DNA of 64,000 nt from an uncultured Flavobacteriaceae bacterium. Its GTDB lineage: Bacteria > Bacteroidota > Bacteroidia > Flavobacteriales > Flavobacteriaceae. The notes under the pieces were generated by a model. It was not told the DNA's origin, did not search any database, and saw nothing but the letters and a program-made list of their open reading frames with translations. Below, one piece after another: positions 1 through 64,000 of the stretch. The DNA is taken from assembly GCA_943789365.1 (NCBI GenBank), contig CALSTV010000001.1, positions 682,001 to 746,000 of the forward strand. The letters are read 5' to 3'. Within the stretch, counting starts at the first letter, position 1; every line of letters begins with the position of its first letter. Made by a program: the position numbers and the translations under genes.

Positions 1-395
1 TGCATGCCTACTTTCTCAAGAACTTCTGCTATCTTGGAAGCCATCTCTTTTGCATCCTTCCAACCGGTTGCTTTTAGTACAAACCTGAGGTTTTCAAAAA
101 CAGTACGATCGTTTAACAATTTAAAATCCTGGAAAACAATACCTATTTTCCGTCTTAGGAACGGAATCTCTTTATCTTTTAATTTTTTTAGATCGAATCC
201 TACAATTTCACCTTGTCCTTCTTTCAACTGTAAATCGCCATACAGGGTTTTCATCAAACTACTTTTACCCGAGCCTGTTTTTCCTATCAAATATAAAAAC
301 TCACCTTTACCAATAGTTAAATGTACATTTGATAAAACCAAGTTTTTTTCTTGGTAGATATTGGCATTTTCTAGTTTGAGTATTGCGTTTTCCAT
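1..395 (-). CDS. ftsE: Cell-division ATP-binding protein FtsE (5' part only)
   Basis: The reverse strand from an ATG at 395 reads an ABC ATPase that runs off the left edge of the window, so only about 131 residues are visible. Walker A (GKTGSGKS, about residues 39-46) and the Q-loop region (VFQDF) are clear, and the N-terminus MENAILKLENA is typical of Bacteroidota FtsE. In the family, FtsE pairs with the membrane protein FtsX and controls peptidoglycan hydrolases at the division site. The signature motif, Walker B and C-terminus lie outside the window. A LolD-like transporter ATPase is the main alternative. Confidence 0.85.
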   Translation of the reverse strand, partial: MENAILKLENANIYQEKNLVLSNVHLTIGKGEFLYLIGKTGSGKSSLMKTLYGDLQLKEGQGEIVGFDLKKLKDKEIPFLRRKIGIVFQDFKLLNDRTVFENLRFVLKATGWKDAKEMASKIAEVLEKVGM

Positions 396-760
396 TTTCC
401 CTATTTTGTCATACAAACTTATCGATTTCCTAAAGAACTGGCAATACCTTCATCTTATTAAGTGGAAAAAGAATTTTATTGCTTTTCCGGGTTTCTATAA
501 TTTTTAGACAACTGTAACTAAAACAATTAAATAAAAGTAATTAGTCATACGAATAATCTTCTAATCCCCCTCTACTCGGAACGGACATCTGTGACCTTAC
601 CAACTATTTTTTTGTTGTAGTTGCTCATCTTTTCAGACCCCAATACAAGGCCCCGTATTTAAAAACCTAAGTTTCAACAATAATCACAAAATAAAAAGAA
701 GACTCTATGCGTTGTTATCTAGGAATAATCTTTATTTTTGACTTACAAAAACCATTATTG
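396..760. other. Intergenic region between ftsE and the TPR gene
   Basis: This is the divergent spacer between ftsE (leftward) and the TPR gene (rightward), and must hold promoters for both. I see no RNA gene, repeat or convincing small ORF. An in-frame ATG at 707 would extend the TPR protein by 18 residues, but the signal peptide begins at 761. Confidence 0.5.
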
Positions 761-3700
761 ATGTATTACCAAAAAATTGTTTTCTCAATACTTTCATTAG
801 CTTTCTGCTTAACGAGTCTGGCTCAAAAATCTGAAAAACAAACAAATTTCCAATACGAATATTTACGAGGTTTGGAGTTGTACAACAAAGAAATTTATCA
901 GGCAGCATATACTTCTTTTGAAAAGACCCTAAAGAACATCGATAACAATGACAATCTCAAAGAGGACTGCACGTACTATTTGGCAATTACTTCTGTAAAG
1001 CTCAACAAAAGATGGGCAGAAAATTCGCTAATAGACTTCACCAATAATTACCCCACGAGCAAATACAAGAATACCGCTTTTCTCGAAGCTGGAAACTACT
1101 ATTACAACAGTGGAAAACCTGCAAAATCCTTAAAATGGTTTCAGAAGGCATCCCCAAAACACATGACTTCAAAACAAGAAGAAGCCTACAATTTTAAAAT
1201 GGGCTATGCACTGTTTAGCAATAAAAAATATACCGAGGCAAAGCAGTATTTCCTTGCCTTAACCCACTCCGAAAAGTACCAAGAAGAAGCCAATTATTAT
1301 TACGGATATATTTGCTATATACAAGAAGACTACACTACTGCACTGCAATATTTCGATAGACTGGAAGACTCTAAACGGTACAAAAAGGAAGTATTGTATT
1401 ATACCATGAACATCGAGTTTCAAAAAAAACATTTTGAACAGGTAGTAACGCTTGGACATGAATTATTAAAGATAACTTCAAAAAAGGAGTTGTCAGAAAT
1501 TTCTAAAATTATTGGTGAAAGTTATTTCTATTTAGGTCAGTATAAAGCATCCGTCCCACATTTAAAGAATTACAAAGGAAGAAAGAACAGGCTGAGCACA
1601 AAAGATCATTATTTTTTAGGTTATGCCTACTACAAAATGAAAGACTACGACAATGCTATCGTCACTTTTAACAGAATTACGAAAGGAAAAGATGTAGTTG
1701 CTCAAAATGCTTATTACCATCTAGGGGATTGTTATTTAAAATCCGATAAGAAAAGTGAAGCTTTAAATGCTTTTAAAAACAGTTCTGAGATGGATTTTGA
1801 CCAAGAAATTAAAGAAGATGCAGCGTATCAATATGCAAAGTTGGGATACGATATTGGAAATCCTTATGTTAGTGGTGCAGCTGTTCTTCAGGAGTTTGTT
1901 GTCAACTATCCGAATTCTAGTAAAGCTATCGAAATAAATAAATTGGTCATCGATTCTTATATCCTAAGTAAAGATTACAAAGGAGCACTTTCTTATTACG
2001 AGATTAGGCATTTATCTAAAGATGCCGTTTTCTATAGAATTTCTTTATTCAGAGGAATGCAATTGTTCCAGCATGGGAAATACCAAGAAGCATTGCCTTA
2101 TTTTAAAACTACTAGCAATCAATTTATCGAAGCAACTAGTCAAGTCAAAGCACTCTATTGGAAAGGAGAAACCGATTATATACTTCAAGATTACAAATCG
2201 GCACTTTCAAATTTTAAACGTTTTCAAAAACACAAAAAAGCGGCAAGCGTAGCTGAAAACACTGAAATAAACTATGTGATTGGATACACTTATTTTAAAT
2301 TAAAAGAGTATGACAAGGCAAGGAATAGTTTTGAAACCTATGTCAAACGAAAAGGCGTTGACACTGTTAAAAGAAACGACAGTTATGTACGAATGGGAGA
2401 TTGTAGTTTTATTGCAAAAAGCTATTGGACAGCTATGGAGCACTACAACAAGGTTATTAAAGTTAAAGGAATTGATGACGATTATGCGCAATACCAAAAA
2501 GGTATTAGTTATGGATTTGTACGACGAAACGACCGCAAAATTTCAACTTTAGATGGTTTTGATAAAACCCATCCTACATCTTCTTACAAGGATGATGCTT
2601 TATATGAACTTGGAAATGCATATATCAATGCCAAACAAAATAAAAATGCACTCGAATCCTTCGACAAATTGATTAACACCTACAAAACGAGTGTGTATGT
2701 ACCGAAAGCTCTTTTAAAACAAGGATTGATTTACTTCAATGATAACAAGGCTGAAAGTGCAATTACAAAATACAAATACATTGTGCAACAGTACCCAAAA
2801 TCAAAAGAAGCACAGCAGGCTGTTCGAAACGCCCGACAGGTGTATGTAGATATCGACAAAGTAGATGCCTATGCAGAGTGGATTCACAGCATCAACTATA
2901 CACAGTTTAGCGATACCGATTTAGACAATGCCATGTACGAGGCTGCAGAAATCAAATACCAAGAAAATAAGTTGCCACAGGCTATTTCTAGTTTTAAGAA
3001 ATATTTGATCAATTTTCCTGAAGGACTGCATAGTTTAAAAGCTCATTTTTACAGTGCTCAAGCAAACTTCAGTGAACAAAACATTGATAAATCTATCGAA
3101 AACTATCAAATTGTAATCAGTCAGAACGCAAATGAGTTTACCGAGCAATCACTCGCTAGACTTGGACAAATTCACTTAGAAAATAACGATTGGGAAAAAG
3201 CAACTCCTATTTTAAAACGATTGGAAACCGAAGCAAACTTTCCACAAAACATCTTATTTGCTCAGAGCAATCTTATGAAAGTTATGTACGAGCAACAAGT
3301 GTATAAAGAAGCAGTTCTCTATGCAGAAAAAGTCTTAGCGCATAAAAAAGCGGATGACCAAGTAAGATCCGATGCCTCTATTTATATTGCAAGGGCCGCG
3401 ATAAAAACAGAAGACCTCGACAAAGCAAAAAAGGCATATGCAGGTGTTTCTAAATTAGCAACGGGAGCACTCAAGGCGGAAGCATTGTACTATGATGCTT
3501 ATTTTAAAACCATTGAAAAAGAATACGAAGCTTCTAATAAAACCATCCAACGCTTGGCTTCGGAATATGCAAATCATAAATACTGGGGCGTTAAAGGACT
3601 TCTGTTAATGGCAAAAAACAACGATGGCTTAAACGACGCCTTTCAGGCTACCTATATTCTTGAAAACATCATACAAAACTATAGTCAATTCGACGATTTA

Positions 3701-3820
3701 ATCGAAGAAGCTAAAACGTATTTAGAACTGCTCCAGAAAAAGCAAGCTACCAAAAATACGGAAGTACAAAACAAAGAGACCAGCAATGAAAGTTCAACCG
3801 AAGAAACCACTGAATTTTGA
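761..3820 (+). CDS. Exported tetratricopeptide-repeat protein
   Basis: This protein of about 1019 residues is built almost entirely of degenerate TPR helices, with repeated patterns such as YYLG.CY, A..YF and YP.SKY spread over its whole length. I chose the ATG at 761 because it is followed by a clean signal peptide (IVFSILSLAFCLTSLAQ) with likely cleavage after LAQ. An upstream in-frame ATG at 707 would bury it. The C-terminal tail is a low-complexity acidic stretch (NKETSNESSTEETTEF). The gene ends just before a TonB-receptor-like barrel, so the two are probably co-transcribed and act together in the periplasm or outer membrane. TPR arrays usually mediate protein-protein contacts; the partner is not visible. 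Confidence 0.85.
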   Translation: MYYQKIVFSILSLAFCLTSLAQKSEKQTNFQYEYLRGLELYNKEIYQAAYTSFEKTLKNIDNNDNLKEDCTYYLAITSVKLNKRWAENSLIDFTNNYPTSKYKNTAFLEAGNYYYNSGKPAKSLKWFQKASPKHMTSKQEEAYNFKMGYALFSNKKYTEAKQYFLALTHSEKYQEEANYYYGYICYIQEDYTTALQYFDRLEDSKRYKKEVLYYTMNIEFQKKHFEQVVTLGHELLKITSKKELSEISKIIGESYFYLGQYKASVPHLKNYKGRKNRLSTKDHYFLGYAYYKMKDYDNAIVTFNRITKGKDVVAQNAYYHLGDCYLKSDKKSEALNAFKNSSEMDFDQEIKEDAAYQYAKLGYDIGNPYVSGAAVLQEFVVNYPNSSKAIEINKLVIDSYILSKDYKGALSYYEIRHLSKDAVFYRISLFRGMQLFQHGKYQEALPYFKTTSNQFIEATSQVKALYWKGETDYILQDYKSALSNFKRFQKHKKAASVAENTEINYVIGYTYFKLKEYDKARNSFETYVKRKGVDTVKRNDSYVRMGDCSFIAKSYWTAMEHYNKVIKVKGIDDDYAQYQKGISYGFVRRNDRKISTLDGFDKTHPTSSYKDDALYELGNAYINAKQNKNALESFDKLINTYKTSVYVPKALLKQGLIYFNDNKAESAITKYKYIVQQYPKSKEAQQAVRNARQVYVDIDKVDAYAEWIHSINYTQFSDTDLDNAMYEAAEIKYQENKLPQAISSFKKYLINFPEGLHSLKAHFYSAQANFSEQNIDKSIENYQIVISQNANEFTEQSLARLGQIHLENNDWEKATPILKRLETEANFPQNILFAQSNLMKVMYEQQVYKEAVLYAEKVLAHKKADDQVRSDASIYIARAAIKTEDLDKAKKAYAGVSKLATGALKAEALYYDAYFKTIEKEYEASNKTIQRLASEYANHKYWGVKGLLLMAKNNDGLNDAFQATYILENIIQNYSQFDDLIEEAKTYLELLQKKQATKNTEVQNKETSNESSTEETTEF

Positions 3821-3876
3821 AAAATAGATCTAACAAAAACACCTTAGGCTTTCCTGCTCGATTGACATACCTAGCT

Positions 3877-5583
3877 ATGAATAAAGCGCTTATGTTAACA
3901 TCCCTTTGTTTACTCTCTTTTTCTCTGAGTGCTCAAACTGAAAAGGACAGTATCAATACGGAAATCATAAATGTTGTCAGCTCTTATAAGCCTACTATTT
4001 CAGACGCCTTTAAATCAAAAGATCAACCTGTCATAGAAAGAAGCGATACCGAGAAACAGCAATTAGAATACCATATAGTGTCGAAGCCTATTCGATCTGT
4101 TTTTAAGCCAAATCCTGGAGGGTATCGATCTGCAAAATTGGAAAATAAAGCGAATCGTTATAACAACTACCTCAAGTTAGGTTTGGGAAACTACGGTACT
4201 CCCTTAGTGGATGGTTTCTTATACAAACAAAAAGAGGAGCATGAATTCCAATTTTTTCTATACAACAGATCTTCCAGCGGAGGCATTGACGGTTTGCAAT
4301 TAGATGACAATTACCTCACTACAAAGCTGGCACTTGATTATAAAAACACACAACAAAATTTCAACTGGGAAGCAGGAGTTGGGTATAATCGAGATATCAT
4401 AAACTGGTATGGAATTCCATTTGAATATGACCAAATCGTAATTGATGGTACTGAGGAAAAACAGACCTATAACCAATTTATTTTGAACGGAGCCATACAT
4501 TTTAACCAAGGACATTTTAAAGACATACGAGCTTCTATGAGCTCCTTTTCCGACGGTTTTGATAGCAGTGAAATGGATTTAAAATTTGGAACTACTATCG
4601 AATTTCCCTTAAGGTCAAATAAAATTGTCACCGCTGTCAACCTTGATATACTCAACGGGAATTTTAAAAACGATTACAACAATACAACAGAAATAAATTA
4701 CGGATATTTTAGGTTTGGCACTGCTGCCATTTACCCAATTCAAAAAGAAAATATGTTTTTTTCGATTGGAGCAAAAGTAATTTTCAATAGCGATCTAGAA
4801 AATGACACGAGTAAATTCTATATCTACCCAGATTTAAAAATTGACTTTGTTGTTGTCGATGAAATATTTAATATTTATGGAGGTATTAACGGTGGGCTTA
4901 ACCAAAACTCCTACAGAAGTATAACCAGACTGAATCCATTTGTTTCACCTACTTTACTTATCAAACCTACTGACAATTCGTTTACAGCATATACCGGATT
5001 AAAAGGGAAATTATCATCGCGAATCGATTACACCATAAAAGCTAGCTATTCTACAGAAAATGACAAACTGTTGTTTCGTTCCAATCAAAACCAAACAGAT
5101 GGTACTACTGTGGTAACGCAAGGGTATACAGCTGGAAATTCATTTTACACACTGTATGACAATGTAAGCACGTTCGGTTTATTCGGTCAAATAAATGCTG
5201 AATTTTCAGACCAATTGGCTGCCGGAGCCTCATTACAAATCAATTCGTATGCAATGGATACTGAGGCAGAAGCGTGGAACCTCCCGCCTTATAATGCCAT
5301 GCTATACGCATCGTATAGCTATAAAAAGTGGAATACCAAAGCTGAACTATTTTCAAAAGGAAAAAGACAGGAACTACAAGTAGATAGCAATTTAACAGAA
5401 CTCCCCATTGAATTGGATGCCTTTCTAGATCTAAATTTAAGTACTCATTATAAAATAAATTCAAAATGGAATGCATTTTTGGATTTGAACAATATACTCA
5501 ATAGCAATTATGAGGTATATACACAATATCAAGTACAAGGATTTCAGGTAATGATTGGTGCTACCTATCATTTCGATTTTTAA
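3877..5583 (+). CDS. TonB-dependent receptor-like outer-membrane barrel
   Basis: The protein has about 568 residues. The reading frame opens at 3817, but the ATG at 3877 is followed directly by a signal peptide (LTSLCLLSFSLSAQ), so it is the likely start. Alternating hydrophobic strands run to a terminal aromatic segment (MIGATYHFDF), as expected for a barrel recognised by BAM. It is shorter than classical TonB receptors and I see no clear plug domain; the N-terminus carries VSSYKPTISDAFKSK. Related proteins are usually annotated as TonB-dependent receptor. It follows the TPR gene closely and probably shares its transcript. The substrate is unknown. Confidence 0.75.
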   Translation: MNKALMLTSLCLLSFSLSAQTEKDSINTEIINVVSSYKPTISDAFKSKDQPVIERSDTEKQQLEYHIVSKPIRSVFKPNPGGYRSAKLENKANRYNNYLKLGLGNYGTPLVDGFLYKQKEEHEFQFFLYNRSSSGGIDGLQLDDNYLTTKLALDYKNTQQNFNWEAGVGYNRDIINWYGIPFEYDQIVIDGTEEKQTYNQFILNGAIHFNQGHFKDIRASMSSFSDGFDSSEMDLKFGTTIEFPLRSNKIVTAVNLDILNGNFKNDYNNTTEINYGYFRFGTAAIYPIQKENMFFSIGAKVIFNSDLENDTSKFYIYPDLKIDFVVVDEIFNIYGGINGGLNQNSYRSITRLNPFVSPTLLIKPTDNSFTAYTGLKGKLSSRIDYTIKASYSTENDKLLFRSNQNQTDGTTVVTQGYTAGNSFYTLYDNVSTFGLFGQINAEFSDQLAAGASLQINSYAMDTEAEAWNLPPYNAMLYASYSYKKWNTKAELFSKGKRQELQVDSNLTELPIELDAFLDLNLSTHYKINSKWNAFLDLNNILNSNYEVYTQYQVQGFQVMIGATYHFDF

Positions 5584-5852
5584 AAAATATTGTATACTCG
5601 ACACTAATACTTTACTTCACTTTTTTTTATAAAATAATGTTAAATATGACAATTGTCATTTTCGAAGCAATCAAATAACCCTACATTTAAAGTGTTAACA
5701 TTGAGCTTGTTATAATTTTAGTCAAAGTATAAATTATAACACGCACCATAAGAATAAAAACAACTACCTCAACTTGAAGGTGTGCCTTTTTACTTCTTAA
5801 TACGCCCCCGATCTTTATATTTTTTCACAAAATCACTTGTAATATCTAAACA

Positions 5853-6888
5853 ATGATTGCAATAGAAAAGCTTGGGATTCTTTTAAGCCCAACAAACAGA
5901 ACTTTTGAAAATTATGGTGTCTTTAACCCAGGTGTATTTCAATCGGGTACCGACGTGCATTTTTTATACAGAGCGGTTCAAAATGGGAACTACTCCTGTA
6001 TAGGATATGCAAGGTCAAATGGACCTAAAGACATCAAAGAAAGAAAGGAACACCCTATAATTTTACCTGAATTTGATTATGAAAAAAAGGGAATCGAAGA
6101 CCCTAGAATCGTACAACTAGAAGACACATTTTATATTACCTATACGGCCTACGACGGATTCAATGCTATGGGTGCTCTCGCAACATCGAAAGACTTGATT
6201 CATTTCGAAAAACACGGAATTATTACACCTCAATTAAATTACCAAGAGTATGAAGAACTTCTTCTATGTAACAAGCACTCGTTACTTCCCAAATACCATC
6301 ACATGTATTTGCTTTTCAAACAAATGGGTTTAAACACCAAAAAAAAAACGTTTTCTAAGAGACAAAGATTTGGTCTTATTTCCCAAAAAACTCAAAGGCA
6401 AATTTGCTTTATTGCATCGACTTTGGCCTGGAATTCAAATTGTATACTTCGATTCTTTTATGGATTTAACCAATATTTTTTGGGAGGAATACATTAAAAA
6501 TCTCGCCGATTATATTATTCTAGACCCAAGCGATCAATATGAACTAAATTATATAGGTGCTGGAACACCTCCTATTGAAACATCTGAAGGTTGGTTGCTA
6601 ATATACCACGGTGTACAAGAAACCACACACGAACGTATTTACCATGCTAGAGTTGCATTGCTAGATATAAACAACCCTCAAAACGTTATAGCAAGACTGC
6701 CATACCCCTTATTTTCTCCTACAAAAGAATGGGAAAGAAAAGGGGTGGTTAATGACGTTATCTTTCCTACTGGACACGCCATATTTGAGGGTATGCTATA
6801 CATTTATTACGGAGCCTCTGACACCTATACGGCAGTGGTTAAAGTACATTTAAAAGAATTACTAAACGAACTCTTAAAACAATCATAA
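5853..6888 (+). pseudogene. GH130 beta-mannoside phosphorylase-like gene, frameshifted
   Basis: Two overlapping frames together give one glycoside hydrolase family 130 protein of about 345 residues. The first frame (5853 to about 6348) carries the family core KGIEDPRIV, whose Asp is the expected general acid. The second (from about 6349) continues with LRDKDLVLFPKK and ends at 6888. The frames meet in a run of ten A at 6339-6348, and dropping one A joins them perfectly (TKKRFLRDKD). GH130 enzymes phosphorolyse or hydrolyse beta-mannosides. The gene sits 1 bp before a glycosyltransferase, so an operon is likely. The break could be a sequencing error, a phase-variable tract or a real pseudogene. 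Confidence 0.8.
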
Positions 6889-6889
6889 C

Positions 6890-9163
6890 ATGGATTTTCT
6901 AGAAAGAGGAATGAAAATGCTCGTAATAAGTTCCTACCCTCCAAGAGAGTGTGGAATCGCAACATTTTCCGCTGACATTGTACAAACGATAACAAAATTA
7001 TTCGGAGAAACCTTACCTATTGAGGTTTGTGCGCTACGAAAAAATGAAACTGATTTATATTACCCAGAGGAAGTCACTTACACCTTGGATGCTTCTGATC
7101 TAGATGCAATACGGTTAATAGCACATCAAATAAACGAAAGAAATGATATAGGACTGATCTGCTTACAACATGAATTTGGTTTGTATGGAGGTAGGCATGG
7201 TGTCGAAATTCTAGTGCTACTTCTGTCTTTAAACAAACCATTGGTTACTGTTTTCCATACGCTCCTCCCAAAACCTTCTTTAGCGCTAAAAAAAGTAGTT
7301 GATAATATTATCAATCTTTCTGAAAAAGTTGTGTTACTTACCAAAAACGCACAAAAAGTACTCCTTAACCATTATAACTGCAAGCGATCAAAAACAGCCG
7401 TAATCCCTCATGGCACGCATGTAATCCCATGGGAACTAAAGGAGTTTGCCAAAAGAAAATATTACAATGCTGGTAGAACGGTCATTTCAACGTTTGGATT
7501 GATTAGCGAAAATAAAAGTATAGAAACGGTATTATTTGCATTGCCTAAAATTGTAAAAACTCATCCTAATACAAATTATTTGGTTATTGGAAAAACACAT
7601 CCAGAAGTTTTAAAAAATGAGGGGGAACGCTACCGGAATCTTTTAAAAAAAATCGTGAAAAAACTAAACCTCGAAGCGCATGTATTATTTGTGAATGAAT
7701 ACATAAGCTTGCATCAACTTCTCGAATTCTTATCGATGACAGATATTTACGTCTTTACCTCAAAAGACAAAAACCAGGCAGTGAGTGGGACCTTGGCGTA
7801 CGCTATGAGTTGTGGTTGTGCGGTTATTTCCAACCCCATACCACATGCAAAAGAAATCCTGAAAAACAAAAACGGTGTATTAGTAGAGAATTTCAACAAA
7901 ACAAAGGATTTCCAAAAAGAAATACTCGGGCTATTGCAAAATAAAACCAAAAGCATTTCAATCGCCAAACGGGCCTTTGCACATTCCCATGCAAATTCAT
8001 GGGAAAACGTCGCCTTGCAATATGGACTCCTGTTTGGAAAAATAACAGATAGAACCGAAGAATTACGCTTCAATTCCCCTCCCATAAAGACAAGACATAT
8101 CGAAAAGTTAACCACCGCCATGGGCATATTACAATTTTCAAATTTCTCCCAACCAGATCCTAATTCAGGGTATACATTAGACGATAATGCTCGAGCATTG
8201 ATAGCTATGTGTATGTATTATAAGAACTATCAAGCTAAGAAAGCGATACGTTTGGCTACTATTTACCTCAATTTTATAGCAAGTATTCAACGTGAGAATG
8301 GTTGGTTTGATAATTACAAAGATATTAATGGAGAAGTGACCCAACAAAATAAAGAAGTAAATCTCGAAGACGCCAATGGGAGAGCACTATGGAGTTTGGG
8401 ATATGTCGTTTATCTTCACAATTCATTACCTCCAGAAATGGTGCATACAGCAGAGAAATGTTTGCGAAAATTTCTACCTTGGATTCATCAAATTAAATCT
8501 CCACGGGCAATAGCATACGTTATTAAGGGCTTGTATTTTTATTACCAAACACGCAAAGACCAAACAAGTAAAGCTCTTATAGAAAAGTTTGCTTCTATGC
8601 TTTTAGATCATTACCATATGAGCTCACGAGATGATTGGAATTGGTATGAAGATTACTTGTCCTATGCAAACAATATTTTACCAGAAGCCATGCTCTACAG
8701 TTATTTAATAACCAAAAACAGAAGTTATAAAAAAATAGCCGAAATCACTTTAGATTTTCTATTAGCGAATTATTTTATGAAGGGACAATTGAAAATTGTA
8801 TCCCATAAAGGCTTCTTTAAAAAGAAAAATGAAAATGAATTTTATGGAGAACAACCTATAGAAGTAGGCACAACCATTAATTGTTTGGAACTTTTTTACA
8901 AGGTTACAGGAAAAACTAAGTACAAAAATCAAATGGAGCTAGCGTTCAGTTGGTTCTTAGGCAACAACCATTTAAAACAAATTATGTACAATGCATATAA
9001 TGGTGCTTCCTTTGATGGGCTTGAAAAAAAACACATTAATATTAACCAAGGAGCCGAGTCTACGATTTGTTTTTTCAAATCTCAAATAATTATGGCACAA
9101 TATAACAAAAATCATATGATACAAACCCTTAATATAGAGTCTGAAAATGAAATAAACTCTTAA
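6890..9163 (+). CDS. GT4-type glycosyltransferase fused to a C-terminal helical domain
   Basis: The protein has 757 residues. The first 370 or so form a GT-B glycosyltransferase of the GT4 type: an N-terminal SSYPPRECGIATF segment, a TVIPHGTH-like donor region (VIPHGTHVIPWE) and the usual second Rossmann domain (SGTLAYAMSCGCAVISNP). From about residue 400 a separate domain begins with GYTLDDNARALIAMCMYY and continues as a run of helices, like an alpha/alpha toroid found in sugar-active enzymes. An alternative start is the ATG at 6911 (MKMLVISS). It follows the GH130 gene by 1 bp. I infer a cytoplasmic role in making or remodelling a mannose-containing glycan; the substrate is not shown. Confidence 0.8.
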   Translation: MDFLERGMKMLVISSYPPRECGIATFSADIVQTITKLFGETLPIEVCALRKNETDLYYPEEVTYTLDASDLDAIRLIAHQINERNDIGLICLQHEFGLYGGRHGVEILVLLLSLNKPLVTVFHTLLPKPSLALKKVVDNIINLSEKVVLLTKNAQKVLLNHYNCKRSKTAVIPHGTHVIPWELKEFAKRKYYNAGRTVISTFGLISENKSIETVLFALPKIVKTHPNTNYLVIGKTHPEVLKNEGERYRNLLKKIVKKLNLEAHVLFVNEYISLHQLLEFLSMTDIYVFTSKDKNQAVSGTLAYAMSCGCAVISNPIPHAKEILKNKNGVLVENFNKTKDFQKEILGLLQNKTKSISIAKRAFAHSHANSWENVALQYGLLFGKITDRTEELRFNSPPIKTRHIEKLTTAMGILQFSNFSQPDPNSGYTLDDNARALIAMCMYYKNYQAKKAIRLATIYLNFIASIQRENGWFDNYKDINGEVTQQNKEVNLEDANGRALWSLGYVVYLHNSLPPEMVHTAEKCLRKFLPWIHQIKSPRAIAYVIKGLYFYYQTRKDQTSKALIEKFASMLLDHYHMSSRDDWNWYEDYLSYANNILPEAMLYSYLITKNRSYKKIAEITLDFLLANYFMKGQLKIVSHKGFFKKKNENEFYGEQPIEVGTTINCLELFYKVTGKTKYKNQMELAFSWFLGNNHLKQIMYNAYNGASFDGLEKKHININQGAESTICFFKSQIIMAQYNKNHMIQTLNIESENEINS

Positions 9164-9186
9164 AGATATCACCCAACTCAAGGTAT

Positions 9187-10161
9187 TTATTTACCCAATA
9201 TTCGATCCATAACCCATGCTGTATGTACTGCTGAGTTCCCAGTTGAAGGATGTTGTTCTATTCCTATTAGATGCTTATGCATATTTAATACATGATACTT
9301 TTGTATGGGATTTGGGTTTTCTATTTTTAAACGAAGTCTCTCTGTCCCATTTTCTAGTTGTACATGTACCTCATCGAATACGGAGCAGATTATTTTTCCT
9401 TTTTCTCCATATATTTCCAATCGATCTTCTCGTTTATGGGTCCCAAAATTCCAGCTACCACTTCCAGTCACCCCAGATTCATGTATCCAACTCGCTACTA
9501 CCGCATCCTTCGCATTGTACAAATTTTGCTGGTTCGTAGCGATTCCAGTTACCTGTTTGATTTCACCAAGAAAAAAACAAATTAAATCAATTCCATGGCT
9601 TGCCAAGTCATCGAAATAACCGCCATAAGCAATTTTAGCATCGGTCCTCCAATTGTATTCTTTAGACAAATCGATTGCACTTGCTGGCTTGCTCAAATGC
9701 CATGAAACATGTCGGATCGCTCCTATTTTCTCTTCTTCTAACCATTTTCTAACTTGTAAAAATCTCGGCAAAGATCTTCTATAGTAGGCTACAAAAAGTG
9801 GTATTTCTTTTGCTTGAAATGTTTCTGAAACTAACTTACAAGCTTCAAAAGTTGGTGCCATAGGTTTTTCAATGCAACAAATCTTCCCTGCCTTTGCCAC
9901 TTTTAAAGCATACTCAGCATGTGTATCTGGCGGGGTAGCTATATAAATAGCGTCGATTTCTGGATCATTAATCAAAGTATCTGCATTTCCATAATAATTA
10001 GGAACACCGTGTCGTTTTGCATAATCTTTCGCCAACTCGCCATTTCTCCTCATCACCGCTTGCAATTCAAACCCATTTGTTTGTTTATACGCAGGACCAC
10101 TCTTCACTTCTGTTACATTACCACAACCAATAATTCCCCATTTGTATATTTTTGTATGCAT
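9187..10161 (-). CDS. Gfo/Idh/MocA family oxidoreductase
   Basis: This 324-residue protein has the N-terminal Rossmann motif GIIGCGNVTEVKSG and the family EKP motif (CCIEKPMAP), whose lysine normally takes part in catalysis. The C-terminal half has the usual Gfo/Idh beta-sheet fold (GSGSWNFGTHKREDRLEIYG). Family members are NAD(P)-dependent dehydrogenases of sugars or inositols. It is convergent with the glycosyltransferase gene 24 bp away, so it belongs to the same sugar-related neighbourhood but a separate transcript. The substrate cannot be read from sequence. Confidence 0.88.
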   Translation of the reverse strand: MHTKIYKWGIIGCGNVTEVKSGPAYKQTNGFELQAVMRRNGELAKDYAKRHGVPNYYGNADTLINDPEIDAIYIATPPDTHAEYALKVAKAGKICCIEKPMAPTFEACKLVSETFQAKEIPLFVAYYRRSLPRFLQVRKWLEEEKIGAIRHVSWHLSKPASAIDLSKEYNWRTDAKIAYGGYFDDLASHGIDLICFFLGEIKQVTGIATNQQNLYNAKDAVVASWIHESGVTGSGSWNFGTHKREDRLEIYGEKGKIICSVFDEVHVQLENGTERLRLKIENPNPIQKYHVLNMHKHLIGIEQHPSTGNSAVHTAWVMDRILGK

Positions 10162-10262
10162 TTCTTATTTTTTTATAAAAATAGAAAATCTCACTAAACT
10201 TCTTCTATTCTACAATACATAATAAAAAACTAAACAAATTTTTGACAACAGCTCAACAAGGT

Positions 10263-12335
10263 TCAGCGCAAGAGACTAAAGTGACCTTTAACTACGTGAT
10301 GTTGTCTATTAATGGTTACGTCTGCAGCAAACCAATAATCGTTGGTGGGCATATTATTTCCATCAGCATCACGTCCGTCCCATCCTAATGTATCTTCAGA
10401 TATACGTGCAACAATATTCCCGTAACGATCATAAATACTAACAATAGCACTTTTAATTTCATTGCTATTTTCAATCCCAAGTAAGTGCCATCGATCATTG
10501 ATTCCATCCTCATTGGGTGTAAAAAAAGTAGGGTAATTAAGAAGGTAAAAAACTGGGGACCTAAACGTTTCACATTGTTCTTGGTAAATATCAATTGTAT
10601 ACACGCCAACAGGTACGTCTCTAAATATATTTTCATCTTGAACACCATTTCCTTCCAGCTCGTATTGATATTCACCGTTTCCAGAAATCACGACGGTCAC
10701 CTGATTAGGATGTGTAAAATGGGTGACATCGACACGTACAAAAGAAGCGCTGGTTACACTAAAATTCTTTGTATTCATACATCCGTTTCTGGAAATCACC
10801 TCTAATTTATAACTCCCTGGTTCGGTAATTACGATATCTTGTGTCGTTTCAAGCGGCATTGGAACTCCCTCCAAATACCACTGATAGCTATCGGTGTCCG
10901 AACTATTTGCTGTCAAAGTTAAACTGCCTACTAGACACATAGCTATAGTGTTAGGAATGTTTTCTATTATAGGGATTTCATGCACAAAATTGACAAAACT
11001 ACCCGTTGCATAACATGTAGTAACTTCTAAATGGAAAGAACCAAACGACAAACAACCTGTATCTATATTTTCTGCACGTATATAAATTTCTTGACTTTCA
11101 CTAGTATTCTCGAAGAAACCAGTAATTGAATTCGAATTATTTCGAGCCTCTGCATCGCTTAGGTGATAAGAAATCACAAAATTTCCTGTAGGCAAAGCAT
11201 CTAAAATTTCTGAATTTTTTGACGATACATCGAAAACCTCAACAAGATCACCTGTATTATTTGTATCACATAACTTATAATCTGATATTTCATTTTGTAA
11301 TTCTTGTTCGGTATGTACTATTACCGAGATACTATCTTCAATTATACAACTAGCGTTACCTATGGGCACTTCTGCTTGAACAGAATAATCTCCTGAAGAG
11401 AATACTTCAATTGAGGTATTTGCTGTAGTTGTAATAAATTGATTGTTTCGATACCATGAATATTGAGCTGCAGTATTTCCAACGTCTGCTGTCAATTCAA
11501 CACTCGACGCACAGGTTTCAATGGCTTCTCCAAGATCGAAAGGCACACTAAAGCTTTTTCCTTCAATAAACACAGCAGAGTCGTAAAAGCGATCTGACTG
11601 ATCTGCGATAATCAATTTAATGTGATACGAAGTATAAGGAATAATATCGGCAGTCGCCGTCATGACCGCAGTTCTTCCATTAAAATTTGTATCCCCCAAA
11701 TGATAGCCTTCAAAATACGCTTCGTTATTAGCGGAACAATACCCTTCAATTTCAGGCCGAATTGTTCCGGTATTTACTGGAATTGATGTATTGGGGATCA
11801 GGGCTATATTTCTATAATCAGAATTGACCCCCATTTCTTTTATAAGAAACACAAAACTATCGGCATTTCGAGCATCACAAGAAAAAACACCTTCATATTC
11901 TTCTGATGCAAATAGATAGTTAAAAGCTATCCTATTAGATACTGCTACAAAATCAAATTCTAGGGTTGTAGCATTCATTGTGTTCTGAACTTGCAATGCA
12001 GCTTCCAAATCCAAATCACCTCCCCATTCACTTACGCCTTCATTCAGGGTATTCTCAATTGGAATATTACCGGAAGAACGAACATCACCAGTACTTATAA
12101 CAATACCATTTTCAAATGGAAAATTAGAATCTCCACGTGTAAAACTTCCAAAACTAGAATAACCAAAGTCGCTTCCGTTTACAGGAGAAACAACATTGCT
12201 AACGCCAACACATCCTTGCGCCAATACATTTTCAATTAAGCTTTCTGCAGATAAATCTGCATCTACGTGCACTTGTTGCGCTCTACAAAAGTTACAAAAA
12301 ACAACGGTAAATATAAAAATAAAACACCCCCTCAT
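10263..12335 (-). CDS. T9SS type B sorted surface protein with choice-of-anchor L domain (short paralogue)
   Basis: The protein has 690 residues: a signal peptide (FIFTVVFCNFCRAQQ); a choice-of-anchor L domain (about residues 25-270, with SNVVSPVNGSDFGYSSFG and FASEEYEGVFSC); an Ig-like segment; one CDTN...GDL-type module (about 350-440); a PKD-like segment; and a C-terminal gliding-motility-associated T9SS type B sorting domain (FTPNEDGINDRWHL, YDRYGNIVARI, GHFSLLR). It is expected to be exported by T9SS and to reach the cell surface or medium. It lies next to a 1893-residue paralogue that matches it at both ends and differs by many extra internal modules. Confidence 0.9.
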   Translation of the reverse strand: MRGCFIFIFTVVFCNFCRAQQVHVDADLSAESLIENVLAQGCVGVSNVVSPVNGSDFGYSSFGSFTRGDSNFPFENGIVISTGDVRSSGNIPIENTLNEGVSEWGGDLDLEAALQVQNTMNATTLEFDFVAVSNRIAFNYLFASEEYEGVFSCDARNADSFVFLIKEMGVNSDYRNIALIPNTSIPVNTGTIRPEIEGYCSANNEAYFEGYHLGDTNFNGRTAVMTATADIIPYTSYHIKLIIADQSDRFYDSAVFIEGKSFSVPFDLGEAIETCASSVELTADVGNTAAQYSWYRNNQFITTTANTSIEVFSSGDYSVQAEVPIGNASCIIEDSISVIVHTEQELQNEISDYKLCDTNNTGDLVEVFDVSSKNSEILDALPTGNFVISYHLSDAEARNNSNSITGFFENTSESQEIYIRAENIDTGCLSFGSFHLEVTTCYATGSFVNFVHEIPIIENIPNTIAMCLVGSLTLTANSSDTDSYQWYLEGVPMPLETTQDIVITEPGSYKLEVISRNGCMNTKNFSVTSASFVRVDVTHFTHPNQVTVVISGNGEYQYELEGNGVQDENIFRDVPVGVYTIDIYQEQCETFRSPVFYLLNYPTFFTPNEDGINDRWHLLGIENSNEIKSAIVSIYDRYGNIVARISEDTLGWDGRDADGNNMPTNDYWFAADVTINRQHHVVKGHFSLLR

Positions 12336-12516
12336 TCAATTAGATTTAATGGGGGGAGTCGTTATGGGGGGAATATTAAAACATTAAAAAGGCAAAACCT
12401 TTCTAACGTGTTTGCAAGATAAGAATTATTTTTAAATAAACCATTTCTGAAATACAGTTCAACGCTAAGCTAAACACATTATTTCTAGTGATTTATTTTT
12501 AATTTAAAGTTCAAAA

Positions 12517-15500
12517 TTATCGCAATAAGCTAAAATTACCTTTTACTACAATATGTTTTCCGTTTATTTCAACATCTGCACTGAACCAGTAATCGGTTGA
12601 AGGCATCTGTTTTCCGTTTGGATCTGTACCATTCCAACTTTCATCATTACCCGATAGGGTTGCCAGTAGTCTTCCATAGCGGTCAAAGATTTTCACAGCA
12701 CTCACATAGGATTCAGGGATATTTTCAAGTCCTTCTAATTTCCATTGACTAGAAGTCCCTGAGCCGTTAGGATAAAAATATTGTGGATAATTCAATATAT
12801 AAAATTCTTGACTTACTGAATTACAACCATTGGTTTCATAAATAATTATTTCGTGTTTATCTGCCGTTATTTCCCTAAATATATTGGAATCTTGTACCGA
12901 TTCATCGTCCAATTGATATTCGTATACACCGTTACCCGAAATCAGTAACGTTGCAGAATTAGGATGTTTAAAATGCTGAACATCAATCCCTGAAATTTCT
13001 GCTTCTGTTACAGAAAACTCAACAAAACGTTCACATCCTTTATCTGAAATAATGAGCACATTGTAATCACCTGCTTCATTTATTTCTATGGTCTGTGCAG
13101 TTTCTCCAGTAGACCAAATATAGGAGTCTGAATGTACGAAATTGGCCGTTAAAGGAATTGGATTTCCATCCAAACAAAGTGTTGTCGTCGCTAATAATTC
13201 TGTGACAGGTAAAGGATGGATAACAACATCGGTAAAGCCAATTGTATAACAAGAGGTAATTGGATTGGTTACTCTAAACCAAATCAATTCCTGATCTGCA
13301 GCCCTATAATTTGTATCCAAACCATTCTCCGCTATGTTGGCTTCTTCTTCTGAATTGTAAAAGGTAATTTCAAAATCGTCCAAACTTTGACCGTTCAGTA
13401 TGGGGGTATTCAACGCGGTCAAATCGAAAAGTGCCGTTCCATTTTCATCATCATCACAAGCCTCTAAACTTGGCGGAGCTGTTATGACCGGATTTGGATT
13501 GATTATTAGCTCAAAACTCGTCACATAAAAACAACCTGTAGTTCGATTCGTAACTCTTACAAACACCGGCTCATTTATGGCATTGTAGATGTAGCTATCT
13601 TCAGTGCCATTGATTTCAAGAGAAGCCGTTGATGCACTGTGGTAATATTCGAGTAATACCGCATCTGCATTTATCTCGAACAACGGCGTAATTTCAGACA
13701 AATCAACCTCTCTGTTTTCTGTCTCACAAAACTCATAACTTACAACTTCAGTAAAGACTGGCGGCAGATTTACTTGCACCTCCATAGTTACGTAATCAAA
13801 ACAGCCCGTTACAATATTTTCAACTCGTACATAAAATGTGGTAAGTGCTTGCGTCACTACTATTGCACTAGGATCTAGTAATTCACTAGTGTTTGCTACG
13901 AGCGTCTCTAAATTTTCAAAATAAGAAACACGATAATCATTTGTCGATAAATTTGTAACAGAGATAGTTGTCAATGTCAAATCGACGATTACATTACTGT
14001 CATAATCATCGTCACACACAACAAGTGTTTCTGTAGGGTCCATACTAGGAAGTGGATGAATGATCACTGGAAAGGCACCTATCGTATAACACTGAGTACT
14101 TAAATTAGTAACCTTCGTCCAAATGATATCGTTGTCCGCTGCCCTGTGGGTAGTATTCAACATATTTACCCCTTGAACGGCCTCCGCTTCCGTTGTAAAA
14201 AACGCTACTGAATATTCTGTTGCACTAAGTCCGTTCAAAATACCATTTTCCAAACTTGATAAGTCAAATTCAGCCGATCCAATCTTCTCGTCATCACAGG
14301 CCTCAATGGAAATTGGAACTGCAATAACAGGATTTGGATTGATTTGCAATTGAAAATTGGAAATACTAAAACATCCTGTATCGGTATTTGTAAAGCGCAC
14401 ATATACTGTTTCTAAAACATTTTGATAGGTATACAACGCTGTGGTTCCTCCTAGTTCATTCGCTGCATTGGCTTGGCTTCTATGATATGATATAACAACA
14501 TCATTTGCAACTTCAAACAAGGTATTTATTTCACTTAAATCTATTTCCTGTGTATCGGTCTCACAAAACTCATACTCCGAAATCATGGTAAAATCGGGTG
14601 GTAGATTCACTTCCAAATCCAAGGTAACTTGAGAATGACAGGTTGTAGTTGCGTTGATCACTTTTACAAACAAGGTCTGCTGAAATGGTACACTGTTCGT
14701 ATACGATTCTGGGGTATTAATAAGGTTTGAACTCGATTCTAAATCGGATTGGGATTCATAATATTCAAAGATAAAACCGCTTGCACGTGGGTCTAATAAC
14801 GGAATGTCTGCTTGCGTTAAATCAAAAACCGAAAAGCCATCTCCATCCGTATCACAGACAGTAAAGTTCGTGGGTGCTCCTAAAAGAGGCGGTGTTAGTA
14901 TATTAATTTCAAAGCTTTCCGAAACATCTACACAGCCTTCATCTGTTTCGACTCGCAGGTAAATTCTTTGCGGGTTACTGGTATTTGTAAACGCCAACGG
15001 CAGCGGAGAAATTGAATTGTTCGCATTGTTTTGAGTACTGTAAAAACTAACGTTAAGGCTCTGTGTAGAACTTGCTTGAATTTCCGTTTGAATACTTGCC
15101 AAATCGGTTTCCAAAGCACCATCAACTGCTGCATCGTCACAGACTACGATATCTGAAGGAGGTGTAAACTGTGCCGACTCTCTAACGACAATTTCAAAAC
15201 TTGTAACATCAAAACAATTGGCATCCGTGATATTCTGAACACGTGCATAAATGGTTTGAGGATTACTGTTGTTTTGATATGGAACAAATCCATTGAGTAC
15301 ATTATTGCCCAGCATCGCATCATTTTCGCTTTCATAATACAATACTTGCTTCCCTGTTTGCCCGTTTAAGATTTCATTCGATTTATATCTTAAAACAAAA
15401 TTTGCAAATCCATCCGTATTTAATTCACACTCGATATAAGGGCTTACTTCGGTAAAGATAGGTAAGGTATTGACATACACTCTAAAATTCACCACTTGAA

Positions 15501-18198
15501 AACAGGAAGTAATTGTGTTTGTAACTCTTGCATATATTCTTCTTGTACCCGTTTCAAAAGCATTTGGAGCTGCAATTGGATTGTTATTTAAAAACGCATC
15601 TGAATTACTTAGAAAATAGCTGACGTTCACTGGTTCAGAAATGTCTGTAATCTCAGCAGATTTCTGTGTTAAATCAACTAACGCAATCGCATCTTGGTCC
15701 GTATCACAAATTAGTATATCTGTTGGACTTGCAACTGTTGGTGCTGGAACAACAACTATCTCTAAGGAATTAACTGCTGTACACCCCGTATTATTCATCA
15801 CGCGGGCATATACAGTCCACGGATTCACAGGGTTTTGATATGCATTGGAAATCCTATTTATATTTCCAAGTGCATCTGCTTCTGTTAAGAAATAGCTAAC
15901 ACTTTGTACATCCAAATCGTTTGCAACATAACTATTAAAGCCGTTCAAATCAATATTGGTAAAACCATCATCATTGGTATCACAAACTTCAACGGCAGCT
16001 ACTGGCTCCAATTCGAAGTTCCCATTTACAAACAGGTTAAACTCTGTTTGAACGCTACAACTCATATCATTCACTTGCAAATAAATAGTCTGAGGGTTCG
16101 ATAGATTTTGATAATCAATTGTTTCATCTATCGCATTTATACCGGCATCTCTATCACTGGCTGTTTCATAAAATGACATGGTAAGATCCAAGGCTCCGTT
16201 TGCAAAGTAGGTTTCTATCCCTGAGAAATCAAAAAATTCAAAACCATCTTCAGATGGATCATCACATACTCCAAAGTCAGAAATATTGGATTCATACAAC
16301 AATTGGTTTGCATATAAAAGAACAGATTCTTGTGCACTACAATTCGTCGATGGATCCGTAACCCTAATAAAAATTTCCTGGAATTCTGTGATTGTATTCT
16401 GAAAAGCTGAAGGGTTTCCAATGGCATTGGTTCCTTGTACAGATTCCTCAAGGCTTAAATGATAACTATATTGTAGGTTTAGCAGTGGTCCAGCAATAGC
16501 AGTTTCAAAACTAGTCAGGTCAAAAACAGCGATTCCATCCATATCCGTATCACAGGCATCTAGCTCATAATCGTCTTCTACGATATTAGGTGTACTATTA
16601 ATCGTACTATCGAACTGCGCAAAAGACTCACAACTAGAATTCACATCCTGAATTCTCACATAATAGGTTTTCAAGGCATCTGTCTGTAAGTACCCTGAAT
16701 TGATTCGAAACCTTCCCAACATGGCGTCCGCTTCTGAATGATGGTAGCTCACAGAGAGGTTTGTATTTCCATTTTGAATTTCAAGGGTTTTGTCGTCAAA
16801 ATAAATTCGAGTAGTCGTGGTACCTGGCAGGTCACTACAATACTCCATATTTGTTGGGGCTGTAAAATTTAATTCGGAGGTTACTTCAATTTGAAAAGAG
16901 TTATAACTCAAACATCCTGAATTGACATCTTCTACCCTGAAATAAATAGCTTGAGGGTTGCTTGTGTTTTCGATAGGTGTGGTAATCGGGTTTATGTTTG
17001 ACTGCGCATCTGCTTCAGACACATGATATGAAATTACATAGGTAGCGCTTGGTAGCGTATTCCGTATTTCATTGTTTTTTACGGTAAGATCGAATTCTTC
17101 TATCAAGTCTCCTGGATTTACCACATCGCACAACTGATAGTTGGCAATTGGACCAACAGTCTGTTCTGATGCTAGTACCACTTCAATGGTATCTTCAATA
17201 ATACAGTTTTCGCTCTCTATAGGTACTTCAGCACGTATGGTATACGTTCCAGAAACAGTAGCGGTGTAGCTACTCGTATTAGCGGGAACGATAAGGTTAC
17301 CATCTTGAAACCATGAATAGACTGCTAACGGATTCCCTATATCTGCAGATAAGGCTACTTCAGTAGCACAAGTATTGATATCCGGTCCTAAATCAATTGG
17401 TGTATTAAAACTATTTCCTTCAATAAAAACGGCAGAATCATAAAATTGATCTGTCTGATCAGCAATGATTAATTTGATATGATAGGACTGATAGGGTACA
17501 ATTGTTGTGGCGGCGGTTAATACCCTTGTTCTTCCGTTAAAATTCGTATCTCCTAATTGATATCCGTCAAAATACTGTTCGTTCTCAGCTGTACAAAATC
17601 CATTTATTTCGGGTCGAATGTTTGCAATATTCACTGGTAAGGTTGTTCCAGGAACTACCGCAATATTTGTATAGTCATCTAAACTACCTGTTTCTTTAAT
17701 CAAGAAAACAAAACTATCAGAATCTATATTGCAGGGATATACACCTTCATATTCTTCCGAAGCAAAAATATAATTAAAAGAAAGCGTATTAGTTATCGAG
17801 ACAAAATCAAATTCAATACTGGTAGCGTTTAGGGTATTAGAATTCCCTAAAATTGTTTCCAAATCGCTATCTGTTCCCCAAGCAGCAGTACCATCACCAA
17901 GAATAGCGGCAATAGGGGTATTTGTTCCAACCGATGCCACATTTCCAGTTCCAATAACGATACCACTTTCAAAAGGAAAACTGGAAGCGCCCCGTTCAAA
18001 ACGTCCATAACTCGTAACTCCTGTATCTGTACCGTTTACAGAAGAAACTACGTTGCTCGTTTCAACACATCCACTTACCAGTACATTGTTTACCAATGCT
18101 TCTGGTGTCATGATTGTACTGGTTTCTATTTGTTGGGCTGTACTTCCAAAAAATGAAAATAACATTACTATAAGAAAGGGGTATTTTTGTGTTCTCAT
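12517..18198 (-). CDS. Giant T9SS type B surface protein with 14 internal repeat modules
   Basis: The protein has 1893 residues with the same ends as its 690-residue neighbour: signal peptide (FLIVMLFSFFGSTAQQ), choice-of-anchor L domain, Ig-like segment, and a terminal T9SS type B domain (YDRYGRLLATL, GNFSLLR). Between them I count about 14 tandem modules of 80-90 residues, each opening with a C[DE]xDxDG-like acidic turn followed by FDL(T/S) and ending in YARVxNxxTxCF. The acidic turns suggest calcium binding, and each module has one or two cysteines. Modules 10-11 resemble 13-14 (YEFCETD/EIDLSEI then EACDD), which points to recent internal duplication. A cell-surface adhesin role is inference. 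Confidence 0.9.
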   Translation of the reverse strand: MRTQKYPFLIVMLFSFFGSTAQQIETSTIMTPEALVNNVLVSGCVETSNVVSSVNGTDTGVTSYGRFERGASSFPFESGIVIGTGNVASVGTNTPIAAILGDGTAAWGTDSDLETILGNSNTLNATSIEFDFVSITNTLSFNYIFASEEYEGVYPCNIDSDSFVFLIKETGSLDDYTNIAVVPGTTLPVNIANIRPEINGFCTAENEQYFDGYQLGDTNFNGRTRVLTAATTIVPYQSYHIKLIIADQTDQFYDSAVFIEGNSFNTPIDLGPDINTCATEVALSADIGNPLAVYSWFQDGNLIVPANTSSYTATVSGTYTIRAEVPIESENCIIEDTIEVVLASEQTVGPIANYQLCDVVNPGDLIEEFDLTVKNNEIRNTLPSATYVISYHVSEADAQSNINPITTPIENTSNPQAIYFRVEDVNSGCLSYNSFQIEVTSELNFTAPTNMEYCSDLPGTTTTRIYFDDKTLEIQNGNTNLSVSYHHSEADAMLGRFRINSGYLQTDALKTYYVRIQDVNSSCESFAQFDSTINSTPNIVEDDYELDACDTDMDGIAVFDLTSFETAIAGPLLNLQYSYHLSLEESVQGTNAIGNPSAFQNTITEFQEIFIRVTDPSTNCSAQESVLLYANQLLYESNISDFGVCDDPSEDGFEFFDFSGIETYFANGALDLTMSFYETASDRDAGINAIDETIDYQNLSNPQTIYLQVNDMSCSVQTEFNLFVNGNFELEPVAAVEVCDTNDDGFTNIDLNGFNSYVANDLDVQSVSYFLTEADALGNINRISNAYQNPVNPWTVYARVMNNTGCTAVNSLEIVVVPAPTVASPTDILICDTDQDAIALVDLTQKSAEITDISEPVNVSYFLSNSDAFLNNNPIAAPNAFETGTRRIYARVTNTITSCFQVVNFRVYVNTLPIFTEVSPYIECELNTDGFANFVLRYKSNEILNGQTGKQVLYYESENDAMLGNNVLNGFVPYQNNSNPQTIYARVQNITDANCFDVTSFEIVVRESAQFTPPSDIVVCDDAAVDGALETDLASIQTEIQASSTQSLNVSFYSTQNNANNSISPLPLAFTNTSNPQRIYLRVETDEGCVDVSESFEINILTPPLLGAPTNFTVCDTDGDGFSVFDLTQADIPLLDPRASGFIFEYYESQSDLESSSNLINTPESYTNSVPFQQTLFVKVINATTTCHSQVTLDLEVNLPPDFTMISEYEFCETDTQEIDLSEINTLFEVANDVVISYHRSQANAANELGGTTALYTYQNVLETVYVRFTNTDTGCFSISNFQLQINPNPVIAVPISIEACDDEKIGSAEFDLSSLENGILNGLSATEYSVAFFTTEAEAVQGVNMLNTTHRAADNDIIWTKVTNLSTQCYTIGAFPVIIHPLPSMDPTETLVVCDDDYDSNVIVDLTLTTISVTNLSTNDYRVSYFENLETLVANTSELLDPSAIVVTQALTTFYVRVENIVTGCFDYVTMEVQVNLPPVFTEVVSYEFCETENREVDLSEITPLFEINADAVLLEYYHSASTASLEINGTEDSYIYNAINEPVFVRVTNRTTGCFYVTSFELIINPNPVITAPPSLEACDDDENGTALFDLTALNTPILNGQSLDDFEITFYNSEEEANIAENGLDTNYRAADQELIWFRVTNPITSCYTIGFTDVVIHPLPVTELLATTTLCLDGNPIPLTANFVHSDSYIWSTGETAQTIEINEAGDYNVLIISDKGCERFVEFSVTEAEISGIDVQHFKHPNSATLLISGNGVYEYQLDDESVQDSNIFREITADKHEIIIYETNGCNSVSQEFYILNYPQYFYPNGSGTSSQWKLEGLENIPESYVSAVKIFDRYGRLLATLSGNDESWNGTDPNGKQMPSTDYWFSADVEINGKHIVVKGNFSLLR

Positions 18199-18308
18199 CC
18201 GGGGGTATAAAAAGAACTTACTAAAGTTCGAAAGTGGTCTATTAAATTCTTTGCAATTTATGGAAAACTAACAAAAGAACCATGATTTCCACCTTTGATA
18301 ATTGTATA

Positions 18309-18343
18309 TTTTGCTATTTCCTACCAATTTATTGCTATTTTTG
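18309..18343 (+). promoter_or_regulatory. Bacteroidota promoter for the methyltransferase/ZIP operon
   Basis: A -33-like TTTTG at 18309-18313 and a -7 box TATTTTTG (TAnnTTTG) at 18336-18343 are separated by 22 bases. The -7 box ends 15 bases before the ATG at 18359, so the leader is very short. Confidence 0.5.
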
Positions 18344-18358
18344 TCGCAAATTTAAAAA

Positions 18359-19090
18359 ATGTCTTCAAAAAAAGATTGGTTTACCGACTGGTTTAATACG
18401 AAATACTATCACATTCTATATCAGCATAGAGATGATCATGAAGCTCAAGTTTTTATGAACAATCTTGTTTCTTTTACAGCATTGAAAAAAGGAAGCTCCA
18501 TACTAGATTTGGCTTGTGGCAAGGGGAGACATTCTATTTATCTTAACAAACTCGGGTATAAAGTTACGGGTGCCGACCTATCTATAAATAGCATTAAGCA
18601 TGCCAATGAATTTAAGAATGATTCGTTGCAGTTCATTGTGCAAGACATGCGGCTGCCCTACCCTTTAAAGGTGGATGCTGTATTTAATTTGTTTACTAGT
18701 TTTGGTTATTTTGCAAATGACGATGAGGATGTCAAAGTATTACAAAATATCAAAAATTCACTTAACGATAAAGGCGTAGCCGTTATTGATTATTTAAATG
18801 TAGATAAAACAATAGCAAGACTAACGCCTAAAGAAACCATTGTCTTAGATGGCATTGATTTTCATATTTCAAAAGAAGTAAAGAACGATTTTATTATAAA
18901 AAAGATAGAGTTTACTATTGATGGAAAATACCACAGTTACTACGAAAGAGTAAAATGTTTAGATATAAATCGATTTTCAAAAATCATTGAAAAAGCGGGT
19001 ATGAAAATAATCCATACTTTTGGGGATTACAATTTACACACATTCGACAAAATCAAGTCCAACCGACTTATATTACTATTAGGAGCATGA
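18359..19090 (+). CDS. Class I SAM-dependent methyltransferase
   Basis: This 243-residue protein has the SAM-binding motif I LDLACGKGRHSIYL (about residues 48-61) and an acidic motif II (VTGADLS). It is probably a soluble cytoplasmic enzyme; the acceptor is unknown. Its stop overlaps the start of the following ZIP transporter by 4 bases (ATGA), so the two are translationally coupled. Confidence 0.88.
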   Translation: MSSKKDWFTDWFNTKYYHILYQHRDDHEAQVFMNNLVSFTALKKGSSILDLACGKGRHSIYLNKLGYKVTGADLSINSIKHANEFKNDSLQFIVQDMRLPYPLKVDAVFNLFTSFGYFANDDEDVKVLQNIKNSLNDKGVAVIDYLNVDKTIARLTPKETIVLDGIDFHISKEVKNDFIIKKIEFTIDGKYHSYYERVKCLDINRFSKIIEKAGMKIIHTFGDYNLHTFDKIKSNRLILLLGA

Positions 19091-19776
19091 TTTACATTTT
19101 ATTAATTGCCTCAGTCCTCATTGGAGGTCTTGTTGTTACTGTTTTCAAGCCAAAGCAACAAGCTGTTCGACTCTTATTATCATTCAGTGGAGCTTATCTT
19201 TTAGCGATTACTATATTGCATCTCCTACCAGAAATATATGGCCAACCATTATCTTCGGCACATGACAATCATACTATTGGTGTTTCCATACTTGTTGGGA
19301 TATTAATACAATCTCTTTTAGAATCTTTTTCAAAAGGAGCTGAACATGGTCATATTCATTTACATTCACATTCTTCGCGTTTTCCATGGCTTTTATTTAT
19401 TAGTTTGAGTCTTCATGCTTTATCCGAAGGTATTCCTATTGGATATGAAAACGGTACTGAATTGCTTTGGGCTATCATCATCCATAAAATCCCAATTAGC
19501 ATTGTTTTGGCAACCTTTTTATTTCACTCCAAGTTAAAAAAACAATATGCATACCTATTTGTAATTCTTTTTGCATTGATGAGCCCCTTAGGTGTATTTT
19601 TCTCTGAAAAAATTTCAATTTTCATGAAATACCACAAAGAAATTACAGGTATTACTATCGGTATATTTCTACACATCTCAACCATCATTCTTTTTGAGAG
19701 CTCAAAAGACCACAAATTCAATTATTCTAAGTTTTTTGCCATTCTGTTAGGAATGGGAATGGCTCTTATATCCTAA
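19087..19776 (+). CDS. ZIP family metal transporter
   Basis: This 229-residue integral membrane protein has about 7-8 hydrophobic segments. The metal-site motifs of the ZIP family are visible: HLLPEIYG in an early segment, a histidine-rich loop (HGHIHLHSHSSR, near residue 100), SLHALSEGIPIG (HxxxEG) and IIHKIPIS (HK.P). ZIP proteins import zinc or other divalent metals into the cytoplasm. It is coupled by a 4-base overlap to the methyltransferase before it. Confidence 0.9.
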   Translation: MIYILLIASVLIGGLVVTVFKPKQQAVRLLLSFSGAYLLAITILHLLPEIYGQPLSSAHDNHTIGVSILVGILIQSLLESFSKGAEHGHIHLHSHSSRFPWLLFISLSLHALSEGIPIGYENGTELLWAIIIHKIPISIVLATFLFHSKLKKQYAYLFVILFALMSPLGVFFSEKISIFMKYHKEITGITIGIFLHISTIILFESSKDHKFNYSKFFAILLGMGMALIS

Positions 19777-19903
19777 AAACAAACTGTTTAAAACACAATA
19801 AGCAGAATATTTTTTTTTACAATGCTCCCATTATTTAATTAATTATTGTAAACTTGAGTATTGCATCAAAAGAATATAAACTATCACACCCCCTCTGTTA
19901 GTT

Positions 19904-20305
19904 ATGGAACACCTAAACACGAATACGTCCAAATCTCCCCTGAAGATAGGACAAATCCTAAATCATTTTTTAGAAGTTAAAAGTACTAAAAGAACGCTGG
20001 TCGACATCTTTTTTTGGTGGGAAGGCAAACGTTTACATTTTAATTTAATAGTACTTGCTATTGGTTTTGTTTGCTATGTATTTCAACAGGTAATCTCAAA
20101 TTCAACATTTGCCTTCTCAAAAAAAGAAATTGTGCTTTTCATCGTACTGTACAATATTTGTTATTCTACGTTTTGCGTGGTTGAATTTTTTATCCCTAAG
20201 AATCGCAAATATGCCCCGAAAGCATTTAAAAATGGATTGTTCATTTGTGCAGCCATTTTGAGTATTCCAACAGTATTCCACACACTCGAAAATTTAATTT
20301 TCTAA
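19904..20305 (+). CDS. Small membrane protein of unknown function
   Basis: The protein has 133 residues with three or four predicted membrane segments (LIVLAIGFVCYVFQQVI, IVLFIVLYNICYSTFCVV, GLFICAAILSIPTVF). The N-terminal 40 residues are hydrophilic and have no signal peptide. I do not recognise the family. It lies 127 bp after the ZIP gene and converges on the rhomboid gene. Confidence 0.65.
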   Translation: MEHLNTNTSKSPLKIGQILNHFLEVKSTKRTLVDIFFWWEGKRLHFNLIVLAIGFVCYVFQQVISNSTFAFSKKEIVLFIVLYNICYSTFCVVEFFIPKNRKYAPKAFKNGLFICAAILSIPTVFHTLENLIF

Positions 20306-20331
20306 GTTCCAGTTCATTTACTTGGTACGAC

Positions 20332-20973
20332 TTACAAATGCCCTTTCTTCTGTAGGATCATTACCAAAACAATTGGGATGGCTAACAAAACCACCATCAA
20401 GGTATTCTCAAAAAACAAACTTGGATACCCTATTAAAGTGATTGCAAAACCGCCTATTGCACCTCCAAGATGCGCACTATGCCCAATATTTCCTAATTGT
20501 TTTTTCATACCATAAATGGTGTACAACAAATACCCTATTCCAAATACATAGCCAGGCAACGGAATTGGAATTGGAAACATTATTAATGTCATATCTGGAT
20601 ATATCAAGATAGCGCTGTATACAATTCCAGACACTGCTCCTGAAGCACCTACAGCACTATAATAGGGCTCATTCTTATGATAATACAAGCTAAACAAGTT
20701 ACCAGCAAACAAACTTCCAAAATAAACAAGCAAAAAAAACAATCCGCCTAAACTGTGCTGTACAACCCCAGAAAACAGATACAATGCATACATATTGAAT
20801 CCCAAATGCATGTAATCTACATGTAAAAACCCTGAAGAAAGCATTCTAATTTTTTGTCCGTTTAAAATCGGTCCAATTTGAAATTTATAAGTCTCCATAA
20901 AGGACCTATCTTGAAATCCTTTATAAGAAAACAAGACGTTTGCAACAATTATACTTAAAACTAGTGTGTCCAT
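20332..20973 (-). CDS. Rhomboid family intramembrane serine protease
   Basis: This 213-residue protein has the rhomboid catalytic features: HLGFNMYAL (HxxxN, oxyanion loop), the nucleophile serine in GASGAVSG, and the catalytic histidine in HSAHLGGAIGG. About six membrane segments fit the minimal rhomboid fold. It cleaves transmembrane substrates in the inner membrane; the target is unknown. It is convergent with the small membrane protein gene and divergent from the acyltransferase. Confidence 0.92.
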   Translation of the reverse strand: MDTLVLSIIVANVLFSYKGFQDRSFMETYKFQIGPILNGQKIRMLSSGFLHVDYMHLGFNMYALYLFSGVVQHSLGGLFFLLVYFGSLFAGNLFSLYYHKNEPYYSAVGASGAVSGIVYSAILIYPDMTLIMFPIPIPLPGYVFGIGYLLYTIYGMKKQLGNIGHSAHLGGAIGGFAITLIGYPSLFFENTLMVVLLAIPIVLVMILQKKGHL

Positions 20974-21123
20974 AATATCTCAATCAATACCGCAAATATA
21001 CTAGTATCTTCATAAACTTTTTTAAAAAACAAAAATAGATATCTTCATATGAAATCATGCTTCCTATTTTTAGAAGAACCAAAACTGTTTGGCTATATTT
21101 GCACAATATTTTATTAAACACTT

Positions 21124-22038
21124 ATGAAACGTTTCGTTTTTATCATTACATACCCACTACTTTGGTTCATTTCAAAGCTTCCTTTCTTTGTGCTCCATTT
21201 GTTCTCTGATTTTATTTTTGTTATTTTATTTTATCTAGTTGGCTACCGAAAGGAAGTCGTACTACAAAATTTAAAATATGCATTTCCAGAAAAAAGCATA
21301 GATGAGTTAAAGGTAATCAGGCGCAAATTTTTCAGACATTTTGTCGATATTTTTATCGAAATGATAAAGTCATTTACAATTTCTGAAAAAGAAATTAACA
21401 AGCGCTACAAGTATATCAATAAAGAAATCTTTAAAGACATTGAAGCCATGAACAAGAGTGTTATTCTAATGGGGTCGCACTATGCCAATTGGGAATGGAT
21501 TATCAACATCTGTAGCTATACGAAATTACACTGTGTAGGCGCGTTCACAAGGTTGACCAACCCACATTATAACCAGCTCATAAAAACAAACAGAAGCCGA
21601 TTTGGAAGTGAGTTTGTTCAGACCTCAAAAACGATAAAAAAACTAATTAAATACAAGTTAGACAACAAACTAGCCATTTACGGATTGTTGAGTGATCAGT
21701 CTCCTAGTTTAGAGAAAACGCATTACTGGGCCGAGTTTTTAAATGTAAAGGTCCCTATCCATACAGGAGCAGAAATGTTGGCTAAAAAACACAACTTTGC
21801 CTTAGTTCACATGAAAGTTAACAAGGTAAAAAGAAGTCATTATGAAATTGAATTTGAAATCCTCTCGGAAAACCCCCAAGAAATTCCAGATTATCAAATT
21901 ACAGATGACTTTTTAAGACGTACTGAAGCACAAATCCACGAAAAACCCGAATTCTATTTCTGGACACACAAACGCTTTAAATACAAAGACCACGCACCTA
22001 ATACATCACGTCAAAAAAGAAAAAAGCCAAACAAATAG
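21124..22038 (+). CDS. LpxL/HtrB-type lysophospholipid (lipid A) acyltransferase
   Basis: The protein has 304 residues. An N-terminal membrane anchor (FIITYPLLWFISKLPFFVLH) is followed by the acyltransferase motif GSHYANWEW (HX4D/E type) near residue 120 and a conserved LLSDQSP segment near residue 190. The C-terminus EFYFWTHKRFKYK matches the family. Such enzymes add secondary acyl chains to lipid A at the inner membrane. A TATATTTG box at 21094-21101 lies about 22 bases before the start. Confidence 0.9.
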   Translation: MKRFVFIITYPLLWFISKLPFFVLHLFSDFIFVILFYLVGYRKEVVLQNLKYAFPEKSIDELKVIRRKFFRHFVDIFIEMIKSFTISEKEINKRYKYINKEIFKDIEAMNKSVILMGSHYANWEWIINICSYTKLHCVGAFTRLTNPHYNQLIKTNRSRFGSEFVQTSKTIKKLIKYKLDNKLAIYGLLSDQSPSLEKTHYWAEFLNVKVPIHTGAEMLAKKHNFALVHMKVNKVKRSHYEIEFEILSENPQEIPDYQITDDFLRRTEAQIHEKPEFYFWTHKRFKYKDHAPNTSRQKRKKPNK

Positions 22039-22071
22039 ATTGGATTAGGCCCTCCAATGTGTTTACTTTTT

Positions 22072-22896
22072 TTACTTAAACAATCTAAACTTTCCACCGA
22101 AAACAATGGTGGGCTGTACATACCAAAAGTTTTGACTTGCGGAGTCTGAACTACTCTGTGTTGTTCTGATATCTCCCATATCGATAAAACCTCCTTTGAG
22201 CTCAGTCATCAGGAAAAAATACTTGTAAATTGTAAAATCAAGACCAACACGTCCTGAAATTCCATAACCCGACACATGAAAGTCGTCGTAGCGTTCTTTG
22301 CCTAAAAGGGTACTATTTGTTTTTGGAAACAAAAAACCGAGCCCTAAACCTTCTGTTACATTGATTTGAAAATTTTCAGCATACAAACCGAACACAGAAC
22401 TTATATCGTCGAAACGACTCACTTCTACACATACATAGTTCAAACCATCTGTATGTTCAAATTTCAAAAATTCCTCTGTCAAATCAATCGTATCGTCATA
22501 AGAAAAGCCATAAGATGGATCAATATAACCGTCAATTGCCACGGTCTGATCTTGAATCATCACATATTTCATATGATCCACTCCCAATGAAATGGTGTAA
22601 TTTTCTTTAAAAAAATATCCAATACGATAATTCGTTTGAGGAATGGTCATATTTGCCGGATTCAAATACTTATCAAAAGAAAAAGGAGAAGGCTTATCCT
22701 TTGATTGCACCTTTGCCAATCTGAAATCATAATCACTTCCTTTAAAAGAAATATCGGAATCTGAATAATAACCTCTATTCCATCCCCAATAAAGAAAGAA
22801 TTTCCCTTTGTTTTCAATTTTCTTAAAGTCTTTCTTCTGAGAGAAACCAACAGTACTCATTCCTAAATAAAGTACTACGCAATAAATGTATTTCAT
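22072..22896 (-). CDS. Predicted outer-membrane barrel protein (paralogue 1)
   Basis: This 274-residue protein has a signal peptide (YCVVLYLGMSTVGFSQ) and alternating strands ending in an aromatic residue (FGGKFRLFK), so it is probably an outer-membrane beta-barrel. It shares most of its length with the next gene, including GKFFLYWGWNRG, FKGSDYDF and GLGLGFLFP. No function is recognised. It is convergent with the acyltransferase gene, 34 bp from its stop. Confidence 0.75.
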   Translation of the reverse strand: MKYIYCVVLYLGMSTVGFSQKKDFKKIENKGKFFLYWGWNRGYYSDSDISFKGSDYDFRLAKVQSKDKPSPFSFDKYLNPANMTIPQTNYRIGYFFKENYTISLGVDHMKYVMIQDQTVAIDGYIDPSYGFSYDDTIDLTEEFLKFEHTDGLNYVCVEVSRFDDISSVFGLYAENFQINVTEGLGLGFLFPKTNSTLLGKERYDDFHVSGYGISGRVGLDFTIYKYFFLMTELKGGFIDMGDIRTTQSSSDSASQNFWYVQPTIVFGGKFRLFK

Positions 22897-23020
22897 TGTT
22901 TATTTTTTAGACTTGGCAAAGATACACAACTAACTTTCGGAAAAAACAACATTTATCAGCAAATAACTAATAAATTCTTTTACCTCTTAAATATCTCTTG
23001 ATCTTTTTAAGCTTCTTTGT

Positions 23021-23854
23021 TTACAACTTAAAACGCCCTCCAAAAACCAAAGTTCCTTCAACAAATCCAAAATCTTGTGTGGCGGTATCTGATGCACTAT
23101 TAGTTGTTCGAACATCCGTCAAATTAATATACCCCGATTTAAATTCTGTTTGAATAAAAAAGTGTTTAAAAATTGTAAAGTTTAAACCAACTTTAGCAGA
23201 TAGTCCAAAACCAGAAACATGAAAATCGTCGGCATTATCCTTTCCAAGCAGCGAACTATCCGTCCTAGGAAATAAAAACCCAAGACCTAAACCTTCAGTA
23301 AGATTGATTTGAAAGTTTGTCGCATACAAACCAAAAACAGCACTGATATCATCAAAACGGTTGAGTTCCAAGTTTACATAGTTCAAACCATCGGTATGCT
23401 CATAAGTCAAAAATTCAGGAGTCAACTCAATAGTTGATTCATAAATACCATCATATGGATAGCCTCCGTCAATTTCTCCCTTAATTGACACCTCTTGGTC
23501 TTGTACCATGACATATTTCATATGATCAAAACCAAAAGAAATCGTGTAATTCTCATGGAAAAAGTATCCAAATCTAAAATTTGTCTGTGGAATGGTAAGA
23601 TTTCCAGGATGTAAATATTTATGTGCTGAAAAAGGGGTTTGACGATCTTGTGCTTTTACATCGTACAATACAAAATCATAATCACTTCCTTTAAAATGAA
23701 TATCTGAATCTGTGTAAGCACCTCTATTCCATCCCCAATAAAGATAAAACTTCCCTTTATTTTTTGGTTTTACAAAACCTAATTCTTGCGAATAACTTAA
23801 ACTACAGACAAATCCGTAAAAAAACACAGCCAGTATATATTTCATTTGTAACAA
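23021..23854 (-). CDS. Predicted outer-membrane barrel protein (paralogue 2)
   Basis: The protein has 277 residues and is a close paralogue of the neighbouring downstream gene, sharing GKFYLYWGWNRG, FKGSDYDF, LTIPQTNFR, HTDGLNYV and GLGLGFLFPR. The signal peptide (AVFFYGFVCSLSYSQ) begins better at the in-frame ATG at 23845. It ends VFGGRFKL, typical of a barrel. The two genes are tandem duplicates 125 bp apart. Function unknown. Confidence 0.75.
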   Translation of the reverse strand: MLQMKYILAVFFYGFVCSLSYSQELGFVKPKNKGKFYLYWGWNRGAYTDSDIHFKGSDYDFVLYDVKAQDRQTPFSAHKYLHPGNLTIPQTNFRFGYFFHENYTISFGFDHMKYVMVQDQEVSIKGEIDGGYPYDGIYESTIELTPEFLTYEHTDGLNYVNLELNRFDDISAVFGLYATNFQINLTEGLGLGFLFPRTDSSLLGKDNADDFHVSGFGLSAKVGLNFTIFKHFFIQTEFKSGYINLTDVRTTNSASDTATQDFGFVEGTLVFGGRFKL

Positions 23855-23911
23855 TATTTAGCCACAAACATACTTAACTTATGTTTATTTCACAAACTAT
23901 ATTTACAACAT

Positions 23912-25315
23912 TTAAAGTCCTGCTATTTCCTTAATCTCATCAATAATTTGCAACGCTAAGGCATCTGCTTTCTCTTGAGAAGTACTTTCGGTATAAATAC
24001 GAATAACAGGCTCCGTATTTGATTTTCTCAAATGCGCCCATTCTTCTGCAAAATCAATTTTAACACCATCAATAGTATTCACGTCTTCGTTTTGATGTTT
24101 TTGTGCCATTTCAGAAAGAATCTTATCGACATCTAAAGTAGGTGTCAATTCAATCTTATTCTTGCTCATAAAATAGCTTGGATAGCTATCTCTTAATTCT
24201 TTACACGACTTACCACTCTTTGCCAAATGCGACAAGAATAGAGCTACACCAACCAAAGAATCACGTCCGTAATGTGATTCTGGATAAATGATTCCTCCAT
24301 TTCCTTCACCACCTATGACAGTATTCGTGGCTTTCATTGCAATAACAACGTTTACTTCACCTACAGCACTTGCGGTATAAGTTCCGCCGTGTTTTTCTGT
24401 AACATCTCTCAAAGCTCTTGAGGAAGACAGGTTAGAAACCGTATTTCCTCCCTTCAATTCGCCCAACACATAATCGGCGCAGGCAACAAGTGTATATTCT
24501 TCTCCAAACATAGAACCGTCTTCATTCACAAGTGCCAATCTATCAACATCGGGATCTACTACAATTCCTAAATCCGCTTTCTTTTCAACCACCAAATTCG
24601 AGATGGCTCCCAAATGTTCTTTTAAAGGTTCTGGATTGTGTGGAAAATGACCCGTTGGATCGCAATAGAGTTCTATACACTCCACGCCCATTTGCGCCAA
24701 TAGTGCAGGAATAAAAATACCTCCAGTTGAGTTCACCGCATCTAAAACCACTTTAAATTTCGCATTCTTAACGGCATCTACATCTACCAAATCAAGTGCT
24801 AATACAGCATCTATATGCTTTTGTACATAACTTCTGTCTTTTGAATAACTTCCTAAATCGTCTACTTCCGAATACTGATAAGCATCATTCTCCGCAAGCA
24901 CCAATATTTTTTGACCTTCCTCTCCATTTAGGAATTCTCCTTTTTCATTTAATAATTTGAGGGCATTCCATTGCTTTGGATTGTGAGAAGCCGTGATGAT
25001 AATTCCTCCATCTGCATTTTCCATAGGTACTGCTACCTCCACAGTAGGCGTTGTTGACAATCCTAAATCTATAACATCAATTCCCAAACCTACCAAGGTA
25101 TTGGATACCAAACTGCTAATCATTTTTCCAGAAATACGAGCATCACGACCAAGAACAACACGTAATTTCTCTTTTGAAGCCTTGTCTTTATTTCTATCGA
25201 CCAGCCAAGTACCATAAGCACTTGCAAATTTAACGGCGTCTAGTGGGGTTAAATTGTCTCCAATATTTCCACCGATTGTACCTCTAATTCCCGAAATTGA
25301 TTTGATTAATGCCAT
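23912..25315 (-). CDS. glmM: Phosphoglucosamine mutase
   Basis: This 467-residue alpha-D-phosphohexomutase has the phosphoserine active-site loop TASHNP (Ser about residue 100), the metal-binding loop DPDVDR and a C-terminal phosphate-binding loop RKSNTEPVIRIY. The start is set at the ATG at 25315 (MALIKSISGIRGTIGG); a further upstream start would add a non-conserved stretch. GlmM converts glucosamine-6-P to glucosamine-1-P for UDP-GlcNAc, peptidoglycan and LPS. A phosphomannomutase or phosphoglucomutase specificity cannot be excluded from motifs alone. Confidence 0.85.
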   Translation of the reverse strand: MALIKSISGIRGTIGGNIGDNLTPLDAVKFASAYGTWLVDRNKDKASKEKLRVVLGRDARISGKMISSLVSNTLVGLGIDVIDLGLSTTPTVEVAVPMENADGGIIITASHNPKQWNALKLLNEKGEFLNGEEGQKILVLAENDAYQYSEVDDLGSYSKDRSYVQKHIDAVLALDLVDVDAVKNAKFKVVLDAVNSTGGIFIPALLAQMGVECIELYCDPTGHFPHNPEPLKEHLGAISNLVVEKKADLGIVVDPDVDRLALVNEDGSMFGEEYTLVACADYVLGELKGGNTVSNLSSSRALRDVTEKHGGTYTASAVGEVNVVIAMKATNTVIGGEGNGGIIYPESHYGRDSLVGVALFLSHLAKSGKSCKELRDSYPSYFMSKNKIELTPTLDVDKILSEMAQKHQNEDVNTIDGVKIDFAEEWAHLRKSNTEPVIRIYTESTSQEKADALALQIIDEIKEIAGL

Positions 25316-25466
25316 GTAGTTTCTATTTTTATGAATGCACAAAAATAGCAAACTATCTCGATAAAACAGAGTGTTTTATCGATAAAAAACAAACAAACCT
25401 AAAAAAAGTGTGCTCGAGAACACCAACACCCTTTCTAGGTCTTAAGACCTAGTAGGCACAAACACT

Positions 25467-27143
<1,677 letters not shown>

Positions 27144-27324
27144 TTAGCAGGAATTCTCAAAAAACAAAACGCCCAATGAATACTCCTTTTTTTTTACAAT
27201 TCTACCAGCTAAATAACACCTCCCTAAAACTAGTGAGTTTGAAAAAATACTTAAAATGAGTATTGCTACTGCAATTTACATTTGTTAACTTTAAAACATT
27301 GTTTAACGATAAAAAATATAAACT

Positions 27325-29181
27325 ATGAAACATTTACAAAAACTGCCTATGTCTATCTTCATCATACTTGGTGCCCTGCTAATCTCTTGCCATGATGAAG
27401 TAAAGGAAACTGAACCTGCTACACCTACTCTAAAAGAGGAATACCTTACTGCAGGAGAAAAAGAAATCGTACTCGGAAAGAAAATAGAAAATCCCTATGC
27501 TGTTGCAACTATGCAAAAAGCGTATGAGAATTTAATGAATTCAGAAAGTAAAAACTCAAATGTATCGAAAAAGGTGGGAGAAAGTGTTGCAATTGTAACC
27601 AACCATCACTATGTTCGCTTTTGGTGCGTATCACAAGAAGACAGAGATAAACTAACAGCCTTAGACATTAAGTTCTCCGATTTTCCGTTAGATCAGGAGA
27701 TTGAGGAGACTGGAAACTTCTTTGCAGAAGAAGACATCACTACCGAAGCTTATGAAGGAGCTTGGATATATACTTCCTTATTGGCCGATTTTGATTATGA
27801 ATCTTTAGGACTGACCTATGAGATTTTAGAAGATTTGTTTTTATTCGAAGAAGCGCAAGGCGAAGACATCGAAGAAGATGATAGCGTTTTGGCCAAAGCC
27901 AGCGATTCGGAAATTGCGTTTTACGAAGCCTTAGAAAAAGAAGCTTTTAGAATTACCGGAAACTTGGAGAAAGAAATGGCAAAAAACAAAAGCAATATTC
28001 AAGAAAGGTGCTGGTTTTTCTGTAGCGGAAGAACCCAACCCAAAGGAACTCTTAAGGTGTACAATACAGAAACAAGAAGTACAGACCCTGTGGTAGGCGT
28101 AAAAGTAAGAACATACCGTTGGTTTGTTTGGGGTTATGGTTATACGAACAGCAATGGATATTATGTAATTAACAAAAAATACAGAGGAAATCCTTGGTAT
28201 TCTATAGATTTTGACAACCCTTCTAACAAAATAAAAATTTATTCCACTTGGCTTTCTCTTTCCGATGCAACTTATAGAGCTTGGACACAATCGAAAAGTG
28301 GCTATGATAAAACTTTTTACACCAACTCTTATGGATGGCGTTTTTCTACTGTAAATAATGCAGTAGTAAAATACCGAAAATATTGTGACCAATATGGAAT
28401 CACAAAACCATCTTCAAAAATGCGTATCAACGTTACGAATGGTACTGGCTCGGCTTCGGCTCCAATGCTTCAAAAAACTTGGGGTTTCATTGGCTATAAT
28501 TCACATGCTAGTGTAAGTAATTTCTTTGCCAATTTAGGCTTTGGAGTTATCAATACAGCAAGCTATTTCTTTAAATGGGTATTACCAGATATTTGGATAC
28601 AAGCAAACTCTAGTAATGGTACAGCAAAAGTATTTTCAACTACTTTTCATGAAATGGCACATGCTTCTCATTTTGAAAAGGTAGGTGGTAGTTATTGGGC
28701 TAAATATATCAGTTATATCATTACTTATGGAAGTTATGGTGATGGAACAGGGAGAAATGCAGGGCTTTGTGCTTTGGGTGAAGCTTGGGGATATCATATA
28801 GGGAATTTTTTAACTATTCAAGAGTTTGGAAATAATAATAGTGAATTAACATCAGGTGCTTTTGAAAATTTTGATCCAATACAAAGACCTAATGATATTG
28901 CCAAATCAAGATATACTGACGCTAATGGAAATTTAAACAGTACTGGATGGGCAGGCTGGATGCCGTCCGGACTAATTAATGACATTATTGATACAAATAG
29001 TGATTTGGTTAGAACAGGGTTTAGGGATAATGTATCTGGATATACACTACAAAATATTTACAATGCTCTAGATAGAGATGTTGCATCTCCTCAAGCTTTT
29101 AGAGATCGCTTGTTACAAGAAAACGGCAACAGAGATGAAACAGATTTACGAAATTTATTTGAAGCTTATTATTATAATTAA
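27325..29181 (+). CDS. Surface lipoprotein with zincin metalloprotease domain
   Basis: The protein has 618 residues. A lipoprotein signal (IFIILGALLISCHDE, lipobox L-I-S-C) is followed by an acidic region, then a CarboxypepD_reg-like Ig module (about residues 235-310, GTLKVYNTETRSTDPVVGVK) and a zincin domain. The zinc site is HEMAH (about residues 442-446), with a likely third ligand in LGEAWGYH (Glu about 486). It is probably anchored in the outer membrane. Five small lipoproteins follow at once, and at least two remnants of this gene's own 3' end lie among them, suggesting it heads a protease/inhibitor or toxin/immunity locus. A TACATTTG box at 27277-27284 may be its -7 element. Confidence 0.82.
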   Translation: MKHLQKLPMSIFIILGALLISCHDEVKETEPATPTLKEEYLTAGEKEIVLGKKIENPYAVATMQKAYENLMNSESKNSNVSKKVGESVAIVTNHHYVRFWCVSQEDRDKLTALDIKFSDFPLDQEIEETGNFFAEEDITTEAYEGAWIYTSLLADFDYESLGLTYEILEDLFLFEEAQGEDIEEDDSVLAKASDSEIAFYEALEKEAFRITGNLEKEMAKNKSNIQERCWFFCSGRTQPKGTLKVYNTETRSTDPVVGVKVRTYRWFVWGYGYTNSNGYYVINKKYRGNPWYSIDFDNPSNKIKIYSTWLSLSDATYRAWTQSKSGYDKTFYTNSYGWRFSTVNNAVVKYRKYCDQYGITKPSSKMRINVTNGTGSASAPMLQKTWGFIGYNSHASVSNFFANLGFGVINTASYFFKWVLPDIWIQANSSNGTAKVFSTTFHEMAHASHFEKVGGSYWAKYISYIITYGSYGDGTGRNAGLCALGEAWGYHIGNFLTIQEFGNNNSELTSGAFENFDPIQRPNDIAKSRYTDANGNLNSTGWAGWMPSGLINDIIDTNSDLVRTGFRDNVSGYTLQNIYNALDRDVASPQAFRDRLLQENGNRDETDLRNLFEAYYYN

Positions 29182-29192
29182 ATTTAGGTATT

Positions 29193-29591
29193 ATGAAAAA
29201 TTATATGTGCGTAGTATTTATACTATTTCTTTGTTCATGTGACCCTGATGCATGTTCTGAATATTTAATTAAAAATTCAACTAATTTAGATTTAAATCTA
29301 ACATTTATTGAGAAAAAAGAAATTAAAGAAGTTAATATTGAAAAGCAATATGTAGTTAATTTTATTGAACATAATTGTGATACGGGTGGGGCTCCATTAT
29401 TATATCTTTATAATTATAATTCAATTTATCTATCAAAAGGAAATGAAATATTGAAAGTATGGAAACCCGATACAAAAGGTAAAAACATTTATAATATTGA
29501 CAAAGATTGGAGTGTTCGAGAAAGCCCAAAAGACAATTTCATTTATACTTTTGAAATAACGGATGAAGACTTAATACGCCAAGAAGAGTAG
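29193..29591 (+). CDS. Small lipoprotein, array member 1
   Basis: This 132-residue lipoprotein (VVFILFLCSCDPDAC, lipobox C-S-C) starts 11 bp after the zincin gene. Array members share SCDPxxC at the mature N-terminus and a C-terminal block WKPxTxGKNIYNI followed by RESPKDNFIYTFEIT. No known domain is recognised. Position and tandem amplification suggest an inhibitor or immunity role for the zincin, which is inference. Confidence 0.75.
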   Translation: MKNYMCVVFILFLCSCDPDACSEYLIKNSTNLDLNLTFIEKKEIKEVNIEKQYVVNFIEHNCDTGGAPLLYLYNYNSIYLSKGNEILKVWKPDTKGKNIYNIDKDWSVRESPKDNFIYTFEITDEDLIRQEE

Positions 29592-29677
29592 CATTTAGAG
29601 AACGCTTATTGCGAGAAAACAGTAATAGAGACCAGACGGATTTGAGAAATTTATTTCAAGCCTACTATTGGGATTAA
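29591..29677 (+). pseudogene. Remnant of the zincin gene's 3' end (copy 1)
   Basis: This stretch of 28 codons plus a stop reads AFRERLLRENSNRDQTDL... and ends YYWD. It aligns with the last residues of the zincin lipoprotein (AFRDRLLQENGNRDETDL...YYYN). There is no start codon, and it sits exactly between lipoproteins 1 and 2. It is a fossil of a duplicated or replaced zincin C-terminus. Confidence 0.8.
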
Positions 29678-30053
29678 ATTCATACCTTAGATTATGAGAA
29701 AATTTATTTGTTTATTAATAATTACGATATTTTGCTCTTGTGACCCAGATTACTGTGGCATTTATATCGTTAAGAACAACACAAGTAAAAATTTAAAATT
29801 GCATCTTAAAAATGATACTATTGAACTAAATAAAACGTATCTTTTACGAAACGAAAAATGTTCTTTAGGGGGAATATCTCCACTGGATTTGTCAGAATAT
29901 GATTCGATATATGTAACAGACATAAATAATGTAATTTTAATAACATACAAACCTAATACCTTCCACGACGAAGACCTAAATTGCACATGTAAGCTTCCCC
30001 AAAAACCGAACTGTTTATAAGTAGAAAAATAATCTTAACTTTAAACAGTAATT

Positions 30054-30320
30054 ATGAGAAAAAGTAAATTTAGTCCACAACAAATAGCTTCTATTCTAAA
30101 GGAGTTTGATCACGGGAAATCTATTTCAGATATTTCCAGAGCGCATGGTATTAGTTCTGCTACCTTTTATAAGTGGCGTTCTAAGTATGCAGGTATGAAT
30201 TCTAAAGAGCTTAAAAAGCTAAAAACTTTAGAAGAGGAGAATCGTAGACTCAAACAAATGTATTCAAGTTTGGCTTTAGATCATCAGCTAGCAAAAGAGA
30301 TCATTGAAAAAAAGCTATAA
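30054..30320 (+). CDS. IS3-family transposase OrfA
   Basis: This 88-residue DNA-binding protein has a helix-turn-helix (SISDISRAHGISSATFYKW, about residues 23-41) and a C-terminal leucine-zipper-like coiled coil (LKKLKTLEEENRRLKQMY). In IS3 elements OrfA binds the inverted repeats, and its zipper multimerises with OrfAB. Its 3' end contains the A-AAA-AAG slippery heptamer leading into orfB. Confidence 0.92.
   Translation: MRKSKFSPQQIASILKEFDHGKSISDISRAHGISSATFYKWRSKYAGMNSKELKKLKTLEEENRRLKQMYSSLALDHQLAKEIIEKKL
30308..30314 (+). other. Programmed -1 frameshift site (A-AAA-AAG)
   Basis: In the orfA frame the heptamer reads A|AAA|AAG, the canonical -1 slippery sequence of IS3 elements. OrfA stops two codons later (TAA at 30318-30320). 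The -1 frame is open from 30308 and leads straight into orfB. Confidence 0.85.
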
Positions 30321-31153
30321 AGCCCTACCTGAAACGGCTTCTGGTCAAAGAGTTTATTGATTATGGCATAAGTAGGGCGTGCCGTATTTTAAATCTGAGT
30401 AAAAGTGTTTATTATTACCAGCCATTAGTCAAAGAGGATTCAGAAATTGAATCGGCTTTAAAAGAAAAGGCAGAACAACACTCAGAAGAAGGGTTTTGGA
30501 AAGCTTATAATCGTTTGCGCAATGAAGGAAAGCCATGGAATCATAAACGAGTATACCGAGTTTATAAATCCTTAGGGTTGTCTTTGCGTAGAAAGGCAAA
30601 AAAGAGACTGCCAGCACGCGTAAAAGAACCTTTGGAGGTTCCTAAAGAATTAAACCATACATGGAGTATGGATTTTGTTACCGATGTATTAGACAACAGT
30701 AGACGCTTTAGAGGTTTTAATGTTATTGATGATTATAATAGAGAAATCCTTTTTATAGAGATAGATTATTCTTTGCCTAGTAATCGCATCCTTTGGGTCC
30801 TGAATCATTTGATACATAAAAGAGGTAAGCCAAAGCGCATCAGAATGGATAACGGACCAGAATTCATAGCAAACATAACATCTCAATGGAGTACTATGCA
30901 CGAAATAGACTTTAAATATATACAACCAGGTAAACCCACTCAAAATGCTTTTATAGAAAGATTTAATGGAAGTTATAGGCGAGGTGTTTTGAATAAATAC
31001 ATTTTTGAAAATTTAGATCAAGTAAGAGCGCAAACTCAAATTTGGATGAATGACTATAATCATTACCGCCCACATGATGCTTTAGGTAAAATACCACCAA
31101 TTAAGTACGCCGAAAAAAAACGCGTCGCTGCCGCTGGGCTCATTTTAAAATAG
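30308..31153 (+). CDS. IS3-family transposase OrfB (DDE integrase domain, made as OrfAB)
   Basis: The frame, open from the frameshift site, starts KAIKPYLKRLLVKEFIDYG, includes an HTH_21-like segment (KPWNHKRVYRVYKSLGLSL) and the rve integrase core. Catalytic residues are visible as D in WSMDFVTDV, D in RMDNGPEF and E in AFIERFNGSYRR. The part after the first internal ATG (30515) encodes 212 residues. It has no convincing start of its own and should be produced as an OrfAB fusion. Confidence 0.92.
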   Translation, partial: KKAIKPYLKRLLVKEFIDYGISRACRILNLSKSVYYYQPLVKEDSEIESALKEKAEQHSEEGFWKAYNRLRNEGKPWNHKRVYRVYKSLGLSLRRKAKKRLPARVKEPLEVPKELNHTWSMDFVTDVLDNSRRFRGFNVIDDYNREILFIEIDYSLPSNRILWVLNHLIHKRGKPKRIRMDNGPEFIANITSQWSTMHEIDFKYIQPGKPTQNAFIERFNGSYRRGVLNKYIFENLDQVRAQTQIWMNDYNHYRPHDALGKIPPIKYAEKKRVAAAGLILK

Positions 31154-31497
31154 ATTGGTTTAAATATTTATAATGAAGATAAACCAATTTATTTTAAAAC
31201 GTAAAAAAGTATATATTTGGAAAATCAAACAGTTCTAATTAAGGGAAGCTTACACACAGAAAAAAATATTTATAATTACTCATGCTGGTTTAACAAAAAA
31301 GTATCCAAATATAATTATGAAAATACTTTTGAAATCACAAATGAAGATCTTGAATAGGTAAATTTGTTAACGGCATATGTAGAAAACAGCAGTTAATAGC
31401 CAATCTAAATGTTTGGCTTTTATCTGTTGTTTTTTATTTAAAAAATTACAGAAGATTTGAGCAATTTATTGTTCAGATTAATTTTATACCTTAGATT

Positions 31498-31918
31498 ATG
31501 AGAAAATTTATTTGTTTATTAGTAACAATTCTTCTTTATAGCTGTGATCCTAATAGTTGTGTTGAAGAAAAAATATCAAATTTATCCGATACTGACATTA
31601 CTATAACTTGGCATTTTATAGAAGAGACAGCTGGGGTAAAAACAGTTCAAATAAACAGAAATCAGACTAAAGTTATTTAAAGTTATTTATGAAAGTAATT
31701 GTGCATTAGGAGGTGTTGCCATTGATTATGTGAATAGTTATGACTCTATAGTGGTTTCTTCATTACAAAATGAAATATTAAAAACGTGGAAACCTGAAAC
31801 ACCAGGAAAAAACATCTACAATATTGAGCGCGATTGGTATGTTCGAGAAAGTCCAAAAGACAATTTCATTTATACATTTGAAATCACTAATGAAGATTTA
31901 ATACGGCAAGAAGAGTAG
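31498..31918 (+). pseudogene. Small lipoprotein, array member 3, broken by a 10-bp duplication
   Basis: The 5' frame (31498-31680, lipobox LLYSCDPNSC) stops after NRNQTKVI. A second frame resumes with YESNCALGG and carries the family C-terminus (WKPETPGKNIYNIERDW, TFEITNEDLIRQEE) to 31918. The cause is a perfect tandem duplication of AAAGTTATTT at 31669-31688; deleting one copy restores one frame of about 136 residues. Its 5' end is nearly the same as member 2 (MRKFICLL), so the two are recent duplicates. Confidence 0.85.
31669..31688 (+). repeat. 10-bp perfect tandem duplication causing a frameshift
   Basis: Two adjacent copies of AAAGTTATTT lie within lipoprotein 3. The extra 10 bp shifts the frame by +1 and creates the TAA at 31678-31680. 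Confidence 0.9.
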
Positions 31919-31944
31919 TATTTGTAGGTAATAATTCAAACATC

Positions 31945-32460
31945 ATGAAGAAATTGACAATGCTTTTAATCTTTATACTGATTGGCCTTAATTTATCGAG
32001 TTGTGACCCTGAAGAATCATTTTTTCTTCATTATTATCAAATATACCTTAAAAATAATACGGACGAAGAAATAAAACTAATCTATCATAAATTAGGAATT
32101 AGAGACACCATAGTCATAAATACTCGGAATAAAATAACATCAAAGTATTTTGAACACTATTCTTATTCATCTGACCTAAATGAAAATATTGACTTTAATC
32201 TAATTATAAAAAAAGGTGTTAATGAATGCTTTAACAACAGAATTGGTGAGTTAGAACTATACATAGGTGATAAATTTATTAAAACATGGAAAGGAGTAGC
32301 AGCAGAACATTTGGGACCTCAATTAAATAGCCCTTATAATCTCGATTCTTGGGATTTACTCAAATATGATAAGGTCCTTAGACTGCGTTATGATGAATTC
32401 ATTTATGGAGAAATTGTATTTACCATAACTGATGAAGACATAATACGCCAAGAAGAGTAA
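31945..32460 (+). CDS. Small lipoprotein, array member 4
   Basis: This 171-residue lipoprotein (LIFILIGLNLSSCDPEE, lipobox L-S-S-C) is the longest in the array. It keeps the family features: a short mature segment with LKNNTDEEIKL, a KTWK motif near residue 113 and a C-terminus VFTITDEDIIRQEE. The central part is more divergent than in the other members. A remnant of the zincin 3' end follows immediately. Confidence 0.75.
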   Translation: MKKLTMLLIFILIGLNLSSCDPEESFFLHYYQIYLKNNTDEEIKLIYHKLGIRDTIVINTRNKITSKYFEHYSYSSDLNENIDFNLIIKKGVNECFNNRIGELELYIGDKFIKTWKGVAAEHLGPQLNSPYNLDSWDLLKYDKVLRLRYDEFIYGEIVFTITDEDIIRQEE

Positions 32461-32462
32461 TT

Positions 32463-32546
32463 TTTAGAGACCGCTTGTTAAGAGAAAACAGTTATAGAGA
32501 CCAAACAGATGTAAGAAATTTATTTACAGCTTATTATTGGAGTTAA
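32463..32546 (+). pseudogene. Remnant of the zincin gene's 3' end (copy 2)
   Basis: These 27 codons plus stop, FRDRLLRENSYRDQTDV... ending YYWS, match the zincin C-terminus (FRDRLLQENGNRDETDL...YYYN). There is no start codon, and it lies between lipoproteins 4 and 5, as copy 1 lies between 1 and 2. Confidence 0.8.
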
Positions 32547-32562
32547 CTTTAAATATTCGATA

Positions 32563-32955
32563 ATGAAAAAAATTAGCTTTTTGCTATTGACAATACTACC
32601 CTTATTTGGTTGTGATCCTGAGAGATGCTCTACATATTACATCAATAATAAAAGCGCTCAAGACATTTCCTTAAATTACGTTTCAAAATCACCAAATTTC
32701 TACAAAAAAATAATTATTGGTGCTGACTCGAATGATCTTTTTTCAGATAAAACCTGTGCTATCGGTGGCATCTCAATTGATATTGATGCCGACTCAATCT
32801 ACCTGTCACATGAAGATGAAATTCTAAAAATATGGAAACCTGATTCTGAAGGAAAAAACATCTACAATATTGAGCGCGATTGGTATGTTCGAGAAAGTCC
32901 AAAAGACAATTTCATTTATATTTTTGAAATAACTAATGAAGATTTAAATAGGTAG
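32563..32955 (+). CDS. Small lipoprotein, array member 5
   Basis: This 130-residue lipoprotein (LLTILPLFGCDPERC, lipobox F-G-C) has the shared blocks IWKPDSEGKNIYNIERDW and ESPKDNFIYIFEIT and ends earlier than members 1, 3 and 4 (NEDLNR). It is the last gene of the array and converges on rpsA. Its role is unknown; immunity to the zincin is inferred from context only. Confidence 0.75.
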   Translation: MKKISFLLLTILPLFGCDPERCSTYYINNKSAQDISLNYVSKSPNFYKKIIIGADSNDLFSDKTCAIGGISIDIDADSIYLSHEDEILKIWKPDSEGKNIYNIERDWYVRESPKDNFIYIFEITNEDLNR

Positions 32956-33049
32956 AAATAATAACTTCCAAAAGATTATCCCAATTAAAACCATAAACAA
33001 GTTTTGTCTTAACGCGTATTAAATCAAATTTTTCGATCAGTGCGTAAAA

Positions 33050-33080
33050 AAAAGAGCTGTCTCCACGAGACAGCTCTTTT
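33050..33080 (-). terminator. Rho-independent terminator of rpsA (probably bidirectional)
   Basis: This is a perfect 14-bp stem AAAAGAGCTGTCTC / GAGACAGCTCTTTT with a 3-base loop and T/A runs on both sides, between convergent rpsA and the lipoprotein array. Confidence 0.9.
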
Positions 33081-33102
33081 ATATATTAAATAGTTGGAAC
33101 TC

Positions 33103-34896
33103 TTATTTTCCTTCCATTTTCTTTTTCAAGTCAGCAAGACCAGCAATATCTCCAAACGTTGCTTTGTCAGCAGCTTCTGCTTTTTTACTAGCAGCTTTGA
33201 TATTCTTAGCCTCTTCAGCTCTAAAGATTGCCGTATGAGAAGCAACAATTCTTCTGTATTCCTTGTTGAATTCTAATACTTTAAAGTCAGTAGCATCTCC
33301 TTTTCCAAGTTTACTACCATCTTCTTTCTCTAAATGACGTCCTGGTACGAAAGCCTCAACTCCGTCAGCAAACGTTACGATTGCTCCTTTGTCAGTCTTT
33401 TCTTTAATCGTACCTGCATGTACAGAATCTATCGTGTATGTAGCTTCATGTGCATCCCAAGGATTGTCTTGTGTTTGTTTGTGACCTAAGTTCAACTTAC
33501 GGTTTTCAACATCCAATTCTAATACTTGAACATCTAACACATCACCAACATTTACAAAGTCAGATGGGTGCTTAATTTTCTTAGTCCAAGAAAGATCAGA
33601 AATATAAACCAATCCGTCAATACCTTCTTCAAGCTCAACAAATACACCAAAGTTTGTGTAATTTCTTACCGTTCCTTTGTGTGCAGAACCTACAGGGTAT
33701 TTCTTAGTAATGTCTGTCCATGGATCTGGGTGCAATTGCTTGATACCCAATGACATTTTTCTATCATCTCTATCCAAAGTCAATACGACTGCTTCTACCT
33801 CATCACCAACTTTTACAAAGTCTTGTGCTGAACGTAAGTGTGTAGACCATGACATTTCAGATACGTGAACCAAACCTTCAACTCCTTGGTTTACTTCAAT
33901 AAACGCACCGTAATCAGCAAGTACAACTACTTTACCTTTTACTTTATCACCTACTTTAAGTTCAGCATCTAAAGCTTCCCATGGGTGAGCACTCAATTGT
34001 TTCAATCCTAATTGAATTCTTGTTTTTTGATCGTCAAAATCAAGGATTACAACATTTAATTTTTGATCCAACTCAACAACCTCAGATGGGTGGTTGATTC
34101 TCGACCAAGATAAATCAGTAATATGTACCAAACCGTCTACACCACCTAAATCGATGAATACACCGTAAGAAGTTACGTTTTTCACGATACCTTCAAGTAC
34201 TTGACCTTTTTCAAGCTTACTAATGATTTCTTTCTTTTGAATCTCGATATCAGCTTCGATAAGCGCTTTATGAGAAACAACAACGTTTTTAAATTCATGG
34301 TTGATTTTCACAACTTTGAATTCCATTGTTTTGTCTACATATTGATCGTAATTTCTAATTGGCTTCACGTCAATTTGAGAACCTGGCAAGAACGCCTCAA
34401 TTCCAAATACGTCAACAATCATACCTCCTCTAGTTCTGCACTTCACGAATCCGTTTACTACTTCACCAGTTTCTTGAGCATTGATTACTCTATCCCAAGC
34501 TTTGATTACTCTCGCTTTTTTATGAGACAATACCAATTGACCAGAAACATCTTCTCTCTTATCAACCAATACTTCAACAACATCACCAACAGCTAAGTTA
34601 GGGTTGTAACGGAATTCGTTCAAAGAGATAACTCCTTCAGACTTAGAATTGATATCGATGATTGCATCACGCTCAGTAATTCTTGTTACCTTACCTTCAA
34701 TTACATCCAACTCGTTTACAAAACCTACGGTTCCTTCTAAAGCAGATTCAAATTCTTTTAGTTTAGACTCATCTACAGCCTCAATACCTTCTTCGTATTT
34801 ATGCCAATCAAAGCTTGCTAAAAATTCTTCTGGGTTTACAACTTCAACAGCAGGTACTTCCTGTGCTTCAGTTTCGTTTTTTAATTCTTCAGACAT
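33103..34896 (-). CDS. rpsA: 30S ribosomal protein S1
   Basis: The protein has 597 residues with six S1 RNA-binding repeats, for example GKVTRITERDAIIDI, GFVKCRTRGGMIVDV, GIVKNVTSYGVFIDLGG, GKVVVLADYGAFIEV, GTVRNYTNFGVFVELEE and GTIKEKTDKGAIVTF. S1 recruits mRNA to the 30S subunit. This matters in Bacteroidota, where Shine-Dalgarno pairing is little used. The N-terminus is acidic (MSEELKNETEAQEVPAVE). It is a single gene with its own promoter and terminator. Confidence 0.96.
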   Translation of the reverse strand: MSEELKNETEAQEVPAVEVVNPEEFLASFDWHKYEEGIEAVDESKLKEFESALEGTVGFVNELDVIEGKVTRITERDAIIDINSKSEGVISLNEFRYNPNLAVGDVVEVLVDKREDVSGQLVLSHKKARVIKAWDRVINAQETGEVVNGFVKCRTRGGMIVDVFGIEAFLPGSQIDVKPIRNYDQYVDKTMEFKVVKINHEFKNVVVSHKALIEADIEIQKKEIISKLEKGQVLEGIVKNVTSYGVFIDLGGVDGLVHITDLSWSRINHPSEVVELDQKLNVVILDFDDQKTRIQLGLKQLSAHPWEALDAELKVGDKVKGKVVVLADYGAFIEVNQGVEGLVHVSEMSWSTHLRSAQDFVKVGDEVEAVVLTLDRDDRKMSLGIKQLHPDPWTDITKKYPVGSAHKGTVRNYTNFGVFVELEEGIDGLVYISDLSWTKKIKHPSDFVNVGDVLDVQVLELDVENRKLNLGHKQTQDNPWDAHEATYTIDSVHAGTIKEKTDKGAIVTFADGVEAFVPGRHLEKEDGSKLGKGDATDFKVLEFNKEYRRIVASHTAIFRAEEAKNIKAASKKAEAADKATFGDIAGLADLKKKMEGK

Positions 34897-35206
34897 AATG
34901 TCTTTTCTTTTGTATCTTATTGCTGACCAGATTGTTTAAACGAAATCAACATAAGAGATGTTAATTAATTTTATTTCTATAATTCCCTTTCCAATTCTGT
35001 ACTCGTAAAAAGGAGTGCAAATTTACTGTTTATTTCCGAATCTAACAAAACAAAATCAAATGATTTTTAGACACTTAAGACTCAATCCTAAAATACTTGC
35101 AAACCAACACCTACAAGGTGCCAAGTAAGCACCACTGCTTTTAACAGCACATTAACACAAAACACTGAATACCTTTGCTGTTTTTGTGTACAACCATTCC
35201 CCCTAA
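34897..35206. other. Divergent intergenic region rpsA / TlpA-like gene
   Basis: These 310 bp between divergent genes hold the rpsA promoter (35018-35050, minus) and a probable -7 box TACCTTTG at 35170-35177 for the rightward lipoprotein gene. No other structure was seen. Confidence 0.55.
35018..35050 (-). promoter_or_regulatory. rpsA promoter
   Basis: On the minus strand, TTTTG (complement of 35046-35050) is followed after 20 bases by TAAATTTG (complement of 35018-35025), close to the Bacteroidota TTTG-N19-TAnnTTTG consensus. The leader to the rpsA ATG is about 120 bases. Confidence 0.65.
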
Positions 35207-36586
35207 ATGACTAAAAAACTACTCATATTACTCACTATTATTGTCCTAATCAGTTGTAATACCACAAATGATTCAAACAAACACAGCGTCTATTTTGGAG
35301 GTGAAATTAAAAATCCAACAGCAGGTTTTATCTGTCTTAAGAAAGACTCAGAACTAATCGACACCTTGTTCTTGTCGGCACAAAACAAATTTTCTAAACA
35401 CTTCACTCAACTTCGCAAGGGGCTGTATACTTTCCATCACGGCAATGAATTGCAATACATATTCCTCGACGCGCAAGACAGCATTTCAATTCACCTGAAC
35501 ACAAAAGATTTTGATGAATCTTTGACTTTTTCAGGAAAAGGCGCCGAAAAAAATGAGTATTTGCTCAATTTATTTCTTGAAAATGAAAAAGAAGACAAGC
35601 TATTTCATCAATACTTCCGACTTTCGCCGCAAGAATTCAAGGACAAAGTAGACCTACTACAAGAACTAAAATACGTAGATCTTGAAGAATTTGAAATTTC
35701 ACAGAACAATCGTTGCAAAGCGTTCTCGAAAATAGCAAAAGCCACCATCGACTATTCTCTATACAAGAAGATGGAATACTATCCTTGGGCGCACAAAAAC
35801 ATTACAACAGCAAAACATTTTGAAGAAATTGATGATTCTTTCTATGCGTATAGAAAAAACATCGATTTAAACGACGAAGACATGATAGGGTATTATGTAT
35901 ACACCAATTACCTTATCAATTACCTATACAATCAGGCATTTCAAAATCTAAAAAACAAGGAGTTTTCAAAAAACGAAATCAGGATTGAATTTTTTAAAGC
36001 GGTTGAAAAGAACATTACCCTCGAAAGTTTTAAAAACAAATTGCTGATGGATAATATTCTTCACAATATTTTAAAAAACCCGAATACGAACGACCTCGAT
36101 GTGCTGCATTTATTTTTAAATATTTCTACTAACCTGGCCGACAAAGAAAAGATAGCGCGTCTCATTGAAAATAAAATTTCACTGCAAAACAACCAATCAA
36201 TACCCAATTTCACGCTTACAAATACAAAGAACATCGATGTTCCACTCAATCGTGTTATCCGCAACAAAAAAGCGGTGGTTTATTTTTGGTCTAAGAAATA
36301 CATGTCTCCAAAATACCTATCGTCTCGAATTACTTATTTACGCAAAAAACATCCCAATTACACTTTTATTGGAATCAACATAGACCAAAATCCTTATCCA
36401 GCAACAACTGAAGCTTCATTTCCTTTTGAAAAACACCAATTTAAACTTCCCAAAACAAGCATTGCTCAGAAATTTTGTTCAAGTGGCTATCCTAGAACCC
36501 TTATCATTTCAAACAAAGGACAAATTTTAAACAGCTATACAAACATAAGTACTAAAGATTTTTCTACCAGTTTAGCTTCCTTCTAA
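35207..36586 (+). CDS. TlpA-like thioredoxin-fold lipoprotein without CxxC
   Basis: The protein has 459 residues. The lipoprotein signal LLTIIVLISCNTTND is followed by an N-terminal beta domain as in Bacteroidota AhpC/TSA-TlpA proteins and a helical middle. The C-terminal thioredoxin fold (from about residue 330) has IPNFTLTNTKNIDVPLNRV, VVYFWSKKYMSPKYLS and a GYPRTLIISNKGQI strand. Where TlpA has FWxxWCxPC, this protein has FWSKKYMSP, so the redox cysteines are missing. It is probably a periplasmic or outer-membrane binding protein rather than an oxidoreductase. Confidence 0.75.
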   Translation: MTKKLLILLTIIVLISCNTTNDSNKHSVYFGGEIKNPTAGFICLKKDSELIDTLFLSAQNKFSKHFTQLRKGLYTFHHGNELQYIFLDAQDSISIHLNTKDFDESLTFSGKGAEKNEYLLNLFLENEKEDKLFHQYFRLSPQEFKDKVDLLQELKYVDLEEFEISQNNRCKAFSKIAKATIDYSLYKKMEYYPWAHKNITTAKHFEEIDDSFYAYRKNIDLNDEDMIGYYVYTNYLINYLYNQAFQNLKNKEFSKNEIRIEFFKAVEKNITLESFKNKLLMDNILHNILKNPNTNDLDVLHLFLNISTNLADKEKIARLIENKISLQNNQSIPNFTLTNTKNIDVPLNRVIRNKKAVVYFWSKKYMSPKYLSSRITYLRKKHPNYTFIGINIDQNPYPATTEASFPFEKHQFKLPKTSIAQKFCSSGYPRTLIISNKGQILNSYTNISTKDFSTSLASF

Positions 36587-36626
36587 AAAATAAAGACTTT
36601 CATTAGATTCCTGCAACTATTAGACG

Positions 36627-36634
36627 TACCTTTG
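36627..36634 (+). promoter_or_regulatory. -7 promoter element of the DEAD-box helicase gene
   Basis: TACCTTTG matches the Bacteroidota -7 box TAnnTTTG. I see no good -33 TTTG. The leader to the ATG at 36698 is about 63 bases. Confidence 0.45.
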
Positions 36635-36697
36635 CACACTTTTAACACTGACTAACAAGGTAGCGATATTATTTTGTAAGTCAATAACTTATACATA

Positions 36698-38545
36698 ATG
36701 TCGACATTTTTAGAACTAGGATTGAATGAAGAAATCCTAAAAGCCTTAACTGATTTAGGCTACGAAAAGCCATCAGAAATTCAAGAAAAGGCAATTCCAC
36801 AAGTAATTTCATCAACAGATGACTTAAAAGCATTTGCTCAAACTGGAACAGGAAAAACAGCTGCTTTCAGTTTACCTGTCTTGCAGTTATTAGACGCCAA
36901 CAGCAAAAGCACACAAGCAATAATCCTTTCTCCAACAAGAGAATTGGCCGTGCAAATTGGAAACAACATCAAAGACTTTTCGAAATACATGAAAGGTGTG
37001 AATGTACTTACCGTTTATGGTGGTGCTAATATTGACGAGCAAATTAGAGGGCTTAAAAAGGGGGTTCAAATTGTAGTGGGAACTCCGGGAAGAACCGTAG
37101 ACCTTATCAAAAGAAAACAACTAAAGCTAGACAACATCAAATGGCTTATTTTGGATGAAGCAGACGAGATGCTCAATATGGGATTCAAAGACGAGTTGGA
37201 TCAAGTATTAGAAGTGACTCCAGACGACAAACAAACTTTGTTATTCTCTGCAACCTTCCCTAGAGAAGTTGAATCCATCGCTAGAAATTATATGAACAAT
37301 CCTGCCGAAATTAGTGCAGGTCAGAAAAACACGGGATCCGACAATGTCTCCAACGAATATTACGTTGTTACAGAAAGAAACAGATATCCTGCGTTGAAGC
37401 GAATTGCTGATGCCAATCCAGACGTCTATGGAATTGTATTTTGTAGAACCAAAAGAGAAACAGCACAAGTTGCAGACAATCTAATTCAAGACGGATACAA
37501 CGCTGATGCTTTACATGGAGATCTTTCCCAAGCGCAACGCGATGGAGTGATGCAAAAATTCCGCAACAAATCCTTACAGATATTGGTAGCTACAGATGTT
37601 GCAGCTCGTGGATTGGACGTAAACAACTTAACACATGTCATCAATTACAAATTACCAGATCAAACAGAAGCCTATACACACCGTAGTGGAAGAACTGGTA
37701 GAGCGGGTAATAAAGGAATCTCAATTGCATTGATAACCAATAAAGAAATTGGAAAACTTCGTCCAATTGAAAGAAAAATAAAAAAGAAATTCGAAAAGAA
37801 GGTTGTTCCTACTGGAGAAGAAATATGCAAAAGTCAATTGTTCAGTTTAATTCACAATGTAAAAGAAACAGAAGTGAATCACGAACAAATCGACACCTAT
37901 TTAGAAAGTATCTATAGCAGCTTAGAAGGTTTAGATAGAGAAGAACTAATCCAAAAATTTGTTTCTGTAGAATTTAATAAATTCCTCAAATACTATTCGA
38001 ATGCGCGCGATCTTAACGATGTGGAACGCGACAGAAGAAGTGACGAAAGAGGAAAATCTAGAGACGACGAAAACATGACGCGTTTCTTTATCAACCTAGG
38101 TAGAAAAGACAATTTAAATCCTGGAAAACTAATAGGCCTGATCAACGAACAAAACATTACAAACAATGTTGAAATTGGTCAGATTGAAATTTTAGACACC
38201 TTTTCATTCTTTGAATTGGACAAAAACTTTACCGATGAAACCATCAGTGCTTTTACCGATGCAAGTTTTAATGGACGTAATGTAAATGTTGAAATCACCG
38301 AAAAGAAAAAACGTTCTGGTGGAGGAAGAGACCGCAGACGTGGAGGTGATGACAGAAGAGGTCGTGGAAGACGTTTTGAAGGCGGAAGATCTGGAGGAAG
38401 AAGTGACCGAAGCAGTAGTCGAAGAAGAGACGGAGGAGGAGACAGAAACAACTCATACGACCGTCAGGATCGCCCAGACAGAAGCGACAGAAGAAGTTCT
38501 GACAAACCAGACAGAAGTGCTGGATTTGGGCGAAAAAGAAAATAA
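36698..38545 (+). CDS. deaD: DEAD-box ATP-dependent RNA helicase (DeaD/CsdA type)
   Basis: The protein has 615 residues with all helicase motifs: AQTGTGKT (47-54), SPTRELA (78-84), LDEAD (about 152-156), SAT (184-186) and HRSGRTGRAG (about 325). A DbpA-like RNA-binding domain follows (GRKDNLNPGKLIGLI, about 470-550). The long Arg/Gly/Asp-rich tail (RRGGDDRRGRGRRFEGG) is a flexible RNA-binding extension. Family members remodel rRNA and mRNA, often during cold growth. It has its own -7 box and a terminator at 38564-38594. Confidence 0.93.
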   Translation: MSTFLELGLNEEILKALTDLGYEKPSEIQEKAIPQVISSTDDLKAFAQTGTGKTAAFSLPVLQLLDANSKSTQAIILSPTRELAVQIGNNIKDFSKYMKGVNVLTVYGGANIDEQIRGLKKGVQIVVGTPGRTVDLIKRKQLKLDNIKWLILDEADEMLNMGFKDELDQVLEVTPDDKQTLLFSATFPREVESIARNYMNNPAEISAGQKNTGSDNVSNEYYVVTERNRYPALKRIADANPDVYGIVFCRTKRETAQVADNLIQDGYNADALHGDLSQAQRDGVMQKFRNKSLQILVATDVAARGLDVNNLTHVINYKLPDQTEAYTHRSGRTGRAGNKGISIALITNKEIGKLRPIERKIKKKFEKKVVPTGEEICKSQLFSLIHNVKETEVNHEQIDTYLESIYSSLEGLDREELIQKFVSVEFNKFLKYYSNARDLNDVERDRRSDERGKSRDDENMTRFFINLGRKDNLNPGKLIGLINEQNITNNVEIGQIEILDTFSFFELDKNFTDETISAFTDASFNGRNVNVEITEKKKRSGGGRDRRRGGDDRRGRGRRFEGGRSGGRSDRSSSRRRDGGGDRNNSYDRQDRPDRSDRRSSDKPDRSAGFGRKRK

Positions 38546-38563
38546 TTAAGAAACCTCAAAAAA

Positions 38564-38594
38564 ATGCCTACTAATTTCAGTAGGCATTTTTTTT
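38564..38594 (+). terminator. Rho-independent terminator after deaD
   Basis: This is a 9-bp perfect stem ATGCCTACT / AGTAGGCAT with a 6-base loop followed by a T run, 19 bases after the deaD stop. Confidence 0.88.
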
Positions 38595-38629
38595 GAACAA
38601 AACTGTACTCAACTACCTATACAAACTAA

Positions 38630-38661
38630 AAAAGCCTGTTTCTTTGAAGAAACAGGCTTTT
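38630..38661 (-). terminator. Rho-independent terminator after rpsU (bidirectional)
   Basis: This is a 15-bp perfect stem AAAAGCCTGTTTCTT / AAGAAACAGGCTTTT with a 2-base loop, 19 bases beyond the rpsU stop on the minus strand. Confidence 0.88.
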
Positions 38662-38680
38662 AAATTCTTAATTCAATACA

Positions 38681-38878
38681 CTAACTCAACTCTTCGTTGG
38701 TTCTTAGTTTTTGAATGTATTGCGCTTTAATGTTTTGCTTACGTTTTGCAACTGATGGCTTTGTGAAATGCTGACGCTCACGTAATTGACGCATTGTTTT
38801 CGTTCGGTCGAATTTTCTCTTAAAACGTTTCAACGCTCTGTCGATATTCTCTCCTTCTTTAATAGGTATAATTAACAT
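38681..38878 (-). CDS. rpsU: 30S ribosomal protein S21
   Basis: This 65-residue basic protein (MLIIPIKEGENIDRALKRFK, then KRKQNIKAQYIQKLRTNEEL) has the length and sequence of Bacteroidota bS21. In this phylum bS21 helps hold the 3' tail of 16S rRNA so that its anti-Shine-Dalgarno sequence is hidden. The gene is preceded by a perfect Shine-Dalgarno, unlike almost every other gene here, which fits an autoregulated start. Confidence 0.95.
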   Translation of the reverse strand: MLIIPIKEGENIDRALKRFKRKFDRTKTMRQLRERQHFTKPSVAKRKQNIKAQYIQKLRTNEELS

Positions 38879-38884
38879 TGTGTA

Positions 38885-38893
38885 TCACCTCCT
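38885..38893 (-). promoter_or_regulatory. Perfect Shine-Dalgarno of rpsU
   Basis: On the minus strand AGGAGGTGA lies 6 bases before the rpsU ATG and is fully complementary to the 16S rRNA 3' end. Other starts in the window lack such a site. Confidence 0.88.
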
Positions 38894-38963
38894 CTCATCG
38901 TACTCTCTTTAATATGTTTATCGTTGGGAAAAATCCTCAACTGTTATTTATTTAATTGGTGTG

Positions 38964-38991
38964 CAAATGTACAACTAATTTCAAGACAAAA
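38964..38991 (-). promoter_or_regulatory. Probable rpsU promoter
   Basis: The -7 box TACATTTG is the complement of 38964-38971. A TTTTG lies only 15 bases upstream, shorter than usual spacing, so the -33 assignment is uncertain. Confidence 0.45.
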
Positions 38992-39126
38992 AAATGGAAT
39001 CTTGAAAAATATATATTCTTTTAATTTAACTTATGAAAAACGCTACATCCAACAAATTCTGTCTATGTAATCAACTTTACCATTTATAGAAGCTCCCTAA
39101 GTTCTATCGAAATATTGAACAGTAAA

Positions 39127-40269
39127 TTACGCTTTAAGTAGTTCTCTTGAAATAACCACTTTTTGAATTTCGGTAGTTCCTTCTCCTATAGTACATAGTT
39201 TGGCATCTCTATAGAATTTTTCTACAGGAAAGTCTTTGGTATACCCATATCCTCCGTGAATCTGAACCGCTTCGTTGGCAGTTCTTACACAACATTCTGA
39301 AGCATACATTTTTGCCATGGCACCTATCTTAGTCATAGGTTTTCCCTCATTTTTAAAGGCCGCTGCTTTATGAGTTAACAATTCTGCTGCTTCAATCTCG
39401 GTGGCAATATCGGCAAGTTTAAACGAGATTCCCTGGAAGGAAGCAATCGGCTTTCCGAATTGTACACGCTCCTTGGAATATTTTAGTGAAGCTTCATAGG
39501 CTCCTTTTGCGATTCCTAATGACAAGGCAGCGATAGAAATTCTTCCCCCGTCTAAAACCTTCATCGATTGAATAAAGCCTTCACCTATTTCGCCAAGAAT
39601 ATTATCTTTAGAGACACGACAGTTATCAAATACAAGTTCTGCAGTTTCAGAAGCGCGCATTCCTAATTTATTTTCTTTTTTTCCGGATGTAAATCCAGGC
39701 GTTCCTTTTTCTATGGCAAAAGCAGTCATTCCATGTGAATCTCCTTTTTCACCAGTACGTACAATAACAACCGCAATATCTCCGCTAATTCCGTGTGTTA
39801 TAAAGTTTTTGGCACCATTAAGCACATAATAATCTCCATCTTCAACAGCTGTAGTCGACATGCCTCCGGCGTCAGAACCCGTGTTGTGCTCTGTCAAACC
39901 CCAAGCACCAATCCATTCTCCAGTTGCTAGCTTGGGCAACCATTTTTTCTTTTGCGCTTCATTTCCAAACTGCAAGATATGACCTGTACACAATGAATTA
40001 TGAGCCGCAACCGACAATCCAATCGCACCATCTATTTTGGATATTTCCTCTAAAATAAGCACATAGTCATGGTAATCCATACCAGAACCTCCATAGGCTT
40101 CAGGCACCAATACCCCCATAAAACCCATTTCACCGATTTTCCGAAATAAGTCAACAGGAAAAGTCTGACTTTCGTCCCATTCCATCACATAAGGTGCTAT
40201 ATGTTGCTTTGCAAAATCTCGAATCGAGGCTGCAATCATTGCTTGTGTTTCAGTATAACCGAAGTCCAT
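39127..40269 (-). CDS. Acyl-CoA dehydrogenase
   Basis: This 380-residue flavoprotein has the family signatures WGLTEHNTGSDAGG (FAD/substrate loop, about 130-143), NAVQIHGGYGYTKDFPVE (about 340) and IGEGTTEIQ near the C-terminus. It oxidises acyl-CoA to enoyl-CoA in the cytoplasm, passing electrons to ETF. The chain-length class cannot be told from sequence alone. It is followed on the same strand by the HhH protein gene. Confidence 0.93.
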   Translation of the reverse strand: MDFGYTETQAMIAASIRDFAKQHIAPYVMEWDESQTFPVDLFRKIGEMGFMGVLVPEAYGGSGMDYHDYVLILEEISKIDGAIGLSVAAHNSLCTGHILQFGNEAQKKKWLPKLATGEWIGAWGLTEHNTGSDAGGMSTTAVEDGDYYVLNGAKNFITHGISGDIAVVIVRTGEKGDSHGMTAFAIEKGTPGFTSGKKENKLGMRASETAELVFDNCRVSKDNILGEIGEGFIQSMKVLDGGRISIAALSLGIAKGAYEASLKYSKERVQFGKPIASFQGISFKLADIATEIEAAELLTHKAAAFKNEGKPMTKIGAMAKMYASECCVRTANEAVQIHGGYGYTKDFPVEKFYRDAKLCTIGEGTTEIQKVVISRELLKA

Positions 40270-40317
40270 ATAAAATAGTTTCTTTTTAAAACGAAAAATT
40301 AATAAAAATCGTATTCG

Positions 40318-41160
40318 TCATTTAGCTCGCAAATATAATGCTATTCTGTCATATTTATCAACGGGAAATTCAGGTATTTTTTTTATTTCTTTTAAGTTTG
40401 CAATTTTCCCTACTGAATCGCGGTAATTAAACAGCATTTTTGTCGTTTTATAATCTAAGTAAACGATCGACAGAACTTCTTTAAAACTAGCAGTATTGAT
40501 GTCTATTTTATGAATTACTGGTAATGTATAGATTTTAAAATTGTTTTTTAAATTATCAGCAGTACGTTTAGACATGCCCCAAACCTCATCCAACTGATTA
40601 TTATAGCTAAACCCTCCAAGTAATTTTCGATAGTTAACAATTCGATTGGCCAATTTTTCCTCTACTCCATGAATTCGTTGAAAGTCTTGTGATGTTGCCA
40701 AATTTACATCCTTTTTAACCAAAACTTTTACTTTGTTCTTTCTTGGCGCTGTATAATACTTCTTCTCAGGAAAAATAAACAATGGGACAAACAGTTTCAT
40801 TAAAGAATCCGACACCTGAGTGACACGTTGAAAATCTGAAGCACTGTTGATCCATTTATTTGCATTTCGATACGCAAACAATCGATCAATTTCAGCCAAT
40901 GACATCCCCAAAAGATAGCCTCTTTCATCCGTGAGATAATTGGGATTGAAACGTTTTTTTCTACTCTTTTCTCGTTTTAACGCGTTCAAAGAATCAACTT
41001 GATTGGTGAATGCAATTAATTCCTTGTCGTGAATAACTACAGTAGAAGGCACTGATATATAATGCAGCAGTGTTTGTAACAAGAGGATTGCTAAAAGAAA
41101 ATAAAAAGCCCCATTTCGTTGTTTTTTGTTCAACTTGAAATGGGGTTTTATAAAAGTCAT
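40318..41160 (-). CDS. Helix-hairpin-helix (ComEA-like) membrane-anchored protein
   Basis: This 280-residue protein has one N-terminal membrane segment (GAFYFLLAILLLQTLLHYI) followed by repeated HhH motifs with ComEA-like patterns (VNLATSQDFQRIHGVEEKLA, IDINTASFKEVLSIVYLDY). HhH domains of this kind bind DNA without sequence preference; in ComEA the domain pulls DNA through the envelope. No other competence gene is nearby, so the role is inferred from the fold only. Confidence 0.82.
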   Translation of the reverse strand: MTFIKPHFKLNKKQRNGAFYFLLAILLLQTLLHYISVPSTVVIHDKELIAFTNQVDSLNALKREKSRKKRFNPNYLTDERGYLLGMSLAEIDRLFAYRNANKWINSASDFQRVTQVSDSLMKLFVPLFIFPEKKYYTAPRKNKVKVLVKKDVNLATSQDFQRIHGVEEKLANRIVNYRKLLGGFSYNNQLDEVWGMSKRTADNLKNNFKIYTLPVIHKIDINTASFKEVLSIVYLDYKTTKMLFNYRDSVGKIANLKEIKKIPEFPVDKYDRIALYLRAK

Positions 41161-41188
41161 CTTGATTATTTATCAGAGAAACACTGTT

Positions 41189-42787
41189 CTATTTTTTGCC
41201 GATTGCTTTAAGGTAACGATTTAACTCACTCTTTACTTTTGGCGTTAAAATTAAGAGTCCTATAATATTCGGAAAAACCATGGCAAATATCATCGCATCT
41301 GAAAATTCAATTACAGAATTCAAACTAGAAGAAGCCCCAACAACCACGAAGAACAAAAACAATCCTTTGTAAGTTAAATCGGCAACTTTTCCTTTTCCGA
41401 ACAAATATTTCCAACCTTGAATTCCATAATATGACCAAGAAAGCATTGTAGAAAAGGCAAACAAAATAACTGCAATGGTCAATAATATTGAAAAATTAGG
41501 AATAACAGAATCAAATGCAAGAGAGGTTAAATCAACACCTCCCAAAGCTTCACCAGAGTCATTAAGAATAACACTACTTCCTTCTAAGTTACCATAAGTA
41601 AACAAATTGCTTTTGATGTTTGTAATTACAATTACCAAAGCAGTCATAGTACATATAACTACTGTATCTACAAAAGGGCCTATAGAGGCTACGATTCCCT
41701 CACTAGCAGGAAATCTTGTTTTAACCGCGGCATGCGCAATTGAAGCAGAACCGACACCAGCTTCATTTGAAAACGCTGCTCTTCTAAACCCTTGAATCAT
41801 CACCCCAATTACACCACCCACTACGGCATTACTTCCAAAGGCTCCCGTCCAAATCTCAACGATTCCTGTAGGAATTGCATCTATATTCAATACCAAAATC
41901 ACTAGAGAAGCACCAACATACATAATTCCCATAAAAGGAACAATCTTTTCAGTTACCAAACCAATTCTTTTGATTCCTCCAATAATTACAGTTCCGACCA
42001 ATACAGCCATTATCATTCCGAACCAAAAACCGTTATCTACACCAAACAAAACTTTCAACTGTGCTGCTGCCTGATTAGACTGAAACATATTCCCGCCACC
42101 AAACGAACCTCCAATTACAAAGATTGCAAATAGTATAGCTAAGACTTTCCCAAGCCCTGCAAATTTGGTTTCTTTCAGACCTTCTTTGAGATAGTACATA
42201 GGACCTCCATAAACTTTTCCGTCCGGACCTACTTCTCTGTATTTAACACCTAAAGTGGCTTCAACCAGTTTTGTAGACATTCCTAAAAATCCGGCGAGTA
42301 TCATCCAAAGTGTTGCTCCCGGACCTCCAATGGCAATTGCCACGGCTACGCCCGCAATATTTCCCAAACCAACCGTAGCAGATAAAGCAGCAGTCAAAGC
42401 TTGAAAATGTGTAACTTCTCCAACAACACCTTCAGTTTGAGGACTTTCGAACACATCACCACCGGGCGTAGGATCGCCGGCTACCGGTTCGACACTATGA
42501 TGATCTATATCGTCATACTTCCCTTTTGCCGCATTAATGGCAACGCCCAATAGACGTACATTGGCAAATTTAAAATACAGTGTAAAAAACAAGGCTCCTA
42601 GCAACAATACCATCAAAACAATAGGCACTTGAATACCTACAATAGGTACAGAATAAAAAACGATACTTCCTATAGTATCAGCAAAGGGTTTAAATCCCGA
42701 TTCAATTTTTTCATCAATGGACATCTCTTGAGCGAAACTTACAATAGGTAAGAAACTGGCAAATATTACTAGAATTTTATTTTTCAT
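41189..42787 (-). CDS. AGCS family sodium/alanine:cation symporter
   Basis: This 532-residue inner-membrane protein has about 10-11 membrane segments. Family patterns include TALSATVGLGNIAGVAVAI (about residue 133), GPGATLWMI, GGPMYYLKEG and RRAAFSNEAGVGSASIAHA. The N-terminal stretch (IVIFASFLPIVSFAQ-like) looks like a signal or first membrane segment. AGCS proteins import alanine or glycine with Na+ or H+. Confidence 0.93.
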   Translation of the reverse strand: MKNKILVIFASFLPIVSFAQEMSIDEKIESGFKPFADTIGSIVFYSVPIVGIQVPIVLMVLLLGALFFTLYFKFANVRLLGVAINAAKGKYDDIDHHSVEPVAGDPTPGGDVFESPQTEGVVGEVTHFQALTAALSATVGLGNIAGVAVAIAIGGPGATLWMILAGFLGMSTKLVEATLGVKYREVGPDGKVYGGPMYYLKEGLKETKFAGLGKVLAILFAIFVIGGSFGGGNMFQSNQAAAQLKVLFGVDNGFWFGMIMAVLVGTVIIGGIKRIGLVTEKIVPFMGIMYVGASLVILVLNIDAIPTGIVEIWTGAFGSNAVVGGVIGVMIQGFRRAAFSNEAGVGSASIAHAAVKTRFPASEGIVASIGPFVDTVVICTMTALVIVITNIKSNLFTYGNLEGSSVILNDSGEALGGVDLTSLAFDSVIPNFSILLTIAVILFAFSTMLSWSYYGIQGWKYLFGKGKVADLTYKGLFLFFVVVGASSSLNSVIEFSDAMIFAMVFPNIIGLLILTPKVKSELNRYLKAIGKK

Positions 42788-42844
42788 AAAAAAAGGTTTG
42801 TTAATAATTTTACAATGATACTAAAAAATAAATAAATGTTAATG

Positions 42845-43834
42845 TCAAAAAAGTTCTTTTAATTTTAATATTTGATCTGGACTGCCCAATAGAATTAAAT
42901 TCGATTTCGCTTTTAGAATCATGTCGGAAGACGGATTGATAATATAATCCCCTTCACCCGTTACAAAACCAATGACACTACACCCAGTTTTACGTCTTAA
43001 GTCCAAATCACGAATGGATTTCAGCAAGTATTCTTTTGGTAAATCTTCCACAGCTATTTCTTCCAAATTAGCAGAGTTTTCGCCATCCAAAGAAATACGA
43101 TTTACAAATTCCACCAAATCTGGGGTTACAACCAAAGATGCCATATGCTCCCCGCCCAACTTGTCGGGCATGATTACATTATCGGCTCCTGCAATTTTTA
43201 ATTTTTTTTGTGTAGACTCGTTGGTAGCCCTACTCACAATAGTCATCTTTTCATTCAATTGACGAGAGGACAACACAACATATAAGTTATCGGCATCTGA
43301 AGGCAGTGCGGTTATTAGGTTCTGAGCATTCTCCACACCTGCTTTCAACAAAGATTCGTCATCGGTAGCATCACCATCGATAAACAAAAATCCTTCTTCT
43401 TCAATTTCTTTTAATAGTTCAGGTGATTTTTCGATCACCACGCAGGACTTTTTGAATTTTTTTAATTTTGACGCCGCCTGTCTTCCGTTTCGACCATATC
43501 CACAGACAATCGTATGCCCTTCTAGTGCATTGATCTTTTTTAAAATTTTGTTTGTTTTTAATGCTTCCATCAGTGTGCTGTTTGACAAATATTCCGAAAC
43601 TACGGTCACCACATAACCATAGATACTAATACTCATTAAAATTAAAAATACGGTAAATAGTTTACCTCCATCTGTTAACGGATGTACTTCACTAAATCCA
43701 ACGGTGGTAATGGTAATAATGGTCATATACAAACCATCTATAAGTGGAAAATCGAATACATATGTATATCCGAATACGCCAACTATAATTGCGCTTAAAA
43801 AGAGAAATACGGCTTTGTAAATTCTAGATGTCAA
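42845..43834 (-). CDS. Potassium channel with RCK/TrkA-N domain
   Basis: This 329-residue protein has two membrane helices flanking a pore loop with selectivity filter TVGFSE (about residue 43), followed by a cytoplasmic TrkA-N domain (HTIVCGYGRNGRQAASKL, Rossmann GxGxxG) and a TrkA-C domain near the end (GCSVIGFVTGEGDYIINPSS). This is the MthK-like two-helix channel layout. The filter TVGF differs from the common TVGYGD, so ion selectivity is less certain. It lies 18 bp after the PspC gene, so the two are probably co-transcribed. Confidence 0.88.
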   Translation of the reverse strand: MTSRIYKAVFLFLSAIIVGVFGYTYVFDFPLIDGLYMTIITITTVGFSEVHPLTDGGKLFTVFLILMSISIYGYVVTVVSEYLSNSTLMEALKTNKILKKINALEGHTIVCGYGRNGRQAASKLKKFKKSCVVIEKSPELLKEIEEEGFLFIDGDATDDESLLKAGVENAQNLITALPSDADNLYVVLSSRQLNEKMTIVSRATNESTQKKLKIAGADNVIMPDKLGGEHMASLVVTPDLVEFVNRISLDGENSANLEEIAVEDLPKEYLLKSIRDLDLRRKTGCSVIGFVTGEGDYIINPSSDMILKAKSNLILLGSPDQILKLKELF

Positions 43835-43852
43835 ATTTTCTTTTTTTAAGTA

Positions 43853-44080
43853 TTACAAATCAAATACAGAAGTTCTCTTTGTGTAAAACAAATCCTTTAC
43901 TTTTAGTAAAAACGCCAAAACTAAATAGATGGCAAAAGACGCTCCTAAGGTCACAAACGAAAGATATATAAAAAGCAAACGTATGTTCTTTACGCCAATT
44001 CCTAAACGCTCAGAAAAACGAGAAGAAACATTAAAACCATGCCGTTCAAAATAATGTCGAATGCTATGTATTACTTTCAT
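43853..44080 (-). CDS. PspC-domain small membrane protein
   Basis: This 75-residue protein has a PspC-like domain (FSERLGIGVKNIRLLFIYLS) and one or two membrane segments (LLFIYLSFVTLGASFAIYL). PspC proteins sense or respond to envelope stress; no PspA or PspB homologue is seen here. It precedes the potassium channel gene by 18 bp. Confidence 0.8.
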   Translation of the reverse strand: MKVIHSIRHYFERHGFNVSSRFSERLGIGVKNIRLLFIYLSFVTLGASFAIYLVLAFLLKVKDLFYTKRTSVFDL

Positions 44081-44287
44081 GTTTCTGTTTTTGAATTTTC
44101 AAGCAATATAGGAAATTAATGGGATTATCTCTTCCTAAAAACACGCTTTTTATCTACAACTCTCTAACCATAATACCATCTGAAACGGTCTAAACATTTT
44201 GGTTTTTTTGATTACAACACAAACCTTTACAAAAACTTTCAGAACACAGCCGAAAAGTATATTTTTGTCATCAAAATACGAGAACTC

Positions 44288-45118
44288 ATGACAAAACAAG
44301 ATCTGATAGCACAAATCAAACTTAAAAAATCATTTTTATGCATAGGTTTGGATGTGGACTTGAATAAAATTCCTGAACATTTATTGGCAACCGAAGATCC
44401 TATTTTTGAGTTCAACAAGCAAATTATAGATGCAACACACCATTTGGCGGTTGCTTACAAACCCAATACCGCTTTTTACGAGTGCTATGGTTTGAAAGGA
44501 TGGCAATCTTTAGAAAAGACCATCAATTACCTCAATAAAAATCATCCCGAAATATTCACCATTGCAGATGCCAAAAGAGGCGATATTGGAAACACGTCTA
44601 CCATGTATGCAAAGGCCTTTTTCGACAATATGAATTTTGATTCTGTTACTGTCGCTCCTTATATGGGAAGTGATTCAGTGGAACCCTTCTTAGCTTTTAA
44701 AGACAAGTTTACCATTATGTTGGCATTGACCTCTAACAAAGGTGGTTTGGATTTTCAAGCGCAACAAGTATCTGAAGATGAAAAACTGTACCAAAATGTA
44801 CTCAAACAATCTTTAACTTGGAACAACAACGAACAACTGATGTATGTGGTTGGCGCAACCAAAGCAGAATATTTCAAAGGCATTCGAGAAATAGTTCCTA
44901 ACCATTTCCTTTTGGTGCCAGGTGTTGGTGCACAAGGTGGAAATCTAAAAGATGTATGTACCTACGGTTTGAACGATGAAGTGGGATTATTAATCAACTC
45001 TTCAAGAGGAATTATTTACGCAAGCAAGAGCCAAGGTTTTGCACAAGTAGCACAAGAAAAAGCGTTGGAACTACAAACTGAAATGGCTGCCATTTTGATT
45101 GAAAAAGGGATATCGTAA
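44288..45118 (+). CDS. pyrF: Orotidine 5'-phosphate decarboxylase
   Basis: This 276-residue type-2 PyrF has the catalytic motif [13 protein letters not shown] (Lys in DxKxxD, about residue 98) and an N-terminal [14 protein letters not shown]. It makes UMP from OMP in pyrimidine synthesis. A possible -7 box TATTTTTG lies at 44260-44267, just before the ATG. Confidence 0.94.
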
Positions 45119-45280
45119 TTGGTAACTGGTTACTTGTTGTTGGCGATTTGTTTTTTCCTACCTAACTTCACTATTGATAATTCAATACTTCATAGTTTGA
45201 TAACTAACAAATGGTTGTTGTTTTTAAATAAATTATTAACCTTGAAAAAAGGCAACCATATACAGGCATGCTCAATGCTC

Positions 45281-45326
45281 AAACCAGAAACCAGAAACTA
45301 GAAACTAGAAACCAGAAACCAGAAAC
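45281..45326 (+). repeat. Heptamer tandem repeat (AGAAACC/T)
   Basis: About six and a half copies of a 7-bp unit AGAAACC, with AGAAACT variants, lie between the convergent genes pyrF and the ABC-F. It carries no coding potential and is likely a length-variable microsatellite. Confidence 0.8.
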
Positions 45327-45334
45327 AAAATTAT

Positions 45335-46966
45335 CTACAAATTAATCTGTTTCAGTGTTTCAATTTTGTTGCGTTCTAAGAAAGCGTCAATGGTTTCAAA
45401 ATGCTCAATAACACGTTTGTCTTTAAATTCAAAAACTTTTTGTGACAATCCTTGTAAGAAATCTCTATCATGAGATACTAGAATTAAGGTACCATCAAAG
45501 TTCGACAAGGCTTCTTTTAAAACATCTTTTGACTTTATATCAAGGTGATTGGTAGGTTCATCTAAAATCAGCACATTTACGGGTTCTAACAGCAATTTTA
45601 CCATTGCCAATCTGGTTTTTTCTCCACCTGATAGCATGCCTACTTTTTTATCGATAGCATCTCCTGAAAACATAAACCGTCCTAATATGTTTTTTATTTG
45701 TGTGCGAATATCTCCTTCCGCTACTTGATCTACCGTCTGAAAAATAGTTAAATCCGGATCCAATAAAGCTGCTTGGTTTTGTGCAAAATACCCCACTTTG
45801 GCATTGTGTCCTAACTCGCATTTTCCTTCAAAATCAATTTCACCCATAATGGCTTTAATCATGGTAGATTTCCCTTCTCCGTTTCTACCAACAAAGGACA
45901 CTTTTTCTCCCCTTGCAATAGACAGATTGGCATTTTTAAATACGGTAGTATCTCCATAAGATTTCGATAAATCTTCTGCCCGAACTGGATAGTCTCCCGA
46001 TCTTGGTGCCGGAGGAAACTTTAATGCCAATGCAGCATTATCAACTTCATCAACTTCTATTATTTGTAGTTTTTCCAACATACGTTCCCTATCTCTTACC
46101 TGATTGGTTTTTGAGTACGTGCCTTTAAACTTGTCGATAAAATTCTGTGTGTCTGCAATAAACTTCTGTTGTTCTTTATAGGCTTTAAGTTGATGTTCTC
46201 TACGTTCTTCTCTAAGCGTTAAATAATGAGAATAGTTGGCTTTATAGTCATAAATCCTCCCCATGGTTACTTCGATCGTTCGATTGGTAATGGTATCAAT
46301 AAACGCCTTGTCGTGCGAAATAACCACTACCGCTTTGGCTTTGTTTAAGAGAAAATCTTCTAACCAAATAACCGATTCTATATCTACGTGGTTTGTAGGC
46401 TCGTCTAACAGAATAAGATCGGGCTTTTGCAATAGAATTTTCGCCAATTCAATTCGCATACGCCATCCCCCACTAAATTCACTCGTTTGTCGGGTAAAAT
46501 CGGCCCTTTTAAAACCCAAACCAGCCAAAGCTTTTTCAACCTCTGCGTCGTAATTAACATCTTCTAAAGCGTAATATTTTTCACCTAAATCAGAAACCTT
46601 TTCAATAATTTTCATATAGGTTTCGGATTCGTAATCGGTTCTGGTTTCCAATTCTTTGTTCAAACGCTCCATCTCGTCGCGCATTTCAAACACATGGGAA
46701 AAGGCTTTTTCTGCTTCTTCAAAAACAGTACAATTATCTTCCGTTAGCAAATGCTGTGGCAAGTAAGCAATGACAGCTTCTTTAGGACAACGTACATGAC
46801 CACGTGTTCCTTTTTGCACACCAGCAATGATTTTCATCAATGTAGATTTCCCTGCACCATTCTTACCCATTAAGGCGATTTTGTCATTTTCATTCACAAC
46901 AAAGGAAACATCACTAAACAAGGTTTCGCCACTAAACTCTACTGCTATTGCATCTACAGAAATCAT
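45335..46966 (-). CDS. ABC-F family ATPase (second paralogue)
   Basis: This 543-residue protein has tandem ATP-binding cassettes and no membrane segments: Walker A GKNGAGKS and GRNGEGKS, signature FSGGWRMR and LSGGEKTR, Walker B LILLDEPTNHVD and [11 protein letters not shown]. The linker (about 240-310) is long and charged. It is more like the Uup/YheS branch than the YbiT-like protein at 25467-27086. Its expected role is on the ribosome. Confidence 0.88.
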   Translation of the reverse strand: MISVDAIAVEFSGETLFSDVSFVVNENDKIALMGKNGAGKSTLMKIIAGVQKGTRGHVRCPKEAVIAYLPQHLLTEDNCTVFEEAEKAFSHVFEMRDEMERLNKELETRTDYESETYMKIIEKVSDLGEKYYALEDVNYDAEVEKALAGLGFKRADFTRQTSEFSGGWRMRIELAKILLQKPDLILLDEPTNHVDIESVIWLEDFLLNKAKAVVVISHDKAFIDTITNRTIEVTMGRIYDYKANYSHYLTLREERREHQLKAYKEQQKFIADTQNFIDKFKGTYSKTNQVRDRERMLEKLQIIEVDEVDNAALALKFPPAPRSGDYPVRAEDLSKSYGDTTVFKNANLSIARGEKVSFVGRNGEGKSTMIKAIMGEIDFEGKCELGHNAKVGYFAQNQAALLDPDLTIFQTVDQVAEGDIRTQIKNILGRFMFSGDAIDKKVGMLSGGEKTRLAMVKLLLEPVNVLILDEPTNHLDIKSKDVLKEALSNFDGTLILVSHDRDFLQGLSQKVFEFKDKRVIEHFETIDAFLERNKIETLKQINL

Positions 46967-47169
46967 ACATGTCTTTTTAGAATCGCGAATGTACTAAAAA
47001 AACACTGTAAATACAGCCGTTTTTTAGTCCATACACTCACCTATCACAAAACAATTTGCTTTCGATGTATTTCCTTCACTAACTACTGCCGTATATTTGC
47101 AACATCTTAAGCATTTCCAGGACGCAGTTTTGGGATGTACGGTAGGGAGATTTCAATAAAACGCAACTC

Positions 47170-48085
47170 ATGGCACACACGAACAAAGCATTAAAATCGA
47201 ATTTACATCCTAGAAATAAGCATCGTGAACGCTATGACTTTAAACAGCTCATTGCAACAGTTCCGGCTTTAAAGCCATTTGTGCTTCAAAATCCTTATGG
47301 AGATTATACCATCGATTATTTCAATCCGAATGCGGTAAAAGCCTTGAACAAAGCTTTGTTGTTCCATGATTACGGATTGCAGGCATGGAAAATCCCTAAG
47401 GGTTTTTTATGTGCTCCGGTTCCAGGTCGTGTTGATTATATTCATTATATCGCCGATCTGCTTGGCGAAGCTCAGGAAGGAACAATTCCAACGGGTGCAA
47501 CCGTAAAATGCATCGATATTGGTGTGGGTGCCAACTGTATTTACCCAATTCTAGGAAATTCCTGTTACGGTTGGTCGTTTGTAGGTGTTGATATTGAGCA
47601 GACTTCTTTGGATGCGGCTAAGCAAATCCTAGCATCGAATCCGCTACTTCAAAAACATATTGAACTGCGTTTGCAGTCGAACCCAAAGGATGTATTTAGA
47701 GGTGCCATTCTGCCCGGTGAAAAATTTCAGTTGAGTCTGTGCAACCCTCCGTTTCATGCATCGGCCGCTGCAGCGGCTCGCGGCTACGAAACGGAAACTT
47801 AAAAACTTAAAATCAAAAGGTGCCGATCAATTGAATTTCGGTGGCCAGCACAATGAATTGTGGTGTGAAGGCGGTGAAATTGCCTTCCTTAAAAACATGA
47901 TACGCCAAAGCAAACACCATGCAAAGAATGTCGTTTGGTTTACCTCATTGGTGTCTAAAAAAGAAAATGTACGTCCTTTAAAAGTCTTGCTGAAAAAATT
48001 AGATGCCAAAGCAATCAAAGTTATGCCAATGGGCCAAGGCACTAAAGTGAGTAGAATTATAGCCTGGACCTTTCAAACGAATTAA
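47170..48085 (+). pseudogene. rlmF: 23S rRNA (adenine-1618-N6)-methyltransferase RlmF, frameshifted
   Basis: The first frame (47170-47802) carries the RlmF N-terminal region (LHPRNKHRERYDF), a SAM site (CIDIGVGANCIYPI) and the catalytic CNPPFHAS. It then runs into a stop after RGYETET. The second frame (to 48085) supplies TKRKLKNLKSKG, NFGGQHNELWCEGGE and WFTSLVSKKEN. Deleting one base near 47785 (GGCTACG to GGCACG) joins HASAAAAARG to TKRKL as in the family. The site is not a homopolymer. It may be a sequencing error or a true loss of this non-essential modification enzyme. Confidence 0.85.
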
Positions 48086-48089
48086 AACA

Positions 48090-48248
48090 CTATGTAAAGG
48101 AGTCTGTCTTTTTATCGTAATTATAAGGACAATGTTTGCAACCGCTTTTACAACAATAGCCTCTTCTTAAATGGTATTGTTCCGTAAACACGCGATATCC
48201 TTGTTCGTTCCAATAAAAATCGCCTTCTTCTAATTCTAATACCTGCAT
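48090..48248 (-). CDS. DUF5522-like small cysteine-rich protein
   Basis: This 52-residue minus-strand ORF from the ATG at 48248 (MQVLELEEGDFYWNEQGY) ends 5 bp from the rlmF stop. It has the pattern RRGYCCKSGCKHCPYNYD, with four cysteines and a histidine placed to bind a metal. This matches a small, widely conserved family of unknown function (DUF5522) as I remember it. Confidence 0.72.
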   Translation of the reverse strand: MQVLELEEGDFYWNEQGYRVFTEQYHLRRGYCCKSGCKHCPYNYDKKTDSFT

Positions 48249-48387
48249 ACTATGCTTGTTTTTGGTGCTACAAAAGTAAGGGTTCTTTTACGAAGCTATG
48301 AATTTTGTAAAAAAAATCTTTTTTTTTGCGTCTTTTTTGACTTTGTGGCGTCTTATGAGTAACTTTAACTATTAAATCATAGAAATT

Positions 48388-48489
48388 ATGAAAAATACAA
48401 ACTGCACATGCAACTGCGATGGTTGCAGAAACGGCCAATGTAGCAACTGTACTTGTGAATCTTGTACTTGCACAAATTGTACTTGTTAA
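48388..48489 (+). CDS. Metallothionein-like cysteine-rich peptide
   Basis: This 33-residue peptide has 11 cysteines, in repeated CxC and CxxC patterns (NCTCNCDGC, CSNCTCESCTC). It starts at an ATG 139 bp from the divergent DUF5522 gene and ends 59 bp before the sigZ-like gene on the same strand. The composition is that of a soft-metal (Cu, Zn, Cd) binding peptide. No homologue family is claimed. Confidence 0.6.
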   Translation: MKNTNCTCNCDGCRNGQCSNCTCESCTCTNCTC

Positions 48490-48548
48490 TTTAACTTTCT
48501 TACGCTGCAGTGCTTTGCGTTGCGGCGTAGGAATTATTTTTCTACCCT

Positions 48549-49095
48549 ATGGATACGGAAAAAATTTGGTCTGAATTTTCTACGGCCCTTAAAAAATTCA
48601 TCTTTAGCAAGGTTAAAAACGAAGCTGCGACCGAGGATATTCTTGCAAGACGTATTTGTAAAAATACACTTAAAGAAAGACAATTTAAAAGAAGAAGATC
48701 GCTTAAAGTCATGGCTATTCAGTATTGCCAACAATGCCACACTCGATTATTTCAGAAAAAACAAAACAGCCCCAGATCGCAATGAAGCTACTTCAAACGA
48801 GGGAGCAGCCGAACCGACTTCAACACATGATGCCGGCAGTTGCTTATTGCCTTTAATTCTTCGTCTGCCTAAAAAATACAAGGAGGCCTTATTGCTCACC
48901 GAGATAAAAGGGATAAAACAAGCCCAAGCCGCCGAACAATTAAAAATATCTTTAACCGCCGCAAAATCCAGAATTCAACGAGGGCGCGAATTGCTAAAAC
49001 AAGGCTTTATGGATTGCTGTAATTATACACTGGACGAAAACGGCCATCTAAAAGGCGAACACCAGGAAAAAGAAGATTGTAAGGTGTGCCGGTAA
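48549..49095 (+). pseudogene. SigZ-like ECF RNA polymerase sigma factor, frameshifted
   Basis: The true N-terminus MDTEKIWSEFSTALKKFIFS and KVKNEAATEDIL lie in one frame from 48549. The rest (QDVFVKIHL, WLFSIANNATLDYFR, the sigma-4 region ALLLTEIKGIKQAQAAEQL) lies in the frame one base later, ending at 49095. Removing one base near 48645 joins EDIL to QDVF, the usual region-2 sequence. The tail has clustered cysteines (FMDCCNYTL, EDCKVC), as in SigZ-type ECF factors. It lies 59 bp after the cysteine-rich peptide gene. Confidence 0.8.
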
Positions 49096-49158
49096 AGGCA
49101 TTGTATCTTAACAACCGACATCCATAGTATTCAACATTTTATATCTTGCACTTCAAAC

Positions 49159-50055
49159 TTATCTATTCCACCGCATTCCAACGGCAAAGTTTAGCCTAGA
49201 TGCGTCTTCTCTTCCATCCTCTCCCGTCAACTTATATGTATTTCCATTATCTGTAACTGTAACTTCGTGGAAAACAGCGTCTGTATAAGAAAGTGAAAAG
49301 CCTAGCGACCATTGTTCTGAAAGTCCTATGTCATAACCCACCTCAAAATGCAGCCCTAAGTCCTCCCCTGTTACATCAATGGATCGAGTTCCCATCTGAG
49401 TTGGTTCATTTAAATAGGTATATCCCAAAGCAATCTCAGAATTCCAACTATTTTTCCCGTTAAAACTAAGCAGTCGAGTTGCCAAAGAAGGACCTATAAA
49501 ATGAATCTTAACATCCGTTTTTATGCCATGTTGCGTCGAACCATCCTCAAAGATAAAATGGATATTATTCTCCGCTTCTGAACTGTAAAATCCATTGTAC
49601 TTTATTCCCAATCCTACAAAATCATTAAAGAAATAATGACCACTTACATCCCAATGCACACCCTTCTTAAGTGCGTTGACATGATTCTCGAGCACAGGCG
49701 GTAAATTATCAGCATTTGGTGCCGTGATGAAGCCGGGACCTCCACTCAGTGCTACTCTAATTTTCGATCCCTGGCGAGTTTTATTCGAAGCTCCGGAATA
49801 CGCTTTTGGAACTTCAACCGTTAAAAAGTAATGTTTGTCATAATACGCTACTTCAGAAAGTGGCAATAATGTTTTTCTTACTTCACCATCTTTGAGAAAG
49901 TAAAAGTGCAACATTTCATTCTTTTCTTTTATGATTTGTGCATTTATAGAATCATTTTTCGCCGTAACAACCAAATCCTGAGAAAGTATGGGTAGCACGT
50001 TGGTGAACATGAATACACAGACTAGTCTTAAGAAATAACTTTTTAAATTTTTCAT
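49159..50055 (-). CDS. Predicted outer-membrane beta-barrel protein
   Basis: This 298-residue protein has a signal peptide (LVCVFMFTNVLPILSQ), a short N-terminal periplasmic stretch (VVTAKNDSINAQIIKEKN) and then alternating strands ending in an aromatic-rich segment (LNFAVGMRWNR). The middle has YFFNDFVGLGIKYNGF and GPSLATRLLSF, typical of porin-fold outer-membrane proteins. It follows a lipoprotein-like gene on the same strand by 33 bp. Function unknown. Confidence 0.72.
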   Translation of the reverse strand: MKNLKSYFLRLVCVFMFTNVLPILSQDLVVTAKNDSINAQIIKEKNEMLHFYFLKDGEVRKTLLPLSEVAYYDKHYFLTVEVPKAYSGASNKTRQGSKIRVALSGGPGFITAPNADNLPPVLENHVNALKKGVHWDVSGHYFFNDFVGLGIKYNGFYSSEAENNIHFIFEDGSTQHGIKTDVKIHFIGPSLATRLLSFNGKNSWNSEIALGYTYLNEPTQMGTRSIDVTGEDLGLHFEVGYDIGLSEQWSLGFSLSYTDAVFHEVTVTDNGNTYKLTGEDGREDASRLNFAVGMRWNR

Positions 50056-50088
50056 TTTTTTTGTTTATAGAATTAAATGTATAGCTAC

Positions 50089-50841
50089 TTATCTTATGTG
50101 ATATGGACAATATTTATTGAATGTGTACAGTTCGGCTCTTCCTATTTCAGGAGCTACGAACTCCATACGAGGCCTGCCAACTAGCAGTCCTGTTGTCATT
50201 GTACATTTTAAAAAATATTCTTTTCCAAAGGTCACATCGATTGGTAATTCTACAGTGGTTTCCGTACGGGCACTCACATTATTCAGCCCTTTTTTAGTAA
50301 TTTTTATCGTTGTACAGAAATTATTTTTAACTCTACAAATAGTGCTGTCTCCCAATTTTAGGTTATAGGAAATTATGGTACCCAGACCGTTAAAACGATA
50401 GACGTGCAACAGCGCAAAATCGGCGTTTATAAGGTTTGGATTTTGTATTCTTTGTTTTTCTTCCTCTTCCAAAAGACCGATGGTGTTATTGTGATACAAA
50501 TTCACATCTAAGCTATGACGAATACCGGTTAAAGTATTTGAAGTTTCATGTTTTTGCACTTTAATGATATTGGCTCCTACTGCCCTAGCCTTTTCTTTGG
50601 CTTTTTCAATAAAACTAGAATAATCGCTGGTGGTGACTGAGGACTTAGCAGAACCGGACAGCTCGGCAATATGAATACTTTTTTTAGGCAATGTATCATA
50701 CACTCCATAAACATAAACTTTTGCATCGTATGGTAATGCTTTTGTGGTCTGGTCTGAACTCATTAACACCTTTAAATTGGAACTACAGGAAACCAACCCC
50801 ACAAGACATAACAATGTCATAGATATTCTTTGTAAACTCAT
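50089..50841 (-). CDS. Lipoprotein related to the second NlpC/P60-tip-associated gene
   Basis: This 250-residue lipoprotein (TLLCLVGLVSCSSNL, lipobox V-S-C) resembles the 236-residue product encoded at 60810-61520. Both have an N-terminal VYVYG/VQIYID strand, AVGANIIKVQKH versus MGGNLVVIKKH, and ALLHVYRFNG versus VLLHIYNFKE. It ends with a carbohydrate-binding-like strand set (RMEFVAPEIGRAELY). An immunity or envelope-protective role is inference. Confidence 0.68.
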   Translation of the reverse strand: MSLQRISMTLLCLVGLVSCSSNLKVLMSSDQTTKALPYDAKVYVYGVYDTLPKKSIHIAELSGSAKSSVTTSDYSSFIEKAKEKARAVGANIIKVQKHETSNTLTGIRHSLDVNLYHNNTIGLLEEEEKQRIQNPNLINADFALLHVYRFNGLGTIISYNLKLGDSTICRVKNNFCTTIKITKKGLNNVSARTETTVELPIDVTFGKEYFLKCTMTTGLLVGRPRMEFVAPEIGRAELYTFNKYCPYHIR

Positions 50842-51117
50842 AAATAACAGTAAGATTTATTCATAAAATATGTACACGAGACTTTAATGTTCTTGTGTAA
50901 GCCTTTACAAATAAAATTGAGGGGGCGTTTTAGGCATTGGCCATTAAACAGACTATTCGTAGGAAACTCATTTTCTTCGTACTAATCGAAATCGCTTCAA
51001 AAATAACATATTTTAATATATAAACCTATTATAATTTTAAATATTTATAATTTCTGATAAAAAAACAAAAGAACTAAATTTTATTTCTTTATAATTCCTT
51101 TTATCTATGCGGTCTTC

Positions 51118-52074
51118 TTAATACCAAACAGGGATCTTAAATGATACATCTAAGCTAATTAAATGCTCATAAATAAATTCAGAAGTAGGTTTGATTCTGA
51201 AAATATTAGGTCTATAAATGACTCCTACTGAAAACCTTTTTGAAATCCTGTAGTAGGCATTCATAAGTAGCCCAATACTCTTCGTATTCTCTTCGATAAA
51301 AACACTATGTAAGGCTTCTTCAGTTTCTTCATTATAGAAACCATATTTTTTGTAATTCCAATAATTGTCAGAATAATTAAATCCGTATCCAAGATAGAAT
51401 CTATTTACCTTAAAATTATCGGTCAAAGAAAAATAAAATGTCGACATTCCCTCATATTCACAGTTCTCAAAACACTCACCGATAAGACCGTCACCTATGA
51501 CTCCTGTCGCATTAAAATTTAAAAACTTAATGGGACTGTAATAGTAGTCTATCCCTAAAGACAACCCAAAAATACCGCTATCATACTTAGCTCCATAATC
51601 TTCAGGTTTGAAATAGAAACTGCTATAGAAAGGGATTGAAAAAACAAAATCAATATTTCCTTTTTCTCTTTGACTTTTTTCCCAAAAACTTCTGTACGAC
51701 GACTCCAATATTCTTACTGTATCATTTGAATTTAAAGTAATAGATTTCCCATAATGAAATCGTTTATTATTTGTCAAGTCTATCAAATGGTAAACACCAT
51801 AACCAAATATATTCAAATATAAAAATGTATTGGTAAGCGAAGCCTTTGTCTTATAATTAATCCTCAGTGAGTCTGTTAGCAAAGTCAAGTCTAAATCTTT
51901 ATTGGATCGTTTAACATCTACAAGAGCAGGCAATTTATAAATACTGTCGTATACTTTTACTTTTGATTCATCCAGATTGGATGAAATTAATACAGGGTAG
52001 CTTTTTTTATTTAAAATTGTTGCACATGAGCACGTTAAAAAACTCACTAAAAATCCAAAAATTATTTTTTCCAT
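51118..52074 (-). CDS. Lipoprotein with C-terminal barrel-like domain
   Basis: The protein has 318 residues with a lipobox LVSFLTCSCATIL. An N-terminal domain (residues 25-100, SYPVLISSNLDESKVKVYDS) resembles a PEGA-like segment, and the second half alternates like an outer-membrane barrel (FSLGIDYYYSPIKFLNFNA, NAYYRISKRFSVGVIYRPN). It lies 14 bp after the 152-residue lipoprotein gene, so it may belong to the same immunity-rich operon. The 275 bp downstream show no gene. Confidence 0.68.
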   Translation of the reverse strand: MEKIIFGFLVSFLTCSCATILNKKSYPVLISSNLDESKVKVYDSIYKLPALVDVKRSNKDLDLTLLTDSLRINYKTKASLTNTFLYLNIFGYGVYHLIDLTNNKRFHYGKSITLNSNDTVRILESSYRSFWEKSQREKGNIDFVFSIPFYSSFYFKPEDYGAKYDSGIFGLSLGIDYYYSPIKFLNFNATGVIGDGLIGECFENCEYEGMSTFYFSLTDNFKVNRFYLGYGFNYSDNYWNYKKYGFYNEETEEALHSVFIEENTKSIGLLMNAYYRISKRFSVGVIYRPNIFRIKPTSEFIYEHLISLDVSFKIPVWY

Positions 52075-52088
52075 ATCCTTCTTATTAT

Positions 52089-52547
52089 CTATTTATTATA
52101 AGGGGGATACATCTGTATATCCTTCATTACTTCCGTAGGAGGGTAAGTTATTTCATAGTCCAACATTTGTATATCTTCAATACTCAGATCATAACGTTTT
52201 AGCACCATATAATCTGTCCTAACCTCCTCCCAAGTATACTTTGCCAATGTATCGGAATGAAAAAAATAAAAAGAAAGTGTATCGGATGGAATTTCTTCAA
52301 ATTTACTCTCCCAAGACCTCGATCCCCCCGTAGAAGTACCAGTAGAAGGCAGTATATCCCCAAAACTAACAAATACATCGTTTTCTTTATGTAATGTTGT
52401 ATCTGGGTACGCATGAAGATACGAATGAGGAAAAGCACTAAAAAAACTAACTTTATGCTCAGAATTATTGAGAATTCTAATCATATAGAAGGTTTCACCG
52501 CACTGAGAAACTAATAAACAAGTAATTAAATAAATAAACGTTTTCAT
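52089..52547 (-). CDS. Lipoprotein, probable immunity protein of the last zincin tip
   Basis: This 152-residue lipoprotein (IYLITCLLVSQCGE, lipobox V-S-Q-C) starts with MIRILNNSEHKVSF and ends with a block VLKRYDLSIEDIQMLDYEITYPP that I have seen in small Bacteroidota lipoproteins next to polymorphic toxins. It lies 96 bp downstream of the HEYGH zincin tip. Immunity to that tip is inferred from position and from its lipidated, periplasm-facing location. Confidence 0.7.
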   Translation of the reverse strand: MKTFIYLITCLLVSQCGETFYMIRILNNSEHKVSFFSAFPHSYLHAYPDTTLHKENDVFVSFGDILPSTGTSTGGSRSWESKFEEIPSDTLSFYFFHSDTLAKYTWEEVRTDYMVLKRYDLSIEDIQMLDYEITYPPTEVMKDIQMYPPYNK

Positions 52548-52643
52548 TTTTTAAAATTTTATAAGTTACTGAATTCATGAATTTTACCAGTTCTTGAACT
52601 ACGACTGCTTTTGATTAGTCCTGTTTAACTTTTACAAGCTATA

Positions 52644-53495
52644 TTAATAGAAACGCGGGTAATCACGATAAGGTGGCTCAAATATTCTCCAATCCACCCC
52701 ATATCTCTCAAAATATTTCGCCGCTAGTCGATTAGCTCTTAATTCTACCCAAAATACATCATGAGTATCTAAGCGCGTACCTGGTATATGTTCGCTATGA
52801 CTCGCACTCATTGCACTCGGAATCCCTATCTGAGTCAAATAAGAAAGCCCTAAATGCTGGCTGTCGACATAATGTCCATATTCATGCATATACAATGGGT
52901 TGCTCAATACATAGTCGCTAAAATCTCCCGCTACCTCCCCTCTATTGTTGATAAAAATAAAACTCCCTAATGAGGTGCTTGGCCCCTCACTGTTCTCATT
53001 CGTTGCAAAAGTGGCACCATCAAAATAATCGACCCTGTCTACATTTCCTTTTGAATTTTGCCATTGCAACCAGGCACTTCCTAAATTACTTTGTACCATT
53101 TCCCAAGTAAACCTACTCAATATCTGTCCAAAATTACCTTGAAAATTTCCTAAGAAAATTTTATTGGCATTGTGTAAAGGCTTCCAATTATCTTCAAATA
53201 TTCCTTGGTACAAACCATTGGAATAACTGGCTATGGTAGCCATTACATTGAGTGCTATTGAAACTGGAATTGCCACAACTGTAATCGCCACATCAAGAAC
53301 AAATTTACCTGCAGGTTTGAGTACATCATTCCAGAACCATTTGATAAACTCCCCACTAGGGTCCACATACTTTAAAGGATTGTTCCAAACATAGCCATAG
53401 CGGTTGTAACTCTGCGTATTAAACGGGTCTTGTATATAGTTATCCGGTGATAAAAACCTGCCCAGTTTTGGATTTCTTCGGCACTCTTGAGCTAC
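52644..53495 (-). CDS. Orphan Rhs tip with HEYGH zincin domain (tip G)
   Basis: The open frame starts inside the Rhs core junction ([20 protein letters not shown], then [13 protein letters not shown] and [12 protein letters not shown]). The nearest candidate start is a GTG at 53366 within VDPSGEF, giving 240 residues. A hydrophobic stretch (VAITVVAIPVSIALNVMATI) follows, then the zinc motif HEYGHYVD (about residues 161-168) and a possible third ligand in WVELRANRLAA. It lacks the Rhs YD repeats and an ATG, so it looks like a silent tip cassette. The 152-residue lipoprotein follows. Confidence 0.75.
   Translation of the reverse strand, partial: VAQECRRNPKLGRFLSPDNYIQDPFNTQSYNRYGYVWNNPLKYVDPSGEFIKWFWNDVLKPAGKFVLDVAITVVAIPVSIALNVMATIASYSNGLYQGIFEDNWKPLHNANKIFLGNFQGNFGQILSRFTWEMVQSNLGSAWLQWQNSKGNVDRVDYFDGATFATNENSEGPSTSLGSFIFINNRGEVAGDFSDYVLSNPLYMHEYGHYVDSQHLGLSYLTQIGIPSAMSASHSEHIPGTRLDTHDVFWVELRANRLAAKYFERYGVDWRIFEPPYRDYPRFY
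53346..53495 (-). repeat. Rhs core-tip junction repeat, copy 1 (150 bp)
   Basis: It encodes 50 residues from VAQECRR to DPSGEF, nearly identical to copy 3 (60523-60672) and, in its second two-thirds, to copies 2 and 4. It begins directly at the stop of the small membrane ORF upstream. Confidence 0.85.
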
Positions 53496-53635
53496 ATATG
53501 ATTATTAAAAGAATTCATCATTTCACTTAATAACCATATCAAGCCAAGAATGAAACAAATCACCAAGTATATTTTTACACTTATCTTCTGAATTTTAGAA
53601 TAAAGCTCAAAAATTTTCTTAATTTTCTCTATCAT
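53492..53635 (-). CDS. Small membrane protein in the tip array
   Basis: This 47-residue ORF from the ATG at 53635 starts MIEKIKKIFELYSKIQKI and has one strong membrane helix (YLVICFILGLIWLLSE). It overlaps the 3' end of the IS-split gene by 17 bp in another frame and ends where junction copy 1 begins. It may be a second immunity protein of the unknown tip. It is short but has good membrane-protein composition. Confidence 0.5.
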   Translation of the reverse strand: MIEKIKKIFELYSKIQKISVKIYLVICFILGLIWLLSEMMNSFNNHM

Positions 53636-53853
53636 AATTAAAATTGTTAAATTTCATCTGATAAATCGTATCCAAATTTTCACTTTCTCGAATAATTCTA
53701 ACTTGCAATTCTCCGCTTTTTTTTATGATTGAATCTCCTACTTGTATAAAATTGTAAGCTTCCCTTAATTAGAACTGTTTGATTTTCCAAATATATACTT
53801 TTTTACGTTTTAAAATAAATTGGTTTATCTTCATTATAAATATTTAAACCAAT

Positions 53854-54699
53854 CTATTTTAAAATGAGCCCAGCGGCAGCGACGCGTTTTTTTTCGGCGT
53901 ACTTAATTGGTGGTATTTTACCTAAAGCATCATGTGGGCGGTAATGATTATAGTCATTCATCCAAATTTGAGTTTGCGCTCTTACTTGATCTAAATTTTC
54001 AAAAATGTATTTATTCAAAACACCTCGCCTATAACTTCCATTAAATCTTTCTATAAAAGCATTTTGAGTGGGTTTACCTGGTTGTATATATTTAAAGTCT
54101 ATTTCGTGCATAGTACTCCATTGAGATGTTATGTTTGCTATGAATTCTGGTCCGTTATCCATTCTGATGCGCTTTGGCTTACCTCTTTTATGTATCAAAT
54201 GATTCAGGACCCAAAGGATGCGATTACTAGGCAAAGAATAATCTATCTCTATAAAAAGGATTTCTCTATTATAATCATCAATAACATTAAAACCTCTAAA
54301 GCGTCTACTGTTGTCTAATACATCGGTAACAAAATCCATACTCCATGTATGGTTTAATTCTTTAGGAACCTCCAAAGGTTCTTTTACGCGTGCTGGCAGT
54401 CTCTTTTTTGCCTTTCTACGCAAAGACAACCCTAAGGATTTATAAACTCGGTATACTCGTTTATGATTCCATGGCTTTCCTTCATTGCGCAAACGATTAT
54501 AAGCTTTCCAAAACCCTTCTTCTGAGTGTTGTTCTGCCTTTTCTTTTAAAGCCGATTCAATTTCTGAATCCTCTTTGACTAATGGCTGGTAATAATAAAC
54601 ACTTTTACTCAGATTTAAAATACGGCACGCCCTACTTATGCCATAATCAATAAACTCTTTGACCAGAAGCCGTTTCAGGTAGGGCTTTATAGCTTTTTT
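53854..54699 (-). CDS. IS3-family transposase OrfB, copy 2
   Basis: The product is identical in sequence to the OrfB of copy 1, with the same DDE residues (WSMDFVTDV, RMDNGPEF, AFIERFNGSYRR). It is read by -1 frameshift from orfA through the slippery A-AAA-AAG at 54693-54699. Confidence 0.92.
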   Translation of the reverse strand, partial: KKAIKPYLKRLLVKEFIDYGISRACRILNLSKSVYYYQPLVKEDSEIESALKEKAEQHSEEGFWKAYNRLRNEGKPWNHKRVYRVYKSLGLSLRRKAKKRLPARVKEPLEVPKELNHTWSMDFVTDVLDNSRRFRGFNVIDDYNREILFIEIDYSLPSNRILWVLNHLIHKRGKPKRIRMDNGPEFIANITSQWSTMHEIDFKYIQPGKPTQNAFIERFNGSYRRGVLNKYIFENLDQVRAQTQIWMNDYNHYRPHDALGKIPPIKYAEKKRVAAAGLILK

Positions 54700-54953
54700 T
54701 CAATGATCTCTTTTGCTAGCTGATGATCTAAAGCCAAACTTGAATACATTTGTTTGAGTCTACGATTCTCCTCTTCTAAAGTTTTTAGCTTTTTAAGCTC
54801 TTTAGAATTCATACCTGCATACTTAGAACGCCACTTATAAAAGGTAGCAGAACTAATACCATGCGCTCTGGAAATATCTGAAATAGATTTCCCGTGATCA
54901 AACTCCTTTAGAATAGAAGCTATTTGTTGTGGACTAAATTTACTTTTTCTCAT
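54687..54953 (-). CDS. IS3-family transposase OrfA, copy 2
   Basis: This 88-residue protein is identical to copy 1 OrfA: a helix-turn-helix followed by a zipper-like coiled coil. It ends in the slippery heptamer leading to orfB. Confidence 0.92.
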   Translation of the reverse strand: MRKSKFSPQQIASILKEFDHGKSISDISRAHGISSATFYKWRSKYAGMNSKELKKLKTLEEENRRLKQMYSSLALDHQLAKEIIEKKL

Positions 54954-55308
54954 AATTACTGTTTAAAGTTAAGATTATTTTTCTACTTATAAACAGTTCG
55001 GTTTTTGGGGAAGCTTACAAAATCATAAAGTCCGCTTACTTCCAAATCCATTGAAATTGTTGTCTTTATATTATAAATCTCCAATAAGGTTATATATTCA
55101 TAATATCGACTGTCCATATATTTATCAAGAACTCTTCCTTTATAAGTGTTTCTTTTATACATTTTGACGACTTCTATATAATCCTCATCGCTGTACTCCC
55201 TGGTTTTAATAAACCACACCCCTCCTATCACAATTAAGATAGCTAATATTGCTTTCAGAATTACCACTGTATTCAACTTATTTTCTAACATATCATCACA
55301 CGTTTTGA

Positions 55309-56151
55309 CTACCTATTTCCTGAAACATAGGTATTGGTTCTCCAATTTACGTATTCAACGGGAGAGCCAACCCCCAAAGAAAATGTCCAAATATAAAAAT
55401 TGGAAGGATCATTCGTTTGAGAGCGATTGTCCGTTCCATAAGCTCCTCCAAAAGCTCCTATACCACCACTAGTCTCAAATCCACCTTCCCTTATAGAAAA
55501 CCTGTCTATTCGATTTGGATTATTAGGAGTCTTATAAACATCAAAGGTTTCCACTGAAATTCCTCCTGCAATACCAGATTCTAATGTGTATTTTGTAGTA
55601 GCATAAAATGAAAACCCATTTGAATCCTCCACAACTCCAAAATCTACTCCAATTCCATATGCTAATTTTTTTATGATTTGGATTGGAAATGCTACTTCTA
55701 TACTAACTCCAATACCTTGTACAACTTCTTCTTTTAAATAAGGTTTTATATATGTATTCCCATCTCCCCAACCTCCAGAATCCCTATCCAAAGGATTCCC
55801 AAAATCAACATCCCAATCTACTGTTGGACCAATAGGCAAAGAATTGCTCGTTCCTGTGGGCGTAATAGTGGGTTGTACACTAATATTCATCCCATTCTGG
55901 TCAAAATTTCCTTGGGTAGAAAAGCCGAGAGCAGGTACCTCATCCCAACTCGATGGATTCCAGTTCCAATTTCCGCTGTCGTCTTTGTTGTCATGGGCAC
56001 CTTTTAGATAACTAAATGCTGCCGCTACCAAAGTTGAAATAAACCATTCTCCACTGGGGTCATTGTATGATAAGGGATTGTTCCAAACATAACCATAGCG
56101 GTTATAACTTTGCGTATTAAACGGGTCTTGTATATAATTATCCGGTGATAA
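55309..56151 (-). CDS. Orphan Rhs tip of unknown fold (tip F)
   Basis: The frame opens after a TAG with [11 protein letters not shown] and [20 protein letters not shown], then continues as a tip of about 240 residues. The tip is rich in Gly, Asn and aromatic residues and strand-like (GVSIEVAFPIQIIKKLAYGI, YATTKYTLESGIAGGISVE, GAFGGAYGTDNRS), ending NWRTNTYVSGNR. I recognise no catalytic motif. There is no ATG near the start. The membrane gene downstream, now split by the IS, is its likely immunity partner. Confidence 0.65.
   Translation of the reverse strand, partial: LSPDNYIQDPFNTQSYNRYGYVWNNPLSYNDPSGEWFISTLVAAAFSYLKGAHDNKDDSGNWNWNPSSWDEVPALGFSTQGNFDQNGMNISVQPTITPTGTSNSLPIGPTVDWDVDFGNPLDRDSGGWGDGNTYIKPYLKEEVVQGIGVSIEVAFPIQIIKKLAYGIGVDFGVVEDSNGFSFYATTKYTLESGIAGGISVETFDVYKTPNNPNRIDRFSIREGGFETSGGIGAFGGAYGTDNRSQTNDPSNFYIWTFSLGVGSPVEYVNWRTNTYVSGNR
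56044..56151 (-). repeat. Rhs core-tip junction repeat, copy 2 (truncated, 108 bp)
   Basis: It encodes ILSPDNY to DPSGEW. The 5' third present in copies 1 and 3 is missing. The break point is the same as in copy 4, and the upstream flank is the same direct repeat. Confidence 0.8.
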
Positions 56152-57014
56152 AATCTAAGTTATCATCAACTAATTTATATTCTACGGTTGGTACAATCGA
56201 TTTTTTAATCATTCTCTAAATCATATTCAAACAAATAACTATATTCATTCTTCCCAACCTTCATAATCAAATTTAAAGTGTCATTTATTATTGAATTTTT
56301 AAATTTGTTTTCAGCTATTCTTCCTTCTTTAGAAAATATTAATTCAAAATCTAAACTGTCTTTTGGCTGTAGACTTAAAATGATATGATTATTTATTAAT
56401 TTCTTCTTTTTTGTTTCAAACATTATTGTTTCTTCAAATTTATTTGAACCTCTATTAACTACATTTGCACCCAGTAATTGATATTCAAATACTTTGGACA
56501 ATAGTTCAAATGAAATACCTTTTATCATAACACCATCATCTAATTTGTTTTTAATTCTAATCCTACAACAAAGAATTACTCTATTCTTTGGAAGGTGAAG
56601 AGCCGAAATATCCCCCATAAACTTTAAAGAATTATTTAAAATTTCTACCGAGTGTTTTACCGGTAAATAATTATAATAATGTGGAGAGCCTAATGGACAA
56701 CCATATAAAACAATAAGCATTAAATACATATATCTATATTTCATTTTAATTGTATTTTACATTGTACAACATTTGGTTTGCTTCATATTCATTGTATCCT
56801 TTAGCACTATAGGGATCTATGTAAAGAGAAAAAGTATTTATAATTTGTTCATAAAAACCTCTCGCCTGAAACCTAGCCCAACCTTGCTCTCTTACTTGAA
56901 TAATATGACCATATTCATGACCAAAAGTATCCGAATTTGTATTGTTAAAAGTGGCAACGCTATTCCCCCATGTGACTTCTCTCTTATACATTGGTCCAAA
57001 TAAAGAGGATATTC
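56152..57014 (-). repeat. Long direct repeat, left copy (about 0.86 kb)
   Basis: It matches 63114-63976 at an offset of 6962 bp. Both copies encode the same 179-residue lipoprotein and the same 92-residue zincin fragment without a residue difference. The junction copies on the left side differ at a few bases, so the repeat ends near the junction. Confidence 0.85.
56205..56744 (-). CDS. Lipoprotein, probable immunity protein of a zincin tip (copy in left repeat)
   Basis: This 179-residue lipoprotein (YLMLIVLYGCPLGSP, lipobox L-Y-G-C) is mostly beta-strand (IILSLQPKDSLDFELIFSKE, LNLIMKVGKNEYSYLFEYD). Its C-terminal half resembles the 193-residue product of 57078-57659 (LLPPNNRIEIFAVFREES), so the two are distant relatives. 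It starts 1 bp after the truncated zincin. An identical copy lies at 63167-63706. Confidence 0.72.
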   Translation of the reverse strand: MKYRYMYLMLIVLYGCPLGSPHYYNYLPVKHSVEILNNSLKFMGDISALHLPKNRVILCCRIRIKNKLDDGVMIKGISFELLSKVFEYQLLGANVVNRGSNKFEETIMFETKKKKLINNHIILSLQPKDSLDFELIFSKEGRIAENKFKNSIINDTLNLIMKVGKNEYSYLFEYDLEND

Positions 57015-57024
57015 CTTGATACAA
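56746..57024 (-). pseudogene. 5'-truncated zincin tip with alternative C-terminus (tip E)
   Basis: It shares about 60 residues with zincin tip D (SSLFGPMYKREVTWGNSV, HEYGHIIQVREQGWARFQ), including the HEYGH zinc site. After GFYEQ it switches to a different end (INTFSLYIDPYSAKGYNEYE). The only in-frame start near it is a TTG at 57024. Upstream the frame is open but lacks the Gly/Ala-rich region, so it is a 5'-truncated fragment. The 179-residue lipoprotein follows it. Confidence 0.7.
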
Positions 57025-57077
57025 TCCTCCTTTTCTCCATGCAACTTTGTTGTGTAATAAACTACACCTTCTTAAAA

Positions 57078-57659
57078 TTAACGAGGTACAAGATAGTATT
57101 CATTTAAAAAATTATTTATTCTCATTCTGAAACACAACGTATCATTCTTATTCATTTCATTAAATTTGTCATTCTTTATTTTGATTGATTCTTCCCTGAA
57201 GACTGCGAAAATTTCTATTCTGTTATTTGGAGGCAGTAAGATGTCATTTTTTAATTTATTTAATTTACCGTCCTTTCTTTCAAATAAATTAATAATCGAA
57301 TCTCTATTAAACTTATTTTGCGTTGATTTTATTTTTATAACTTGTTTAGCATTGTCTAACTTATAATTAAATTTTCTTGAAATGACCTCAATTAAGGAGA
57401 AATCAATTGCTACAAAGTTATTTGTTAAGTTATAAACATAAATATTGCTTACTAGGCTAATAGTATTCTTAAACCCTCCATTATGCATTGATGTTAGTGT
57501 GAAATCAATTTTTAAAGATTCATTTCTAATGTTATTATATTCTAGTTTTTGATAATGATTCCGAATAGGCGGAACAAAACAACTACTTTCCAAAAAGAAT
57601 AATATTATACAGATACTTATTTTTTCATACTTCAAACTTTTAATTACAGTTACCACCAT
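57078..57659 (-). CDS. Lipoprotein, probable immunity protein (relative of the 179-residue one)
   Basis: The protein has 193 residues with a lipoprotein signal (ICIILFFLESSCFVPP, lipobox E-S-S-C). Its C-terminal half matches the style of the 179-residue lipoprotein (PPNNRIEIFAVFREESIKI, NDTLCFRMRINNFLNEYYL). It lies 6 bp after the 147-residue lipoprotein gene in the same cassette as zincin tip D. A role in immunity is inferred. Confidence 0.68.
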   Translation of the reverse strand: MVVTVIKSLKYEKISICIILFFLESSCFVPPIRNHYQKLEYNNIRNESLKIDFTLTSMHNGGFKNTISLVSNIYVYNLTNNFVAIDFSLIEVISRKFNYKLDNAKQVIKIKSTQNKFNRDSIINLFERKDGKLNKLKNDILLPPNNRIEIFAVFREESIKIKNDKFNEMNKNDTLCFRMRINNFLNEYYLVPR

Positions 57660-57665
57660 ACAACA

Positions 57666-58109
57666 CTACTTAATCATGCTTAAAAATTTAATTTCTTTTG
57701 TACAGTTTTGATTAGTGATGATAATATTAATTGTATCATTTTTCAACAGATTAATTTGTCTTTCATTTAAGTCCTTAATAAATAAAACACTGCTATCCGA
57801 GACATGCTCTCTTTTTAATGCACCCAAACTATTCGATTTTATTGAAACCTCAGAATTTTCAAATATTTTCTTACTCTCTATTGAATCAAATTTAAAACTT
57901 GCAATTAATCTATTTTTCCTTTCAAAAGTAAATTGTTGAAAAACTCCTACTCGAATTCTAAAAAGGCGTCTTTCACTAGATTTTATTTCATAATATCCAT
58001 CTTTTAATATTGCTTTTTGCATTAAGGTATATTGTATGAATTTCCCAGCTGGACACCCTAATAACATGCTGCAAATAATCATAAAAAATATATTTCTAAA
58101 ATATTTCAT
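57666..58109 (-). CDS. Lipoprotein, probable immunity protein of zincin tip D
   Basis: This 147-residue lipoprotein (IFFMIICSMLLGCPAG, lipobox L-L-G-C) is strand-rich with no recognised domain. It starts 5 bp after the zincin tip D stop, the usual position of a cognate immunity gene. The mature protein would face the periplasm, where a secreted peptidase would act. Confidence 0.7.
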   Translation of the reverse strand: MKYFRNIFFMIICSMLLGCPAGKFIQYTLMQKAILKDGYYEIKSSERRLFRIRVGVFQQFTFERKNRLIASFKFDSIESKKIFENSEVSIKSNSLGALKREHVSDSSVLFIKDLNERQINLLKNDTINIIITNQNCTKEIKFLSMIK

Positions 58110-58114
58110 GATTT

Positions 58115-59095
58115 CTATATTTTAATGCAATTTCCATATCTATCAATGACAGTACACCCTCCTGTATTTTGTAACATAAATTCCGCAGAGCCCTCGTTAT
58201 AATTTCTTTTTAAATACGCCTTACTTCCCACAAATAATTGTTCATAAAAACCTCTAGCCTGAAACCTAGCCCAACCTTGCTCTCTTACTTGAATAATATG
58301 ACCATATTCATGACCAAAAGTATCCGAATTTGTATTGTTAAAAGTGGCAACGCTATTCCCCCATGTGACTTCTCTCTTATACATTGGTCCAAATAAAGAG
58401 GATATCCCTTGGTACATTCCTCCTTTTCTCCATGCAACTTTGTTTGTTGACATTTCACGAGCCCCAGCCATTTCGTTCGCATATTTTAATTGTCCATCCG
58501 TAGGTTTATAAGTAGCACCAAAAGCTGCAATCATAGCTATAGATTGCGAAGCCCCACCAATGGCGCCATTTCGCGCTCCATTTGCAATTCCTTTGCCTAT
58601 ATTTCTACCATCAACGGCAGCACCTACACCTCCTGAAATAGCTCCTCTTGCCGCTCCTTTTATCGTATTATGCCCTATTTCTCCAAAGGCGTTTTTTAAA
58701 TAACCTCCTTTGACTCCTTTCCAACTTTTCATTTTGCCTCCAATAGCTCCCCCCGCAAGTGCCCCGGCTATAGTTCCTAGAGTTACATCATCCCCCATTG
58801 CCAAACTTGTTCCAACTTGTGATGCAACCTCAGACATCATATTGAATGTGGCACTTTGTACAAATGAACTTGAAGATGAAAGCAAACTCCCCACACCACT
58901 TAATCCTCCAGAAATTGCTCCTCCGATAGCTCCATATAACATCGCTTGTCCTAAACCTGAAAAAGACCAATTTCCTGTTATTGCTGCCGAAACTGTATAT
59001 ACCGCTGCGGAGACTGCTGCCCCTACAATAGCTCCATATGCAATAGCTCCCAAAAGAGTAAGTATAAACTCCCCACCAGCAACCAAAATTGCCAA
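58115..59095 (-). CDS. Orphan Rhs-type tip with HEYGH zincin domain (tip D)
   Basis: The protein has 326 residues from a TTG at 59095; the frame opens right after the stop of the preceding gene. The N-terminal two-thirds is Gly/Ala-rich and hydrophobic (YGAIVGAAVSAAVYTVSAAI, GNWSFSGLGQAMLYGAIGGA), as often seen before toxin domains of Bacteroidota Rhs proteins. The C-terminal domain has the zinc motif HEYGHIIQ (about residues 262-269), and a possible third ligand is the Glu in NEGSAEFML. The normal DPSGEF junction is absent or degenerate (AILVAGGEF). Two lipoproteins follow. Confidence 0.7.
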   Translation of the reverse strand: MAILVAGGEFILTLLGAIAYGAIVGAAVSAAVYTVSAAITGNWSFSGLGQAMLYGAIGGAISGGLSGVGSLLSSSSSFVQSATFNMMSEVASQVGTSLAMGDDVTLGTIAGALAGGAIGGKMKSWKGVKGGYLKNAFGEIGHNTIKGAARGAISGGVGAAVDGRNIGKGIANGARNGAIGGASQSIAMIAAFGATYKPTDGQLKYANEMAGAREMSTNKVAWRKGGMYQGISSLFGPMYKREVTWGNSVATFNNTNSDTFGHEYGHIIQVREQGWARFQARGFYEQLFVGSKAYLKRNYNEGSAEFMLQNTGGCTVIDRYGNCIKI

Positions 59096-59122
59096 ATGGT
59101 TTATTCCCCTTAATTCTATTGT

Positions 59123-59614
59123 TTAATCTACTAACCACGATATCTCAGTTTCGTAATAAAATGGTGTCTTATAAAACAAAACGTCATTATTGGAAATGAT
59201 TACTTCTGTCATGAGAAATGAAGTTCCCCAATACTTATACAATTCTTCCTTTTTAATGATAAAAGTACCATTAGTTCTCTTTTTTATTATTTTAGGATTA
59301 TAATACGATATATAGTACAGATTTTCAGGTACATTGTTATATTTAATAGGACCATGAATAGCTATCTTAACATCTATATTTTTCATTATTTTTGAAAATC
59401 CTTTATAATTAGAATCTCCAATCATGTATGATAAAGTCTCTGAATCTTTCTCATTATTAGGGTAAATGAAAACTTTCTCTAATCCATAAATATCTTTTTG
59501 TATAATCATTTCTCTCAGTAAAAATGCAAACGCTTTAACTTTTTCTTTTTCATCTGACTGAAACGGAACACAAAATATAAATAATGTTAATATTCCAAAA
59601 AATAATTTATTCAT
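59123..59614 (-). CDS. Secreted protein, probable immunity protein of the M23 tip
   Basis: This 163-residue protein has a signal peptide (FFGILTLFIFCVPFQS) and no recognised domain; the mature part is mixed helix and strand (LREMIIQKDIYGLEKVF, FIIKKEELYKYWG). It starts 8 bp after the M23 tip stop. A periplasmic location suits protection against a peptidoglycan endopeptidase. Its stop codon directly precedes the zincin tip D frame. Confidence 0.68.
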   Translation of the reverse strand: MNKLFFGILTLFIFCVPFQSDEKEKVKAFAFLLREMIIQKDIYGLEKVFIYPNNEKDSETLSYMIGDSNYKGFSKIMKNIDVKIAIHGPIKYNNVPENLYYISYYNPKIIKKRTNGTFIIKKEELYKYWGTSFLMTEVIISNNDVLFYKTPFYYETEISWLVD

Positions 59615-59622
59615 ATGTTATT

Positions 59623-60672
59623 TTAGTTAAATAAGTCCATCGGATTAATATAATCATTACAATCGATTTTAATAGATAAATGAAGATGTGGAGCCGTAAT
59701 AATACCTGAACCATCTGAGACCCCCACAATCTGACCTCTAGAAACTAAGTCACCTACCGAAAGACTTGGTCTCGTATGAAAATAAGATCCTTCCAAACCA
59801 TTATTAAACTCAATCTTAATATAATTTCCTCCACTACCAGATCCTCCCGTATAAACCTTCGTAACTCTTCCTTTATAAAGTGAATAATTAGGATCACCTT
59901 TGTAACTTCTAAAATCTGTCCCTGTATGAGGTCGAGGCTTTCCTGAAACAGGGTGTACTCTATTCGGGTTATAGTCACTTGTTACTTTTCTATGTTTTGT
60001 AGGCCACGCAGGCTTTTCAACCGTTTCTACTCTTTCAACTAACTCCCCACCAGCACTCAAATCTGTTTCCATAGGTGACAATGCACCTGCTTTTGCTTTT
60101 ATATTTTGTACTGTTGGTTTTTTACCGCTCCAAAAGTCCGCATTATTTTTACTTGCCTTAATACCACCGGCAATACCGCCAACGGCACCTCCTATAAAAG
60201 CCCCTTGTACACCTGCCCTAAAACCGGCTGTAAGTACATCTCCTATGTTTCCTCCATTTGCCAAAGTATTCAAAGCCGCTCCTGTAAACCCTCCTGCAAA
60301 ACCAGAGGCGGCACCAACGGCTGCTCCTGACCAAAAACCAGCGACCGTAGTAGCTGCATTTCCAAAAAACGCCCCTCCAGCAACCAAATTACCAACACCG
60401 GCTCCAATACCAGCTGCTACACCTCCAATAACTGCCCCTAATAGTATTTCTCCAAAATTACCTCCTTTTATTGCTGCTGAAGTTCCTCCAATTATAGCAC
60501 CTATAATAACAGCAGTTAAAAAGAACTCCCCACTAGGATCTACATACTTTAAAGGATTGTTCCAAACATACCCATAGCGATTGTAACTCTGCGTATTAAA
60601 CGGGTCTTGTATATAGTTATCCGGTGATAAAAACCTGCCCAGCTTGGGGTTTCTTCGACACTCTTGAGCAAC
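59623..60672 (-). CDS. Orphan Rhs tip with M23 peptidoglycan endopeptidase domain (tip C)
   Basis: The frame runs from the junction ([20 protein letters not shown] ... [15 protein letters not shown]) through a Gly/Ala-rich hydrophobic region ([38 protein letters not shown]) to a C-terminal LytM/M23 domain. Zinc ligands are visible as HTGTDF (HxxxD) and HLHLS (HxH), with SYFHTRPSL and GSGIITAPH between. M23 enzymes cut peptide cross-bridges in peptidoglycan. No ATG precedes the domain; only a TTG at 60387 is near. A signal-peptide protein follows as likely immunity. Confidence 0.82.
60523..60672 (-). repeat. Rhs core-tip junction repeat, copy 3 (150 bp)
   Basis: It encodes the same 50 residues as copy 1 (VAQECRR to DPSGEF), with a few synonymous changes. 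The upstream break point is also the same, one codon before VAQE. Confidence 0.85.
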
Positions 60673-60809
60673 ATATATCGGTTAAGCATAATATCGCTTA
60701 TGGTGACACATCCCGAATATAATATACGTTTATCAATGAACTCTGTTTCGAAATACTTTCACCTAAATAGTATTTAAGGTCCTCTATAAAATTTTATAAA
60801 CCATTATTT

Positions 60810-61520
60810 TTAATTAGTGTTTTTTGCCTTAAATGATTCAAATTCTAATTTTCCTTTCTCAAAAGGCATCAATTGAAAAATTGGATTGCAATTATTCCTA
60901 AAGCAGCCCTTGAATCTGACATAATATTCGGTATATGTTATCGAATCTAATTTTATTCTTAATCGCTCTTTTCCCTCAAAATTTAAAATCAATTGTTTGT
61001 TTCTCTTAAGTCTCAACGTCCTTTTAAAATCATTTTGAAGTTCCATTACCAAAGAATCGTTTACATACAAACTTCTCCTCGGTAAATACTCTTTAAAATT
61101 GTAAATATGCAACAAGACATCGCTTTCAAGTTCTTTATTAATTTCTTCTTGTTTTGGTTCCTTCGCAAAATAAACTTCACCTCTCACATAATGGTATTCT
61201 GGCGGTGATCCTAGAGTAAAAAATTGATGCTTTTTTATAACAACTAAATTCCCTCCCATCATAGCTGCTCGAAATTGTAGTTTCTTCAATACCTCATAAT
61301 AGGATTTGTATCTATGGTCAATCATATAAAAAGGAATAAGAATAATTGGGTACCCAACTCTTGTACTCCCTATTCTGGATAATTTCGAAGGTAGCCTTTT
61401 TTCGTCAATGTATATTTGAACCTCATTTGGTGAAATTTCCTTCTTGTCTTTGTCTAATGATTGACTGTAAACACTGTTACATATTGCGAATACAACGAAT
61501 ACATATTTTTTTAGTTTCAT
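60810..61520 (-). CDS. Secreted protein following the NlpC/P60 tip cassette
   Basis: This 236-residue protein has a signal peptide (YVFVVFAICNSVYSQ). It resembles the 250-residue lipoprotein at 50089-50841 in several blocks (MGGNLVVIKKH, DVLLHIYNFKEYLPRRSL, DSLVMELQNDFKRTLRLK). Its start overlaps the stop of the preceding gene by 4 bases (ATGA), so the two are coupled. It may be a second immunity factor or an unrelated passenger. Confidence 0.68.
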   Translation of the reverse strand: MKLKKYVFVVFAICNSVYSQSLDKDKKEISPNEVQIYIDEKRLPSKLSRIGSTRVGYPIILIPFYMIDHRYKSYYEVLKKLQFRAAMMGGNLVVIKKHQFFTLGSPPEYHYVRGEVYFAKEPKQEEINKELESDVLLHIYNFKEYLPRRSLYVNDSLVMELQNDFKRTLRLKRNKQLILNFEGKERLRIKLDSITYTEYYVRFKGCFRNNCNPIFQLMPFEKGKLEFESFKAKNTN

Positions 61521-62068
61521 GGTAGATAGTGTTTGTCTTTTTCTCTAATAATTATTCTTGAACCATACTTTTTCAATTCTCCAAAAGTTTCAAATTCGAC
61601 GCCATCTTCTAAAAACTTTAAATTGTTAATTAGTGGTTTATCAAATTCATCGTTAAAAAAATCATTGTAATTTTCTTTATTATATAACACTTTAAAAAAA
61701 TCTAACTCTTTTGATTTTTGATAAACAACATTTCCGAAAACAGTAATATAATCTTTCTTTCCTCCTTGTGGAATACCAAAAACACTGTCTTTTATAAATA
61801 GAACAAATATCCCATCATATTCTTTTATTTCTTTAAAAATAATTGTAAAATATTTATTTGATTTGGATTCGTTTCTATGATTCCTTTTTATTTTTTTAGC
61901 AATTATTACTGATGGTATTACTTTTCCTCGTTCATTTACAATTTCAATTGAATCGTTTTTAAAAACAATTTTTCCAAAATCAAAATCTTTTTTGATTGCT
62001 ATCAATAAAAGGATAAATAAACAAACTACTGTACTTGTTATTATCATTCTTCTAACTTTAGTTCCCAT
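61517..62068 (-). CDS. Single-pass membrane protein, probable immunity protein of the NlpC/P60 tip
   Basis: The protein has 183 residues with one N-terminal membrane helix (IITSTVVCLFILLLIAI) and a soluble periplasmic part. It overlaps the tip stop by 11 bp, which suggests translational coupling, and is coupled in turn to the next gene. The cognate immunity role is inferred from this arrangement. Confidence 0.72.
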   Translation of the reverse strand: MGTKVRRMIITSTVVCLFILLLIAIKKDFDFGKIVFKNDSIEIVNERGKVIPSVIIAKKIKRNHRNESKSNKYFTIIFKEIKEYDGIFVLFIKDSVFGIPQGGKKDYITVFGNVVYQKSKELDFFKVLYNKENYNDFFNDEFDKPLINNLKFLEDGVEFETFGELKKYGSRIIIREKDKHYLP

Positions 62069-63113
62069 TATACCTCCTATAAATATACCCTTTATTGTTA
62101 GGGTAATTAGTTAAACTATAACTACTATGACCGAAATTACTAATTCTAACAGTTGTAGAATTTGCACCTATAGACTGAGAAGGACCAATCATAATTCCTA
62201 CATGACCTGTCGCCCCTACAAAATCTCCCCTTACGGACACAACATCACCTGCTTGTGGAGAGTCTACAAGATTCCAATCAGGTATATCATAATCAGGATC
62301 TGCCCATTGACTTGCGGTCGGGGGAGAAGTACCTTCTCCTCCAAATAACCTTGCCAACCTATTTCCGTTTGGAGTCCCTGGAGAAGCACCAGCTTCTTTT
62401 AACACATCATAAACAAATTTATTACATTTATAAGTACCAGCTCCAAAATTATCTTTTGATACATTTTTTGCCCACTCTTTTGAATTCTCATACTTTTTAG
62501 CAATTTTTGCAATAAGTGCCCTCCTATTTATCTCCTGTCTAATCCCATGCGCCACATGATTTAAACTCGCACTTATCAAGCCATTTCTTGCTCCATCCCA
62601 AAATTCTCCTCCGGAAAGCTCACTTGTAATGCCTCCTGCCAGTCCTGCACTGGCGATGGTGGCCGTGTCCCTCACAAATTTACTCGCATTTTTTAATAAA
62701 CCTTGGGTTCCTCCTCCAATAATTGCTCCCACAAAACCCGATGCCATGCCTTGTAGAAAATCACCTCCACTAAAAGCAGACATAAATCCTCCCGCATAGG
62801 CATGCATTATTCCTCTAGCAGCTACTTGAGCAACGCCATTCTGAATTCCCTGTGTAATGGTACCGATTCCATTTGCAAGTCCTCCTCCAATTGCCCCAAT
62901 CAATGCAGCTCTTCCCGCCCCTTCGAAAAAGGGTCTGTCATTAATTGAATTAACAATTCCATTGGTCGCAACACTTATCAATGCACCCACCAACATGGAT
63001 ATTAAGAACTCCCCACTAGGGTCCACATACTTTAATGGATTGTTCCAAACATACCCATAGCGGTTATAACTTTGCGTATTAAACGGATCTTGTATATAGT
63101 TATCCGGTGATAA
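62058..63113 (-). CDS. Orphan Rhs tip with NlpC/P60-like cysteine peptidase domain (tip B)
   Basis: After the junction ([11 protein letters not shown] ... [19 protein letters not shown]) comes a Gly/Ala-rich hydrophobic region (RAALIGAIGGGLANGIGT). The C-terminal peptidase domain has a candidate nucleophile Cys in GTYKCNKFVYDVL (about residue 201 from the GTG at 63026) and a His in GATGHVGIMIG (about 275), in the order Cys-His of NlpC/P60 or CHAP amidases. Such enzymes cleave peptidoglycan stem peptides. There is no ATG start; a GTG lies in VDPSGEF. A membrane protein overlaps its stop by 11 bp. Confidence 0.78.
   Translation of the reverse strand, partial: LSPDNYIQDPFNTQSYNRYGYVWNNPLKYVDPSGEFLISMLVGALISVATNGIVNSINDRPFFEGAGRAALIGAIGGGLANGIGTITQGIQNGVAQVAARGIMHAYAGGFMSAFSGGDFLQGMASGFVGAIIGGGTQGLLKNASKFVRDTATIASAGLAGGITSELSGGEFWDGARNGLISASLNHVAHGIRQEINRRALIAKIAKKYENSKEWAKNVSKDNFGAGTYKCNKFVYDVLKEAGASPGTPNGNRLARLFGGEGTSPPTASQWADPDYDIPDWNLVDSPQAGDVVSVRGDFVGATGHVGIMIGPSQSIGANSTTVRISNFGHSSYSLTNYPNNKGYIYRRYNGN
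63006..63113 (-). repeat. Rhs core-tip junction repeat, copy 4 (truncated, 108 bp)
   Basis: It encodes ILSPDNY to DPSGEF with the same 5' break as copy 2 (preceded by TAG), but it leads into the NlpC/P60 tip instead of tip F. Confidence 0.8.
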
Positions 63114-63976
63114 AATCTAAGTTATCATCAACTAATTTATATTCTACGGTTGGTACAATCGATTTTTTAATCATTCTCTAAATCATATTCAAACAAATAA
63201 CTATATTCATTCTTCCCAACCTTCATAATCAAATTTAAAGTGTCATTTATTATTGAATTTTTAAATTTGTTTTCAGCTATTCTTCCTTCTTTAGAAAATA
63301 TTAATTCAAAATCTAAACTGTCTTTTGGCTGTAGACTTAAAATGATATGATTATTTATTAATTTCTTCTTTTTTGTTTCAAACATTATTGTTTCTTCAAA
63401 TTTATTTGAACCTCTATTAACTACATTTGCACCCAGTAATTGATATTCAAATACTTTGGACAATAGTTCAAATGAAATACCTTTTATCATAACACCATCA
63501 TCTAATTTGTTTTTAATTCTAATCCTACAACAAAGAATTACTCTATTCTTTGGAAGGTGAAGAGCCGAAATATCCCCCATAAACTTTAAAGAATTATTTA
63601 AAATTTCTACCGAGTGTTTTACCGGTAAATAATTATAATAATGTGGAGAGCCTAATGGACAACCATATAAAACAATAAGCATTAAATACATATATCTATA
63701 TTTCATTTTAATTGTATTTTACATTGTACAACATTTGGTTTGCTTCATATTCATTGTATCCTTTAGCACTATAGGGATCTATGTAAAGAGAAAAAGTATT
63801 TATAATTTGTTCATAAAAACCTCTCGCCTGAAACCTAGCCCAACCTTGCTCTCTTACTTGAATAATATGACCATATTCATGACCAAAAGTATCCGAATTT
63901 GTATTGTTAAAAGTGGCAACGCTATTCCCCCATGTGACTTCTCTCTTATACATTGGTCCAAATAAAGAGGATATCC
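63114..63976 (-). repeat. Long direct repeat, right copy (about 0.86 kb)
   Basis: It matches 56152-57014 at an offset of 6962 bp. Near its right end a few bases differ (ATATCCCTTGGTAC here, ATATTCCTTGATAC on the left). The window ends 24 bp later, so its full length is not known. Confidence 0.85.
63167..63706 (-). CDS. Lipoprotein, probable immunity protein of a zincin tip (copy in right repeat)
   Basis: The product is identical over all 179 residues to that of 56205-56744 (lipobox L-Y-G-C). It starts 1 bp after the zincin fragment to its right and is followed by junction copy 4. The absence of any change between copies points to recent duplication or gene conversion. Confidence 0.72.
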   Translation of the reverse strand: MKYRYMYLMLIVLYGCPLGSPHYYNYLPVKHSVEILNNSLKFMGDISALHLPKNRVILCCRIRIKNKLDDGVMIKGISFELLSKVFEYQLLGANVVNRGSNKFEETIMFETKKKKLINNHIILSLQPKDSLDFELIFSKEGRIAENKFKNSIINDTLNLIMKVGKNEYSYLFEYDLEND

Positions 63977-64000
63977 CTTGGTACAATCCTCCTTTTCTCC
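63708..64000 (-). CDS. Zincin tip, same alternative C-terminus, cut by window edge (tip A)
   Basis: The 92 residues visible from the TTG at 63986 are identical to tip E, with the HEYGHIIQ zinc motif and the end YNEYEANQMLYN. The frame stays open to the window edge, so whether this copy has the full Gly/Ala-rich region and Rhs core cannot be seen. It could be the tip of an intact Rhs gene beyond 64000. Confidence 0.65.
   Translation of the reverse strand, partial: RKGGLYQGISSLFGPMYKREVTWGNSVATFNNTNSDTFGHEYGHIIQVREQGWARFQARGFYEQIINTFSLYIDPYSAKGYNEYEANQMLYNVKYN

Follow-up and report, generated by a model that had tools for sequence, protein, structure and literature searches.

A conserved cysteine-rich peptide encoded beside SigZ-like sigma factors in Flavobacteriaceae, a putative mini-metallothionein

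Positions 48388-48489 (forward strand) of the window, a 64,000-nucleotide stretch of DNA from an uncultured Flavobacteriaceae bacterium, encode a 33-residue peptide of which 11 residues are cysteine (MKNTNCTCNCDGCRNGQCSNCTCESCTCTNCTC). This peptide is real and conserved. Judged by its sequence, it looks like a metallothionein: it is very small, about a third cysteine, built of CxC and CxxC arrays and poor in aromatic residues. The SigZ-like ECF sigma factor encoded downstream is probably a CorE-like thiolate sensor dedicated to two targets, the mini-metallothionein and the sigma factor itself.

The peptide and the sigma factor gene in the window

The features around the peptide are as follows.

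47170-48085: rlmF (23S rRNA methyltransferase), two overlapping ORFs split near 47790 (profile match)
48090-48248, reverse strand: DUF5522 protein (Pfam match), a divergent neighbour judged to lie outside the unit
48327-48356, forward strand: ECF-type promoter with a -35-like TGCGTC (48327-48332), a 16-bp spacer and a -10-like CGTCTTAT (48349-48356)
48388-48489, forward strand: cysteine-rich peptide of class 1, 33 residues with 11 cysteines, the proposed mini-metallothionein (ORF, profile searches and codon analysis)
48497-48533, forward strand: stem-loop of 17 bp with a loop of 3 (-23.3 kcal/mol, z -6.7), followed by a T-rich stretch
48549-49095, forward strand: SigZ-like ECF sigma factor gene with a cysteine tail, open in relatives but broken by a frameshift near 48650 in the assembly

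An earlier note on this DNA had placed a 33-residue, 11-cysteine peptide in front of a SigZ-like gene, and both are present in the sequence as it said. The 59 bp it gave for the gap between them is the distance from the peptide stop codon to the sigma factor ATG, and the cysteine-rich tail it ascribed to the sigma factor contains CC...C..C. The note missed that the sigma gene consists of two overlapping frames near 48650. The frame is open in all 18 relatives aligned, and the frameshift in the window is perhaps an assembly error. The upstream rlmF is represented by two ORFs, which cover positions 1-194 and 192-293 of a single family profile; taken with the sigZ frameshift, this split hints at assembly indel errors or real pseudogenes. 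In the same genome, three of ten matches to the SigZ profile (L260, L262 and L264) contain internal stop codons, suggesting indels or pseudogenes.

The peptide is the sole ORF of 25-80 residues in the window with at least eight cysteines and at least 20% cysteine. A search against Pfam and NCBIfam, in which HMMER filters may hide very weak matches, returned no family at E ≤ 10. As a control, none of nine other ECF-like loci of the same genome carries a cysteine-rich ORF. The divergent neighbour is, as described earlier, a DUF5522-like protein with four cysteines (52 residues; Pfam DUF5522, E 2.7e-21). Its proposed membership in the cluster does not hold up: within flanks of 1.5-2 kb, DUF5522 is found near the peptide in only 7 of 65 loci, five of which belong to the genus.

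The sigma factor has an ECF fold with regions 2 and 4, matching Pfam Sigma70_r2 and Sigma70_r4_2. Foldseek retrieves chains of ECF sigma factors, SigH and SigW among them (best E 9.7e-8), and the AlphaFold model predicts an ECF fold with two short tail strands (mean pLDDT 84.8, pTM 0.46). The SigZ family (TIGR02959, NF007215) is the best sequence match, and an intact relative (L003) spans the full NF007215 profile. However, scores remain below both curated cut-offs, at 143.5 of 168.65 (TIGR02959) and 150.5 of 212 (NF007215) for the window frame and 168.1 of 168.65 and 184.8 of 212 for the intact relative, hence the name SigZ-like. We know of no established function for a SigZ-type sigma factor.

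Conservation of two peptide classes and their SigZ partners

Within the genus, the peptide occurs in five of six genomes, the source genome included, at E 6e-7 or better; the genome without it is 87% complete, and three further matches at E 2-4, which lie inside long frames, were left out of the count. A five-row profile applied at E ≤ 0.01 finds the peptide in 64 of 397 Flavobacteriaceae genomes and 46 of 237 genera, the source genome and its genus included, with one doubtful member among the 64 (G242), whose match spans 14 positions. Together with G004, these genomes supply 65 peptide loci. The earlier note had proposed looking for conservation of the peptide beside sigZ-like genes in relatives, and this is what is found: a SigZ-like ECF gene lies downstream on the same strand in 52 of the 65 loci, at a distance of 3-249 bp (median 72). 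A class-level search with the class-1 profile matches 4 of 345 genomes, all of them Flavobacteriaceae, and a plasmid search for the peptide gave no match. The unit is also carried by Tenacibaculum piscium, T. dicentrarchi and T. finnmarkense (L163, L175 and L225), which are fish-associated species.

All 52 sigZ-linked peptides share the spacing C.C.C..C....C..C.C..C.C..C.C with exactly 11 cysteines. A glycine is retained in 50 of them and a next-to-last asparagine in 47, while aromatic residues number at most five and histidines seven in the whole set. Among the 162 least diverged pairs, cysteine codons swap between TGT and TGC (pS 0.685) with zero cysteine replacement. Over the same pairs, dN/dS is 0.28 for all codons and 0.70 for non-cysteine codons, which are thus weakly constrained, a feature that would count against a metallothionein paired with SigZ. 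A chance reading frame could draw on the one comparable cysteine-rich ORF obtained in total from 60 first-order Markov windows. Its probability is negligible against occurrence in 46 genera, a complete lack of cysteine replacement in 52 linked copies and a single promoter.

Conservation extends to the sigma factor. The linker motif H-x4-C is present in all 52 linked SigZ frames, and the CC...CxxC tail in 51, the remaining frame being truncated; these frames were picked irrespective of their tails. In an 18-row alignment, H91, C96, C154, C155, C175 and C178 are invariant.

SigZ-like proteins also point to a second class of peptide. The SigZ profile matches 108 of 397 family genomes at E ≤ 1e-30, and these matches form two tiers, with 52 genomes at 181 bits or more and the rest at 170.4 bits or less. 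In the upper tier, 51 genomes have a class-1 peptide and the remaining one (G192) has a broken one. In the lower tier, a distinct cysteine-rich ORF lies directly upstream in 15 of 17 loci opened, and still lower-scoring loci have such an ORF in 3 of 20 opened; this reading covered part of the lower-tier sigZ genes. The SigZ tails of the 17 peptide-less low-scoring loci and of L122 do not end in CxxC. One class-2 SigZ (L115) has a CxxC tail and lacks a peptide, which is counted against the best explanation.

Class-2 peptides have 14 invariant cysteines in about 37 residues (20 sequences). Their profile matches 24 of 397 family genomes, with zero overlap with the class-1 genomes, and by coordinates 22 of the 24 peptides lie directly before a lower-tier SigZ. 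The other two, in G363 and G227, stand alone. Among the loci viewed, SigZ is absent downstream of stand-alone class-2 peptides at L254 and L255. The 21 class-2 SigZ proteins, L115 included, form one clade with support 1.0. At class level, the class-2 profile matches 3 of 345 genomes, none of them Flavobacteriaceae: G713 (L256) has the full unit, in G454 (L257) the peptide is near a contig end and a long ORF was not seen after it, and the match in G635 (L258) departs from the strict cysteine spacing.

The two classes differ in the sigma factor linker. Class-1 SigZ proteins have histidine at position 91 in 65 of 66 scored and aspartate or glutamate at position 95, whereas class-2 proteins have cysteine at position 95 in 21 of 21 and mostly tyrosine at position 91. 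C96 is invariant in all 87 aligned SigZ proteins of both classes; since these were selected by their tail cysteines, the independent evidence in that set is confined to C96 and the linker. This exchange of histidine for cysteine tracks the peptide class, as expected of a metal site.

Peptides without SigZ account for 13 of the 65 class-1 loci and are counted against the best explanation. Nine of them retain the class-1 spacing and four do not. Their existence means that SigZ is not the sole possible controller. Peptide relatives lacking both SigZ and promoter (L041, L042, L051-L053, L057, L058, L061, L062, L064 and L068) sit mostly in genomes of 1.3-2.7 Mb.

A shared promoter and an intergenic stem-loop

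When a site was sought up to 150 bases upstream of the peptide, a looser ECF-type promoter pattern was found before 51 of 52 linked peptides versus 0 of 13 unlinked ones. The class-1 site TGCATCTTT, whose first hexamer and CGTC-type box are 16 bases apart, precedes 46 of the 52 linked peptides and none of the 13 unlinked ones. In class 2, the promoter has a TGTATC form in 15 of 19 loci, and the other four differ in the first base. SigZ would be the factor that reads this promoter, and the transcript would start just 3' of the CGTCTATTA box.

The exact pattern has one match in the source genome. A scan of 54 of the 65 peptide genomes with the exact class-1 pattern gives 39 sites in 36 genomes, 36 of the 39 before a peptide, and a reversed control pattern gives zero sites in the same 54. 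With up to two mismatches, 50 of these genomes hold 204 sites, their own peptide promoters included, versus 177 for the reversed control, which makes weaker targets indistinguishable from background. A wider regulon was considered and rejected: each of the ten off-target sites opened among the matches listed (L100-L102 and L103-L109) lies antisense within a long coding frame. Five of the ten fall in the same gene, which we take to be radical-SAM-like.

A 38-base promoter pattern run over 84,980 species genomes (one per species) returns 103 stretches. Among 80 examined, 78 have a peptide immediately after the site, one of these cut by the locus end, and the other two stop 64 and 20 bases past the site, too early to judge. 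These 78 peptides comprise 71 of class 1 with 11 cysteines, two of class 1 with 12, four of class 2 with 14 and the cut one. A sigma factor ORF with a CC...CxxC tail comes next in all 69 stretches with more than 900 bases of room. Because the pattern was derived from such loci, the test lies in the fact that nothing else is found. Our interpretation is that SigZ regulates itself and that its regulon amounts to essentially a single operon. Four SigZ-like ECF genes without a peptide (L128, L130, L134 and L139) have a similar TGCGTC...CGTC site upstream. The spacer at L128 is 15 rather than 16 bases, and its host genome (G125) also has a class-1 unit, indicating that two related specificities may coexist.

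The region between peptide and sigZ was long enough to fold in 50 of the 52 linked loci, with 40 shuffles each. A stem-loop with z below -2 is predicted in 48 of the 50 (mean -21.8 kcal/mol), and a run of four or more T follows on its 3' side in 18 of 50. It may act as a partial terminator or stabiliser, leaving more peptide mRNA than sigZ mRNA. The order of a short cysteine-rich ORF, a stable stem-loop and a regulator gene is also that of a cysteine-codon leader, in which ribosome stalling during a shortage of Cys-tRNA would decide termination at the stem-loop before sigZ; polycysteine attenuators in mycobacteria provide a parallel. Such a leader is very improbable here. The 5' arm of the stem forms a weaker duplex with its own ORF than with the ORFs of other loci (-6.8 versus -7.6 kcal/mol), so no antiterminator is seen, and these duplex energies with swapped controls yield no alternative pairing between leader ORF and stem. 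Furthermore, the cysteines are spaced in a fixed pattern along the protein and do not form a run, and stand-alone peptides exist.

Proposed metal sensing and competing explanations

The earlier suggestion of a metal- or redox-sensing cluster survives in part. The pairing of peptide and sigZ and the metal or redox reading both draw support from the conservation, the shared promoter, the fixed cysteines of both proteins and the joint decay of the two genes, with DUF5522 dropping out. Across 80 stretches of 8 kb or less, sigZ is present in 73 and the next most frequent gene family in 46, kilobases away; neighbour families other than sigZ look like lineage synteny. That sigZ is the only constant neighbour is counted against the best explanation. 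In G192, two stops interrupt the sigZ frame and a frameshift disrupts the peptide ORF, with the promoter retained. In G092, the peptide keeps 8 of 11 cysteines, the promoter is degraded and a sigZ match is absent from the stretch; the gene that follows the peptide is presumably Lrp-like. This joint decay suggests that the peptide depends on SigZ in both lineages. A small cysteine peptide of another kind, ending in DDGCCGGGGCC, lies about 160 bp before a different ECF gene with a CC tail at L145.

Near one-to-one pairing, the match between peptide classes and sigma factor clades, and joint decay would equally suit a peptide that regulates SigZ, either as a soluble anti-sigma factor or as a metal donor or acceptor binding the SigZ tail directly. 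This is improbable, given that SigZ-less peptides make up 13 of 65 class-1 loci and 2 of 24 class-2 loci, which indicates that the peptide can be useful alone, and that it offers few hydrophobic residues to a partner.

An unlikely but less easily dismissed explanation is thiol or electrophile stress. The SigZ cysteines, with or without bound zinc, would react to disulfide stress, quinones or other electrophiles, and the peptide would buffer redox changes or be consumed as a sacrificial thiol. SigZ-like genes occur on 124 PLSDB plasmid records, 67 from Citrobacter and 69 predicted to be conjugative. On an Arenibacter plasmid, the gene adjoins a thioredoxin-family gene, a permease and an oxidoreductase, and one Vibrio plasmid copy lies near a glutathione S-transferase and a flavin oxidoreductase; these redox neighbours keep the thiol-stress explanation alive. 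Near the peptide itself, neighbours in some lineages also favour it, with genes we take to be OsmC-like near 22 of 80 loci and a presumed YpdA-like flavoprotein near 14 of 80. However, the five plasmid relatives opened of the 124 records (Priestia, two Vibrio, Rhodococcus and Arenibacter) lack a cysteine-rich ORF within 300 bp upstream, which also sets the unit apart from them, and the fixed 11- and 14-cysteine spacing and the linker exchange of histidine for cysteine better match metal coordination.

For metal sensing, the closest model is CorE of Myxococcus xanthus (former ECF44, now ECF238). CorE is reported to have a cysteine-rich extension and a linker CXC, both essential, and CorE2 to respond to Cd and Zn (PMC8999054; PMC3107203). 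SigZ likewise has a cysteine-bearing C-terminal extension and a linker cysteine ligand. The differences are that the SigZ linker has H-x4-C (class 1) or CC (class 2) in place of CXC, that its tail is short with four cysteines, and that its proposed target is a metallothionein-like peptide, whereas the reported CorE targets comprise a multicopper oxidase, a protein with a heavy-metal domain and P1B-type ATPases (PMC3107203).

The peptide resembles SmtA and MymT in being very small and cysteine-rich, and differs in being almost free of histidine and in its placement with a sigma factor. Its 11 thiols equal in number those of the (Zn/Cd)4S11 alpha domain of mammalian metallothionein, a domain of different origin whose cysteine spacing differs from that of the peptide. 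The human protein binds Zn4 or Cd4 through 11 thiolates of a single domain (PMC11796322). Among bacterial metallothioneins, SmtA is controlled by SmtB, the Pseudomonas operon is reported to lack a metal regulator (PMC7387436), and MymT is controlled by RicR (PMC10141476). Among the matches listed in the open-licence literature, none was a paper joining SigZ with a metallothionein.

Under the CorE-like explanation, SigZ would be activated by a thiophilic metal ion, with Zn or Cd the likeliest candidates ahead of Cu(I) or Hg. In the linker, the metal ligands would be C96 and either H91 (class 1) or C95 (class 2); C154, C155, C175 and C178 of the tail would supply the others, and SigZ would presumably need no anti-sigma factor. 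Active SigZ would transcribe the peptide gene and sigZ, with the stem-loop letting the peptide outnumber SigZ. The peptide would then fold its 11 (or 14) thiolates around about four metal ions, and the removal of metal would silence SigZ, giving a two-gene homeostat. Matched versions would exist: an 11-cysteine peptide with a sensor of one histidine and five cysteines, and a 14-cysteine peptide with a six-cysteine sensor. Tentatively, and as a weaker claim than CorE-like sensing, the unit may represent an undescribed two-gene metal homeostat, in which an ECF factor senses through cysteine and histidine, one operon is the whole regulon, a metal sponge replaces the anti-sigma factor by drawing the metal off the sigma factor, and two matched lineages exist.

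On this account, a SigZ-type sigma factor gains a concrete target and a testable signal, and the promoter is specific enough for a clean reporter. With the peptides, two metallothionein-like families of roughly 33 and 37 residues would join those known, neither of them recognised by the Pfam and NCBIfam searches. If the homeostat is real, one sensor and one sponge would form about the smallest metal-responsive control circuit imaginable.

Follow-up and report, generated by a model that had tools for sequence, protein, structure and literature searches.

Exchange of the toxic tips of Rhs and CDI proteins is usually described at the border between the delivery core and the toxin. The locus examined here raises the question of whether such an exchange can also be anchored inside the catalytic domain of the toxin, with a gene for the matching immunity protein moving alongside the exchanged part. 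The window, by which we mean the whole stretch of 64,000 nucleotides that was analysed, corresponds to C1:682001-746000 of the 3.7-Mb genome of an uncultured Flavobacteriaceae bacterium, and all features discussed lie on its minus strand.

The Rhs gene and its array of orphan tips

The last open reading frame of the window is the tip (tip A) of a complete 2166-aa Rhs protein, the gene of which runs past the window to C1:752208. A domain search of this protein found a signal-like N-terminus followed by SpvB, FG-GAP, RHS_repeat, YD repeat and Rhs_assc_core, that is, the delivery gene with Rhs/YD repeats and Rhs_assc_core ahead of a variable tip that is typical of Rhs polymorphic toxins. Behind tip A stands a series of orphan tips with probable immunity genes, and these downstream toxin/immunity cassettes share core ends, as in other Rhs systems, with core fragments at 53347, 56071, 60524 and 63007. 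The Rhs core (L007 3708-10208) was absent from all five other sampled genomes of the genus, suggesting that the locus was probably acquired horizontally or is often lost. The features of the array are as follows.

63708-64000 (the rest beyond the window), minus strand: tip A, C-terminal part of the 2166-aa Rhs protein (ORF list, neighbouring DNA)
63708-63806, minus strand: end A within tip A
63867-63881, minus strand: HEYGH codons of tip A
within 63825-63975, minus strand: predicted join of D-type and E-type sequence in tip A (SNP comparison)
63167-63706, minus strand: 179-aa lipoprotein, family II, presumed immunity protein of tip A (ORF list, profiles)
63007-63115, minus strand: core fragment after the tip A lipoprotein, 3' homology arm in common with 56071-56153 (self-comparison)
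62058-63026, minus strand: NlpC/P60-like orphan tip (domain search)
59623-60387, minus strand: M23 peptidase orphan tip (domain search)
58115-59095, minus strand: tip D, orphan, 326 aa, no core upstream (ORF list, self-comparison)
58238-59079, minus strand: body of tip D, 99% identical to the body of tip A
58115-58237, minus strand: end D
58298-58312, minus strand: HEYGH codons of tip D
57666-58109, minus strand: 147-aa lipoprotein (l147), family I, presumed immunity protein of tip D (ORF list, profiles)
57078-57659, minus strand: 193-aa lipoprotein (l193), family II (ORF list, profiles)
56746-57024, minus strand: headless tip E, 92 aa (ORF list)
56845-57055, minus strand: zinc box on the 5' side of headless tip E (NKVAWRKGG..HEYGH..GFYEQ), repeated directly at 58238-58447 and 63807-64016
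56905-56919, minus strand: HEYGH codons of headless tip E
56746-56844, minus strand: end A of headless tip E, with the same sequence as 63708-63806
56205-56744, minus strand: 179-aa lipoprotein (l179), family II, identical copy of 63167-63706
56071-56153, minus strand: core fragment closing the E module, 4 mismatches to 63033-63115
55309-56031, minus strand: other orphan tip, no assigned type
52644-53366, minus strand: second, different zincin tip

The orphan part of interest thus reads zinc box, end D, l147, l193, zinc box, end A, l179, in which l193 is presumed to be either a second immunity gene for tip D or the relic of another displaced module. The body of tip D begins at the core-tip boundary (GGGGAGTTTATAC) and is fused to a stretch reading ILVAG (window 59060-59110); ILVAG resembles the glycine-rich start of the M23 tip (VAGGAFF), suggesting an illegitimate join at this point. 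At the start of the zinc box, a Shine-Dalgarno-like AAAAGGAGGA lies directly ahead of an in-frame TTG in E (57024-57035) or ATG in D (58417-58430), which might allow translation of headless tip E into 92 aa. Further along the array, the second zincin tip carries HEYGHYVDSQHLG and WVELRANRLAAKYF and adjoins a 152-aa probable lipoprotein (52089-52547); this tip had no Pfam match, and its end fell outside the profile of D/A-type ends. An IS3-family element (53790-55020, with transposase ORFs at 53854-54492 and 54687-54953) sits at the end of a 102-aa membrane-protein ORF (54983-55291) behind the tip at 55309-56031, and it appears to have split the probable immunity gene of that tip.

The shared zinc box and the variable ends

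The first-pass annotation had described tips D and E/A as near-identical through HEYGH to GFYEQ and then switching, directly after the zinc site and inside the toxin domain, to unrelated ends. The open reading frames are as it described, and the three proteins are identical from KREVTWG to YEQ (47/47 residues, including HEYGH and GFYEQ). In the self-comparison, D and E have 216 bp of zinc box in common at 97% (56840-57055 / 58234-58447), and the DNA similarity of D to E and A ceases after the CAA codon of YEQ, bearing out the position of the switch. Tips D and A share the entire tip body and not the zinc site alone (844 bp at 99.2%; 58234-59076 / 63802-64645), while A and E share 985 bp at 99.3% (56071-57055 / 63033-64016), covering the lipoprotein gene and the following core fragment. 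Headless tip E is the 3' half of A together with the 179-aa lipoprotein of A, and since the body of D is that of A, tip A reads as the body of D carrying the end of E.

A three-way comparison of SNPs found D-type bases in tip A at 63981 and 63975 and an E-type base at 63825. The 149 bases between 63975 and 63825 are identical and include the HEYGH codons, indicating that the join lies within the 150 bp that encode HEYGH. One SNP counts against a join: at 63986, A agrees with E and D differs, which needs a D-specific mutation. Between tips A and E, an uninterrupted 875 bp of identity runs from the interior of the zinc box to the downstream core fragment. The flanks of this tract are diverged, with 3 mismatches within the initial ~43 columns of the alignment and 4 within the final ~67, and the longest identical run was reached in 0 of 200,000 permutations. 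At the rate seen between the bodies of A and D (6 differences in 844 bp), about 6 differences would be expected in the tract, suggesting that A and E exchanged sequence after D and A had split. As read from the alignment, this pattern is the trace expected if the zinc box and the core fragment served as arms for gene conversion or a double crossover. The zinc boxes of D and E are 99% alike, compared with 72% for the homologous boxes D' and E' in a genome of a second genus (G678), indicating that the boxes were homogenised recently in this lineage.

The ends did not prove to be unrelated. A profile built from the ten non-A ends only, with a background of 5000 shuffles per end, assigned 25.3 bits to the A end and 21.9 bits to the E' end, each above all 5000 shuffles, and the ends have an (N)ExxA motif in common; the D and A ends are diverged homologues. 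In all 14 sequences, H45, E46, H49 and Q52 of the active helix, E88 and the A of (N)ExxA are invariant, and the loop preceding (N)ExxA differs in length between ends. In zincins with HExxH and a downstream glutamate, this glutamate is the likely third zinc ligand, and the E of NExxA in the end is probably that ligand. The variable end would then belong to the predicted active site and not be an add-on to it, and an exchange would swap one ligand together with the end while leaving the enzyme motif intact.

HExxHxxQ with a downstream E, the signature of PVC-metallopeptidase and eCIS_core (PF13699), was found in the 14 tip sequences. The PVC-metallopeptidase class, which available passages of PMC3482391 characterise by HExxHxxQ-E, further resembles the tips in its setting among polymorphic toxin systems, with an SpvB/FG-GAP/Rhs architecture and toxin-immunity cassettes. 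The Pfam model eCIS_core, however, matched 3 of the 14 family members weakly (best E 0.0058) and none of the window's own tips, so that we do not assign the tip family to PF13699; neither the tips nor the lipoproteins had a credible Pfam or NCBIfam family above cut-off, and PHROGs gave none either. A PDB profile search matched only the region around the GHEF segment, weakly (E 0.13) and to a decarboxylase, a match taken as chance. AlphaFold2 models of both end types were poor (pLDDT 37 and 43), and in them only the order of helices fits a small zincin. From its conserved motif, the tip domain is predicted to be an active metallopeptidase.

Probable displacement and return of half-tips with their lipoproteins

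We consider it probable that toxin-immunity modules at this locus have been displaced and reactivated with the help of sequence homology, and that the join falls inside the catalytic domain. The zincin tip would be a two-part module, made of a shared body with the zinc box (REVTWG..HExxHxxQ..YEQ) and an exchangeable end, whose last 32-40 residues, with the probable third zinc ligand, would travel alongside one or two lipoprotein genes. The zinc box would act as an internal homology arm: an incoming unit of zinc box, end and lipoprotein would join at the box, and the old half-tip and its lipoprotein would be pushed downstream as a headless orphan. If the zinc box is the anchor, the displacement model predicts that the new end and its lipoprotein come first, followed by a further zinc box and then by the old end with its own lipoprotein, which is the order found here. 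The orphan end and its lipoprotein would later return to the active gene, either through homologous recombination of one direct repeat with another or through gene conversion that has the zinc box and the downstream core fragment as its limits; tip A would most simply be the product of such a return, which is the direction in which we infer the exchange to have run. A more speculative extension, which we hold only tentatively, is that the zinc-site DNA may be a standing recombination box that combines a constant catalytic half with a library of exchangeable C-terminal halves and their lipoproteins, the direct repeats around the headless half then forming a reversible switch of warhead specificity in which the enzyme class is kept.

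Relatives were sought by domain profiles (A1, A4) in the Chryseobacterium genus and in the rest of the order Flavobacteriales. They proved sparse, being present in 9 of the 173 genomes from the Chryseobacterium genus and in a few others of the order, and no tip relatives were found in plasmids or viral contigs; a profile match in G185 was a primase and was discarded. Headless tips occur in four genera, represented by the source genome (E), G678 (E'), G1443 and G1388, and begin at REVTWG or up to about 20 codons upstream, soon after the stop codon of a lipoprotein gene. Those of G678 (L034 7329-7586), G1443 (L067 about 1418-1545) and G1388 (L068 reverse complement 4563-4862) follow the stop of a family-I lipoprotein, and two of these three start at DNA for KREVTWG or RREVTWG. 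This layout is not a single accident, whether one event or several gave rise to it in the four genera. As displacement would leave them, the source genome, G678 and G1388 retain a partial tip with a lipoprotein, and G1443 retains the box only. G678 has the layout of the source genome, with a D'-type tip, a family-I lipoprotein, the E' half-tip and a family-II lipoprotein. The ends of E and E' are closely similar (SFSLYIDPYTTKGY vs TFSLYIDPYSAKGY), and pN/pS between them was 0.17/0.69 in the zinc box and 0.25/0.71 in the end, synonymous changes being near-saturated and non-synonymous ones few, a purifying signal that could stem from time spent within active genes. In G1225, the same first half, interrupted by two stop codons, continues from the HE codons into another end, which was found nowhere else among 166 congeneric genomes.

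It is possible, although we find it doubtful, that E is plain debris, a truncated duplicate of the 3' part of the A gene that landed behind D and has no role as donor or reserve. E has no body, core or proper start, and the related half-tips in G1443 and G1225 have decayed through frameshifts or stops, so that many half-tips may be relics and not reserves. However, the confinement of A/E identity to a tract between diverged homologous flanks is not expected from a simple duplication, and the recurrence of headless tips at the same place in four genera, behind a lipoprotein gene and starting in or just upstream of the zinc box, also speaks against debris. Nor is the E/A type inactive debris in all relatives, the outcome to which the first-pass annotation had tied the fate of its idea: tip A belongs to an intact full-length gene, and the E-type half-tips of G678 and G1388 are open frames.

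Displacement at the zinc box, the reading that we favour, involves the lipoprotein genes as well, which had been noted to differ behind D and E/A and proposed to change alongside the end. Leave-one-out profiles separated two distinct lipoprotein families and a small third group. Family I holds l147, the 144-aa protein of G678 and those of G1158, G1153 and G1112, together with G1443, G1105 and the 157-aa protein of G1388; family II holds l179, l193, the 176-aa protein of G678, L014 and G199. Tip D is trailed by both families (l147, then l193) and A/E by family II (l179), and the change of family with the end inside the source genome is repeated inside G678, where D' goes with family I and E' with family II. 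Across ten toxin/lipoprotein pairs, lipoprotein family was not significantly related to the similarity of the ends (permutation p 0.18) or of the catalytic halves (p 0.34), so that the immunity reading rests on gene order. It is plausible that the end sets immunity specificity, in which case the end would contact its lipoprotein. The M23 and NlpC/P60-like neighbour tips and the lipoprotein-like signals on the partners suggest that the zincin acts in the periplasm, where the lipoproteins would act as its immunity proteins.

The exchange might instead alter the substrate or the properties of the enzyme, the lipoprotein riding along on the cassette without recognising the end. The probable zinc ligand in the end, the varying loop ahead of it and G199, a clear exception that combines a GG-type end with a family-II lipoprotein, would agree with this, but no end has lost the catalytic motif, and in two genomes a change of end goes with a change of lipoprotein family, and we regard this reading as unlikely. 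It seems to us quite improbable that the lipoproteins are delivery parts or unrelated passengers of the array: their function is assigned from position only, none having a family match, yet in the examined relatives a short lipoprotein from one of a few families comes directly after the tip, even where a full-length Rhs gene has no array behind it, and the neighbouring M23 and NlpC/P60-like tips are expected to act on the cell wall, where immunity by lipoproteins makes sense. Divergence of D and A by point mutation and selection at an immunity interface, with no recombination, would suit homologous ends but is hardly credible and already contradicted, since the 844 bp of 99% DNA identity end sharply at a single codon, in the stretch where the long A/E identity sets in.

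Comparison with known exchange systems

The proposed displacement and return of a toxin end has a counterpart in Salmonella LT2, for which available passages of Koskiniemi et al. (PMC3967940) present evidence that a displaced toxin end can return to the main rhs gene: an orphan fragment without start signals lies behind that gene and regains expression by homologous recombination. In both systems, a downstream toxin/immunity fragment would be able to rejoin the main gene. According to the same passages, main gene and orphan in Salmonella share an arm of 522 bp (95% identity), and a conserved DPxGL motif marks the start of the variable toxin, whereas headless tip E has no core upstream and its arm is zinc-site DNA inside the toxin domain. 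An orphan of the Salmonella type begins either in a remnant of the core or at the border of core and tip (PMC3967940), but there is no core between the stop of l193 and E; tip D, unlike E, does start at the core-tip boundary.

For the type VI secretion system of Vibrio cholerae, passages of Kirchberger et al. (PMC5361080) describe how the arrival of an effector-immunity module dislodges the resident effector or effector domain and moves its 3' end and immunity gene back, with homology-facilitated illegitimate recombination discussed as a route. There an effector or an effector domain is replaced, whereas in the zincin tips the join falls inside one catalytic domain and the relic keeps HExxH. 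Tandem EsaG/TipC immunity genes (passages of PMC9484751) are alike in that conserved blocks inside genes drive recombination between paralogues, but in that case the immunity genes recombine, while here the toxin gene does so and the immunity gene would be carried along. Tde5, in passages of PMC13392607, is countered by two immunity proteins of distinct structure, a role that l147 and l193 may share for D; dual protection was shown for this T6SS nuclease, whereas for D the pairing rests on gene position.

In literature searches on toxin-domain recombination, which covered open-access passages, no description of an anchor inside a catalytic domain was found. The present case differs from the systems above in that the exchanged unit is part of a toxin domain with its presumed immunity gene, anchored inside the catalytic domain. 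Between these natural recombinants, only the final third of a single catalytic domain and the adjoining lipoprotein genes vary, and A and D, with the same body, are ready-made matched pairs for asking which part of a toxin an immunity protein reads and whether half-toxin relics serve as reserves. Headless HExxH fragments in such arrays should not be dismissed as pseudogenes without comparison.

Finally, different tips in G678 (L034 ~4645, 8945, 10046) and G1225 (L054 ~1661, 5602, 8174, 9575) share pre-toxin DNA of about 150-230 bp at 80-87%, which, alongside the core end and the zinc site, would provide a further homology box.
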